Of a DNA stretch of 31,166 nucleotides, positions 1 through 31,166 are shown in pieces. Within the stretch, counting starts at the first letter, position 1, and each line of letters begins with the position of its first letter. Location of the stretch: positions 1 through 31,166 of the IMG/VR virus record IMGVR_UViG_3300044715_000234. One strand, given 5' to 3'. Both the position numbers and the translations under genes were made by a program. A model generated the notes under the pieces. It had not been told where the DNA came from, made no database searches, and saw only the letters and a list, made by a program, of their open reading frames with translations. The stretch comes from a virus.

Positions 1-126
1 TGTGTGTGTCATTTTGTCTCCGTCTGACATGCAAGAAATTGCTGACCGATTTCAAAGAAAGACTTGACACGGGTTTAGTTTTCTGGAAGACTTCTTTTGT
101 CGGAGGGAGACAAAATGACACACACA
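1..126. repeat. Perfect 21-bp inverted repeat flanking promoter P1
   Basis: Bases 1-21 are the exact reverse complement of bases 106-126. The right arm covers part of the Shine-Dalgarno sequence and the ATG (115) of the first gene; the promoter at 63-92 lies between the arms. A transcript reading in from the left could fold and hide this start, while one from the internal promoter would carry only the right arm. The left arm begins at the first base of the window, so it may extend further left or may be an assembly artefact at a contig end. Confidence 0.8.
63..92 (+). promoter_or_regulatory. Promoter P1 (TTGACA class with conserved spacer)
   Basis: A perfect -35 TTGACA lies at 64-69, followed by a 17-base spacer and AAGACT at 87-92, which keeps the key A2 and T6 of a -10 box. 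The spacer (CGGGTTTAGTTTTCTGG) is nearly identical in two other places in the window (861 and 13994). The predicted RNA start, near 99, is just upstream of the Shine-Dalgarno sequence at 102-109. Confidence 0.75.
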
Positions 127-354
127 GCATTCACCGCAACCGCACCTGACGGATTCGTCTGGAAACGCAAAACAAAAGGGCATTTCAGCCACGCAGTTCT
201 TGGCTTCAACCCTTACCTCGGAGACTGGCACATCGTAGGTTTCCGTTCAACACTTGCATCAGCACAAAAAGAGGCAATGAAAGCAAGCGGTGGCATCGGA
301 TCGTGGAGTCCTTACAGCGAAGTAATCATCGTTGAGACAGTGGAGGTGGAGTGA
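115..354 (+). CDS. Small hypothetical protein (79 aa)
   Basis: I do not recognise this protein. It is 79 residues, rich in aromatic and small residues, with no signal peptide, membrane segment or clear motif. I chose the ATG at 115 because a strong Shine-Dalgarno (GGAGGGAG, 102-109) sits just ahead of it; a TTG at 97 is in frame but lies upstream of that site. Promoter P1 is directly upstream. The stop overlaps the next gene's ATG by one base (TGATG), so the two are probably translated together. The right arm of the terminal inverted repeat covers its start. Confidence 0.7.
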   Translation: MTHTAFTATAPDGFVWKRKTKGHFSHAVLGFNPYLGDWHIVGFRSTLASAQKEAMKASGGIGSWSPYSEVIIVETVEVE

Positions 355-683
355 TGCTAAACACTGATCCAACAAAACTGGCTCGCCGACAAGATCCGCA
401 CACATCTCGTGCAGGTGCCAAAGATGTAGCACCCAGATCTGGATCGCAGAAAGCGAAACTGCTGGAAGCGTATGCGAATCATCCTGACGGGCTGACCGAT
501 GAGGAAGCGGGCATTTTTTCAGGTTTGGCTAACAATCACGGATGCGGGTACTGGAAACGGTGTTCGGATCTGGAGCGGGAAGGGCTGATCCAGCGGACAT
601 TATTTACCCGCCCAGCGTCTACAGGAAATCAACAGATCGTGAGAGCGATCACCGAAACAGGAAGAAAGGTTGTGGGAAAATGA
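354..683 (+). CDS. Winged helix-turn-helix DNA-binding protein
   Basis: This 109-residue protein has the layout of small phage winged-helix proteins. A basic N-terminus (residues 1-35, with an R.GSQKAKLLEAY stretch) leads into helix 1. Then comes a GLTDEEAGIFSGL turn near residues 48-60, which is typical of an HTH. A recognition-helix region (GYWKRCSDLEREGLI, about 67-81) follows, and then a beta wing (RTLF..ASTGNQQIVRAIT). By family analogy it would bind DNA, perhaps as a regulator; its target is unknown. The ATG at 354 overlaps the previous stop, and the stop overlaps the next start. It belongs to the P1-driven small-gene operon. Confidence 0.65.
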   Translation: MLNTDPTKLARRQDPHTSRAGAKDVAPRSGSQKAKLLEAYANHPDGLTDEEAGIFSGLANNHGCGYWKRCSDLEREGLIQRTLFTRPASTGNQQIVRAITETGRKVVGK

Positions 684-856
684 ATCTACGATGGCTTTGT
701 GGGTCAATTTTGTTCAATTTGGTGACGATGCTTTTTGTGGCGTTTGCGGAACCGAGCGGGGTGGCTTTTATTACGGTTGTGATGCTTGGTTGTTCGTTGG
801 TCTTGATGGTGTTGGGGATGCGAAAGTTGGATCCCGACAATAAATACTTTGACTAA
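680..856 (+). CDS. Small two-helix membrane protein
   Basis: This is a 58-residue protein with two hydrophobic segments, about residues 4-23 and 29-47, separated by a short EPSG turn. It has a charged C-terminal tail (RKLDPDNKYFD). It should sit in the host inner membrane with both ends on the same side. The ATG at 680 overlaps the upstream stop (ATGA), and GAAAGG lies ahead of it. Size and topology would fit a holin-like or superinfection-exclusion protein, but nothing in the sequence decides between these. It is the last gene before promoter P2. Confidence 0.65.
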   Translation: MNLRWLCGSILFNLVTMLFVAFAEPSGVAFITVVMLGCSLVLMVLGMRKLDPDNKYFD

Positions 857-859
857 TGA

Positions 860-889
860 CTTGACAGGGGTTTAGTTTTCTGTCAGACT
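860..889 (+). promoter_or_regulatory. Promoter P2 (TTGACA class with conserved spacer)
   Basis: TTGACA lies at 861-866, then a 17-base spacer (GGGGTTTAGTTTTCTGT, 15 of 17 bases identical to P1), then CAGACT at 884-889. The predicted RNA start is near 896, immediately before the AAGGAAAGGAG Shine-Dalgarno of the gene at 913. The distance from -35 to ATG (52 bases) is almost the same as for P1 (51). Confidence 0.75.
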
Positions 890-912
890 TCTTATACAAG
901 GAAAGGAGCCAA

Positions 913-1320
913 ATGACCAGTTACACCCACCAAGAAGCCGAAAGTCTCAAAGCGGAACTTCGGGAACTTGCCTCGCAAGTTTTGGAGTACAAAGCAACCG
1001 CTTACATGGTTGCCAAGGAACAGACCGCTCACCAGCGTCGGACACACCAGCCTGCTGGCGAAAGCAAGAGGTGGTACGCAGGTTCCAAAATTGCTGGCTT
1101 AACTTGGACGGAATTTGCTAAAGAGTTTGGTTTGGAGTACGAGATCCACACAGATGTTGGCGATGACCAAGGCAGGTACTACACCAAAAAAGAAGCGGTT
1201 GAAATCCGAATGGAATCCTGCGAAGAAGAGTTTGTCCGCTTCATGTTTCACCAGTCCTACGACGATCCTGAAACATTTAAAAAAGTAGTCGCTTTCTTAA
1301 AAAAGGAGGAAATTAAATGA
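913..1320 (+). CDS. Hypothetical protein (135 aa)
   Basis: I do not recognise this protein. Residues 5-40 look like a long helix rich in Glu, Ala and Leu. The rest is mixed and strongly charged, with a helical Lys/Glu-rich C-terminus. There is no signal peptide or membrane segment, so it is probably cytoplasmic. Promoter P2 and a strong Shine-Dalgarno (AAGGAAAGGAG) fix the ATG at 913. It heads a chain of five small genes that overlap by 4 bases and run to the terminator at 2360-2393. Confidence 0.7.
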   Translation: MTSYTHQEAESLKAELRELASQVLEYKATAYMVAKEQTAHQRRTHQPAGESKRWYAGSKIAGLTWTEFAKEFGLEYEIHTDVGDDQGRYYTKKEAVEIRMESCEEEFVRFMFHQSYDDPETFKKVVAFLKKEEIK

Positions 1321-1541
1321 CCATGACAGAAAAAAATAAAAACACAATCAAGAAAAATCGGCTTGAGATTGAACAGCAACTGCAAGACCTTGAATCTCAG
1401 ATCGCTTCACTTCGCAGTAAGTTTGAACTTGATGAGTTTGAAACTTATATGGGTCATACAGCAAACAACATGATGGTGAGAGTTATGGAACTAGGTTTAC
1501 TTATTGCCACTAATCGTGCGCTCATTGTGGGGGCTAAATGA
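1317..1541 (+). CDS. Small coiled-coil hypothetical protein (74 aa)
   Basis: After a Lys/Asn-rich N-terminus, residues 16-41 form a likely coiled coil, with Leu and Ile in heptad-like positions (LEIEQQLQDLESQIASLRSKF). A second amphipathic or hydrophobic helix follows. The ATG at 1317 overlaps the upstream stop and is preceded by AAAAGGAGGA. The function is unknown; the helical part suggests it oligomerises. Confidence 0.6.
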   Translation: MTMTEKNKNTIKKNRLEIEQQLQDLESQIASLRSKFELDEFETYMGHTANNMMVRVMELGLLIATNRALIVGAK

Positions 1542-1723
1542 AAATAGTTGAGGGCACACGAGCGATCTACAAAAACAAGACAGGCACAGTGGTCGCTATC
1601 GGTCAACACGGGATGGGTTACTGGGATCCCGATACCAACCAAAAAGGCAATGACGGCATGCGACTGGTAGCAATCGCCGATCTCACCGTGATCGTTCCAA
1701 CAACCTATGAGGAGGGTAAATGA
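1538..1723 (+). CDS. Small hypothetical protein, possibly a KOW/SH3-like barrel
   Basis: The protein is 61 residues with a pattern of short beta strands (VEGTRAIYKNKTGTVVAIG, then RLVAIADLTVIV). This resembles small SH3- or KOW-like barrels that bind RNA, DNA or protein partners. That likeness is structural guesswork from the strand pattern and the G-T-x-V-x-x-I motif, not a family match. It overlaps its neighbours by 4 bases (ATGA) on both sides. Confidence 0.55.
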   Translation: MKIVEGTRAIYKNKTGTVVAIGQHGMGYWDPDTNQKGNDGMRLVAIADLTVIVPTTYEEGK

Positions 1724-1908
1724 GCAAGATACAGGAAGTCCCCAAGTTCAAAGATGGGGAATGGCATTGGCAGGAAATTATCGGGGGGACATGGGTTTGG
1801 GAAAAGTCCCATACCCACCCGATCACGGGGGCGTACACGCCTGAGGAGCATGAGGAAATGCAAGAAATGTTTGATGCTGAATTTGACGAAATGGAGGAAT
1901 TCGTATGA
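1720..1908 (+). CDS. Small acidic hypothetical protein (62 aa)
   Basis: The N-terminal half is rich in Trp and His (EWHWQEIIGGTWVWEKSHTH). The C-terminal half is a very acidic Met/Glu-rich helix (PEEHEEMQEMFDAEFDEMEEF). A small acidic phage protein could mimic DNA or inhibit a host enzyme, but there is no direct evidence here. The ATG at 1720 overlaps the previous stop and GAGGAGGG lies upstream. Confidence 0.6.
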   Translation: MSKIQEVPKFKDGEWHWQEIIGGTWVWEKSHTHPITGAYTPEEHEEMQEMFDAEFDEMEEFV

Positions 1909-2339
1909 CAACAATTATTGAAAACTGGGAAAAGCGAGTCAAAGAAACATTTGGTGGGGATCTTCCTTCAGTTGTTGAGGTTGAACATTTTGAGAAGAAT
2001 GCCGACTCAAGTGACTTGATGCGAATGATGGTCAAGACCGTTCATTATGGGGTTCGGGTTCTGTTTCCGATTTCTAAAATTGACCATGTGGTTGTTTCAG
2101 CATTTCAGCGTCAAACTGAGTTGGAGGGTTTGGTTATTCCAGCGGATCATGGTGGAATGTCGGATGTTCACTTTGGAGCCAACATGAAATTGATCTTGCC
2201 TAACCGAAGCATTTTTGGTGTTACTGCCATCACTTTTGGATGCGACCATGAAATGGATCATCGGCAGAAAGGCAATTGCTACTACGAGTCGCAATGCTCT
2301 AAGTGCAGTTATTCGTATGTGGTTGACTCTGGCGACTAA
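1905..2339 (+). CDS. Hypothetical protein with Cys/His-rich C-terminus
   Basis: This 144-residue protein has no family I recognise. Its last 35 residues hold an ordered Cys/His cluster (FGCDHEMDH, then CYYESQCSKCSYSY) ending in C-x2-C, consistent with a zinc site. The preceding 110 residues look like a mixed alpha/beta domain. It is the last gene of the small-gene operon; a strong terminator begins 20 bases after its stop. The ATG at 1905 overlaps the upstream stop. Confidence 0.6.
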   Translation: MTTIIENWEKRVKETFGGDLPSVVEVEHFEKNADSSDLMRMMVKTVHYGVRVLFPISKIDHVVVSAFQRQTELEGLVIPADHGGMSDVHFGANMKLILPNRSIFGVTAITFGCDHEMDHRQKGNCYYESQCSKCSYSYVVDSGD

Positions 2340-2359
2340 AGCAAACTGAAGTAAAAGTC

Positions 2360-2393
2360 AAGTGGGGTGATGCTTCGGCTCACCCCATTTTGC
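2360..2393 (+). terminator. Rho-independent terminator with UUCG tetraloop
   Basis: AAGTGGGGTGA (2360-2370) pairs with TCACCCCATTT (2380-2390), with one G-U pair. Inside, GC-TTCG-GC (2372-2379) forms a CUUCGG tetraloop cap. A short T-rich run follows (ATTTTG). The hairpin separates the small-gene operon from the head genes. It overlaps the longest possible reading of the portal frame (2367), which argues that the portal starts downstream. Confidence 0.85.
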
Positions 2394-2406
2394 TATCCTC
2401 GCCATG
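2391..2406 (+). promoter_or_regulatory. Putative promoter of the head genes (leaderless portal mRNA)
   Basis: TGCTATCCT (2391-2399) is an extended -10 box with TATCCT at 2394-2399. A good -35 is not visible, because the terminator stem occupies that position. The expected RNA start is about 2405-2406, at or just before the possible portal starts (GTG 2406, ATG 2415). No Shine-Dalgarno sequence precedes either start. Confidence 0.45.
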
Positions 2407-2414
2407 TGGCTGAC

Positions 2415-3845
2415 ATGCGTGAACTAGGAACATCAGGATTTCAACATTCTGGCGGTTCTGTAACAGACGAATTTTTAGCGAATCTTCAAGGTATTCGTGG
2501 TATTCGTACATGGCGTGAAATGGCTGATAACGATCCCGTGGTCGGTGCGATGCTGTTTGCTGTTGAACGGCTGATCCTGAATCTGAAATGGAAAGTAGAT
2601 CCCTTTGTTGAAGAGGGCAAGACCAAAGCATCCAAGAAAGATGAAAAGGTCGCCGAATTTGTTGAGCAATGCTTGTACGACATGGAAAACTCTTGGGATG
2701 GAACGGTCGCCGAGATCCTGTCGTTTCTGACTTACGGCTGGTCGTACTCCGAGATCGTCTACAAGAAGCGTGGCGGGATGGACACCAAAGACAAGTCCAA
2801 GCGATCCAAATTTAATGACCAAAAAATTGGTTGGAGAAAGATTTCTAACCGAGCGCAAGAAACATTGTTCCAGTGGGACATTGATGAATCTGGCGATGTG
2901 AGAGCAATGCAACAATTAGACCCGTCTGGCGGTCGTGGTCTGGTGTCAATTCCCATTGAGAAGGCTCTGCACTTCCGTACAACCTCCGCTAGAAACAATC
3001 CTGAAGGACGAAGCCTTTTACGCAATGCGTACCGCCCGTGGCGATTTAAACGCACCATTGAAGAAATTGAAGCGATCGGCATTGAACGAGATCTGGCTGG
3101 TCTGCCAGTCGCTTATGTCCCGCCGTCCATGCTTTCGTCCACCGCAACAACAGACGAAGTGTCTGCCCGCAATGCGATCCAAAACATGGTGCGTGGAATC
3201 AAACGAAACCAAAACGAAGGCATCCTTTTCCCGCTCGCTTTTGACGAGGGTGGGCGAGAGATGTACAAACTGACTCTTCTGTCCAGTGGTGGCAACCGCC
3301 AGTTCAACACTGATGCCATTGTTGCCCGCTATGACCAGCGAATCACAATGACAATTTTGGCTGACTTCATTTTGTTGGGTCACGAAAAAGTCGGTTCGTT
3401 CGCTTTGGGTTCGTCAAAGATTGACTTGTTTCTGACTGCGATCGCCCAGATGACCGCTCAGATTTCTGATGTGTTCAACAAGGATGCTGTTCCGAGATTG
3501 TTGAAGTTGAACGGTATGGATCCCCAGCGCGCACCCGTGATGCGAGTGGAAGAGTTGCAGTCCACCGATCTAACTGTTCTTGGTGACTTCATCACCAAAA
3601 TGGCTGGTGCTGGAGCGTTGCAAGTTGATTCTGGTCTGGATGAGTTTGTTCGTGATCTTGCTGGCTTGCCACCAAAGGTTGAAGAAGAGGGTGCTTTACA
3701 ACAAGGTGCCCAGATGCAACCGAATGCGATGCCCCAACCTCCTGTAGCACCGCAGTCTGCTCCACCCGCTGAAGCGCAACCTGCTCAAGCCCCGCCCGCT
3801 CAAGCGTCTGGTAGTGGTTCGGTTGAAGACTACATCATTCAATAA
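2415..3845 (+). CDS. Portal protein
   Basis: This protein forms the dodecameric ring at the capsid vertex through which DNA is packaged and ejected. The start (MRELGTSGFQHSGG), followed by REMADNDPVVGAMLFAVERLI, is characteristic of a DUF935-like group of phage portals. A helical clip/stem region with charged residues follows, then a long Pro/Ala/Gln-rich tail over the last 50 residues that is probably disordered. At about 476 residues its length is normal. I chose the ATG at 2415; GTG 2406 (three residues longer) would suit a leaderless mRNA. The frame is open back to 2367, but that would place the start inside the terminator. The MuF-like gene follows directly. Confidence 0.85.
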   Translation: MRELGTSGFQHSGGSVTDEFLANLQGIRGIRTWREMADNDPVVGAMLFAVERLILNLKWKVDPFVEEGKTKASKKDEKVAEFVEQCLYDMENSWDGTVAEILSFLTYGWSYSEIVYKKRGGMDTKDKSKRSKFNDQKIGWRKISNRAQETLFQWDIDESGDVRAMQQLDPSGGRGLVSIPIEKALHFRTTSARNNPEGRSLLRNAYRPWRFKRTIEEIEAIGIERDLAGLPVAYVPPSMLSSTATTDEVSARNAIQNMVRGIKRNQNEGILFPLAFDEGGREMYKLTLLSSGGNRQFNTDAIVARYDQRITMTILADFILLGHEKVGSFALGSSKIDLFLTAIAQMTAQISDVFNKDAVPRLLKLNGMDPQRAPVMRVEELQSTDLTVLGDFITKMAGAGALQVDSGLDEFVRDLAGLPPKVEEEGALQQGAQMQPNAMPQPPVAPQSAPPAEAQPAQAPPAQASGSGSVEDYIIQ

Positions 3846-3876
3846 AGCCTCACCTTTAACGCCAAACGAGATCGGG

Positions 3877-4713
3877 ATGGCTGGTGCTGTCTCTCAAATT
3901 TCGTCAAGTTTGTCTCGGAGTTTGTTGGGTGTTATTGGTGGTTCGTCGGATGGTGTAACTGCTTTGGGTCGGTTGAGTTCGGTTGATATTTTGGATCAAC
4001 TTCAGGACTTAACACCAGCAATTATTGGTCCGTTGATAAACGAACTTAACTTGTCTGCCATTGATGCGATTGCTTCTATCCCGCCACAGTTAAGCATCGG
4101 AGTCAGTTTCAATACCACTGACCCTCGCGCGCTCGCGTGGGCGACCCAGCGGGCTGGCGAGTTCGTTGTCCAAATCAGTGACGAGGTACGGTCACAGATC
4201 AGGGATCTGATCTCTCGTGGATACCGTGACCAAATGACTGTAGATGCCATTGCAAGAGAACTACGGAACATTGTCGGGTTGCATTCTCGTTGGGCTACCG
4301 CAGTGGAAAACATGTATGTACGAACACTTGACGGGCTTATCAATTCTGGTGTTGCATTAGGTATGGCGACTACGCAGGCAACCAGTCTTGCGGGGGCGTA
4401 CCGTGACAAGTTGATCGCTTCACGGGCTAACACGATCGCCAGAACCGAAGTCATTGGGGCTAATAACGCTGGACGCTATTTGGGGTGGCAACAGTTCATG
4501 CAACAGTCTGGTTATCCGCCGAACTTGATGCAGAAAGAATGGGTTGTTGGTCCTGACGGTTGGCAGGGGATTAATGTATGCGATCTGTGTCTTGAGTTAG
4601 ATGGCACGATTGTTGGTGTGAATGATGAGTTTCCTAGTGGTCGGTTGATGCCTCCGTTGCATCCGAATTGTCGTTGTACTGCTTTGCTGATTTTTCCTGA
4701 GGATGGTTTGTGA
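3877..4713 (+). CDS. MuF / SPP1 gp7-like minor head protein
   Basis: The C-terminal half matches the Mu gpF/SPP1 gp7 head morphogenesis family. It has an IARTEVIGANNAGRYLGWQQ segment, then CDLC (from residue 235), LDG, and PPLHPNCRC (HPNCRC from residue 262), the signature Cys/His set of this domain. Such proteins bind the portal, are carried in a few copies inside the head and affect DNA ejection. In other phages MuF proteins carry C-terminal toxin domains; this one ends straight after the MuF domain. The start is uncertain: ATG 3877 has a weak GAG ahead, while GTG 3814 would overlap the portal by 32 bases. The next gene overlaps its stop (TGATG). Confidence 0.85.
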   Translation: MAGAVSQISSSLSRSLLGVIGGSSDGVTALGRLSSVDILDQLQDLTPAIIGPLINELNLSAIDAIASIPPQLSIGVSFNTTDPRALAWATQRAGEFVVQISDEVRSQIRDLISRGYRDQMTVDAIARELRNIVGLHSRWATAVENMYVRTLDGLINSGVALGMATTQATSLAGAYRDKLIASRANTIARTEVIGANNAGRYLGWQQFMQQSGYPPNLMQKEWVVGPDGWQGINVCDLCLELDGTIVGVNDEFPSGRLMPPLHPNCRCTALLIFPEDGL

Positions 4714-6419
4714 TGCCGTACAAGATTGAGCAGAGGGCTGACAAGTTTGTTGTTGTTCGTGAAGACGGCGGGAGAGTTGTTGGTACGCATTCGTCTAGGG
4801 CTAAGGCGACGGCTCATGTGCGGGCTTTGTATGCAAATGTTAAGGATGCCATTGAGAAGGCAAAGTTTGCTTCTCGTAGCGAAGCAGGCAAGTACGCCGC
4901 TCACATTCGGTGGATGCGAGAGCGGGGTATGGAACCGTTAACGCCTGATGCTTGGCGTAGCCAGAACGCTCAACCAGTTCAACCGACAAGAAGTTCTTAT
5001 GAAAGTTCGTTAGATGCGATCACAAGTTTTGCTAGTGATGAGTTTCAAAGCAGATTGCGTGATGCCGGTGCTTCTATAAGGGGTAGTAGGTATGACGGTG
5101 GCAGATTGGTTCCGTTAGGAGAATATTTAAATATTCAAAACGAAATGTCTGTGGTTAGAGTTCGTAACCCAAATAATCCTGTGAATACAATAATTATTGG
5201 TTCTCCTCCTCTGATGGCGGTTGAACGAGAAGTCAATGAACTGGGCGGGTTAGTGCATAATGCGATACTAGAAAAAATGAAACAAGACGGACATATTTTG
5301 CCAAACGGTGAATTTAATACTGCCAAACACGAAGCGTTAATGCAAGTTCGTGACGAATCGCAGGCTGTTGTTGATGAGATTAGAGCCAAAGCCAAAGAAT
5401 TAGGGCTACAACAGTTCACTGGTTATGAAAACGGTGCCCAAACTGAAGAAATGAAAATTGGGTGGCGTGGAGATCCTAAAGATATAGATACTGCGGACCT
5501 CCCTCCTCGTCTCAAAAATTTGCACGAAAAATGGGACACACTGCACCAAGAATTTTACGAAATTCCGTGGAGTGAACGAGATGCGAATGTTTCAAAAAGA
5601 GAACAGTTAGATGCCGCTAAAGACGAATACGAGAAAGCCGCGCTCGCCGATTTTGAAACTTGGTTTAACGCTAACCACAATCCGTCAGGATCTGGAAGTC
5701 ACAAAGATCAGTTTTCAAAAATAAGTAATAATCACAACAACAATATGAGAGCGGTCTGGTCTTATCCAAATTATGTGGATCGGTATGCTGAAAGTTTTAG
5801 TAAAGTCATGGAAGATCTAAATATTTCTGCCAAGTCACAAATTGGTAAATCTGACCAAATTGATTTAAGTAGAAGTAGGTTGACCAAAGCAGAAAAAGAA
5901 AAGTTTGCTAGGGACATTCACACATTTTTTCCTGCTAAAGCAATCAAAATTTTTAGTGATAGATATGGCTTACTGAAAGTAACAAAATCCAAAGGTGGTG
6001 GGCATTGGAATGTTAGTGATGTACAAATTTTGACATCTAATTCGGAAGGTACGAACATACATGAATTTATGCATGCTTTAACTTATGCGGATCGTCGGGC
6101 TAACTTTGTGGAACAAGCATTTCTTATGCGACGGCAAACAGTTGGTGGGCGTAATAATCAGCCTATTAAAGAACGCATTGTTAATGGTTGGGAAAAACCT
6201 AAACAAACTTATGACGGAGGAAGAGGTAGACGGTTTGACTCTCTATATATTCGTGACGAGTTTGCGGATGAATATACGGGCAGGCATTATTCGTCTGGTC
6301 ATACCGAAACTATGACAACTGGTTTGGATCGCCTGTCTGAAGGTGGCACTCATATTGAAGATCAGGATCACATGAACTCTACTTTAGGTTTGCTTGTAGC
6401 GATTGGGTTGGGACAATGA
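4713..6419 (+). CDS. Tagged head-associated protein with HExxH zincin-like domain
   Basis: This is a 568-residue protein in three parts. Residues 1-45 form a small beta-beta-alpha module (MPYKIEQRADKFVVVRED...RAKATAHVRALYANV) of a type I associate with phage head and protease proteins. Residues 48-83 carry the shared tag (KFASRSEAGKYAAHIRW, then RGMEPLTPDAW). The rest is a long A-rich-coded domain with HEFMH at 450-454, a zinc-metallopeptidase HExxH motif, and a later DEFADEYTGRHYSSG stretch that could supply further ligands. A similar end (Y.G..Y, then HE or TE ahead of a TTG) occurs in the next protein. I infer a head-packaged metallopeptidase-like effector; its substrate is unknown. The start is ATG 4713 (TGATG overlap). 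Confidence 0.7.
   Translation: MPYKIEQRADKFVVVREDGGRVVGTHSSRAKATAHVRALYANVKDAIEKAKFASRSEAGKYAAHIRWMRERGMEPLTPDAWRSQNAQPVQPTRSSYESSLDAITSFASDEFQSRLRDAGASIRGSRYDGGRLVPLGEYLNIQNEMSVVRVRNPNNPVNTIIIGSPPLMAVEREVNELGGLVHNAILEKMKQDGHILPNGEFNTAKHEALMQVRDESQAVVDEIRAKAKELGLQQFTGYENGAQTEEMKIGWRGDPKDIDTADLPPRLKNLHEKWDTLHQEFYEIPWSERDANVSKREQLDAAKDEYEKAALADFETWFNANHNPSGSGSHKDQFSKISNNHNNNMRAVWSYPNYVDRYAESFSKVMEDLNISAKSQIGKSDQIDLSRSRLTKAEKEKFARDIHTFFPAKAIKIFSDRYGLLKVTKSKGGGHWNVSDVQILTSNSEGTNIHEFMHALTYADRRANFVEQAFLMRRQTVGGRNNQPIKERIVNGWEKPKQTYDGGRGRRFDSLYIRDEFADEYTGRHYSSGHTETMTTGLDRLSEGGTHIEDQDHMNSTLGLLVAIGLGQ
4854..4965 (+). repeat. Tag copy 1 (AAHIRWM type)
   Basis: Residues 48-84 of the 4713 protein: EKAKFASRSEAGKYAAHIRW, then MRERGMEPLTPDAW. 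It is one of six copies in five genes. Copies 1, 3, 5 and 6 share AAHIRW followed by RG.xP; copies 2 and 4 share AA[QE]QRWKNHAK. Confidence 0.9.
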
Positions 6420-9232
6420 TTAGGTTCGGGTATGTCCAGAATGGTGTTCAGCGGTTTGCTGAGTGGACTGAAGAGTCTGGGCTTGTATGCGAAGACGATT
6501 TGCTTGATGCCGTCAATCTTTTGATTGGGGCTAAGGCTCCTGTTAAGTGTTCTTGGGTCGGGTATTTGATGGAAGCGTCTGTTGATACTCCTGTGCAGGC
6601 GTGGGGGACTATCAATAAGGCATTGAAGTGGTGTAATGGTGTTGAGTTGGTTCGTTGTACGCCACCGTTGATTGAGTATGACGAGTTTTCGGAACCTGAA
6701 GAGGATCTGCTTGAGAAAGCAACTTTTAGTTCACGATCTGAAGCAGGCAGATATGCCGCCCAACAGCGTTGGAAGAACCATGCGAAACAAGAAACGCTGT
6801 TAACTCCAACCGATGATGTTTCTTTGGCACAAAAAACTGGTCAACCAATTACATGGTTGCTTCCTGCTACACGGGATATGCGGTTAAAAGGTTTGTTAAG
6901 TAGTTTGGCTCCTCATTTTATTGCTACTGGTGTGTCAGTCCAAGATTTTGACTCTGTGTTGGGTGATCCAGCAATTAAACCGTTGATTAAATATTTGGAA
7001 GATAAAGGTATTGTTGATATACCAGATTTTTATAGTTCTGAGGGTGCGACTAATGCTGAGTTGGTTGCTCACGGGTTAATTGTTTCGGCGATGCAAGACC
7101 TTGCTTTGAAGATGAGGTCTAGCAGTTTGGATGTTGACCGAAGCAAATCGTTCAATCAGGCAATTCAGATCGCTACTGATGGTTTTCCAACAGTCAACAT
7201 GGGTATTACCGCTTTTGAGATGATGATGGATGAGGGCGGTCGTTACAAGACACAGTTTGAGGCTGGTGATTCTGGTGGATATTTTAGTCCAGATTTGCGG
7301 GCGGCTTTTGAATCTAGCGTGTTGGGTTTACATCCTGACATGGATGCGACTAAGCGTCCCGTGTATGGCACTATGCAGACCTCAACAAGTTTAAAAACAA
7401 GTGAAGATGCTCAAATGTACGGTGGCATTGTTTTGCAGTTAAAGAATAATGTTCGGGATCGGACAACTGTTGCTTACAACGATTCGTTGGGTATGGCGAC
7501 AAGAACTGCTCCAGCAAACAGTGTTAAAGATGATTCTGGTGGCATGTTTCGTACTGGCATGATTACGGAACCGTTTTTTTATGTTGAGGCTCAGATTCAT
7601 GGTGGTGTCAACATGGATGATGTTGATGCTGTTTGGATTCACAATTTTACGGGTGTAGATGCTGAGGCTCCTCGTCGTGTAAGGGAAGCGTTGGATGCGA
7701 ATGGGTACACGGATGTTCCTGTGTTGCGTGTGGGCGTGGACGAACCTGTGGAGAAAGCGAAGTTCAGTTCACGAAGTGAGGCAGGTAGGTATGCGGCTCA
7801 CATTAGGTGGATGAATGAGCGTGGTATGACTCCGATGACCGCCGACCAGTGGAATGCACAGAACTCTGGTGGTTCGGAGCGCATGCGAAAGATTAAAAGC
7901 ATGCAAGCGGATGTTTCTAAGCGACTTAAAAACTTGAATGATGTTTTGGTTAAGTCTGGTTTGGCATCTGAGGGAATGTGGAACCAAGGAAGATTAGATA
8001 GTAATGGTGATTTAAAGTATGTTGTTGTTGATCCTAAAGATTGGGATAAGACCAGCGTTCCTGAGGTAAGTAAAAGTCCGATGGCGGCATGGCTTGTTGA
8101 AGTAGACATAAAAAACCCAGAGAGTCCTTTTGCAACATATCAAGTTCCTAATGCTGAGGTCATGGCTTTGATGGAGGATGTTAAAACTTTAGGTTCGTTA
8201 ATTGAAGAAGAAGTTCAAGAGCGGATCAACGCACAAAATATTCGTTTGGCAACTGGAGCAGAAGCATCCCGTGACTTTACTTTAAAAATTGTTAACGCCC
8301 AGAGAGTGATAACGCATTACGAAACAATCACTTCCAGATTTTTGAATGATTTCATCACTTTTAAAGCAGATCCGAATGACCCAACACCAAAATTTCAACA
8401 ATATGTTAAGTCAGGTCAACCTAAAATGATTGGGAGCCTTGTTGATTATGCCCCAAGTTTGGGAGAATTTATTGAAAGTAATAACAGTGCTGACGAAAAA
8501 GTTTTGCTTTCTGCTTTAATAGAAAAAACGCGATCTTCTGTTCTTGAATTAAACCAATTAGGATTTGAGCAGAACACTTCGGCAAAATATCGGCGTGAAG
8601 TTTTGGCTGAAATTCGTTCTTTCGGTGCTGACGAAGGTACTCCTTATGAAATTGTTACTGGTTTCAATTTCCCGAATGGGGCACCTGTAGAAGTCCGTAT
8701 TGCTGATGCGATGCAAAATTTACCAACGGCATGGATTGACAATTTAAAAACTTACACGCAAACAAAAACTACGCATAGAGTGTTAAGAGCAAAAACTGTT
8801 AACGAAATGCAATCAGGGTACATTGAAGCGAATCATATAATTCAAACTTCGGCAAATGCTCAGACTGCTTTTGTTATCCACGAATTGGTTCATGCTGTTG
8901 AAGCGTCAAGCCCAGTCATGCGAGCAATGGTTCATTCTTTTGGTGTCAATAGAAGAGTCGGTAATTTTAGACCTTCAGAAGAAAAGTTTGGTAGCACTTT
9001 TGCTCAAAGGTTACAAACTGGGATTTGGGAAGAATCTGGGCGATCTGGTTTCGTTGAAGATAGTTATTTTGATAAGTATTCTGGGCGTGTGTACGGCGGG
9101 TTCGCGTATTCTGCTCACGAACAGTTGACTACGGGGACAGATTATTCGTTGTTTGTCAATACGATTCGTCCGCATGACCGTATTGACTCGGATCAGTTGA
9201 CTTTTACATTAGGAATGTGGGCTTCAGCATGA
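6416..9232 (+). CDS. Double-tagged protein: DUF3626-like domain plus HExxH zincin-like domain
   Basis: At 938 residues this looks like two effector units in one chain. Residues 1-95 form an N-terminal domain related to that of the 9229 protein. The first tag is at 100-124. Residues 130-440 resemble DUF3626: PDMDATKRPVYGTMQ, then an LQLKNNVRDRTTVAYNDS core and VEAQIHGGV. That family is of uncertain activity and possibly ADP-ribosyltransferase-like. The second tag starts near 444 and is followed by a metallopeptidase-like domain with HELVH at 822-826 and a C-terminal KYSGRVYGGFAYSAHEQLTTG stretch similar to the 4713 protein. ATG 6416 overlaps the previous stop. The DUF3626 match is by recall and moderate at best. 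Confidence 0.65.
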   Translation: MIRFGYVQNGVQRFAEWTEESGLVCEDDLLDAVNLLIGAKAPVKCSWVGYLMEASVDTPVQAWGTINKALKWCNGVELVRCTPPLIEYDEFSEPEEDLLEKATFSSRSEAGRYAAQQRWKNHAKQETLLTPTDDVSLAQKTGQPITWLLPATRDMRLKGLLSSLAPHFIATGVSVQDFDSVLGDPAIKPLIKYLEDKGIVDIPDFYSSEGATNAELVAHGLIVSAMQDLALKMRSSSLDVDRSKSFNQAIQIATDGFPTVNMGITAFEMMMDEGGRYKTQFEAGDSGGYFSPDLRAAFESSVLGLHPDMDATKRPVYGTMQTSTSLKTSEDAQMYGGIVLQLKNNVRDRTTVAYNDSLGMATRTAPANSVKDDSGGMFRTGMITEPFFYVEAQIHGGVNMDDVDAVWIHNFTGVDAEAPRRVREALDANGYTDVPVLRVGVDEPVEKAKFSSRSEAGRYAAHIRWMNERGMTPMTADQWNAQNSGGSERMRKIKSMQADVSKRLKNLNDVLVKSGLASEGMWNQGRLDSNGDLKYVVVDPKDWDKTSVPEVSKSPMAAWLVEVDIKNPESPFATYQVPNAEVMALMEDVKTLGSLIEEEVQERINAQNIRLATGAEASRDFTLKIVNAQRVITHYETITSRFLNDFITFKADPNDPTPKFQQYVKSGQPKMIGSLVDYAPSLGEFIESNNSADEKVLLSALIEKTRSSVLELNQLGFEQNTSAKYRREVLAEIRSFGADEGTPYEIVTGFNFPNGAPVEVRIADAMQNLPTAWIDNLKTYTQTKTTHRVLRAKTVNEMQSGYIEANHIIQTSANAQTAFVIHELVHAVEASSPVMRAMVHSFGVNRRVGNFRPSEEKFGSTFAQRLQTGIWEESGRSGFVEDSYFDKYSGRVYGGFAYSAHEQLTTGTDYSLFVNTIRPHDRIDSDQLTFTLGMWASA
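6713..6787 (+). repeat. Tag copy 2 (AAQQRWKNHAK type)
   Basis: Residues 100-124 of the 6416 protein: EKATFSSRSEAGRYAAQQRW, then KNHAK. It closely matches copy 4 in the 9229 gene. It precedes the DUF3626-like domain. Confidence 0.9.
7749..7863 (+). repeat. Tag copy 3 (AAHIRWM type), internal
   Basis: The second copy within the 6416 protein, near residues 445-482: EKAKFSSRSEAGRYAAHIRW, then MNERGMTPMTADQW. It stands between the DUF3626-like and zincin-like domains, at the junction expected if two tag-effector genes fused. Confidence 0.9.
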
Positions 9233-10203
9233 AATTAGATTGGTTGACCGTTGACGGTGACAGTATTTCGTGGGATAACGGGGTGGTTGATGCCCCGCAA
9301 GAGTTTTTGGACAATGTGGACTTTCTGGTTGATGCGAAGGTTCGTGTTCGGTCGCCTCGGTTTTATTTTGCTGAGGAGGTTGCTGGTATGGACACGATGT
9401 TGGGGGCTTTGTTGACGATTGAGTTTTTGTTGGATGTTTTGGGTGTTGGTTTGGTTGAGGCTCCGATGCCGTTTGGGGTGTCGGATGTTTTTGTGACTGA
9501 TAATCACGATGTGTTTGATGGTTCGGGTGAGTTTGAGAAGGCTATGTCTCGGAGTGAAGCGGGCAGGTATGCGGCGGAACAGCGTTGGAAGAACCATGCG
9601 AAGAAGGTTGATCCTGTTCGGGTGCTTGATCCGCAGTATCAGAAAGTTGCTGATCGGATTAACGCTGGTACAAAATCAGTAACTGATGCTGGTTTCCAAA
9701 TTGAAATAATCAATTCTCCTGAAGATCGGCAACGCATATTGGAGATGCATACAAAATTTAAAGATTTTGTTGTTGAACAAAGGAATTTGTGGCGAGATAC
9801 AAAAGGAAAAGAAGGTAAATATTTTTCTGATAGAACAATTTCTGGTCTTCAGTTAATGACAACTTCTATAAAAAGGGGAGCAACACGAGGGACAACAATT
9901 GTTGTTCACGATGGATCATTAGTTGCTGGTGCCGCTCTTGCTCATATTCAGACAAACAGTATGGCTGATGGTAAACCTATGTCAATTTGGCTTATGGGGT
10001 CGGCTCATATAGTTGAAGGTGCTGGTTCTGCTATGTATGGCGCGCTTTTGAAATGGGGTCAATCTCAAGGTGTTACATCTATTGAATTAGATCCGTTACC
10101 TGATGCTAAAACTTTTTGGCAGACAAAAATGAGAATGATTTGGACTGGTGAAGAAATGGTTTATTCTGATAGCAAAATTGGAATGATTGGGGCGTTGAAA
10201 TGA
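9229..10203 (+). CDS. Tagged protein with GNAT acetyltransferase-like domain
   Basis: This protein has 324 residues. Residues 1-95 form an N-terminal domain related to that of the 6416 protein (compare FLDNVDFLVDAK with LLDAVNLLIGAK, and GVGLVEAPMP with GVELVRCTPP). The tag copy is at 103-125. Residues 130-324 look like a GNAT fold: a beta strand pair (TTIVVHDGSLVAGAALAHIQ), then the acetyl-CoA loop region EGAGSAMYGALLKWGQ near 262-277, and SIELDPLP..KTFWQTKM at the end. It would acetylate an unknown amine target. ATG 9229 overlaps the previous stop. Base composition changes sharply after the tag. Confidence 0.7.
   Translation: MKLDWLTVDGDSISWDNGVVDAPQEFLDNVDFLVDAKVRVRSPRFYFAEEVAGMDTMLGALLTIEFLLDVLGVGLVEAPMPFGVSDVFVTDNHDVFDGSGEFEKAMSRSEAGRYAAEQRWKNHAKKVDPVRVLDPQYQKVADRINAGTKSVTDAGFQIEIINSPEDRQRILEMHTKFKDFVVEQRNLWRDTKGKEGKYFSDRTISGLQLMTTSIKRGATRGTTIVVHDGSLVAGAALAHIQTNSMADGKPMSIWLMGSAHIVEGAGSAMYGALLKWGQSQGVTSIELDPLPDAKTFWQTKMRMIWTGEEMVYSDSKIGMIGALK
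9535..9606 (+). repeat. Tag copy 4 (AAEQRWKNHAK type, shortened)
   Basis: Residues 103-125 of the 9229 protein: EKAMSRSEAGRYAAEQRW, then KNHAKK. The KFSS portion of the other copies is reduced to MS, so the conserved core is SRSEAGRYAA..RW. Just downstream the coding strand changes from A-poor to A-rich. Confidence 0.9.
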
Positions 10204-11279
10204 TCGGGTCGTTGGATGATATGGATGATGCGATGCCTGATCTATTGGATTGGCTTCGTTCTAATGTTGAGTTTGAGAAAGCAAAGTTCAGTTCTCGTAG
10301 TGAGGCTGGGAAGTATGCGGCTCATATTAGGTGGATGAACCAGAGGGGTATGACTCCGTTGTCTGCTGAGGCTTGGACGGCTAGTCAGAGTGCTGATGCG
10401 ACACCTGTTGTTACGGCTCCGACTGTACCGTCACGGTTTACTGCTACTGGTATGTGGTGGGATGCACAACCGCCCGCTCTTGCTTCTATGAAAGATGCGA
10501 TCACATGGTTGCAGGATAAATGGGGTGGCACAACAAAAGATCAACGGCGTAGATTCAGAGTAAAACTGAATGCTATGGGAAGTAACCCCAAAACGGATCA
10601 TTTGGCTCAAGCGTATGCCATTGCAATGGATAACTTGTTTAAATTTGCACCTATCGTGGCGGAAACTATTGAAGAAGTAGTTTGGGATGAAAATCAAATA
10701 CGGAATTCGTGGGGTCAGGCTAGTCGTGATGGTCACAGTCTAAATTTCATTGCAAGCACTTTTGTACAAACTTTGATACAGCCAGATGGAACAGTTATCC
10801 CTTCGGAGCAATATGCGTTGTTTGCAAAAGAACAAGCATTTTCAACGGGGTTCAAATCTTCAAGGTCGCTGAGTAGCACTTTTTATCACGAGTTTGGGCA
10901 CCACATTGGGTTTGCCGCTGGTAATAAAGCGTTGTACGGCGATGTTAAAGAAGTTAGACCATCCTTGTATGCGGATTCAGATGATCGTAAAAAGTACAAT
11001 CGTGAACTTGCCAAATTGATTAGCCCGATTCTTAAAGAGCATTACGGAGATGAAAGTCGTGCAAGAATTGAACTTGATGATAAAGCGCAATATAAAATAC
11101 GGGGAAAAATAGAAGAAGACATATCCAAATATGCTTTGACTAACTACGACGAATTGGTTGCGGAATCAGCGGCACAGTATTTTGCCGCCAAATTTGAACC
11201 TGACCAACCGCCAGCGTCACCGTTAGCAATCAAAATTGTTGAGACATTATTGAATTACATAGAAGGAGAGAACAAATGA
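10200..11279 (+). CDS. Tagged protein with zincin metallopeptidase domain
   Basis: This protein has 359 residues. The tag begins at residue 26, so almost nothing precedes it. The C-terminal domain has STFYHEFGHHIGF with HEFGH at 230-234. Near 317-325 comes NYDELVAESAAQYFAAKF, whose glutamates are placed like the third zinc ligand of gluzincin-type enzymes. This is the most convincing of the three HExxH domains in the block. It is probably a peptidase acting on an unknown host or virion protein. ATG 10200 overlaps the previous stop (ATGA). It is followed by two small genes that may be linked in function. Confidence 0.75.
   Translation: MIGSLDDMDDAMPDLLDWLRSNVEFEKAKFSSRSEAGKYAAHIRWMNQRGMTPLSAEAWTASQSADATPVVTAPTVPSRFTATGMWWDAQPPALASMKDAITWLQDKWGGTTKDQRRRFRVKLNAMGSNPKTDHLAQAYAIAMDNLFKFAPIVAETIEEVVWDENQIRNSWGQASRDGHSLNFIASTFVQTLIQPDGTVIPSEQYALFAKEQAFSTGFKSSRSLSSTFYHEFGHHIGFAAGNKALYGDVKEVRPSLYADSDDRKKYNRELAKLISPILKEHYGDESRARIELDDKAQYKIRGKIEEDISKYALTNYDELVAESAAQYFAAKFEPDQPPASPLAIKIVETLLNYIEGENK
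10275..10385 (+). repeat. Tag copy 5 (AAHIRWM type), near N-terminus
   Basis: Residues 26-62 of the 10200 protein: EKAKFSSRSEAGKYAAHIRW, then MNQRGMTPLSAEAW. This copy shows that the tag can work near the N-terminus without a large preceding domain. Confidence 0.9.
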
Positions 11280-11512
11280 CTGAGGGTTTAACGATCTGTT
11301 GGGCTTGTAAGCACTTGCGAGCAGATTCAGCCGTTGTTGACGGTTGGATGGTTTCCACATGCGACGCTTTCCCTGACGGTATTCCGATCAAGATCTTTAT
11401 TGATGGGTTTGACCATCGGAAAGAATTTGGTGGCGATAACGGGGTACGCTTTGAACCGATAACGGTTGATATGGGCGTTGAGGCTCTAAAAATAGTTGAG
11501 GAGTTGTCGTGA
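11276..11512 (+). CDS. Small Cys-containing hypothetical protein (78 aa)
   Basis: The protein begins with a CWACKH C-x2-C pair, followed by CDAFPDGIPIKI and DHRKEFGGDNGVRFEP. I recall this C-x2-C / CDAFP.GIP / DHR..GDNG.RFE pattern from small uncharacterised bacterial and phage proteins. The three Cys and nearby His could bind a metal. Its function is unknown. Because it lies between two tagged effector genes and is co-translated with the zincin gene (ATGA overlap), it is a positional candidate for an accessory or immunity protein. Confidence 0.65.
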   Translation: MTEGLTICWACKHLRADSAVVDGWMVSTCDAFPDGIPIKIFIDGFDHRKEFGGDNGVRFEPITVDMGVEALKIVEELS

Positions 11513-11691
11513 TTTTGATTGCAATGGTTGATAATGCGAAGGTGTTTGACATTGAAGACGATGATCCGATGTTCGGCAAGCGTGTTGTTCTGGAGCGTGG
11601 CGGTGTTCAGAGTGCCCCGATCTTGTTGGAGAATGTGGTTACGAAAATGTCTATGAGCAAGTGGGAATGGATCAACCCCCCTACTAAATAA
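11509..11691 (+). CDS. Small hypothetical protein (60 aa)
   Basis: I do not recognise this protein. It appears to be a small mostly beta protein (AKVFDIEDDDPMFGKRVVLERGG, then APILLENVV). The start is GTG 11509, which overlaps the previous stop (GTGA) and has GAGGAG at 11498-11503; ATG 11524 is the alternative. It is followed by 30 bases before the protease/kinase gene. That gap contains CGGGTTTA, which also occurs in the spacers of promoters P1 and P3, but without a -35 box. Confidence 0.55.
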   Translation: MILIAMVDNAKVFDIEDDDPMFGKRVVLERGGVQSAPILLENVVTKMSMSKWEWINPPTK

Positions 11692-11721
11692 TGCTTATCG
11701 GGTTTACTGTAAGGTGACCGC

Positions 11722-13731
11722 ATGCATACACACGAAATAGACCAGTGGATTAACGGCGATCTGGCGTGGGAAGATTTGTCTGTTGAAGCGCAACGAAGTG
11801 TTGATGCTGATGCGATGAAGGCTGAACCTGTCGCCGAAATGGAACTGGTTCACAAGTCGGTTGCTGAGAAGCGATTCACTTTGGGTCCGTGGTATATCCC
11901 TAATCGGTTGGATGCTCATAATGAGTGGACGGACGCTGACGAGTTGCAGGCTGGTTTGTGGGATTATGTTCGTAAGGGTGATCGTGGTATCCGTTTACAG
12001 CACAATCGTGACATTGTGGCTGGTGAATGGGTTGAGGCTATGCAACTGCCTGTACCGATGCGAATGCAGAAAGCGGCTGACGGCGGGGATGTTGAATATC
12101 CTGAGGGGACAGTGTTTTTGGGTGTTGTTTGGAAGCAGTGGGCGTGGGATCTGGTGAAGAACGGCAAAATTAAAGGTTTTTCTATTGGTGGTTCGTCGGC
12201 TCGTCTGCCAATTGAGCCTGTTTCTAAGGCTGTCGGGTTCAAACCGATGTTTATTCCTGCGTTGATTCGGGTTTCAGGTAAGTCTTTTGCTGTCCGTCCA
12301 GATGGTGGAGGGGTTCGGGTTTCGTCGGGTTCTGATGCTGTTGTGTTTGATCCGTATCGGGCTGATGTGGTTGCTAAGTCTGTTTCTGGAGCGCAGTTTG
12401 CTGATGCGAAGACGATGGTGGCGATTTCTAAAGCGATCTTGACTGGCAATGTTGATGCTGGAATGTGGGCTGATACTGGGGTTTCGTGGGTTTTTGTTAA
12501 GGCTAAGTTCAGTTCTCGTTCTGAGGCGGCTCGTTACGCCGCTCATATTCGTTGGGCTACTGAACGAGGTGAAACCCCGATGGGTGCGGGCGAGTTTTCG
12601 GAACAAATTAAGTCGTCTGCGGATTATGCGATGATGAATTTGAAGAAAAATCGTGATGCTTTGGCTTCCAAGATGGAGTTTCCGCATAACGATCTTCCTG
12701 TTGGTCCGTTGGGTTTGCCAACTTCTCCTGCTGGTAAGTCTTTGTTTAACACTTCTCCGTCGCTTGGCGGGCATGTTGATTTTGACGCTATGGGCAAGTA
12801 CATGATGGATCGTTTAGATCAACCGAACATGGGTTTTGGTAAGGCGGGGTTGCCTACAGAAGCACCGTATGATGTTCTTCGTCGTTTTATGACTCCTGAA
12901 CGGCGGGCTTTGCACGATGCGATCGTTGACGCTCATTTGGCTGGCAAAACGGCTAGAGATGATACCCCCGAATACACTTGGCTTGGTGGTGGTGGTGCTT
13001 CTGGTAAAACCAGCATTTTGGAATCTGGTGCCGCTAGTGTTCCGACCCGTGTTTTGAAGAATGGTTCGGCTGTACCAAGTGGTGATATGCACTCTGTTGA
13101 GATCAATGCTGACGAAATCAAAGATTTGTTACCAGAGTTTTTGGCGTTGACAAAGGGTGGGGAAAAAAGGGTTTATGTCACTGCTGACGGTAGAGAAAAG
13201 CCTTATGAATTGGGTCGTTCAACTGAGCGGGCACGATTTGTTGCGGCTGGTTTTACTCACGAAGAGTCGTCTATCCTTGCGAAGCGTATTAACTCCGAGG
13301 CTATGTACAGAGGTTTGGACATTGTGATGGATGGTACTGCTGACGGCAAACCGGGGGCACAAGCGAAGAAGGTTGCTGTGGCTCAAGCAAACGGCTATAA
13401 AACTCGTTTGATTATGGTGACTATCCCTACCGAAGTGGCTATTGTTCGTTCTAATGAGCGAGGTATTACTTCGGGGCGTAAGGTTCCTGAGTTCGCTTTG
13501 CGTGACGCTCATGTTGGGGCTTCGGCAAGATTTTTGGAAACGGCACCGCTGTATGACTCTTTTGAGGCTTATGATAACTCAGGGCGACCGCCACAAAAAT
13601 TTGTAAGTAAGAGTACCAAGGGTGGTCGGGTTACTATTCAAAATAAAGCCCTGTATGATGCTTTCTTAGCGAAGGCTGGCGAAAGTTTGGGCGAGTCAAC
13701 AGCAAGGGATGAACCGTGGACATTAGCGTAA
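11722..13731 (+). CDS. XkdF-like prohead protease fused through the tag to a zeta-toxin-like kinase
   Basis: At 669 residues this is far longer than a normal prohead protease. Residues 43-205 resemble the XkdF/phage serine protease group, with LQHNRDIVAGEWVEAM around H94 and GFSIGGSS around S154 as likely active-site segments. Tag copy 6 lies at 259-290. From about 390 onward comes a zeta-toxin-type P-loop kinase: Walker A GGASGKTS at 424-431, INADEIKDLLPEF, GLDIVMDGTADG, and RSNERGITSGRKVP. Zeta toxins phosphorylate UDP-N-acetylglucosamine, which blocks wall synthesis. I infer that the protease matures the head and may free the kinase from the tag. AAGGTG precedes ATG 11722. Confidence 0.8.
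   Translation: MHTHEIDQWINGDLAWEDLSVEAQRSVDADAMKAEPVAEMELVHKSVAEKRFTLGPWYIPNRLDAHNEWTDADELQAGLWDYVRKGDRGIRLQHNRDIVAGEWVEAMQLPVPMRMQKAADGGDVEYPEGTVFLGVVWKQWAWDLVKNGKIKGFSIGGSSARLPIEPVSKAVGFKPMFIPALIRVSGKSFAVRPDGGGVRVSSGSDAVVFDPYRADVVAKSVSGAQFADAKTMVAISKAILTGNVDAGMWADTGVSWVFVKAKFSSRSEAARYAAHIRWATERGETPMGAGEFSEQIKSSADYAMMNLKKNRDALASKMEFPHNDLPVGPLGLPTSPAGKSLFNTSPSLGGHVDFDAMGKYMMDRLDQPNMGFGKAGLPTEAPYDVLRRFMTPERRALHDAIVDAHLAGKTARDDTPEYTWLGGGGASGKTSILESGAASVPTRVLKNGSAVPSGDMHSVEINADEIKDLLPEFLALTKGGEKRVYVTADGREKPYELGRSTERARFVAAGFTHEESSILAKRINSEAMYRGLDIVMDGTADGKPGAQAKKVAVAQANGYKTRLIMVTIPTEVAIVRSNERGITSGRKVPEFALRDAHVGASARFLETAPLYDSFEAYDNSGRPPQKFVSKSTKGGRVTIQNKALYDAFLAKAGESLGESTARDEPWTLA
12496..12600 (+). 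repeat. Tag copy 6 (AAHIRW type) between protease and kinase
   Basis: Residues 259-293 of the 11722 protein: VKAKFSSRSEAARYAAHIRW, then ATERGETPMGAGEF. It is the only copy with EAA in place of EAG. It separates the protease from the kinase domain. Confidence 0.9.
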
Positions 13732-13997
13732 ACCGTATTAGCCGTTTGATGCAGGCTATTGTTTTGGGCGAGGACGCTGAGGCGTTATGCGAATCGCCTG
13801 AGGAGTTGCAGATTCTTCCGCAGTTGCGTGAGGAGTGCCAGTTTGAAGATGGAATGATTTTGGATTTCCAGAATGATTCTGTGGATGCGAATGCTTGGGA
13901 TTGTGCTGGGTTTGATCGTGATGCTTGGGAAGCGGCGGGGATGCCTGACGATGCTTGGGCGTTTGTGAAGCCGTATGTATCAGAGGCTTGGGCTTGA
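13716..13997 (+). CDS. Small acidic Trp-repeat protein (93 aa)
   Basis: I do not recognise the family. The first half is acidic and helical. The second half repeats an [NDE]AW unit (ANAWDCAGFD, RDAWEAAGMPD, DAWAFVK, SEAW). The start is GTG 13716, with AAGGG at 13704-13708; it overlaps the kinase gene by 16 bases. Because it is acidic, about the size of an epsilon antitoxin, and coupled to the zeta-like gene, it could be a neutralising partner. I see no sequence match to epsilon, so this rests on position alone. Confidence 0.6.
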   Translation: MDISVNRISRLMQAIVLGEDAEALCESPEELQILPQLREECQFEDGMILDFQNDSVDANAWDCAGFDRDAWEAAGMPDDAWAFVKPYVSEAWA

Positions 13998-14022
13998 CAC
14001 GGGTTTAGTGTTTTGGTACCCT
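13993..14022 (+). promoter_or_regulatory. Promoter P3 (TTGACA class with conserved spacer)
   Basis: TTGACA lies at 13994-13999, a 17-base spacer (CGGGTTTAGTGTTTTGG, 15 of 17 as in P1) follows, and the -10 TACCCT is at 14017-14022. The expected RNA start is near 14029, just ahead of AGGAGGG (14031-14037) and ATG 14041. It begins on the last codons of the upstream gene. Confidence 0.8.
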
Positions 14023-14040
14023 TTGAATGAAGGAGGGTAA

Positions 14041-14424
14041 ATGAAACCAATTGCTGTATACGGAACCCTGATAAAAGGATTCCACAACTCACGGCTGTGG
14101 GATGGGCTTGCTACCTACGAGGAGTGCATCATCCACGATTTCCGTCTTGTCACTCACGGGTGGTACCCGTATGCGATACCAGACGAGGGATCAATAACAG
14201 TCGGTCAAATTATTACGCCGACAAGTGAAGTTAACGCTTCAACGATCTTGTCTCGGCTTGATTATTTAGAAGGTGTTCCCGATCATTACAGTCGTGAATC
14301 TGCAACTGTTGAACTTGAGAATGGTGCGATTGTTACTGCATGGATTTATGTTCCTGTGAGTGATGAATCAAGTTTGGATCCTGTGCCAGAAAACGACTGG
14401 CGACTTTACGCAAGTCTTGTTTAG
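14041..14424 (+). CDS. Gamma-glutamylcyclotransferase-like (AIG2-type) protein
   Basis: This 127-residue protein has the hallmarks of the GGCT/AIG2 fold. VYGTL at residues 6-10 forms the substrate loop, followed by GFHN. G..PYAIPDEG lies mid-chain, and RLDYLEGVPDHYSR places the likely catalytic Glu at 77. Members release 5-oxoproline from gamma-glutamyl peptides or amines. What a phage gains is unclear; changes to glutathione-like thiols or peptide cross-links are possibilities. It has its own promoter (P3) and a strong Shine-Dalgarno sequence, so it is expressed separately from the head genes, like a moron. Confidence 0.8.
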   Translation: MKPIAVYGTLIKGFHNSRLWDGLATYEECIIHDFRLVTHGWYPYAIPDEGSITVGQIITPTSEVNASTILSRLDYLEGVPDHYSRESATVELENGAIVTAWIYVPVSDESSLDPVPENDWRLYASLV

Positions 14425-14461
14425 TTGATGTAGTTCAGGGTTATCAGTACCGTTCTCTGCG
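14425..14461 (+). promoter_or_regulatory. Putative promoter P4 (leaderless start of capsid operon)
   Basis: TTGATG (14425-14430), a 17-base gap and TACCGT (14448-14453) fit a sigma-70-type promoter. The expected RNA start is about 14460, at the ATG (14462) of the next gene, which lacks a Shine-Dalgarno sequence. This would give a leaderless mRNA, as also proposed for the portal gene. Confidence 0.5.
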
Positions 14462-15160
14462 ATGGCTTCGCGGAAAATGGTAAACATGAACATTGAAGAG
14501 ACTTCTGGTGTTGACCATCCCGCGCACATGGACGAAGGATGGATCCTTATGAAGAACTCTGGTTTAAACACCGAAGATTTTGAAACGATTGAAAAAATGG
14601 TCGCTTTGGAATCAGAACTTGCTGACGCTCAGGCTCGCCTTGCCTCTTTAGAAACTGAAGAGACAACCGAAGAGACAACCGAAGACATGGACTACATGGA
14701 CGACGATGCGATGATGAAGTCGGCTCCGCCTGCTGTTCGTGAAGCATTGTTGAAGGCTCGTAACGAGGCTTTTGTTGCTCAGGAAGAACTACGCAAAGAG
14801 CGTGAAGTCCGTCTTGACGCTCACGCAATTGCTAAGAGCATGGACGATTATGGCAATCTTGCTATTGACCACGAAGAATTTGGTCCTGCCCTTCGCCGTT
14901 TGGAAGAACTTGACGCAACAGTCGTTGAGATCATCGCTAAGGCTTTGCAGTCCGCTAACGCTCAGGCTGAATCAGCCAACATTTTTGCCGAAATCGGCTC
15001 TTCATACATGCCAAATACTGCTGGCAGTTTCCAGAAGATTGAATCGCTCGCTAAGTCCGCTGTGACCAAGGGCGAATATAAGACCGTTGAGCAAGCAATC
15101 GCTGGCTTGATTGAAACCAACCCATCGTTGTACGCAGAGTACATCGCTGAAACCCGCTGA
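14462..15160 (+). CDS. Capsid scaffolding-like protein
   Basis: The protein has 232 residues. It opens with NIEETSGVDHPAHMDEGWIL, a motif seen at the protease/scaffold boundary of related phages. It then has a long acidic helical middle with a repeated ETTEETTED stretch, and coiled-coil segments (ALESELADAQARLASLE; ALLKARNEAFVAQEELRKERE). This matches a scaffolding protein placed just before the decoration and major capsid genes. It would shape the procapsid and then be removed, probably by the XkdF-like protease. No Shine-Dalgarno sequence precedes ATG 14462; see the P4 entry. Confidence 0.7.
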   Translation: MASRKMVNMNIEETSGVDHPAHMDEGWILMKNSGLNTEDFETIEKMVALESELADAQARLASLETEETTEETTEDMDYMDDDAMMKSAPPAVREALLKARNEAFVAQEELRKEREVRLDAHAIAKSMDDYGNLAIDHEEFGPALRRLEELDATVVEIIAKALQSANAQAESANIFAEIGSSYMPNTAGSFQKIESLAKSAVTKGEYKTVEQAIAGLIETNPSLYAEYIAETR

Positions 15161-15178
15161 CCAGAAGAGGACACACTC

Positions 15179-15574
15179 ATGGCATACGAAATTTCCAATT
15201 ACAGCGTCAAAATCACCCTTGTCGCCGCCGCTGACCTTAGTGCGAAGCAGTATTACTTCGTCAAGATCAACACTTCGGGTCAAGCCGCGCTTTGTGCGGC
15301 GGCTACTGACAAGCCGATTGGCGTTCTTCAGAACAGCCCAACCGCTGGTCAAGAAGCCCAAGTTCTAGTTATTGGTGGAACTAAGGTCGTTTGTTCCGCA
15401 AGCCTAGACGAAGGTGTTGCTATCGGCACGACTTCGGCTGGTAAGGCTGGAGCAAAGGTTGTCGGAACTGACACCACTAACTACATCGTCGGTCAAATCA
15501 TCCTTGCGGGTGGAGCCGACTTGGATATTGCAACCGCTGTTATTAACTGTGCATCGCCTGCCCGCGCCGCCTGA
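15179..15574 (+). CDS. Head decoration / DUF2190-like protein
   Basis: This small beta-rich protein of 131 residues has a pattern of DKPIGVLQNSPTAGQEAQVLV, then GTTSAGKAGAKVVG, recalling DUF2190 and other capsid decoration proteins. Such proteins bind the outer capsid surface after expansion and stabilise it. AGAAGAGG precedes ATG 15179. It sits between scaffold and major capsid genes, the usual place. The assignment rests on order and fold pattern more than on a unique motif. Confidence 0.7.
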   Translation: MAYEISNYSVKITLVAAADLSAKQYYFVKINTSGQAALCAAATDKPIGVLQNSPTAGQEAQVLVIGGTKVVCSASLDEGVAIGTTSAGKAGAKVVGTDTTNYIVGQIILAGGADLDIATAVINCASPARAA

Positions 15575-15591
15575 GTCAAAAGGAATAAATC

Positions 15592-16542
15592 ATGCCCCAG
15601 CCCACACAAAATCAGGTACATGTTGATGCGATTCTGACGAACATCAGTGTCGCTTACATGCAAAAAGCCGAAAACTTCATTGCAAACAAGATCTTCCCGA
15701 TCGTTCCTGTTGAGAAGCAGTCGGACAAGTTCTTCAAGTACACCAAGAACGACTGGTTCCGTGACGAAGCACAGCGACGCGCTGATGCGACGGAATCTGC
15801 TGGTGGCGGTTACAACTTGTCAACCGATTCGTACAACGCTGAAGTGTGGGCTTTCCACAAGGATGTTGGCGATCAGACTCGTGCAAATGCTGATGCTCCT
15901 ATCAATGTGGATCGTGAAGCGGTTGAGTTCATTACGAGCCGTTTGTTGCTCAAGATGGAAACTGAATTCGTTTCAAGTTATTTCACGAGTGGCATTTGGG
16001 CTACTGACAACACTCCGTCAAACTTGTGGTCGGATTACACCAACAGTGACCCGTTGAACGATGTTGAAGATGCGAAGCGAGCAATCCTTTCCACTACTGG
16101 TTTTGAACCGAACACGCTTGTGCTTGGTTACGATGTTTTCAAGGAATTGAAGAATCACCCAGATCTCGTTGACCGTATCAAGTACACCTCGTCTTCGGTT
16201 ATCACGACTGACATGATCGCTCGTATGTTTGATGTTGATCGTGTTGTGGTTTCAAAGGCTGTCAAGGCAACCAACAATGAAGGTGCCACTGGTGCTTATG
16301 ACTTCACTGCTGGTAAGAATGCGCTCTTGTGCTATTCGGCTCCGTCACCGGGTCTTCTCCAGCCGTCTGCTGGTTACATCATGTCTTGGACTGGTGTTTC
16401 TGGTGGTCTTGGTCAGACGATCGGTTCAAGCCGTTTCCGTATGGAATCAGTGAAGGCTGACCGTATTGAAGCAGAAATGGCTTTTGACATGAAGGTCGTT
16501 GCCGCTGACCTCGGTTACTTCTTCGCCAGCGTGGTTTCGTGA
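15592..16542 (+). CDS. Major capsid protein
   Basis: This 316-residue HK97-fold type coat protein builds the icosahedral shell. It begins VDAILTNISVAYMQKAENFIANKIFP, then has the extended arm region (DKFFKYTKNDWFRDEAQRRA). It continues with NPLND-like VEDAKRAILSTTGFEPNTLVLGYDVFKELKNHPDLVDRIKY and SSVITTDMIARMFDVDRVVV, which is typical of the A-domain in this coat-protein group. The end (RIEAEMAFDMKVVAADLGYFF) is also typical. There is no cleavable scaffold domain, which agrees with a separate scaffold gene upstream. AAGGAATAAATC precedes ATG 15592. Confidence 0.9.
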   Translation: MPQPTQNQVHVDAILTNISVAYMQKAENFIANKIFPIVPVEKQSDKFFKYTKNDWFRDEAQRRADATESAGGGYNLSTDSYNAEVWAFHKDVGDQTRANADAPINVDREAVEFITSRLLLKMETEFVSSYFTSGIWATDNTPSNLWSDYTNSDPLNDVEDAKRAILSTTGFEPNTLVLGYDVFKELKNHPDLVDRIKYTSSSVITTDMIARMFDVDRVVVSKAVKATNNEGATGAYDFTAGKNALLCYSAPSPGLLQPSAGYIMSWTGVSGGLGQTIGSSRFRMESVKADRIEAEMAFDMKVVAADLGYFFASVVS

Positions 16543-16775
16543 GCGAATGGCTCGTGCTTAAGCCGATCAAGGTCGGTGGAGGCAATTTCATTCAAACTGG
16601 TGAACGAGTTCTTGCTGACAATTGGCGGAATCGTCGCTCTCTTGAATCTGGACGCTATATCCAGAGGATTGAGGTTACGGTTCCGCCTGTTGACAGTGAT
16701 GCGATCGTTGAAGATGTAGTTAAGCCCGTTAAGAAAGTTGGGCGACCGCCAAAGGTTGCTGTAGAGGAAGGTTGA
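16539..16775 (+). CDS. Small basic-tailed protein in the capsid-connector interval
   Basis: This is a 78-residue protein with an LVLKPIKVGGGNFIQTGERV beta start, a charged middle, and a C-terminal KKVGRPPK stretch resembling an AT-hook core. Small proteins with such tails are common between capsid and connector genes in actinophages. A structural or DNA-contacting role is possible, but not shown. GTG 16539 overlaps the capsid stop (GTGA). An in-frame GTG lies five codons later. Confidence 0.6.
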   Translation: MSEWLVLKPIKVGGGNFIQTGERVLADNWRNRRSLESGRYIQRIEVTVPPVDSDAIVEDVVKPVKKVGRPPKVAVEEG

Positions 16776-16779
16776 TTCA

Positions 16780-17205
16780 ATGACTTGGAGTTATGGCGGT
16801 GATCCTGCTAACTCCGTTATTGATCGGGTCAGGTTCCTTTCGGGAGATACTGACACTACGAACCAGCAGGTAAGTAACGAAGAGATTTCGTTCTTGTTGT
16901 CGGAGAATAACTCTGATGCTTATTTGTCGGCGGCTGGTGTGTGTGAGGCGGCGGCTTCTAAGGCTTCTGGTAAGGCTGATTATTCTCGTAGTGTGGGCGA
17001 TTTGTCTATTTCTACTCAGTATTCGGCGCATGCGAACTCTTTGTTGAAGTTGGCTGAGGTTTTGCGTATGAAGGCTTCTCGTCGTAATCCGCCGTCTGTG
17101 AATTTCTATACGGATGACAGTGGGAATGTTTTTGGGGCTATGAAGTTTGCTGTTGATATGGATCATAATTATGGTTCGTATGACACTCGGACTGCTGTGG
17201 ATTGA
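16780..17205 (+). CDS. Head-tail adaptor (gp6/gp15-like connector)
   Basis: The protein has 141 residues. The start WSYGGDPANSVIDRVRFLSGDTDTTNQQVSNEEI is the classic opening of the head-completion adaptor that docks under the portal. The rest is helical (YLSAAGVCEAAASKAS, SVGDLSIS, YSAHANSLLKLAEVLRM), as in that family. It extends the channel from the portal to the tail. ATG 16780 follows the previous stop by four bases. Confidence 0.8.
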   Translation: MTWSYGGDPANSVIDRVRFLSGDTDTTNQQVSNEEISFLLSENNSDAYLSAAGVCEAAASKASGKADYSRSVGDLSISTQYSAHANSLLKLAEVLRMKASRRNPPSVNFYTDDSGNVFGAMKFAVDMDHNYGSYDTRTAVD

Positions 17206-17208
17206 TGT

Positions 17209-17538
17209 ATGGCGTTGGAGACTGCTTTTTTGGAGTTGATGCCTCAGACGGTGACTGTTTATTCTCAGTCGGCTAAGACGGAGTATGGGGTTCAGTCGTG
17301 GTCGGCTTCGGGGACTTCTGTTAATTGTCGTGTGATGGAAACTGGGACTTTGGCGCATGATGCGAATGGTCGTCAGGTGTATGAGACTGGCAAAATCATT
17401 TTTTATGGGACTCCTACGGTGAATTTGAGTTCTCGGATTGCTTTGCCTGATGGTTCTTTCCCTGTGTTGTTGACGGTGAATGTTCATAGTGATGAAAATG
17501 GGCTTAGTCATACCAGTGTCAGTTTTGGTCGTGCCTGA
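17209..17538 (+). CDS. Head-tail connector / stopper-like protein
   Basis: This is a 109-residue beta-barrel-like protein: TVTVYSQSAKTEYGVQSWSASGTSVNCRVME, then KIIFYGTPTVNLSSRIALPDG and FPVLLTVNVHSDENGLSHTSVSFG. Both the pattern and the position (second after the capsid gene group) match the stopper that closes the portal channel until the tail binds. The gene follows the adaptor gene by three bases. Confidence 0.7.
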   Translation: MALETAFLELMPQTVTVYSQSAKTEYGVQSWSASGTSVNCRVMETGTLAHDANGRQVYETGKIIFYGTPTVNLSSRIALPDGSFPVLLTVNVHSDENGLSHTSVSFGRA

Positions 17539-17948
17539 TGGCTCGTGTGGGGAATGCGACGATTCTTTTGGTGGGGGAGAATCGGATGATTGAGGCTTTG
17601 AAGTATTTGGGTAAGTCTGGGACTGTGCCGAAGGTGGGGACTGCGTTGTATATGGTCGCTAATAAGGTGTTTAATGAGTCTCAGAGGCAGGTTCCGTTTC
17701 GGACTGGTGCTTTGCAGTCGTCTGGGTTTGTGTCGCCGTATTCGTATGACGGTCAGACGGTTCATGTTCGTGTTTCGTATGGTAATACGGCTGTTGCTTA
17801 TGCTGAGAAGCAACACGACATCAACTTTCCGCATGCACCGGGTCGTAAGTGGCATTATTTGAGTGATCCGCTTAATGACAATCGGGAGAATTTTGAAGCC
17901 CAGATGAATACGGTGTTGATGCGATTGTTGAAGAAGGTGATGTACTGA
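17538..17948 (+). CDS. HK97 gp10-like neck / tail-completion protein
   Basis: The 136-residue protein shows NESQRQVPFRTGALQSSGFV near residues 46-65, followed by VRVSYGNTAVAYAEKQHD and FPHAPGRKWHYL. These match the gp10-like neck family (PxxTGxL...YGxxxxYA...H). It joins the finished head to the tail. ATG 17538 overlaps the previous stop by one base and the tail terminator gene overlaps its own stop. Confidence 0.8.
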   Translation: MARVGNATILLVGENRMIEALKYLGKSGTVPKVGTALYMVANKVFNESQRQVPFRTGALQSSGFVSPYSYDGQTVHVRVSYGNTAVAYAEKQHDINFPHAPGRKWHYLSDPLNDNRENFEAQMNTVLMRLLKKVMY

Positions 17949-18343
17949 TGGCTGTTTTGGATGCTTTGGGTGCCCGTTTGGTTTCGTCTGGGGTTGGGAC
18001 TTTGGGTACGGATTTGTGGTTGGCTCAGATGCAAAGCAGTCCTGATGCTTCGGTTGTTTTGATGGAGCAACAGGGTGGGGTAGATCATGTCTTTGGTGCT
18101 TCGGTAGCGGGCACTTATAGGCATACTGTGCTGGTTGTGGCTCGTGCTGGGCGTAATGATTACCCGTCAGCCAGAACTAAGATGCAGGCTGTTCAGGCGA
18201 GTCTGGGTGCTATTAGAAACCAAACGATTTCGGGGGTTGCTTTCATGTCTGTTTTGGATACTACGGGTCTTTATCCTGCTGGGATGGATGGTGATGAGCG
18301 TCCTATGGTTGCTTGTGAGTTCACTTGTTGGGTGACACCGTGA
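17948..18343 (+). CDS. Tail terminator protein
   Basis: This 131-residue protein opens with a helix (LDALGARLVSSGVGTLGTDLWLAQMQSSPDASVVLMEQQGG). It then has beta strands (HTVLVVARAGRNDYPSARTKMQAVQASLGAI) and ends in a strand pair (ERPMVACEFTCWVT). This is the layout of tail terminator/minor capsid proteins that cap the tail tube and meet the neck. Order supports it: gp10-like gene upstream, tail genes downstream. Confidence 0.75.
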   Translation: MAVLDALGARLVSSGVGTLGTDLWLAQMQSSPDASVVLMEQQGGVDHVFGASVAGTYRHTVLVVARAGRNDYPSARTKMQAVQASLGAIRNQTISGVAFMSVLDTTGLYPAGMDGDERPMVACEFTCWVTP

Positions 18344-18552
18344 ACGAGGGCTTGGTTGCGGTTCATAAGGCTCTGTTGGCGGCTCAGGCTTGTTTGGATG
18401 CCGCTCAGTCTGCTTTGGTGGCGGCTTTGGCGATCCAACCTGACTTTGACGATGCGACGGGTTGCCCACATCCAGTAGAGGCTCGGATAAATGTGGCGAC
18501 TATGGGCGTGGAAAGTGAAGAGTTCTGCAATGCCTGCGGAAAAAATATCTGA
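18340..18552 (+). CDS. Small helical protein with Cys/His zinc-ribbon-like end
   Basis: This 70-residue protein has an Ala-rich helix (residues 5-34) and a C-terminal CPHP...FCNACGKN segment with C-x2-C, probably a zinc site. I chose GTG 18340 because it overlaps the tail terminator stop (GTGA); a TTG at 18325 is in frame. The next gene starts inside its 3' end, in another reading frame. The function is unknown. Confidence 0.6.
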   Translation: MNEGLVAVHKALLAAQACLDAAQSALVAALAIQPDFDDATGCPHPVEARINVATMGVESEEFCNACGKNI

Positions 18553-18697
18553 TCCAGATCCTTACGGTCGCCAGATCCGTCCAGCGGACGAAAACCCCCG
18601 CTGTTGGCGGTGTGCCCGCCTTTTGGCTATCCGTTTGACCCGTCCGTGGCAGGTTATGTGCCCCCGTTGTAAAGCACAGAATAGTCAGGAAGTTTGA
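18530..18697 (+). CDS. Com-like zinc-ribbon protein (55 aa)
   Basis: The core RCWRCARLLAIRL...VMCPRCKAQN has two C-x2-C pairs and the RLLA and CPRCKxxN features of the Mu Com group. Mu Com is a zinc-binding protein that turns on translation of the mom DNA-modification gene. No mom gene is visible here, so a different RNA or protein target is likely. I placed the start at ATG 18530, inside the upstream gene (23-base overlap), with GAAGAG upstream. The frame is open further upstream (18491). Confidence 0.65.
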   Translation: MPAEKISDPDPYGRQIRPADENPRCWRCARLLAIRLTRPWQVMCPRCKAQNSQEV

Positions 18698-18709
18698 CCT
18701 GAACGGAAT

Positions 18710-19276
18710 ATGACGGTAGGGTTACGACTCATGTTGAGACGGATTCTTGTTTTGTCGGTTTTGTTGGTTGGTTGTGGCAGTTTGAAGGGGGCTGATTCCC
18801 CGCCGACAACTTCGGTGACGATGCGAACAGATCCCCCTGTGATTGTTCCAGAAACAACTGTGGTGATCCCGACCACCACTACTGTTCCCGTGACTACCAC
18901 GACTGAGGTTGATTGGATTGGTGTTGCTGAGACTTGGGCTTTGCAAACTGATGTGGCTCGTTTTGTTCACGGGCGTTGCGGTGAGTGGCACGATCTGGCG
19001 ATGACGGTCGGTTGGCATGAAGAGGAATGGGAAACATTAAGCACCGTTCTGTGGACTGAATCACGATGCGATCCTTCTGCATGGAACGGACATGATGCGG
19101 GTTTGAGCCAGATAAATCAGATTCATACTGAATGGCTAAACCAAATGGGTTTTTCGCACCCTGATGACATGTTTGATCCTGCGTTGAATCTGGCGTTTGC
19201 TTACAAGTTGTATTCGTCAAGGGAAGAGAAGGGTCAATGCGGTTGGAAGCCGTGGACTGAACCCTGCAACGACTAA
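18710..19276 (+). CDS. Lipoprotein lytic transglycosylase with Thr-rich stalk
   Basis: This 188-residue protein has an N-terminal signal with a lipobox (LVGC, Cys 22), a Thr/Pro/Val-rich stalk (about 33-66) and a C-terminal SLT-like domain. WTESRCDPSAWNGHDAGLSQI places the catalytic Glu at 117, and FDPALNLAFAYKLYSS follows. It should cut peptidoglycan glycan strands from outside the membrane. Two Cys pairs suggest disulfides, fitting export. As a lipid-anchored enzyme between the tail terminator and tail tube genes it is an unusual endolysin; it may instead be a virion or surface factor. ATG 18710 or ATG 18731 could be the start; both keep the signal. Confidence 0.75.
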   Translation: MTVGLRLMLRRILVLSVLLVGCGSLKGADSPPTTSVTMRTDPPVIVPETTVVIPTTTTVPVTTTTEVDWIGVAETWALQTDVARFVHGRCGEWHDLAMTVGWHEEEWETLSTVLWTESRCDPSAWNGHDAGLSQINQIHTEWLNQMGFSHPDDMFDPALNLAFAYKLYSSREEKGQCGWKPWTEPCND

Positions 19277-19404
19277 ATAAGAGTTCAGACGATGCGATGA
19301 TGGTTGTGGCGTACACTCAAGTTGTCGTGACCATAGTGTCCCCAGCCCATCCGTGACCTTTGTGTCTAGGGCGCGCTGGGAACGCGCGTCTAAAAGGATT
19401 CTTT
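19277..19404 (+). promoter_or_regulatory. 128-base gap with GC-rich hairpin ahead of the tail genes
   Basis: This is the largest gap in the window. A stem of 19369-19376 with 19384-19391 (GGGCGCGC against GCGCGTCT, two G-U pairs, 7-base loop) ends directly before the Shine-Dalgarno AAAGGA (19393-19398). No T-run follows, so it does not look like a terminator; it could protect or process the tail mRNA. CATAGT (19332-19337) could be a -10 box, but I see no good -35. One GATGCGA copy lies at 19291. Confidence 0.45.
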
Positions 19405-19629
19405 GTGGCGAAGTACAAGGTGTTAATTGGAATTGATACTCCGAGCGGTCGGTATGAGGCTGACGCTCTAGTTGACCACACCTCCATTCCGTCCAAGTCC
19501 ATTAAATGGTTGACCGACCAAAAGATCATTGAACTTGTTTCTGGCAAAGCACCTGAAGTGGTTGAAGAAACCGTTGAAGAGGTCGTTGAAGAGGTCGTTG
19601 AAGAAGAAGTTGAAGAAGGCGGTTTCTGA
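19405..19629 (+). CDS. Small acidic protein upstream of the tail tube genes
   Basis: This is a 74-residue protein with a compact N-terminal part (KYKVLIGIDTPSGRYEADALVDHTSIP, then KSIKWLTDQKIIELV). Its tail is a repeating Glu/Val stretch (VVEETVEEVVEEVVEEEVEE) coded by near-perfect 12-base DNA repeats at 19561-19610. The GTG at 19405 has AAAGGA six bases upstream; the open frame extends back to 19360 with no better start. Its position suggests a tail-assembly role, but I do not recognise a family. Confidence 0.6.
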   Translation: MAKYKVLIGIDTPSGRYEADALVDHTSIPSKSIKWLTDQKIIELVSGKAPEVVEETVEEVVEEVVEEEVEEGGF

Positions 19630-20351
19630 TGGCATTCGTTCACGGTAAATCAACAGTCGTTTTGTTTAATGCGACCAATCTCTCGCCGTATTTGAAGGAA
19701 GTTTCAGCCAATCAGGGTATTGACATGTCGGATGTGACCGCTTTCGGTACTTCTGGTGCTAAGTCTTACATTCCGGGTTTGAAAGACGGAAAGATTTCGG
19801 CTTCTGGAATGTTTGACGGTGGCTCTGGTGCTAGTGACTCAGTGTTCCAAACGGCTTTGGGTGCCACTGTTGGCGACCTATCAGTTTTCCCTGACACTGA
19901 TGCGATCGGTAAGCGTGGCTTCATTGCTGAATGCCACGAAACTTCATACAACTTGTCTAGCCCTGTTGCTGATGTAGTTCAGGCTTCAGCCGAATTTCAG
20001 GCAACTGGCGGAGTTGATTACGCAGTGAGCCTTCAGGCTCTTAGTGCCCAAACCGCTACAGGTAACGGAACTTCTGTGGATAACTCTGCTTCGTCTGCTA
20101 ACGGTGGTGCAGGCATGTTGCATGTAACTGCCAACACGCAAGACAGTACGAGCATTGTCAAGATTCAGCATTCGTCTGACAACAGCACTTGGGCTGATCT
20201 TGTCACTTTTACTACTGTTCCGACCGTCACAACGACTTCGGAAAAGATCGTGGTTGCTTCGGGAACCACTGTTAACCGTTACCTGCGAACCACTCGGACT
20301 ATCGCTGGAACGGGTTCAATCACCTACCAAACCTCATTCGCAAGAAAGTAA
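19629..20351 (+). CDS. Major tail tube protein, long form with C-terminal domain
   Basis: Residues 1-133 form the tail-tube domain, with MAFVHGKSTVVLFN, DMSDVTAFGTSGAKSYIPGL, and SSPVADVVQASAEFQATGG. Residues 135-240 add a beta-rich domain (GTSVDNSASSANGGAGMLHV, then VKIQHSSDNSTWADLVTF) of a type often seen on tail proteins as a surface decoration. The tube domain is clearly homologous to the next gene product. The longer form probably builds the tube with outward-pointing domains. ATG 19629 overlaps the previous stop. Confidence 0.85.
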   Translation: MAFVHGKSTVVLFNATNLSPYLKEVSANQGIDMSDVTAFGTSGAKSYIPGLKDGKISASGMFDGGSGASDSVFQTALGATVGDLSVFPDTDAIGKRGFIAECHETSYNLSSPVADVVQASAEFQATGGVDYAVSLQALSAQTATGNGTSVDNSASSANGGAGMLHVTANTQDSTSIVKIQHSSDNSTWADLVTFTTVPTVTTTSEKIVVASGTTVNRYLRTTRTIAGTGSITYQTSFARK

Positions 20352-20360
20352 GGAACCGAC

Positions 20361-20777
20361 ATGGCATTCGTACACGGAAAATCAGCAGTATTCAAACTGG
20401 ACAACTCCAGCGGAACTTTGACCGACATCAGTTCATACCTCATGGAAGTTTCGTTTCCTGAGAGCATTGACACTGCCGATGTGACGGCGTTTGGTACCAC
20501 TGGTGCCAAGTCGTACATCGTCGGTTTGAAAGATGCGAAGATCTCGTTGACTGGCAAGTGGGATGCAACTTTTGATGCACTCGTCGCCGCTGTACTTGGT
20601 CAGACCGCTTCGCTTTCATTTGAGTACGGTCCTGCTGGTTCAACCTCTACTTTTGTTAAGTATTCTGGCGAGGCTTTCGTGACCGCCTACAACATCGGAT
20701 CGCCAGTTGGCGATGTCGTTTCCGCTTCGGTGGAATTGCAAGTAACAGGTGCCGTAACCCGCGGTGCTTGGGCATAA
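20361..20777 (+). CDS. Second tail tube protein, short paralogue
   Basis: The 138-residue product matches the first 133 residues of its upstream neighbour along its length: MAFVHGKSAVFKLDN, DTADVTAFGTTGAKSYIVGL, NIGSPVGDVVSASVELQVTG. It lacks the C-terminal domain. This is a tandem duplication; the two forms may mix in the tube or occupy different segments. AAGGAACCGAC precedes ATG 20361. Confidence 0.85.
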   Translation: MAFVHGKSAVFKLDNSSGTLTDISSYLMEVSFPESIDTADVTAFGTTGAKSYIVGLKDAKISLTGKWDATFDALVAAVLGQTASLSFEYGPAGSTSTFVKYSGEAFVTAYNIGSPVGDVVSASVELQVTGAVTRGAWA

Positions 20778-20800
20778 TTAACAACCTATAAGGAGCAAAA

Positions 20801-21151
20801 GTGTCCCTTCGTGACCGAATTTTAGCCGCCAATGACATTGAGTCAAAGGTGTTCCATGTAGCCCAATGGGGTATTGACATTGAATTGCGAACGCTCAGTG
20901 CTTCTGATCGTGCCCAGTTGGTCAGTTCCTGTATGAGTGCTGACGGGACGGTTGATATTCAAAAGATGTATCCGTCGCTCATCATTGCGTGTGTTTACGA
21001 TCCCGAAACTGGTGGTCGTGTTTTCTCTGTTGAAGACATGGATGCCATTTCAGATAAGTCTGCGTCTGCTGTGGAGTTTGTGGCACAGAAGGCAATGGAA
21101 ATGTCGGGTATGAAGCCTGATGCGATTGATGAAGAGGGAAAAGGCAATTAG
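20801..21151 (+). CDS. Tail assembly chaperone, short form (gpG-like)
   Basis: The 116-residue product starts at GTG 20801 behind AAGGAG. It has the shape of the short chaperone that coats the tape measure protein before the tube forms: MSLRDRILAANDIESKVFHV, LSASDRAQLVSSCM, MYPSLIIACVYDPETGGRVF, and a helical, acidic end. Near its stop it carries an in-frame G-GGA-AAA heptamer, at which a share of ribosomes should slip to make the long form. It sits between the tail tube genes and the tape measure gene, as expected. Confidence 0.8.
   Translation: MSLRDRILAANDIESKVFHVAQWGIDIELRTLSASDRAQLVSSCMSADGTVDIQKMYPSLIIACVYDPETGGRVFSVEDMDAISDKSASAVEFVAQKAMEMSGMKPDAIDEEGKGN
21136..21142 (+). promoter_or_regulatory. 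Programmed -1 frameshift site GGGAAAA
   Basis: The heptamer is in the zero frame as G GGA AAA, the X-XXY-YYZ form used by lambda-like tail chaperones (lambda G/GT uses GGGAAAG). After a -1 slip, translation continues as RQLADPEYRYYFVLSERLGR and stays open to the TAG at 21331. The downstream frame has no usable start near its beginning. Confidence 0.9.
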
Positions 21152-21333
21152 CCGATCCCGAATATAGGTATTACTTCGTCCTTTCAGAGCGTTTGGGGCG
21201 GACAGTTGAAGAGTTGTTGTGGGGATCACCAAATCATCGTCCGCTGAGTTCAGACGAACTGATTGGGTGGGCGGCACATGACAAATTAACTGCGTGGGAG
21301 CGTGAACAAGCGATGGCGAAGGCGAGAAGATAG
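21142..21333 (+). CDS. Tail assembly chaperone, frameshift extension (T part of GT)
   Basis: This reading frame is entered by the -1 shift at 21136-21142 and adds 63 codons to give a product of about 177 residues. Its contents (YYFVLSERLGRTVEELLWGS, then SSDELIGWAAHDKLTAWEREQ) match the T-like part of tail chaperones, including the common WxxxD..xAWER ending that overlaps the host cell's role in tape binding. No independent start exists until ATG 21312. The stop comes four bases before the tape measure ATG. Confidence 0.85.
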   Translation, partial: RQLADPEYRYYFVLSERLGRTVEELLWGSPNHRPLSSDELIGWAAHDKLTAWEREQAMAKARR

Positions 21334-21336
21334 CAA

Positions 21337-24300
21337 ATGGCTATAACCGTTGACGCTGTACTTGGTGCTGATGTATCTGGCTTTGTCTCAGGGATGGGGC
21401 AGGCTCAACAGGCGTTCTCAAATACTGCTAAGACAATCACTGGTGGCACCAATGCGATGGGGTCTAGCCTTCAGTCCACTACTAACGCCAGTAATGCTTT
21501 CCATGACGCGGCGGTCAAGATGGGTGTGGCTGTTGGTGTTGCTGGGCTGGCGTTAGTTAAGTTCAGTCATAGCGCATTTGGTGTTGCGGCGGATGTTGCC
21601 GAAATGAATGTGGCGATGGAGGCTGTGGGTAAGTCGTCGGGTGTTGGTGGTAAAGCGTTGACGGATGCCGCCGTAGCGGTCCGTAAACAGGGTATTGAAA
21701 TGAAGGCATCTCAGGAGATTGCTTTGCTTTTCGTGAAGTCAAACCTTGATTTGGCGGATGCGAGCAAGTTGGCTCGTGTTGCTCAAGACTTTGCTGTGTT
21801 GTCGCAAAGAAACTCAACCGATGTTGCTAAAACGCTTGCTTACGCTATTCAGACGGGCAACAGTATGTTGCTTAAGGGTGTGGGTATCACTAAGTACGCT
21901 GGTGAAGCGTATGCGGAGTATGCAACTAAGTTAGGTAAGTCGTCTAACAACTTAACTAACTCGGAACGCCAGCAAGCAATTTTGAACATGGTTATGGATG
22001 AGGGTGCGAAGGTTGCTGGTACTTATGAAGCGGCGATGACTGAATCTGGGAAGGTTCTTCGTTCGTTCCCTCGTATTATCAACGACATTAAGTTGGAGTT
22101 TGGAACCCTATTTTTGGATGGTTTTGGTCCTGTCATTTTGGCGGCGTATTCAACTTTCAAACAGTTCTCATTGATGATTCGTGAGGGTGGAGCGTTGCAC
22201 CCGATCATTACGGCTTTGACACAATCGTTTACTACTTTGATTTCGCCGTTACAAGGCGTTTTCAAAAATATGAAGCATGCGATGGAGATGTTTCAGTTAG
22301 GCAGTTTTGATATTGACGCTGTTTCTGCTCGGATCACTGAGTTGTTACCGCTGATTACTGCGTTGTCTGTCGGTTTGGCGGCGTTCGCTGGTAAAGACAT
22401 TGTTGGTCAAATCCCAGTTTTGGGTCAATGGTTACAGAAATTAACAGCAGGCATTAGTCCGCTGGGGCTTGGTATAGCGACCCTCATTTTGATGTCGCCA
22501 GAACTTCGTGCCGTATTTATGGATTTAGTAAAGAGTTTGGAACCGTTGTTGCCTGTGGTTATGGATCTTGGGGAAACAATCATGGATTCCATGAACCAAG
22601 TGTTAAAGGCTGTTGCCAATGTTGCTCAAGGAATGCAAGGTTCAATAGTTTCTATTCTGACTGGAATGGTCAATGCGATATCGGCGATCAGTGTTGTTGT
22701 TTTGCCTGTGATTAACGGTTTAGCGTCGCTGTTGACTGTTCTGACTGCCAACAAAGCAGTTATGGCGGCGTTGTTGCCAATCATCATGGCTTTTGTTGTT
22801 CAAAAGAAGTTGATGGGTCTTAACGCTGATGGTTCTGCAAAGGCGTTAACAAAGTTGGTAACAGGCTTTAAAACTTTTGGTGCCAGCATGCGAGATACGA
22901 TTACATACCAAAAAACTTTAGCGGCTAATAATTTTAATTTTATTTCTTCGTTTGGGGCTTTACGAGCGGCAGGTGTTGCCTCTTTTAAATCAATTGCTGT
23001 GGCGGCTAAAGGTTTAATGGCTTCTCTCGGACCAATGATTTTGGCAATGGTTGCTATTCAACTTGTGGTTGCGGCGATCGGTGCGTTTGGTGCAAAGCAG
23101 AAAGAAAATGCCGCTCGTACTAAAGAGATGAGTGAGGCTTTGCGTGACAATACGAAAGCGTTGCTAGAAAACAAAGAGGCTCTTCTTGAGGGTGCTGACG
23201 GTTCCGACCTTTTGTCTGACGCTATTTTTAAGACGGGCGAAGACAGTGCCAAACTTGTTGCGGCTTTTGGCAAACTTAATCAGGTTGCTAGTTTGGAAAG
23301 TTTCGCTTCTGCCCACGATAATTTTAGGCAATTTGCTGAAGAAATTTTGGTTGCTGAAGGTGCTACGAGATCAGCCGCTAAATCAATGGCAAAGTTGATT
23401 GACGATACTGACGGCAACGATTTTGACGCTTATGACGGTGATGCTTTCCAGCCTATGTTGATGGCGTTGGAGGAAATCCAAGACCAGATTGAAAAAACTG
23501 ACTTTTCAAAAATCATTCAAGATCAAGTTGACATGTTGATGGGTAGCGGTCAGTTAACGACTGGGATAATTGCTGAGGCTCAGGCTTTGGCTAATGCTGA
23601 CGCGGCAAAGTTCGGTTACGGTGAAGCCGCTACAGACGCGGCGTTTGCAAATTATTTGATGGCTGGAGCAACAGATTACGCTCGGCGAATGCTTGAAGGT
23701 GAAAATGAGGCTGTTGCAGTTGGGATTATGCTTCACGGCGATTTAATGATGAATAAGCGTGAACTAAACAAAATGAACCAAGTAGAGCATGTCGCTGTTA
23801 AGTCGTTGACTGAAACCTATTTGGAACTTCAAATTGCCAACGGCGGTAATGCTGTCGCGTTAGATGACTATGCGAAGAGTGTTCAGGGTGCGTATCGTGA
23901 CACGATCTCGTTGTTTAGGGCAAACAGGACTTTGAGTGCAACACTTAAAACTGCCGCCCAAGACATTATTTACGGTGAACAAACTTTTGACGACTTTAAG
24001 AACACTGCTTACGACATTGGCGATGCGATCTTAACTTTCAACAAGAATTTGATTGACCAGAAGTTGCCGTTGGAAGAGGTTGAAAGCAAAACTGCGGCGT
24101 ATGTTCAGCAATTGATTGGTGCGGGTATTCAGGCTGGGTACAGTAAGGAAGCGATCAAAGAAGTTGTTGACGCTATGAATTTGGTTAACGGCACTACGGC
24201 TACTTTGTATTTTGATTTGTCTTCGGCTCAAGCGGCTTTGGATGCTATAGCGGCTGTTTATAAGGCTGTTTATTTGATTAGCAATGATACGGCGGGCTTG

Positions 24301-25740
24301 AAGAAGATGACTGATGCTATGCGTGAGGCTCAAATCGCTGTTGACAGTTTTAATACTAAAAAGGCTGGCAAGAGTGGTGGCGGCGGTGGTGGTGGTTCTA
24401 AGCCTAAGCAAGAGGATCCGTTCGCTTGGGTTAAGGGTTGGGTTGACGATCTTGTGTCGTATGCGAACGATCAGATTTCTAGTTCTACGCTCGGTGATCT
24501 TCTCGGTTTGACGGGTGAAGAGACTACGGGTGACAAGGTTCGTGGTGTGTTTAAGGATTTGAATGCTCAGGCTGAGAAGTTGGGTTTGAAGAACATTCCT
24601 GCTGTTGCTTCTGCTTTGAACAGTTTGAAAACAAAGTATGAGCAGTTGGCGAAGATGGCTGAGTCTCGTGATCTTTTGGGTGGTCGCATTGAAGATGCAA
24701 AGATCAAGATCGGCGAGTTGGAGTCGTTGATTTCTGGTTTGGCTGAAACTTTGAAGAATCTTCAGGAAGAGGCTGGTGGTATCGCTCAGGGTTACGGTCT
24801 GAATATTGTTGGTGCTATTTTGCCGACTGATTCGGCGTTGGATAAGGCTCGTGCGGCGTTAACTGAGTATCAGCGGTTGGTTGACGAGCGTAATGCGATC
24901 ATCCAGAACGCTCAGGCGTATGCCGTACAGGTAGCGACAAGCATGATGCCTCCGTTAAGTGAGTCAAATACGGTTGCTCGTGCTTCACGGGTTCTTCGTT
25001 TGGCTCAGGAGTTCCGTGACGGTATTTCGGAGATGCGAGATCGTGGTTTCCCGAAGGACATGATCGCTGAGGTTATTGGTGCGGGTGTGGTTTCGGGTGG
25101 CAAGTTGGCTCGTGGTTTGTTGGCGATGTCCGCTGGTGATCTGTCTGATTTGGTAGATATTCGTTCGCAGATTGCCAGTGTCGCTAATGAAACAGCAATT
25201 AGTGCTACGACAATCATGTTTGATCCTTCTCAGGTCAGGGATTTGAATGACCAGATTGCGGCTCAAGGCAGGATTGTTGAGGATCTTTGGGGTGGGGTTA
25301 TTGCTGGGGCACAGGCGGCGTTAACGACCGCTCAAACTGAGTTGGCTAATCAAAACATTTTGTTGGCTGATTTGAATACGCAGTTGGCGGATGCGAACAC
25401 TGCTATCGCCCAGTTGGTGAGTGCTATTCAGGTTGAGTTCCATGATGCCATGTTTGAATTTTTGGCTGGGTTTAACGGTGCGATTGATCGTTTGGTAACT
25501 CCGACCACGGCTGGCGTAACCCCGTTCGCTAATGGCGGCATCGTGACTATGCCAACAATTGGTCTGGTGGGCGAGGCTGGCGCAGAAGCAATCATTCCTT
25601 TGTCCCAGATGGGTTCTTTGGGGACTACGAATGTGTATGTGACGGTTCAGGGTACGGTTTCTTCGGAGCGGGATCTTGTTGAGGCTGTTCGTGTTGGTTT
25701 GGTGAAGGCTCAGAAATCTGGGCGGGGTCTGTTGATATGA
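21337..25740 (+). CDS. Tape measure protein
   Basis: At 1467 residues this is the longest gene in the window. The N-terminus (AVLGADVSGFVSGMGQAQQAFSN) and C-terminal FANGGIVTMPTIGLVGEAGAEAIIPL (about 1395-1421) are typical tape measure signatures. Hydrophobic stretches near 365-390, 425-500 and 565-590 could insert in the host membrane on ejection. A Gly linker (KSGGGGGGGSKPKQ) near 1012 splits the helical body from the C-terminal part. At a usual 1.5 angstroms per residue, the tail would be roughly 200 nm; that is a rule of thumb, not a measurement. ATG 21337 follows the chaperone stop. Confidence 0.9.
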   Translation: MAITVDAVLGADVSGFVSGMGQAQQAFSNTAKTITGGTNAMGSSLQSTTNASNAFHDAAVKMGVAVGVAGLALVKFSHSAFGVAADVAEMNVAMEAVGKSSGVGGKALTDAAVAVRKQGIEMKASQEIALLFVKSNLDLADASKLARVAQDFAVLSQRNSTDVAKTLAYAIQTGNSMLLKGVGITKYAGEAYAEYATKLGKSSNNLTNSERQQAILNMVMDEGAKVAGTYEAAMTESGKVLRSFPRIINDIKLEFGTLFLDGFGPVILAAYSTFKQFSLMIREGGALHPIITALTQSFTTLISPLQGVFKNMKHAMEMFQLGSFDIDAVSARITELLPLITALSVGLAAFAGKDIVGQIPVLGQWLQKLTAGISPLGLGIATLILMSPELRAVFMDLVKSLEPLLPVVMDLGETIMDSMNQVLKAVANVAQGMQGSIVSILTGMVNAISAISVVVLPVINGLASLLTVLTANKAVMAALLPIIMAFVVQKKLMGLNADGSAKALTKLVTGFKTFGASMRDTITYQKTLAANNFNFISSFGALRAAGVASFKSIAVAAKGLMASLGPMILAMVAIQLVVAAIGAFGAKQKENAARTKEMSEALRDNTKALLENKEALLEGADGSDLLSDAIFKTGEDSAKLVAAFGKLNQVASLESFASAHDNFRQFAEEILVAEGATRSAAKSMAKLIDDTDGNDFDAYDGDAFQPMLMALEEIQDQIEKTDFSKIIQDQVDMLMGSGQLTTGIIAEAQALANADAAKFGYGEAATDAAFANYLMAGATDYARRMLEGENEAVAVGIMLHGDLMMNKRELNKMNQVEHVAVKSLTETYLELQIANGGNAVALDDYAKSVQGAYRDTISLFRANRTLSATLKTAAQDIIYGEQTFDDFKNTAYDIGDAILTFNKNLIDQKLPLEEVESKTAAYVQQLIGAGIQAGYSKEAIKEVVDAMNLVNGTTATLYFDLSSAQAALDAIAAVYKAVYLISNDTAGLKKMTDAMREAQIAVDSFNTKKAGKSGGGGGGGSKPKQEDPFAWVKGWVDDLVSYANDQISSSTLGDLLGLTGEETTGDKVRGVFKDLNAQAEKLGLKNIPAVASALNSLKTKYEQLAKMAESRDLLGGRIEDAKIKIGELESLISGLAETLKNLQEEAGGIAQGYGLNIVGAILPTDSALDKARAALTEYQRLVDERNAIIQNAQAYAVQVATSMMPPLSESNTVARASRVLRLAQEFRDGISEMRDRGFPKDMIAEVIGAGVVSGGKLARGLLAMSAGDLSDLVDIRSQIASVANETAISATTIMFDPSQVRDLNDQIAAQGRIVEDLWGGVIAGAQAALTTAQTELANQNILLADLNTQLADANTAIAQLVSAIQVEFHDAMFEFLAGFNGAIDRLVTPTTAGVTPFANGGIVTMPTIGLVGEAGAEAIIPLSQMGSLGTTNVYVTVQGTVSSERDLVEAVRVGLVKAQKSGRGLLI

Positions 25741-26984
25741 GTTTGCCGAATATTCGTGTGTACATTAAGCCTGACGCGGCGTTTAAGGCTTCGGGTAACG
25801 GTATTTTGGGTACGAGTTTGTTGGGTGCGGGTTTTCTTTTGGGTCCGCCGTCTGCGGCGTTTGTTGAGTTGACACCGATTACTGCGGTGAGTATTCGTCG
25901 TGGTCGGACGCGTGCGACTGACAGTTTTGATGCTGGTGCGGCGACAGCAACTTTTGTGGACACTACAGGTACTTTTAATCCTGATAACACGAGTTCTATT
26001 TTGTATGTTGGTGGGGTTTCGTATATCAAGCCGTTACGCCAGTTCAAAATTACGACTGTTATTGGTGGTGCAGAGTATTCGCTTTTTAACGGGTATGTGA
26101 ACGATTACAAGTACGAATATTCGCAGGGTGTTAACGCTGTTCAGGTCACAATTTCTGCTGTTGACCCGTTTCGTGTGTTGAGTTTAGGAAATGTGGAAAC
26201 TATTGCTGGTGCTACATATAACGAGTTGAGTTCTGCTCGGATATCAAAAATTCTTAACCAAGCATCTATCCCTACTGGTGTTCAAAACATTTTGACTGGT
26301 GACAGTTATGTGACAGACGATCCTGCCAATCTTCGGTCAGGTTTAGAAGCGGTTCAGCAGGTTGAACATACGGAGATGGGTGCTTTTTTTGTTGATCGTA
26401 ACGGAAAATTTACTTTTTATGGTCGTAAATATTTGCAACAGTTAGCGGCAGGGTATGCGAAGACTCCGCTTGTTTTTAATGAGACTTCAGGTTTGGCGTT
26501 TGAGGCTATAACACAAACTTTTGATGACGAAAACATTACGAATGACATAACGATTAACGGTCCTGACATTTTGGAAGTGCAGAAGACTGATGCAACCAGT
26601 ATTTTGGATTATTCGTCTAGGAGTACGGTGCTTTCAGGTTTGTTGTTGGTGACTGATGCTGAGGCAGAAAATTTGGCTAACTATTTGTTGAGTTCTCGTA
26701 AGGATCCTCAGTTGGTTATTAGTGGTATTGAGGTGTCGCCGATGTCTTTGTCGGATGCGAACTTGTTGTCGGTTGTTGTTTGTGATTTGTTGGATCCGAT
26801 TACTTTGACGAAAAAGTATTCGGGTTCCGCTATTGATTTGACTCGTACTTTGACGATTCAAGGTATTGACCATGATATTCGTCCGGGTTCGTGGAGTTTG
26901 AAGTTTGGTTTGGCTGAACCTGTTGGTGGGGATGCTCTTGTTTTGGATTATGGCAAACTTGATGTGAATACTTTGGGTTACTGA
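25737..26984 (+). CDS. Distal tail / minor tail protein
   Basis: This 415-residue protein directly follows the tape measure gene (ATGA overlap). It begins with a strand-rich region (LPNIRVYIKPDAAFKAS, then VSIRRGRTRATDSFDAGAATATFVDTTGTFNP), which is typical of actinophage minor tail proteins of the Dit/Tal group. A middle domain (GTFNPDN..., YSLFNGYVNDYKYEYSQGVNAVQVTISAVDPFRVL) and a C-terminal barrel (GSWSLKFGLAEP) follow. It probably forms the tail tip hub. The family is inferred from order and pattern. Confidence 0.75.
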   Translation: MSLPNIRVYIKPDAAFKASGNGILGTSLLGAGFLLGPPSAAFVELTPITAVSIRRGRTRATDSFDAGAATATFVDTTGTFNPDNTSSILYVGGVSYIKPLRQFKITTVIGGAEYSLFNGYVNDYKYEYSQGVNAVQVTISAVDPFRVLSLGNVETIAGATYNELSSARISKILNQASIPTGVQNILTGDSYVTDDPANLRSGLEAVQQVEHTEMGAFFVDRNGKFTFYGRKYLQQLAAGYAKTPLVFNETSGLAFEAITQTFDDENITNDITINGPDILEVQKTDATSILDYSSRSTVLSGLLLVTDAEAENLANYLLSSRKDPQLVISGIEVSPMSLSDANLLSVVVCDLLDPITLTKKYSGSAIDLTRTLTIQGIDHDIRPGSWSLKFGLAEPVGGDALVLDYGKLDVNTLGY

Positions 26985-26994
26985 AAGGTTAGAT

Positions 26995-27480
26995 ATGACT
27001 ATTACTCCGCTTTCTACTTCTTATTTGGACGGGTCTGTTTTTTCGGCTTCTGACATTAATGCTACGAACACGGCGGTGAATGCGAACACTGCTATTCGTT
27101 CGTTGATTGCCGCTAAGGGTGACCTTTTGTCGGGTAGTGCTGATGACACGCTTGTTAAAACGACTGTTGGTGCTAATAACACGGTGCTTTATGCTGATAG
27201 TGGTCAGTCTGGTGGTGTTTTTTGGGGGACTATTACTTCGGCGATGATTACGGATGGCACGATTACTGGTACAGACATTGCTTCTGGGACAATAACTTCA
27301 GCGAACATTGTTGACGGCACAATTACAACCACTGACATCAGTGCTTCGGCGGCTATTTCGTACACAAAATTGGCTGGTGTTTACAATAACGCTGGTTCAA
27401 CAAACCCTAAAATAACTATTTCAACTTCTAGTGGTTCTGGTCAGGCTGGAGCATTAGGTGATGTTTGGTTCCAATACTGA
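26995..27480 (+). CDS. Minor tail / fibre-stem protein with GTIT repeats
   Basis: The 161-residue product opens with TPLSTSYLDGSVFSASDINATNTAVNANTAI, an attachment-like helix region. It continues with repeats of the form DGTITGTDIASGTITSANIVDGTITTTDI, typical of trimeric fibre stems. A short Gly/Ser-rich end ends in DVWFQY. It likely links the tail tip to the receptor-binding part. A weak GAAAGG precedes ATG 26995. Confidence 0.65.
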   Translation: MTITPLSTSYLDGSVFSASDINATNTAVNANTAIRSLIAAKGDLLSGSADDTLVKTTVGANNTVLYADSGQSGGVFWGTITSAMITDGTITGTDIASGTITSANIVDGTITTTDISASAAISYTKLAGVYNNAGSTNPKITISTSSGSGQAGALGDVWFQY

Positions 27481-28538
27481 TGGCTGGAATATGGGTTCAT
27501 AACGGTTCTGGTTTTCAGCCGGTTTCTTCGGCTCAAGCACCGTATGTTCATAATGGCACTGAAATGAAACGCACTAAAACTGTTTGGGTTCATAACGGTA
27601 CGCAGTTCGTTCAGGCGTATCAGTACGACACTACTAATCCTGTTATTAACGCCAATAGAACTACGACAGGTTTGTCTAATGCGAACATGAGGTTTGCTTG
27701 GTCGGGTGGGGCGTTAGTTACTGATGCTGATTCTGGTGTTGCTTCAGTAAAGATTCAGGTTCAGTACACTCCGTATGGAGGTTCGGGTGAGGGTTGGTCT
27801 GACTTCCAGACTTTGACTCAGGCACAGTGGGAGGCGACTTCGGGTTCGTTTGATTTTACTCCTTCAACTGCCAAGCGTCGCCAATGGGTTTTCTTTACGG
27901 AAACGGTTAGTCGTTATTATGTCGGGTTCCGTGTTGTTGCTACCGACAATGTGGGGTTGGTTACAAACTCTAGTGAGGTAGCGGCATTTACTAAGCCTTA
28001 TGGTGGATTGTTAATTGCTCCAGCCTCTGGTTCTACTGGTTCGGACTCGTATGGTGTTAGCCCTGCCCAATGGTTTGGTTTGACTCAAGGTGGCGTTCGT
28101 TTTGGTAACGGTACAAGTGCTGGTTTAGGTAACTGGACGAACGGTGCGTACTTCTATGGCACAGAACTTGCAGATGCCTGTCTCGGTTATGCACCTGACT
28201 CTGGCTCATTCATAGTTCAACGCAAATCGTCACAAGGTACTTCAGGCACTGCGTACTTCAAGTACCACGGCAACACATTTTCCACAGGAGCAACTAACGC
28301 AACTTTTGGTGGCGACTTTGTTTCATTTAACCTCACAGGAACTGATGTTTCGGGAACTCTTTCTATGCCTGCTAACTGGCTGTCTGATATTCCGTCTGGA
28401 ACGGCTAGAGGTTTTGGTATGTTGAACGGTGGAAGCAGTACGGTTATCAAAGTTCTTTATACTTGGAATGAACAAATTGTCGGCAGTTCACCTCCCACAT
28501 ATTCAAGTTCTGGCGTAATTTCACTCAATTTTAGTTAG
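27480..28538 (+). CDS. Tail protein with N-terminal VHNG repeats and Ig/Fn3-like domain
   Basis: This 352-residue protein starts at ATG 27480, which overlaps the previous stop (TGATG). The first 50 residues hold three VHNG units (WVHNGSGFQPV, YVHNGTEMKRT, WVHNGTQFVQA), a short strand repeat that I take to be an attachment module. An Ig- or fibronectin-like region follows (NANRTTTGLSNANMRFAWSGG, VASVKIQVQYTPYGG, AVSRYYVGFRVVATDNVG-like pattern). The C-terminal 170 residues are Gly/Ser-rich and beta. It is a likely receptor-binding or fibre protein; its target is unknown. Confidence 0.65.
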   Translation: MAGIWVHNGSGFQPVSSAQAPYVHNGTEMKRTKTVWVHNGTQFVQAYQYDTTNPVINANRTTTGLSNANMRFAWSGGALVTDADSGVASVKIQVQYTPYGGSGEGWSDFQTLTQAQWEATSGSFDFTPSTAKRRQWVFFTETVSRYYVGFRVVATDNVGLVTNSSEVAAFTKPYGGLLIAPASGSTGSDSYGVSPAQWFGLTQGGVRFGNGTSAGLGNWTNGAYFYGTELADACLGYAPDSGSFIVQRKSSQGTSGTAYFKYHGNTFSTGATNATFGGDFVSFNLTGTDVSGTLSMPANWLSDIPSGTARGFGMLNGGSSTVIKVLYTWNEQIVGSSPPTYSSSGVISLNFS

Positions 28539-28583
28539 GTCTTGTAATAGAAAACACAATCAACATTCAACAAAGGACTTATT

Positions 28584-29039
28584 ATGGCGATTTCACCTAA
28601 CACAACATTCGGTACCGGGGCTGTTCTTACTTCGGATCAGGCAAATCGTTTCCCTCGTGGAGTGATGGCTTTTACTACTGCAACTGCTTCAGACACAACA
28701 ATTACAAGCGAAGAAGTACAGTTGGGATTATCGTTTACTGCTGTCGCTAATCGTTACTACAAGATCACCTACTTTGAGCCTGCTCTTTTCCATAGTTCTC
28801 AGGCTACTGCTACTGCTCGTATCAGATTAGGCACAACTATTGCTGGTACATTGCAACAATCATCTTTGTCTTTTGCCTATTCCACTTCTGAAGAAACAAC
28901 TTGCGTTGCGATAACAACTCTTACTGCTGGTGCAACAAACTTTGTTGCAACATTGCAAAGCAGTTCTGGCACTATCCAAGCGACTCGTAGTGCCACGCTG
29001 TATGCGTTTCTTTTAGTTGAGGATATCGGTCCTGCCTGA
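28584..29039 (+). CDS. Small tail fibre-associated beta protein
   Basis: The 151-residue product begins MAISPNTTFGTGAVLTSDQAN and continues as a beta-rich domain (YYKITYFEPALFHSS, ATARIRLGTTIAGT, TTCVAITTLTAGATNFVATLQSS). The TFGTG opening is shared with the next protein. This suggests that both attach to the same tail-tip partner through it. The C-terminal domain looks like a small jelly-roll or fibre head. AAAGGA precedes ATG 28584 after a 45-base gap with no gene. Confidence 0.6.
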   Translation: MAISPNTTFGTGAVLTSDQANRFPRGVMAFTTATASDTTITSEEVQLGLSFTAVANRYYKITYFEPALFHSSQATATARIRLGTTIAGTLQQSSLSFAYSTSEETTCVAITTLTAGATNFVATLQSSSGTIQATRSATLYAFLLVEDIGPA

Positions 29040-30334
29040 TGACAACTTTTGGTACGGGTACTGCGATTACTGCTCAGTCGTTAAACACGGCTTTCGCTAA
29101 TCTTGAAGCGCAAATAGTTGGTGGTGCGGCGGCGGCTGGTTCTTTAACTGGCACTACTCTTGCTTCTAATGTGGTGAACTCGTCACTCACCTCGGTTGGC
29201 ACTCTTGCATCGGGGTCTATACCAACAACCTTGTTGACAGGAATTGTGCCGACTGCACGCGTCAGCGGAAGTTATACAGGCATCACAGGTGTTGGCACTT
29301 TGACTGTTGGTGCTATTCCAGCATCGTTGCTCACTGGCACAACTTTGCCAGCAACGATTGTTGCTTCATCTCTTACTAGCGTTGGCACTTTGAGTGGTCT
29401 TACTTCTTCTTCACGCATTTGGGCGCAAACAGACCTCAGAGTAGGGAACGCTAACTCAGCAGTTTTATCATCAGACCCATATGCATTGATTGTGACACCA
29501 CAGGGTTATACAGGATTACCTGTTCGTATTGGTGAACATTACAATCTCGCTAGTGTTGGAACGCAAAATAGTCAGTTTACTGTTTGGGCTGGTCCTGCTA
29601 GTGGTGGTGAGGTAATCTTCAAACGAGCCGCAAACATAACAATAGCATCGCTCCAAGAAAACGGTCTATATCTATCCGAAGGCTGGTTAAGAACATACGG
29701 TCAGCGCGGTTGGTATAGCGAAACTTATGCTGGCGGAATCTACATGACTGATACCACTTGGGTTAGGACTTACAATGGTAAAAGGTTTTATTCAGACGGT
29801 GGGTATTCGGGGAATGTTAACTACGGTAATTATGGCTCAATGTCTGTGTACGGAGCATCAGGTGCTTGGGAAGGTATTACATTTCCCGATGTGGCGACAA
29901 CATGGATGTCTACTGCTAACGGGCAATACTTTGGGGTATATCGTAACAACACCACATGGAACTTCTATGTTGTTAACGGAACATTTACTCCATCTGACGA
30001 AAGATATAAACGAGACATTGAACCCTTGCAATACGGTATGAACTTGATACGGGGAATTGTTCCTATCACCTTTGACCCGTTAACAGAAGATCCTGCCGAT
30101 GATCCTGAACAGACAGTTGGCAGAACCCATTATGGGTTTACTACACAAAACATTTTGCAAGCACTCGCTAATGTTGGCGAGACAAGAGATGTTGCCATAG
30201 TGGATATTGGTGGACCAGCGAACGAGTCAAATGAGAGTGACCGCCAATACTTGAACCATTCGGGGCTTATCGCCCCTATGGTTAAGGCAATACAAGAGTT
30301 AGATTTACGACTACAACAATTGGAGACAGTATGA
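29039..30334 (+). CDS. Tail fibre with S74 intramolecular chaperone
   Basis: The 431-residue fibre opens MTTFGTGTAITAQSLNTAFANLEAQI. A stem of repeated GTL.x.VG...SLTSVGTL units follows. The C-terminus from about residue 318 is an S74-type chaperone: SDERYKRDIEPLQYGMNLIR, VGRTHYGFTTQNIL, and a helix with LIAPMVKAIQELDLRLQQLE. In this family the chaperone helps the fibre trimerise, then cuts itself off before the Ser of SD.R.K; here the cut would lie before SDERYK (29992). The start ATG overlaps the previous stop. Confidence 0.85.
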   Translation: MTTFGTGTAITAQSLNTAFANLEAQIVGGAAAAGSLTGTTLASNVVNSSLTSVGTLASGSIPTTLLTGIVPTARVSGSYTGITGVGTLTVGAIPASLLTGTTLPATIVASSLTSVGTLSGLTSSSRIWAQTDLRVGNANSAVLSSDPYALIVTPQGYTGLPVRIGEHYNLASVGTQNSQFTVWAGPASGGEVIFKRAANITIASLQENGLYLSEGWLRTYGQRGWYSETYAGGIYMTDTTWVRTYNGKRFYSDGGYSGNVNYGNYGSMSVYGASGAWEGITFPDVATTWMSTANGQYFGVYRNNTTWNFYVVNGTFTPSDERYKRDIEPLQYGMNLIRGIVPITFDPLTEDPADDPEQTVGRTHYGFTTQNILQALANVGETRDVAIVDIGGPANESNESDRQYLNHSGLIAPMVKAIQELDLRLQQLETV

Positions 30335-30471
30335 ACGAAACGCGGGTAGATGCAAACGAAGTTATTGAAGAGTTGCTTGAGCAATTAAAACAAGCGAACC
30401 TACAGATGGCTATTTTGCGTGTGATGCTAAAAAAAGCAAACTCAACCCCCGTGGAAGAACCACAAATTTAG
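30331..30471 (+). CDS. Small coiled-coil peptide downstream of the fibre (46 aa)
   Basis: This product is below the usual size cut-off but is convincing. ATG 30331 overlaps the fibre stop (ATGA), and the peptide (NEVIEELLEQLKQANLQMAI-like heptads, residues 9-36) forms a single amphipathic helix before a short Pro-containing tail. It may be a fibre-assembly chaperone, as short coiled-coil genes often follow fibre genes; this is inference from position. Confidence 0.65.
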   Translation: MNETRVDANEVIEELLEQLKQANLQMAILRVMLKKANSTPVEEPQI

Positions 30472-30489
30472 GGTTGATATAGTTGGGTC

Positions 30490-30675
30490 GTGCGACGACC
30501 GTTCCAGATAGCCGATCAAATTGGTAAGGGTTTGGTGCTTGGTCTTGTCGCGTCTTGGCTGAGGGATTTTCCTGAGTTGATGATGTGTGTAGTTCCTCTT
30601 TTGGCGGGTCTATTTGCGTGGTTGTCAACTCTTGTAGGGGATCGTTCCGTCGCTTCGTTTCTGTCTGACGACTGA
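30490..30675 (+). CDS. Small membrane protein, possible holin
   Basis: The 61-residue product has a short basic N-terminus and one or two hydrophobic segments (GLVLGLVASWL about 16-26; MMCVVPLLAGLFAWLSTLVG about 31-50). Size and position after the fibre genes fit a holin or membrane protein of the lysis group, but the wall-cutting gene is far upstream (18710). The GTG at 30490 lacks a good Shine-Dalgarno and lies in a 6-bp hairpin (30486-30500: GGTCGT-GCG-ACGACC), which may limit its translation. A later GTG (30532) is a possible start. Confidence 0.5.
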   Translation: MRRPFQIADQIGKGLVLGLVASWLRDFPELMMCVVPLLAGLFAWLSTLVGDRSVASFLSDD

Positions 30676-31166
30676 TGCGTAAGTTGGTTCGGTCTTTACG
30701 GCTGATTATTCCGATGTGTCCTTTGGTGGCAATGTTTTTTATGTCCCCTGTTCGTGCTGAGGGTCGGATTGTTGTTGACGAGCCAACGGATTTTTGGTTG
30801 GAGTTTGGTGATGCGACACAGTTTCTGGCTGAGACTTTTCAGTCGGGTGATTTGCCTTCGGATCCGCAGTTGTGGCTCTATGACCAGAACGATGTGTTGA
30901 TTGTTACTAATGATGACTTTTTGGGGTTGCAGTCCAAGATTGATGTGGCGATCCCTGCTGGTTCGTATCGTTTGCGGGCAAGCACTTGTTGCCATGAGCC
31001 TGATGTCTGGCGGGACGGTGTTGTGTGGAACATCCGTTATGAGTTGTCATTCAATGGGTCACAAAGTAATCCCGTAACGACTACAGAGCCAGATGCGACG
31101 ACTACCACGGAGGTCACCAATGAAACAACTACAACGGTTGAAGAAACCACTACTACTACTGACAGT
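30675..31166 (+). CDS. Exported protein with PPC-like domain and Thr-rich stalk (partial)
   Basis: Runs off the right end of the window with no stop; 164 codons are visible. Residues 1-28 are a signal peptide (basic start, hydrophobic core, VRA before E29). Residues 35-130 look like a PPC-type beta sandwich (DPQLWLYDQNDVLIVTNDD, then VAIPAGSYRLRAST). A Thr-rich stalk follows (VTTTEPDATTTTEV, ETTTTVEETTTTT), like that in the lipoprotein at 18710. ATG 30675 overlaps the previous stop. It is probably anchored at or released from the host surface; its role for the phage is unknown. Confidence 0.65.
   Translation, partial: MRKLVRSLRLIIPMCPLVAMFFMSPVRAEGRIVVDEPTDFWLEFGDATQFLAETFQSGDLPSDPQLWLYDQNDVLIVTNDDFLGLQSKIDVAIPAGSYRLRASTCCHEPDVWRDGVVWNIRYELSFNGSQSNPVTTTEPDATTTTEVTNETTTTVEETTTTTDS

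What the first reader, a model, noticed from the sequence alone, without database searches (positions are those of the whole stretch)
4713..13731. A shared tag joins different effector-like domains in five neighbouring head-region genes
Seen directly: six copies of a tag with core SRSEA[GA][RK]YAA..RW occur in five large genes between the MuF-like gene and the scaffold gene. Behind the tags lie a zincin-like domain, a DUF3626-like domain plus another zincin-like domain, a GNAT domain, a clearer zincin, and a zeta-toxin-like kinase. Known: polymorphic toxins pair one trafficking module with swappable toxin domains, and some temperate phages attach such toxins to MuF proteins. Inference: this phage uses a separate tag, not the MuF protein, to load a set of enzymes into its head for injection into the host. 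An alternative is that the tag is a nucleic-acid-binding motif, since AA..RW resembles basic helix motifs in other phage proteins.
Basis: partly seen in the sequence, partly recalled or inferred. Interest (0 to 1): 0.9.

Follow-up and report, generated by a model that had tools for sequence, protein, structure and literature searches.

The report
Shared tag on swappable phage enzymes
A group of uncultured phages carries a short conserved peptide tag, repeated across neighbouring head-region genes, that is joined to a set of swappable enzymes (proteases, ADP-ribosyltransferases, acetyltransferases, toxin-like kinases) which the phage probably loads into its head and injects into the bacterium.

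Summary
Six tag copies lie in five genes (4710-13731); 2000 residue shuffles give none. The tag occurs in 86 IMG/VR contigs including the window: 290 ORFs, 383 tags. Behind it lie 47 sequence clusters of cargo, with at least five folds: zincin, ADP-ribosyltransferase (ART), GNAT, zeta kinase, topoisomerase IB. One leader goes with up to 13 cargo clusters, and several homology breaks between close relatives fall at tags. 250 of 290 tagged ORFs have a head gene within 12 kb, always on the same strand.

Corrections: gene 5 is a prohead protease with tag and zeta kinase added; DUF3626 is predicted to be an ART; the zeta cargo has a small acidic partner ORF (16 of 17, against 18 of 160). In two protease lineages without cargo the tag is eroded.

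Most likely: an internal, reusable capsid-loading signal for injected effectors, working like the T4 and P1 capsid-targeting sequences. Loading is inferred; no virion data exist. No tag was confirmed in INPHARED phages or GTDB genomes, within limited searches.

The parts
3814..4713 (+). MuF-like head protein, short form without C-terminal cargo (299 aa)
   Evidence: PF04233 8.7e-13; MuF is at most 400 aa in 55 of 56 contigs with a complete copy
4710..6419 (+). g1: leader N2 + tag + zincin cargo (cluster C1)
   Evidence: tag core nt 4872-4913; AF2 helix 58-71 overlaps the tag core (residues 55-68), domain 378-568 gives lethal-factor/PPEP zincins as first seven rows, Z 8.2-7.0
6416..9232 (+). 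g2: leader N3 + tag + DUF3626/ART cargo (C2) + tag + zincin cargo (C1)
   Evidence: tags nt 6731 and 7769; DUF3626 2.8e-9; clusters; AF2 pLDDT 83, SopF Z 12.3, DarT Z 10.8
9217..10203 (+). g3: leader N7 + tag + GNAT-family cargo (C8)
   Evidence: tag nt 9547; GNAT in 8 of 11 aligned family members
10200..11279 (+). g4: short leader + tag + zincin cargo (C10)
   Evidence: tag nt 10293; H-E-x-x-H invariant in the 5 aligned, HExxH in 5 of 5
11276..11512 (+). 78-aa Cys-containing ORF directly after the C10 zincin gene
   Evidence: a like ORF follows C10 in L003 (a copy of the window), L007 and L010
11722..13731 (+). g5: XkdF-type prohead protease (leader N1) + tag + zeta-toxin-like kinase (C4)
   Evidence: PF14550 4.6e-9, PF06414 4.2e-16; tag nt 12514; P-loop in 17 of 17 C4 members
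13716..13997 (+). 93-aa acidic ORF overlapping g5, candidate antidote or regulator of the zeta cargo
   Evidence: 16 of 17 zeta cargos against 18 of 160 others are followed by an acidic small ORF; absent together with the zeta cargo in L007/L009
14462..15160 (+). gene in scaffold position (name by position)
   Evidence: phrog_13547, unknown function, 3.1e-55
15592..16542 (+). major capsid protein
   Evidence: phrog_1005 4.6e-99; 53% identical to that of Arthrobacter phage Ottawa

Best explanation
The tag is a reusable address peptide of about 25 residues, predicted helical (one model) and basic, that sits between a carrier or leader and an enzyme and brings the enzyme into the prohead, probably by binding a constant inner head component (scaffold, portal/MuF or the packaged DNA). 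The enzymes (zincins, ADP-ribosyltransferases, GNATs, zeta-type kinases, topoisomerase IB and unknown domains) are then ejected with the genome to act in the new host. Because the tag is what the cargos share, cargos can be exchanged at the tag. Shown: tag, modularity, exchange boundaries at several tags, head-region location, enzyme families, tag erosion in two protease lineages that lack cargo. Inferred: packaging, ejection, partner, action in the host.
For: 290 tagged ORFs in 86 contigs; 47 cargo clusters and 31 leader clusters in many combinations, e.g. leader N2 (16 members) with 9 cargo clusters, N3 (10) with 7, N7 (5) with 5. Window against L007/L009, 95-96% identical from nt 13987 on: several homology breaks lie at tags. 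Only 1 of 168 complete tagged ORFs has under 30 aa after the last tag, and its tag is the only one of 269 with changed AA..RW residues (one more is interrupted by a stop codon); a second cargo-less protease lineage (L010/L011) ends in what looks like a tag remnant. 250 of 290 tagged ORFs have a head gene within 12 kb in the same locus, all on its strand. Carriers include the prohead protease and, in L084, MuF. The same cargo families sit in head proteins of known phages: C5 ART matches the C-terminal part of phrog_595 (6.4e-4) and Alt-like phrog_802 (6.8e-5), L295:5521 matches the C-terminal part of phrog_7625 (2.7e-18), the g5 zeta region matches phrog_16619, minor head protein (2.2e-25); the window MuF matches the earlier part of phrog_595 and phrog_7625.
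Against: No virion or localisation data. The tag is internal, not N-terminal as in T4 and P1. Prohead proteases occur without an intact tag (L007, L009, L010, L011, L084), so it is not needed for every inner head protein. 40 of 290 tagged ORFs have no head marker in the same locus; in G001/G002 some tagged genes lie far from the capsid genes. Not every homology break is at a tag: aligned pieces also begin or end inside cargo, e.g. at 7298, 8812, 10424 and 11357. A processing or DNA-binding role would explain much of the same pattern. Tag erosion rests on two lineages.
Confidence: 0.5

Rival explanations
1. The tag is a processing site: the prohead protease or the cargo zincins cut at or beside it, releasing cargos from carriers and from multi-tag polyproteins, while entry into the head is decided by the leaders.
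For: 66 of 290 ORFs have 2-5 tags; tags stand between protease and zeta and within a MuF protein with zincins; in the g1 model the tag lies between low-confidence stretches; zincins as processors of multidomain phage proteins are proposed for polyvalent proteins (PMC5512222, passages).
Against: The conserved residues span about 13 positions over a predicted helix, unlike the short T4 motif L/I-X-E (PMC9026906, passages); 224 of 290 ORFs have one tag and in 84 of 168 complete ORFs under 60 residues precede it, where release seems of less use.
Confidence: 0.22
2. The tag is a nucleic-acid-binding helix that holds the cargo to the packaged genome, or acts on nucleic acid in the host.
For: Net charge +3.7 on average, at least +2 in 98% of 383 tags; the only INPHARED phage matched by a tag query, at chance level (E = 7), matches in a gene that one of its two records calls DNA binding protein.
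Against: No Pfam family over the tag in the window proteins and no PDB relative; invariant A-A and R-W with nearly invariant R, S and Y suggest a specific partner more than charge alone. None of this excludes DNA as the partner.
Confidence: 0.15
3. The tag is only a spacer kept because it lets cargos recombine (a DNA-level hinge).
For: Several homology breaks lie at tags; codons are more alike than random within contigs (0.410 against 0.323).
Against: Codons of the six window tags are randomised while the peptide is kept; the tag erodes once no cargo follows.
Confidence: 0.08
4. The tagged enzymes act inside the infected producer cell (assembly or host takeover) and never enter the virion.
For: No virion data; location among head genes alone does not prove packaging.
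Against: Cargo families coincide with those found in head proteins of known phages and with ARTs, of which T4 Alt is head-packaged (PMC9026906, passages); a prohead protease and a MuF act as carriers.
Confidence: 0.05

Closest known systems
T4 capsid-targeting sequence (CTS) of internal proteins IPI-III
   Same: A short peptide shared by several head-packaged proteins with otherwise divergent bodies; T4 also packages and injects an ART, Alt (PMC9026906: section 2.6 and passages).
   Different: T4 propeptides are 10-19 residues and N-terminal; this tag is about 25 residues, internal, present up to five times in one protein and combined with many leaders. The two sequences were not compared here.
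P1 DarB N-terminal packaging signal
   Same: A peptide of fewer than 30 residues sends an anti-restriction effector to the capsid (PMC9024508: passages).
   Different: N-terminal, one protein; no tag shared by many enzymes in the passages seen.
MuF polymorphic toxins of temperate phages
   Same: Constant trafficking part plus exchangeable C-terminal enzymes (PMC5576092 and PMC12226406: start of abstract in the listing; PMC5576092 passages).
   Different: Here MuF is short in 55 of 56 contigs; the constant part is a separate tag on many genes; no integrase or resolvase in 7 records, which may be fragments.
Polyvalent proteins and head-packaged ARTs
   Same: Zincins, ARTs and GNATs in multidomain phage proteins thought to be injected (PMC5512222: passages; PMC9503650: passages); an ART-PolyVal match inside the tagged MuF protein of L084 (5e-7, just under the Pfam cut-off).
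   Different: No tag shared between domains or genes is described in the passages read.

Membership tests
Capsid-targeting sequence (T4/P1 type) | N-terminal position | tested here: not met
   First tag starts at median residue 60.5; at least 60 residues precede it in 84 of 168 complete ORFs
Capsid-targeting sequence (T4/P1 type) | Same short peptide on several proteins with unrelated bodies | tested here: met
   47 cargo clusters
Capsid-targeting sequence (T4/P1 type) | Sufficient to bring a foreign protein into the head | not testable with these tools
   needs an experiment
Capsid-targeting sequence (T4/P1 type) | Removed by prohead protease (T4) | not testable with these tools
   needs virion mass spectrometry
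MuF polymorphic toxins | MuF domain as the N-terminal trafficking part | tested here: not met
   By phmmer with the window MuF only L084 has MuF and tags in one ORF
MuF polymorphic toxins | Variable C-terminal effector domains | tested here: met
MuF polymorphic toxins | Immunity gene next to the toxin | tested here: inconclusive
   Acidic small ORF after 16 of 17 zeta cargos, 18 of 160 others; antidote activity untested
MuF polymorphic toxins | Temperate phage | tested here: inconclusive
   No PF00589 or PF00239 in 7 records; no tag confirmed in genome contigs; records may be fragments
Polyvalent proteins | Several effector domains in one polypeptide | tested here: met
   g2 (DUF3626/ART and zincin), L044 (ART, weak GNAT), L084
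Polyvalent proteins | Delivered with the DNA | not testable with these tools
   needs virion data
Zincin metallopeptidase (g1, g2 second cargo, g4) | HExxH motif | tested here: met
   C1 26 of 28, C7 12 of 12, C10 5 of 5
Zincin metallopeptidase (g1, g2 second cargo, g4) | Zincin fold | tested here: inconclusive
   g1 model: first seven rows are lethal factor or PPEP, Z 8.2-7.0, rmsd 3.3-3.8, 144-150 aligned, a middling Z; g4 not modelled
ADP-ribosyltransferase (g2 DUF3626 cargo) | ART fold | tested here: met
   SopF Z 12.3 (185 aligned, 4.4 A), DarT Z 10.8 (171, 3.5 A); Foldseek 2.4e-7 for SopF; on a predicted model
ADP-ribosyltransferase (g2 DUF3626 cargo) | Catalytic residues | tested here: inconclusive
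   Invariant R, Y, E and Q columns exist but were not mapped onto SopF or DarT
Zeta toxin (g5 cargo) | P-loop kinase with Walker A | tested here: met
   PF06414 4.2e-16; P-loop in 17 of 17 C4 members
Zeta toxin (g5 cargo) | Kinase activity on UDP sugars (recalled) | not testable with these tools
   needs an assay
GNAT (g3 cargo) | GNAT profile match | tested here: inconclusive
   8 of 11 family members match Acetyltransf_10 at E up to 1, best 7.1e-7, but the window member itself only 0.041 with another GNAT model

The most novel reading that the evidence does not exclude
A whole phage lineage uses one internal, transplantable address peptide as a general loading signal for its head: any enzyme that acquires the tag is packaged and injected, so the phages exchange injected effectors as cassettes, with the prohead protease, MuF and small leader proteins as alternative carriers and an acidic antidote travelling with the zeta cargo.
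Probability: 0.4. Interest if true: 0.9.

Novelty: new variant of a known kind. Interest (0 to 1): 0.8.

Why it matters
A signal that decides which proteins enter the head is described, in the papers seen here, for T4 and P1. A tag shared by dozens of cargo clusters would let injected effectors be listed from sequence alone in uncultured phages, would point to new enzymes among the cargo clusters without a known family, and makes the question of how phages choose injected cargo directly testable.

Tried and rejected
Single-family tag: rejected, cargo falls into 47 BLAST clusters. This is not 47 folds: C1, C7 and C10 are all HExxH families, and C2 and C5 are both ART-like.

Tag in cultured phages: tblastn with three tag versions found only Mycobacterium phage DLane (two records) at E = 7; short queries limit sensitivity. 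In the fetched regions (23-37 kb) of four cultured relatives there is no tag, best 7 bits; in three of them MuF is longer (535-552 aa) and the S78 protease is fused behind a 2H phosphoesterase domain. Five pattern-matched loci (L212, L245, L246, L266, L275) lie on contigs without a tagged ORF at 20 bits and were dropped. L084 holds two further diverged tags at 17-18 bits, below the cut.

BLASTP of g3 cargo against a clear GNAT member gave no alignment, so g3 rests on the family scan. Of 936 same-leader, different-cargo pairs 927 scored; similarity ends within 20 aa of the tag end in 452 (median +18, IQR 2 to 47.5). Of 475 same-cargo, different-leader pairs 358 scored; similarity begins at median -1 from the tag start (IQR -16 to +6). 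Within-contig tags are more alike (0.716) than between contigs (0.601; 0 of 500 permutations), but codons are too (0.410 against 0.323), so co-adaptation and recent copying cannot be separated. A viral structure search with the g1 model gave 2 matches at E up to 0.001, both uncharacterised, and a weaker one (2.7e-3) called phage head morphogenesis.

In print: no paper holds any of three core strings of the tag; none holds zeta toxin, phage, capsid and minor head protein together; none holds capsid targeting, phage, effector and ejection proteins together since 2018. Searches returned listings; I looked into five papers. Most subscription papers are not in the library.
Full report
What is in the window. 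Five ORFs on the + strand (4710-13731), the first four overlapping head to tail, lie between a short MuF gene (3814-4713) and a gene in scaffold position (14462), with portal before and major capsid protein after. They hold six copies of SRSEA[GA][RK]YAAxxRW; 2000 shuffles of the five proteins give none. Within the window the codons of the six tags are randomised while the peptide stays (103 of 165 same-amino-acid codon pairs differ, 107.3 expected), so selection acts on the peptide.

How widespread. A scan of IMG/VR with the six tags gave 49 loci, a second scan 68 loci, of which the best 80 of 81 matches were kept, and a DNA pattern 99 stretches, many on the same contigs. After joining by contig and a tag-model cut of 20 bits there are 86 contigs including the window, with 290 tagged ORFs and 383 tags; 62 contigs have two or more tagged ORFs, and 66 ORFs have two to five tags. 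Two of the contigs are practically identical to the window over the 17.8 kb compared. At 90% identity 202 ORFs remain. In 269 tags of these, R2, A5, A9, A10, R13 and W14 of the core are each kept in 98.5% or more, S3 in 92.6%, Y8 in 91.4%. In these contigs few sequences score between background and tag (11 distinct ones from 6 to 20 bits, several of them cut copies). No Pfam family covers the tag in the window proteins and no PDB chain matches it (best E 0.16).

Modularity. 261 post-tag segments fall into 47 BLAST clusters and 158 leaders into 31; leader N2 (16 members) is followed by 9 cargo clusters, N3 (10) by 7, N4 (10) by 6, N7 (5) by 5, N0 (38) by 13; others, such as N5 (8 members, one cluster), do not vary. 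Between the window and L007/L009, which are 95-96% identical from nt 13987 on, some homology breaks lie at tags: 9605 (end of the g3 tag), 10265 (start of the g4 tag), 12603 (48 nt past the g5 tag core); against L008 one piece starts at 4837 (start of the g1 tag) and stops at 6722 (in the g2 tag). Other pieces begin or end inside cargo (7298, 8812, 10424, 11357). Relatives of some leaders also occur without a tag (N0 and N1 in 4 contigs each, N3 in 7).

A natural experiment. In L007/L009 the protease gene ends 18 residues after the tag, with no zeta domain and no acidic ORF; this tag reads SRVEAGKYAEHVRR, the only one of 269 with changed AA..RW residues (one further tag, in L236, is interrupted by a stop codon but reads on to RW). 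In L010/L011 the cargo-less protease ends in what looks like a remnant, SRSEAERAYPHD; the cargo-less protease of L084 has no tag at all. Two eroded lineages are few, but both say that the tag is kept for the cargo and not for the protease.

Cargo. Zincins: HExxH in 26 of 28 C1, 12 of 12 C7, 5 of 5 C10; the g1 model (mean pLDDT 72) gives lethal-factor and PPEP zincins as its first seven rows, Z 8.2 to 7.0. ARTs: C5 matches ADPrib_exo_Tox (6.3e-13 in L010; 6.9e-32 in L044); g2 DUF3626, modelled at pLDDT 83, matches SopF (Z 12.3) and DarT (Z 10.8). GNATs. Zeta kinases: with a P-loop in 17 of 17. Topoisomerase IB in L007 (1.1e-17). DUF6321 and DUF5872 in several. Of 20 further cargo segments scanned, most had no Pfam match over its cut-off.

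Head context. 80 of 86 contigs show at least one structural marker (portal, MuF, protease, scaffold-position gene, capsid protein, the small gene before it, or tape measure) in the locus examined; the usual order is portal, MuF, tagged genes, protease (mostly tagged), tagged genes, scaffold position, capsid protein, with further tagged genes before the portal in some. 250 of 290 tagged ORFs have a head marker (portal, MuF, scaffold-position gene, capsid protein or the small gene before it) within 12 kb in the same locus, all on the same strand; for the other 40 the locus holds no such marker. In two longer records some tagged genes lie well away from the capsid genes. MuF is at most 400 aa in 55 of 56 contigs with a complete copy (median 327); the exception, L084, is 2275 aa with tags, zincin matches and an ART-PolyVal match. 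Cargo families recur in head proteins of known phages (phrog_595, phrog_7625, phrog_16619).

Antidote candidate. The zeta cargo is followed by an acidic ORF of 55-120 aa in 16 of 17 cases, against 18 of 160 for other cargos. In the window this is 13716-13997 (93 aa, 21 acidic and 5 basic residues). No acidic ORF follows the cargo-less proteases of L007/L009, L010/L011 and L084; in L084 one follows the zeta gene, which is separate there. Antidote activity is an inference.

Comparison. In function it resembles the T4 and P1 capsid-targeting sequences (PMC9026906: passages and section 2.6; PMC9024508: passages) and, in exchange of effectors, MuF polymorphic toxins and polyvalent proteins (PMC5576092, PMC5512222, PMC9503650: passages). 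It is not a member of the T4/P1 type by position, nor of the MuF type by trafficking domain. Nearest cultured relatives by capsid protein are Arthrobacter and Microbacterium phages (50-53%), whose fetched regions have no tag; the host of the window phage is not known.

Noticed in passing
window 13716-13997: Acidic 93-aa ORF overlapping the zeta gene, absent with it in relatives; candidate antidote.
   Followed up: yes
window 14041-14424: Gamma-glutamyl cyclotransferase (GGACT, 9.5e-20) between the effector cluster and the scaffold-position gene.
   Followed up: partly
window 11276-11512: Small Cys-containing ORF that follows the C10 zincin gene in the window, L007 and L010, and a similar one after the MuF polyprotein of L084; no Pfam match.
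   Followed up: partly
window 18710-19276: SLT transglycosylase-like ORF (1.2e-8) in the head-tail region.
   Followed up: no
window 4725-4850: Leader of g1 holds a second motif ending in RALY; the region matches phrog_3684 (2e-5).
   Followed up: no
L084 2399-9226: 2275-aa MuF protein with tags, M90 and lethal-factor-like zincin matches and an ART-PolyVal match: tag and MuF systems merged in one gene.
   Followed up: partly
L236 3-302: Tag interrupted by an in-frame stop at a variable position (AAE*RW) with the frame open beyond it; mutation, sequencing error or readthrough not told apart.
   Followed up: no
L290, L292, L293: In three cultured Arthrobacter relatives the S78 protease is fused behind a 2H phosphoesterase domain (annotated RNA ligase or aldolase).
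   Followed up: partly
L007 1766-2926: Tagged topoisomerase IB upstream of the portal.
   Followed up: no

What the first reader, a model, noticed from the sequence alone, without database searches (positions are those of the whole stretch)
11722..13731. Prohead protease fused to a zeta-toxin-like kinase through the tag
The gene encodes an XkdF-like protease (H94, S154 regions), a tag copy (259-290) and a kinase with Walker A at 424-431. Prohead proteases are usually separate and lost after cutting the head interior. If this one cuts next to the EKAKF-type sequence before each tag, it could both mature the head and release the six tagged cargo units, including its own kinase. The cut position is inference; the fusion is visible.
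Basis: partly seen in the sequence, partly recalled or inferred. Interest (0 to 1): 0.8.

Follow-up and report, generated by a model that had tools for sequence, protein, structure and literature searches.

The report
Phage head protease carrying toxin-like kinase
In a group of uncultured phages the enzyme that matures the virus head is made as one protein with a toxin-like kinase, joined through a short motif that also labels other likely injected enzymes and followed by a small acidic protein that looks like the kinase's antidote; this suggests a head part that doubles as a toxin carrier, though packaging, cutting and toxicity are all untested.

Summary
The fusion is real and conserved. ORF 11722-13731 encodes an intact XkdF-type (S78_2) prohead protease, one copy of a 13-residue core motif (RS[E/A]AGRYAAxxRW; the 'tag') and a zeta-toxin-fold kinase. 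The same protease-tag-kinase order occurs in 18 distinct uncultured-phage ORFs, in one clade of proteases. The tag behaves as a cargo label: it marks several other likely enzyme genes in these phages and none of the structural genes in the window, it stays with the kinase when the kinase sits in another gene, and where relatives have lost the kinase it has decayed. New here: a 60-100-residue acidic protein family sits behind 69 of 95 distinct kinases and behind all 23 protease-kinase fusions, is absent from every collected locus without a kinase, and is lost with the kinase in three lineages. In this window it is 13716-13997. It looks like an antitoxin, untested. The closest known kinds are MuF polymorphic toxins and polyvalent head proteins. 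I rate this a new variant of a known kind: the prohead protease takes MuF's place as carrier, with an undescribed cargo motif. Packaging, cutting and toxicity are inferred.

The parts
11722..13731 (+). fusion gene: XkdF-type prohead protease - tag - zeta-like kinase, 669 aa
   Evidence: ORF and translation; Pfam; identical in L004 and L005
11839..12201 (+). XkdF/S78_2 protease domain, residues 40-160; candidate catalytic H94 and S154, with D64 or E105 as candidate third residue
   Evidence: Pfam E=4.6e-9; H94 and S154 invariant in 67 relatives; fold match to XkdF and prohead-protease models
12493..12573 (+). tag copy in the fusion (residues 258-284, core RSEAARYAAHIRW)
   Evidence: tag profile iE 2.3e-13; predicted helix 266-281 at moderate confidence
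12880..13680 (+). zeta-like kinase domain, about residues 387-653; Walker A 422-430, D464, HEESS 513-517
   Evidence: Pfam E=4.2e-16; Foldseek to zeta toxin 1gvn_B E=2.5e-10; conserved motifs in alignment A4; positions
13716..13997 (+). small acidic partner gene (93 aa, pI 4.05, GTG start), overlapping the fusion stop by 16 bases; antitoxin-like
   Evidence: partner family behind the kinase in all 23 protease-kinase fusions; lost with the kinase in L006/L007, L022/L061 and L029; link of this copy to the wider family weaker
4710..6419 (+). tagged gene; metallopeptidase-like (HEFMH motif) cargo
   Evidence: tag at 4851-4931; motif read from the translation
6416..9232 (+). tagged gene with two tags (6710-6790 and 7748-7828); DUF3626 domain, then metallopeptidase-like (HELVH)
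9217..10203 (+). tagged gene (tag 9532-9606), possible GNAT acetyltransferase
   Evidence: tag; Pfam Acetyltransf_1 E=0.11, below cut-off
10200..11279 (+). tagged gene (tag 10272-10352), metallopeptidase-like (HEFGH)
2367..3845 (+). portal protein (context, no tag)
   Evidence: Pfam Portal_Mu E=1e-30
3814..4713 (+). MuF-like head protein (context, no tag, no kinase)
   Evidence: Pfam Phage_Mu_F E=8.7e-13
14462..15160 (+). probable scaffold (context, no tag)
   Evidence: phrog_13547 (unknown function) E=3.1e-55, upstream of the capsid gene; the role as scaffold is inferred from position
15592..16542 (+). major capsid protein (context, no tag)
   Evidence: phrog_1005 major head protein E=4.6e-99

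Best explanation
The gene makes a bifunctional head protein. The N-terminal XkdF protease enters the prohead and matures it. The C-terminal zeta-like kinase rides along as cargo and is meant to be ejected with the DNA into the next host, where it would phosphorylate a nucleotide-type metabolite (a UDP-sugar, as zeta does, or NAD, as AvrRxo1 does). The tag between them is the phage's general label for such cargo. Because the protease would already bring the kinase into the prohead, the tag more likely keeps the kinase inside, or docks it, after the protease has cut itself and left. The small acidic protein encoded just behind the kinase (13716-13997) holds it inactive in the producing cell, as an antitoxin. 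Shown: fusion, conservation, tag-cargo coupling and kinase-partner coupling. Inferred: packaging, ejection, self-cleavage, kinase substrate and the antitoxin role.
For: Intact protease and kinase signatures. Protease-tag-kinase in 18 distinct ORFs, in one supported clade of 21 proteases. The gene lies between portal/MuF and scaffold/capsid genes, and no other recognisable prohead protease was found among the window proteins scanned. Tags: 168 distinct windows with a near-invariant core; 4-13 tags per record in 14 tag-bearing records and none in five records with tagless proteases. Cargo swap: L029 carries a ParB-like domain (by reading) in place of the kinase, and a similar tagged domain is a separate gene in L216. 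In L139 the tag precedes the kinase in the upstream gene while the separate protease has no tag. After kinase loss, L006/L007 hold the only one of 184 tags that lost both the AA and RW positions, and L022/L061 keep only a fragment. Partner: behind all 23 protease-kinase fusions and 69 of 95 kinases, and in no collected locus without a kinase. Known relatives: MuF toxins with downstream immunity-type small ORFs (PMC5576092) and MuF-zeta fusions (PMC5512222).
Against: No virion proteomics, cleavage data or toxicity assay exists for these uncultured phages. The tag has no known homologue in Pfam or PHROGs, so its role is inferred from distribution alone. The partner model A10 was built from genes picked by position. 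A profile built only from kinases outside protease fusions finds the window's copy at just E=0.06, and leaving out window and L058 fails to recover either. 26 of 95 kinases, none of them fused to the protease, show no partner directly behind them at the threshold used. The kinase substrate is unknown. The host is unknown: two genome scans found no prophage relatives.
Confidence: 0.6

Rival explanations
1. One reading: the protease cuts at the EKAKF-type sequence before every tag, maturing the head and releasing the tagged units, its own kinase included.
For: K-[A/G] precedes 164 of 184 distinct tags. T4 capsid targeting sequences are removed by a prohead protease (cited in PMC10052503), and SPN3US gp245 cuts off its own C-terminal piece.
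Against: E-K-A is present before only 69 of 184 tags and 6 of 29 protease-gene copies; the window's own copy reads FVKAKF. The strongly conserved part lies after the proposed cut. Tags vary in position along the protein, and some proteins carry two or three, unlike a removable leader.
Confidence: 0.15
2. The fusion is a translational convenience: kinase and protease stay linked, the kinase is a structural or regulatory part of the prohead, and it is not delivered to the host.
For: The kinase stays beside the protease gene even when it is not fused.
Against: The kinase is replaced by a ParB-like domain or lost without loss of the protease. It is also fused to MuF in other phages, and it keeps its Walker A, Asp and HEESS motifs.
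Confidence: 0.15
3. The small acidic protein is a packaging chaperone or head adaptor, not an antitoxin.
For: It is fused to the N-terminus of the protease in ten loci and to a tagged protein in L072.
Against: Across these rearrangements what stays constant is adjacency to the kinase, not to head genes. Small, acidic and behind the toxin-like gene is the usual immunity-gene arrangement (PMC5576092).
Confidence: 0.3
4. The tag is only a recombination joint or flexible linker through which domains are shuffled, with no role in the protein.
For: Tags sit at domain borders and cargo is shuffled around them.
Against: Amino-acid-level invariance of R, S, A, AA and RW across 168 distinct windows, with visible decay once cargo is gone, points to selection on the protein.
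Confidence: 0.12

Closest known systems
MuF polymorphic toxins of temperate phages (Jamet 2017, PMC5576092)
   Same: A head-morphogenesis protein used as N-terminal carrier for a swappable C-terminal toxin-like domain, followed by a small ORF of immunity type.
   Different: The carrier here is the prohead protease, not MuF. A tag joins carrier and cargo. Two genome scans found no prophage relatives.
Polyvalent phage head proteins, including MuF-zeta fusions (Iyer 2017, PMC5512222)
   Same: Zeta-like kinase, metallopeptidase and other effector domains in head-module proteins predicted to be packaged and injected.
   Different: The passages searched there mention no XkdF, prohead-protease carrier or recurring tag.
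MuF-zeta minor head protein of cyanophage PSS2 (ACT65592.1)
   Same: Homologous kinase (36% identity over 261 residues) fused to a head protein.
   Different: MuF instead of protease, no tag; the partner-like ORF lies about 0.4 kb downstream.
2H phosphoesterase-XkdF fusions of Arthrobacter phages Kovu and Ottawa and Microbacterium phage ValentiniPuff
   Same: A close XkdF relative fused to an enzyme domain.
   Different: The fused domain is N-terminal and different; no tag; annotated as RNA ligase or as capsid maturation protease.
Zeta/PezT toxins and AvrRxo1 with their small antitoxin-type partners
   Same: Kinase fold (1gvn_B E=2.5e-10, 4z8t_A E=1.3e-9), Walker A and catalytic Asp; a small partner.
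   Different: No sequence match of the partner to Pfam, PHROGs or solved antitoxins. The kinase is part of a head protease. Substrate unknown.
T4 capsid targeting sequence and internal proteins
   Same: A short peptide that would direct diverse cargo into the head.
   Different: No similarity was tested or is claimed in sequence; the tag is mostly not at the N-terminus and there is no evidence of its removal.
UniProt A0A6J5PIT0, 'Zeta toxin domain containing protein', uncultured Caudovirales phage
   Same: Its fold model contains this protease domain (E=4.6e-15) and its name a zeta domain, so it is probably the same kind of fusion.
   Different: Only automatically named; tag and partner not examined.

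Membership tests
XkdF / Peptidase_S78_2 prohead protease | profile match over the whole domain | tested here: met
   PF14550, positions 2-123 of 126, E=4.6e-9, above cut-off
XkdF / Peptidase_S78_2 prohead protease | conserved His and Ser of the active site | tested here: met
   H94 and S154 invariant in 67 sequences
XkdF / Peptidase_S78_2 prohead protease | prohead-protease fold | tested here: met
   BFVD matches to XkdF proteins and the HHTV-2 prohead protease; no solved-structure match
XkdF / Peptidase_S78_2 prohead protease | proteolytic activity in head assembly | not testable with these tools
   needs expression or virion proteomics
Zeta toxin-like kinase | fold and profile | tested here: met
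   PF06414 E=4.2e-16; 1gvn_B TM 0.61 by target length
Zeta toxin-like kinase | Walker A and catalytic Asp | tested here: met
   GGGGASGKT 422-430 and D464; invariant G, K and D in the alignment
Zeta toxin-like kinase | toxicity and UDP-sugar phosphorylation | not testable with these tools
   substrate could also be NAD (AvrRxo1-like) or another
Epsilon-type antitoxin (partner) | sequence homology to known antitoxins | tested here: not met
   no Pfam, PHROG or solved-structure match
Epsilon-type antitoxin (partner) | small acidic protein strictly coupled to the kinase | tested here: met
   93 of 101 hits directly behind a kinase; the other eight lie in kinase loci
MuF polymorphic toxin | N-terminal MuF domain | tested here: not met
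   MuF is a separate gene, 3814-4713; the fusion carries XkdF
Polyvalent phage protein | several effector-type domains in a head-module gene, predicted packaged | tested here: inconclusive
   domains and context fit; packaging not shown
T4-type capsid targeting sequence (tag) | directs cargo into the head and is cleaved | not testable with these tools
   only distribution and decay known

The most novel reading that the evidence does not exclude
A virion-delivered toxin-antitoxin module armed by head maturation. The kinase is made joined to the head protease and held off by its small partner; when the protease processes itself in the prohead, the kinase is freed, held by the tag and packaged without its antitoxin. 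In the sister arrangement the antitoxin-like domain is itself the N-terminus of the protease, so loss of the protease during maturation would remove the antidote from the head. A general 13-residue cargo tag would load a whole set of early enzymes in the same phages.
Probability: 0.2. Interest if true: 0.88.

Novelty: new variant of a known kind. Interest (0 to 1): 0.72.

Why it matters
It would make the prohead protease, normally seen only as an assembly enzyme that is discarded, a second carrier for injected toxin-like enzymes beside MuF. The tag is a ready sequence handle: it predicts which proteins of these phages are carried in the head and could be tested as a loading peptide. The kinase-partner pairing, found behind most of 95 phage kinases examined, suggests that many head-borne zeta kinases are toxin-antitoxin pairs, which makes the role of packaged zeta kinases testable.

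Tried and rejected
Tag in isolated phages: tblastn of two tag variants gave only chance-level hits (best E=5 and E=8). Tag and protease in 84,980 bacterial and archaeal species genomes: pattern matches but no confirmed relative, so the host is not identified; the short tag may be hard to confirm this way. Tag in Pfam: none; in PHROGs: one weak hit, E=0.17. Protease against solved structures: no match by sequence or fold. The idea that the protease's own N-terminal 40 residues derive from the partner domain: hhalign probability 0.6%, rejected. E-K-A cut motif: rejected as a general rule. Full-length model: protease part poor (pLDDT mostly below 75); replaced by a protease-only model. PDB search with the partner profile: nothing credible. 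Papers on prohead protease plus zeta toxin fusions: none held.

Full report
What is there. ORF 11722-13731 is an open 669-aa frame. Residues 40-160 match the XkdF/S78_2 prohead protease family (E=4.6e-9) and the C-terminal part matches Zeta_toxin (E=4.2e-16). Between them, at 258-284, is one copy of the tag. The candidate active-site residues H94 and S154 are invariant in 67 relatives, as are D64 and E105. Walker A is at 422-430 and the catalytic-type Asp at 464. A protease-only AlphaFold2 model (pLDDT 80-94 over most of residues 45-150) matches XkdF models and the prohead protease of HHTV-2 in the viral library, though no solved structure. The kinase model matches zeta toxin (E=2.5e-10), AvrRxo1 and PezT.

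Not an artefact. Two further IMG/VR contigs from different datasets carry the identical gene. In the collected loci, protease, tag and kinase lie in one ORF in 18 distinct sequences, the more distant ones only 37-43% identical to the window protein. A protease tree puts the tag-bearing loci in one supported group of 21 rows (SH-aLRT 96), with L139 apart. The tree is short (137 columns) and many forks are open, so only this grouping is used. An entry in the viral structure library is already named 'Zeta toxin domain containing protein' and contains the same protease fold, so such a fusion probably lies unremarked in public data.

The fusion does not depend on the tag. Five protease-kinase ORFs have no tag (L089, L095, L097, L156, L168), and the whole records of L089, L095 and L097 hold none. 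In another set the kinase is the C-terminus of the gene directly upstream of a separate protease gene. XkdF proteases of cultured Arthrobacter and Microbacterium phages are fused to a 2H phosphoesterase.

The tag. A profile search finds tags in 175 distinct ORFs; in 168 distinct windows the core RS[E/A]AGRYAAxxRW is near invariant (R, A, A and R at 100%, W and the second A of AA at 99%). Fourteen tag-bearing records hold 4-13 tags each. In the window no portal, MuF, scaffold, capsid or tail gene has one. Tagged proteins hold DUF3626 and topoisomerase IB domains by profile, and metallopeptidase-like, GNAT-like and ParB-like domains by reading of the sequence. Neither Pfam nor PHROGs describes the tag, and isolated phages give only chance-level hits.

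Why the tag looks like a cargo label. L024 and L029 share protease, tag, linker and second tag; one then carries the kinase, the other a ParB-like domain, and a similar ParB-like domain is a separate tagged gene in L216. DUF3626 cargo sits in different genes in the window and in L006. In L139 the tag precedes the kinase in the upstream gene and the separate protease has none. L006/L007, close relatives of the window, lack the kinase; their leftover tag reads SRVEAGKYAEHVRR and is the only one of 184 that lost both AA and RW. L022/L061 also lack the kinase and keep only SMSRSEAERAYPHDT. Selection on the tag therefore appears tied to cargo. Whether it loads, docks or retains cargo is inference.

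The cut site. K-[A/G] before the tag is common (164 of 184), but E-K-A is present in only 69 of 184, and in 6 of 29 copies in protease genes. The proposed EKAKF rule is not supported. Self-cleavage itself remains plausible: gp245 of SPN3US removes its own 64-residue C-terminal piece (PMC10052503).

A partner for the kinase. The 93-aa ORF 13716-13997 (pI 4.05) overlaps the fusion's stop by 16 bases. Similar small acidic proteins follow the kinase elsewhere. With three profiles, 69 of 95 distinct kinase ORFs with enough downstream sequence have a hit directly behind the kinase, including all 23 protease-kinase fusions. It is usually its own gene, in ten loci the N-terminal domain of the following protease, in two loci part of the kinase ORF, and in L072 the start of a tagged protein. 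Of 101 hits, 93 are directly behind a kinase and the other eight lie in kinase loci; no collected locus without a kinase has one. It is missing where the kinase is missing: L006/L007, L022/L061 and L029. By simple size and charge, 20 of 24 protease-kinase ORFs against 20 of 126 tagged non-kinase ORFs are followed by such a gene (Fisher p=2e-10).

Limits of the partner result. One profile was trained on genes chosen by position. The independent test uses only partners of kinases outside protease fusions: it recovers the partners in L068 (5e-7), L082 (2.5e-5), L077 and L156, and scores the window's own copy at only 0.06. Leaving out window and L058 fails to recover them. Profile-profile comparison joins the two sets (probability 90%, E=1.7e-6) and joins the protease N-terminal domains to them more firmly (96.5%, E=7e-10). 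For the window's own gene the case therefore rests on position, acidity, co-loss and a weak profile link. No library names the family.

Mechanism. The best reading is a head protease that carries a toxin-like kinase into the prohead, a tag that keeps or docks the kinase as ejected cargo, and an antitoxin-like protein that protects the producing cell. [quoted passage not shown] PSS2). The substrate may be a UDP-sugar (zeta) or NAD (AvrRxo1), as discussed in PMC6362051. None of packaging, ejection, cutting, toxicity or inhibition has been shown.

Novelty. I found no paper on a prohead protease-zeta fusion in the library, but most subscription journals are not in it. By the family libraries the tag and the partner are undescribed. 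The system works like MuF toxins but is not a member, since the MuF domain is a separate gene. I therefore file it as a new variant of a known kind.

Noticed in passing
L213:13861-16553 (record of L005, contig 34.9-37.6 kb) and L215:3670-6459: A second cluster of tagged genes lies outside the head module in the longer contigs of this phage and its relative.
   Followed up: partly
L216:6166-7329: A tagged protein with a topoisomerase IB catalytic core (Topoisom_I E=1.9e-17), an unusual predicted head cargo.
   Followed up: partly
L072:6174-7283: The kinase partner domain is fused in frame to the N-terminus of the next tagged protein, so it may be packaged there.
   Followed up: no
L140, L143, L144, L147, L148, L150, L162, L167, L182, L186: The XkdF protease gene carries the kinase partner domain at its N-terminus when the kinase is in the upstream gene (weak also in L139 and L141).
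   Followed up: partly
L077:6237-6890 and L074:6019-6927: Dps/ferritin-like proteins (by reading of the sequence) lie within the tagged-gene cluster.
   Followed up: no
window 14041-14424: A gamma-glutamylcyclotransferase-like gene (by reading) lies between the fusion and the scaffold and is kept in L006/L007.
   Followed up: no
L070:3788-7405: A 1206-aa version of the fusion with three tags and extra domains DUF6321 and DUF5872 between protease and kinase.
   Followed up: no
L205, L176, L180, L181: Some very large MuF proteins hold one or two zeta-like kinase domains; in L205 the kinase precedes MuF.
   Followed up: no
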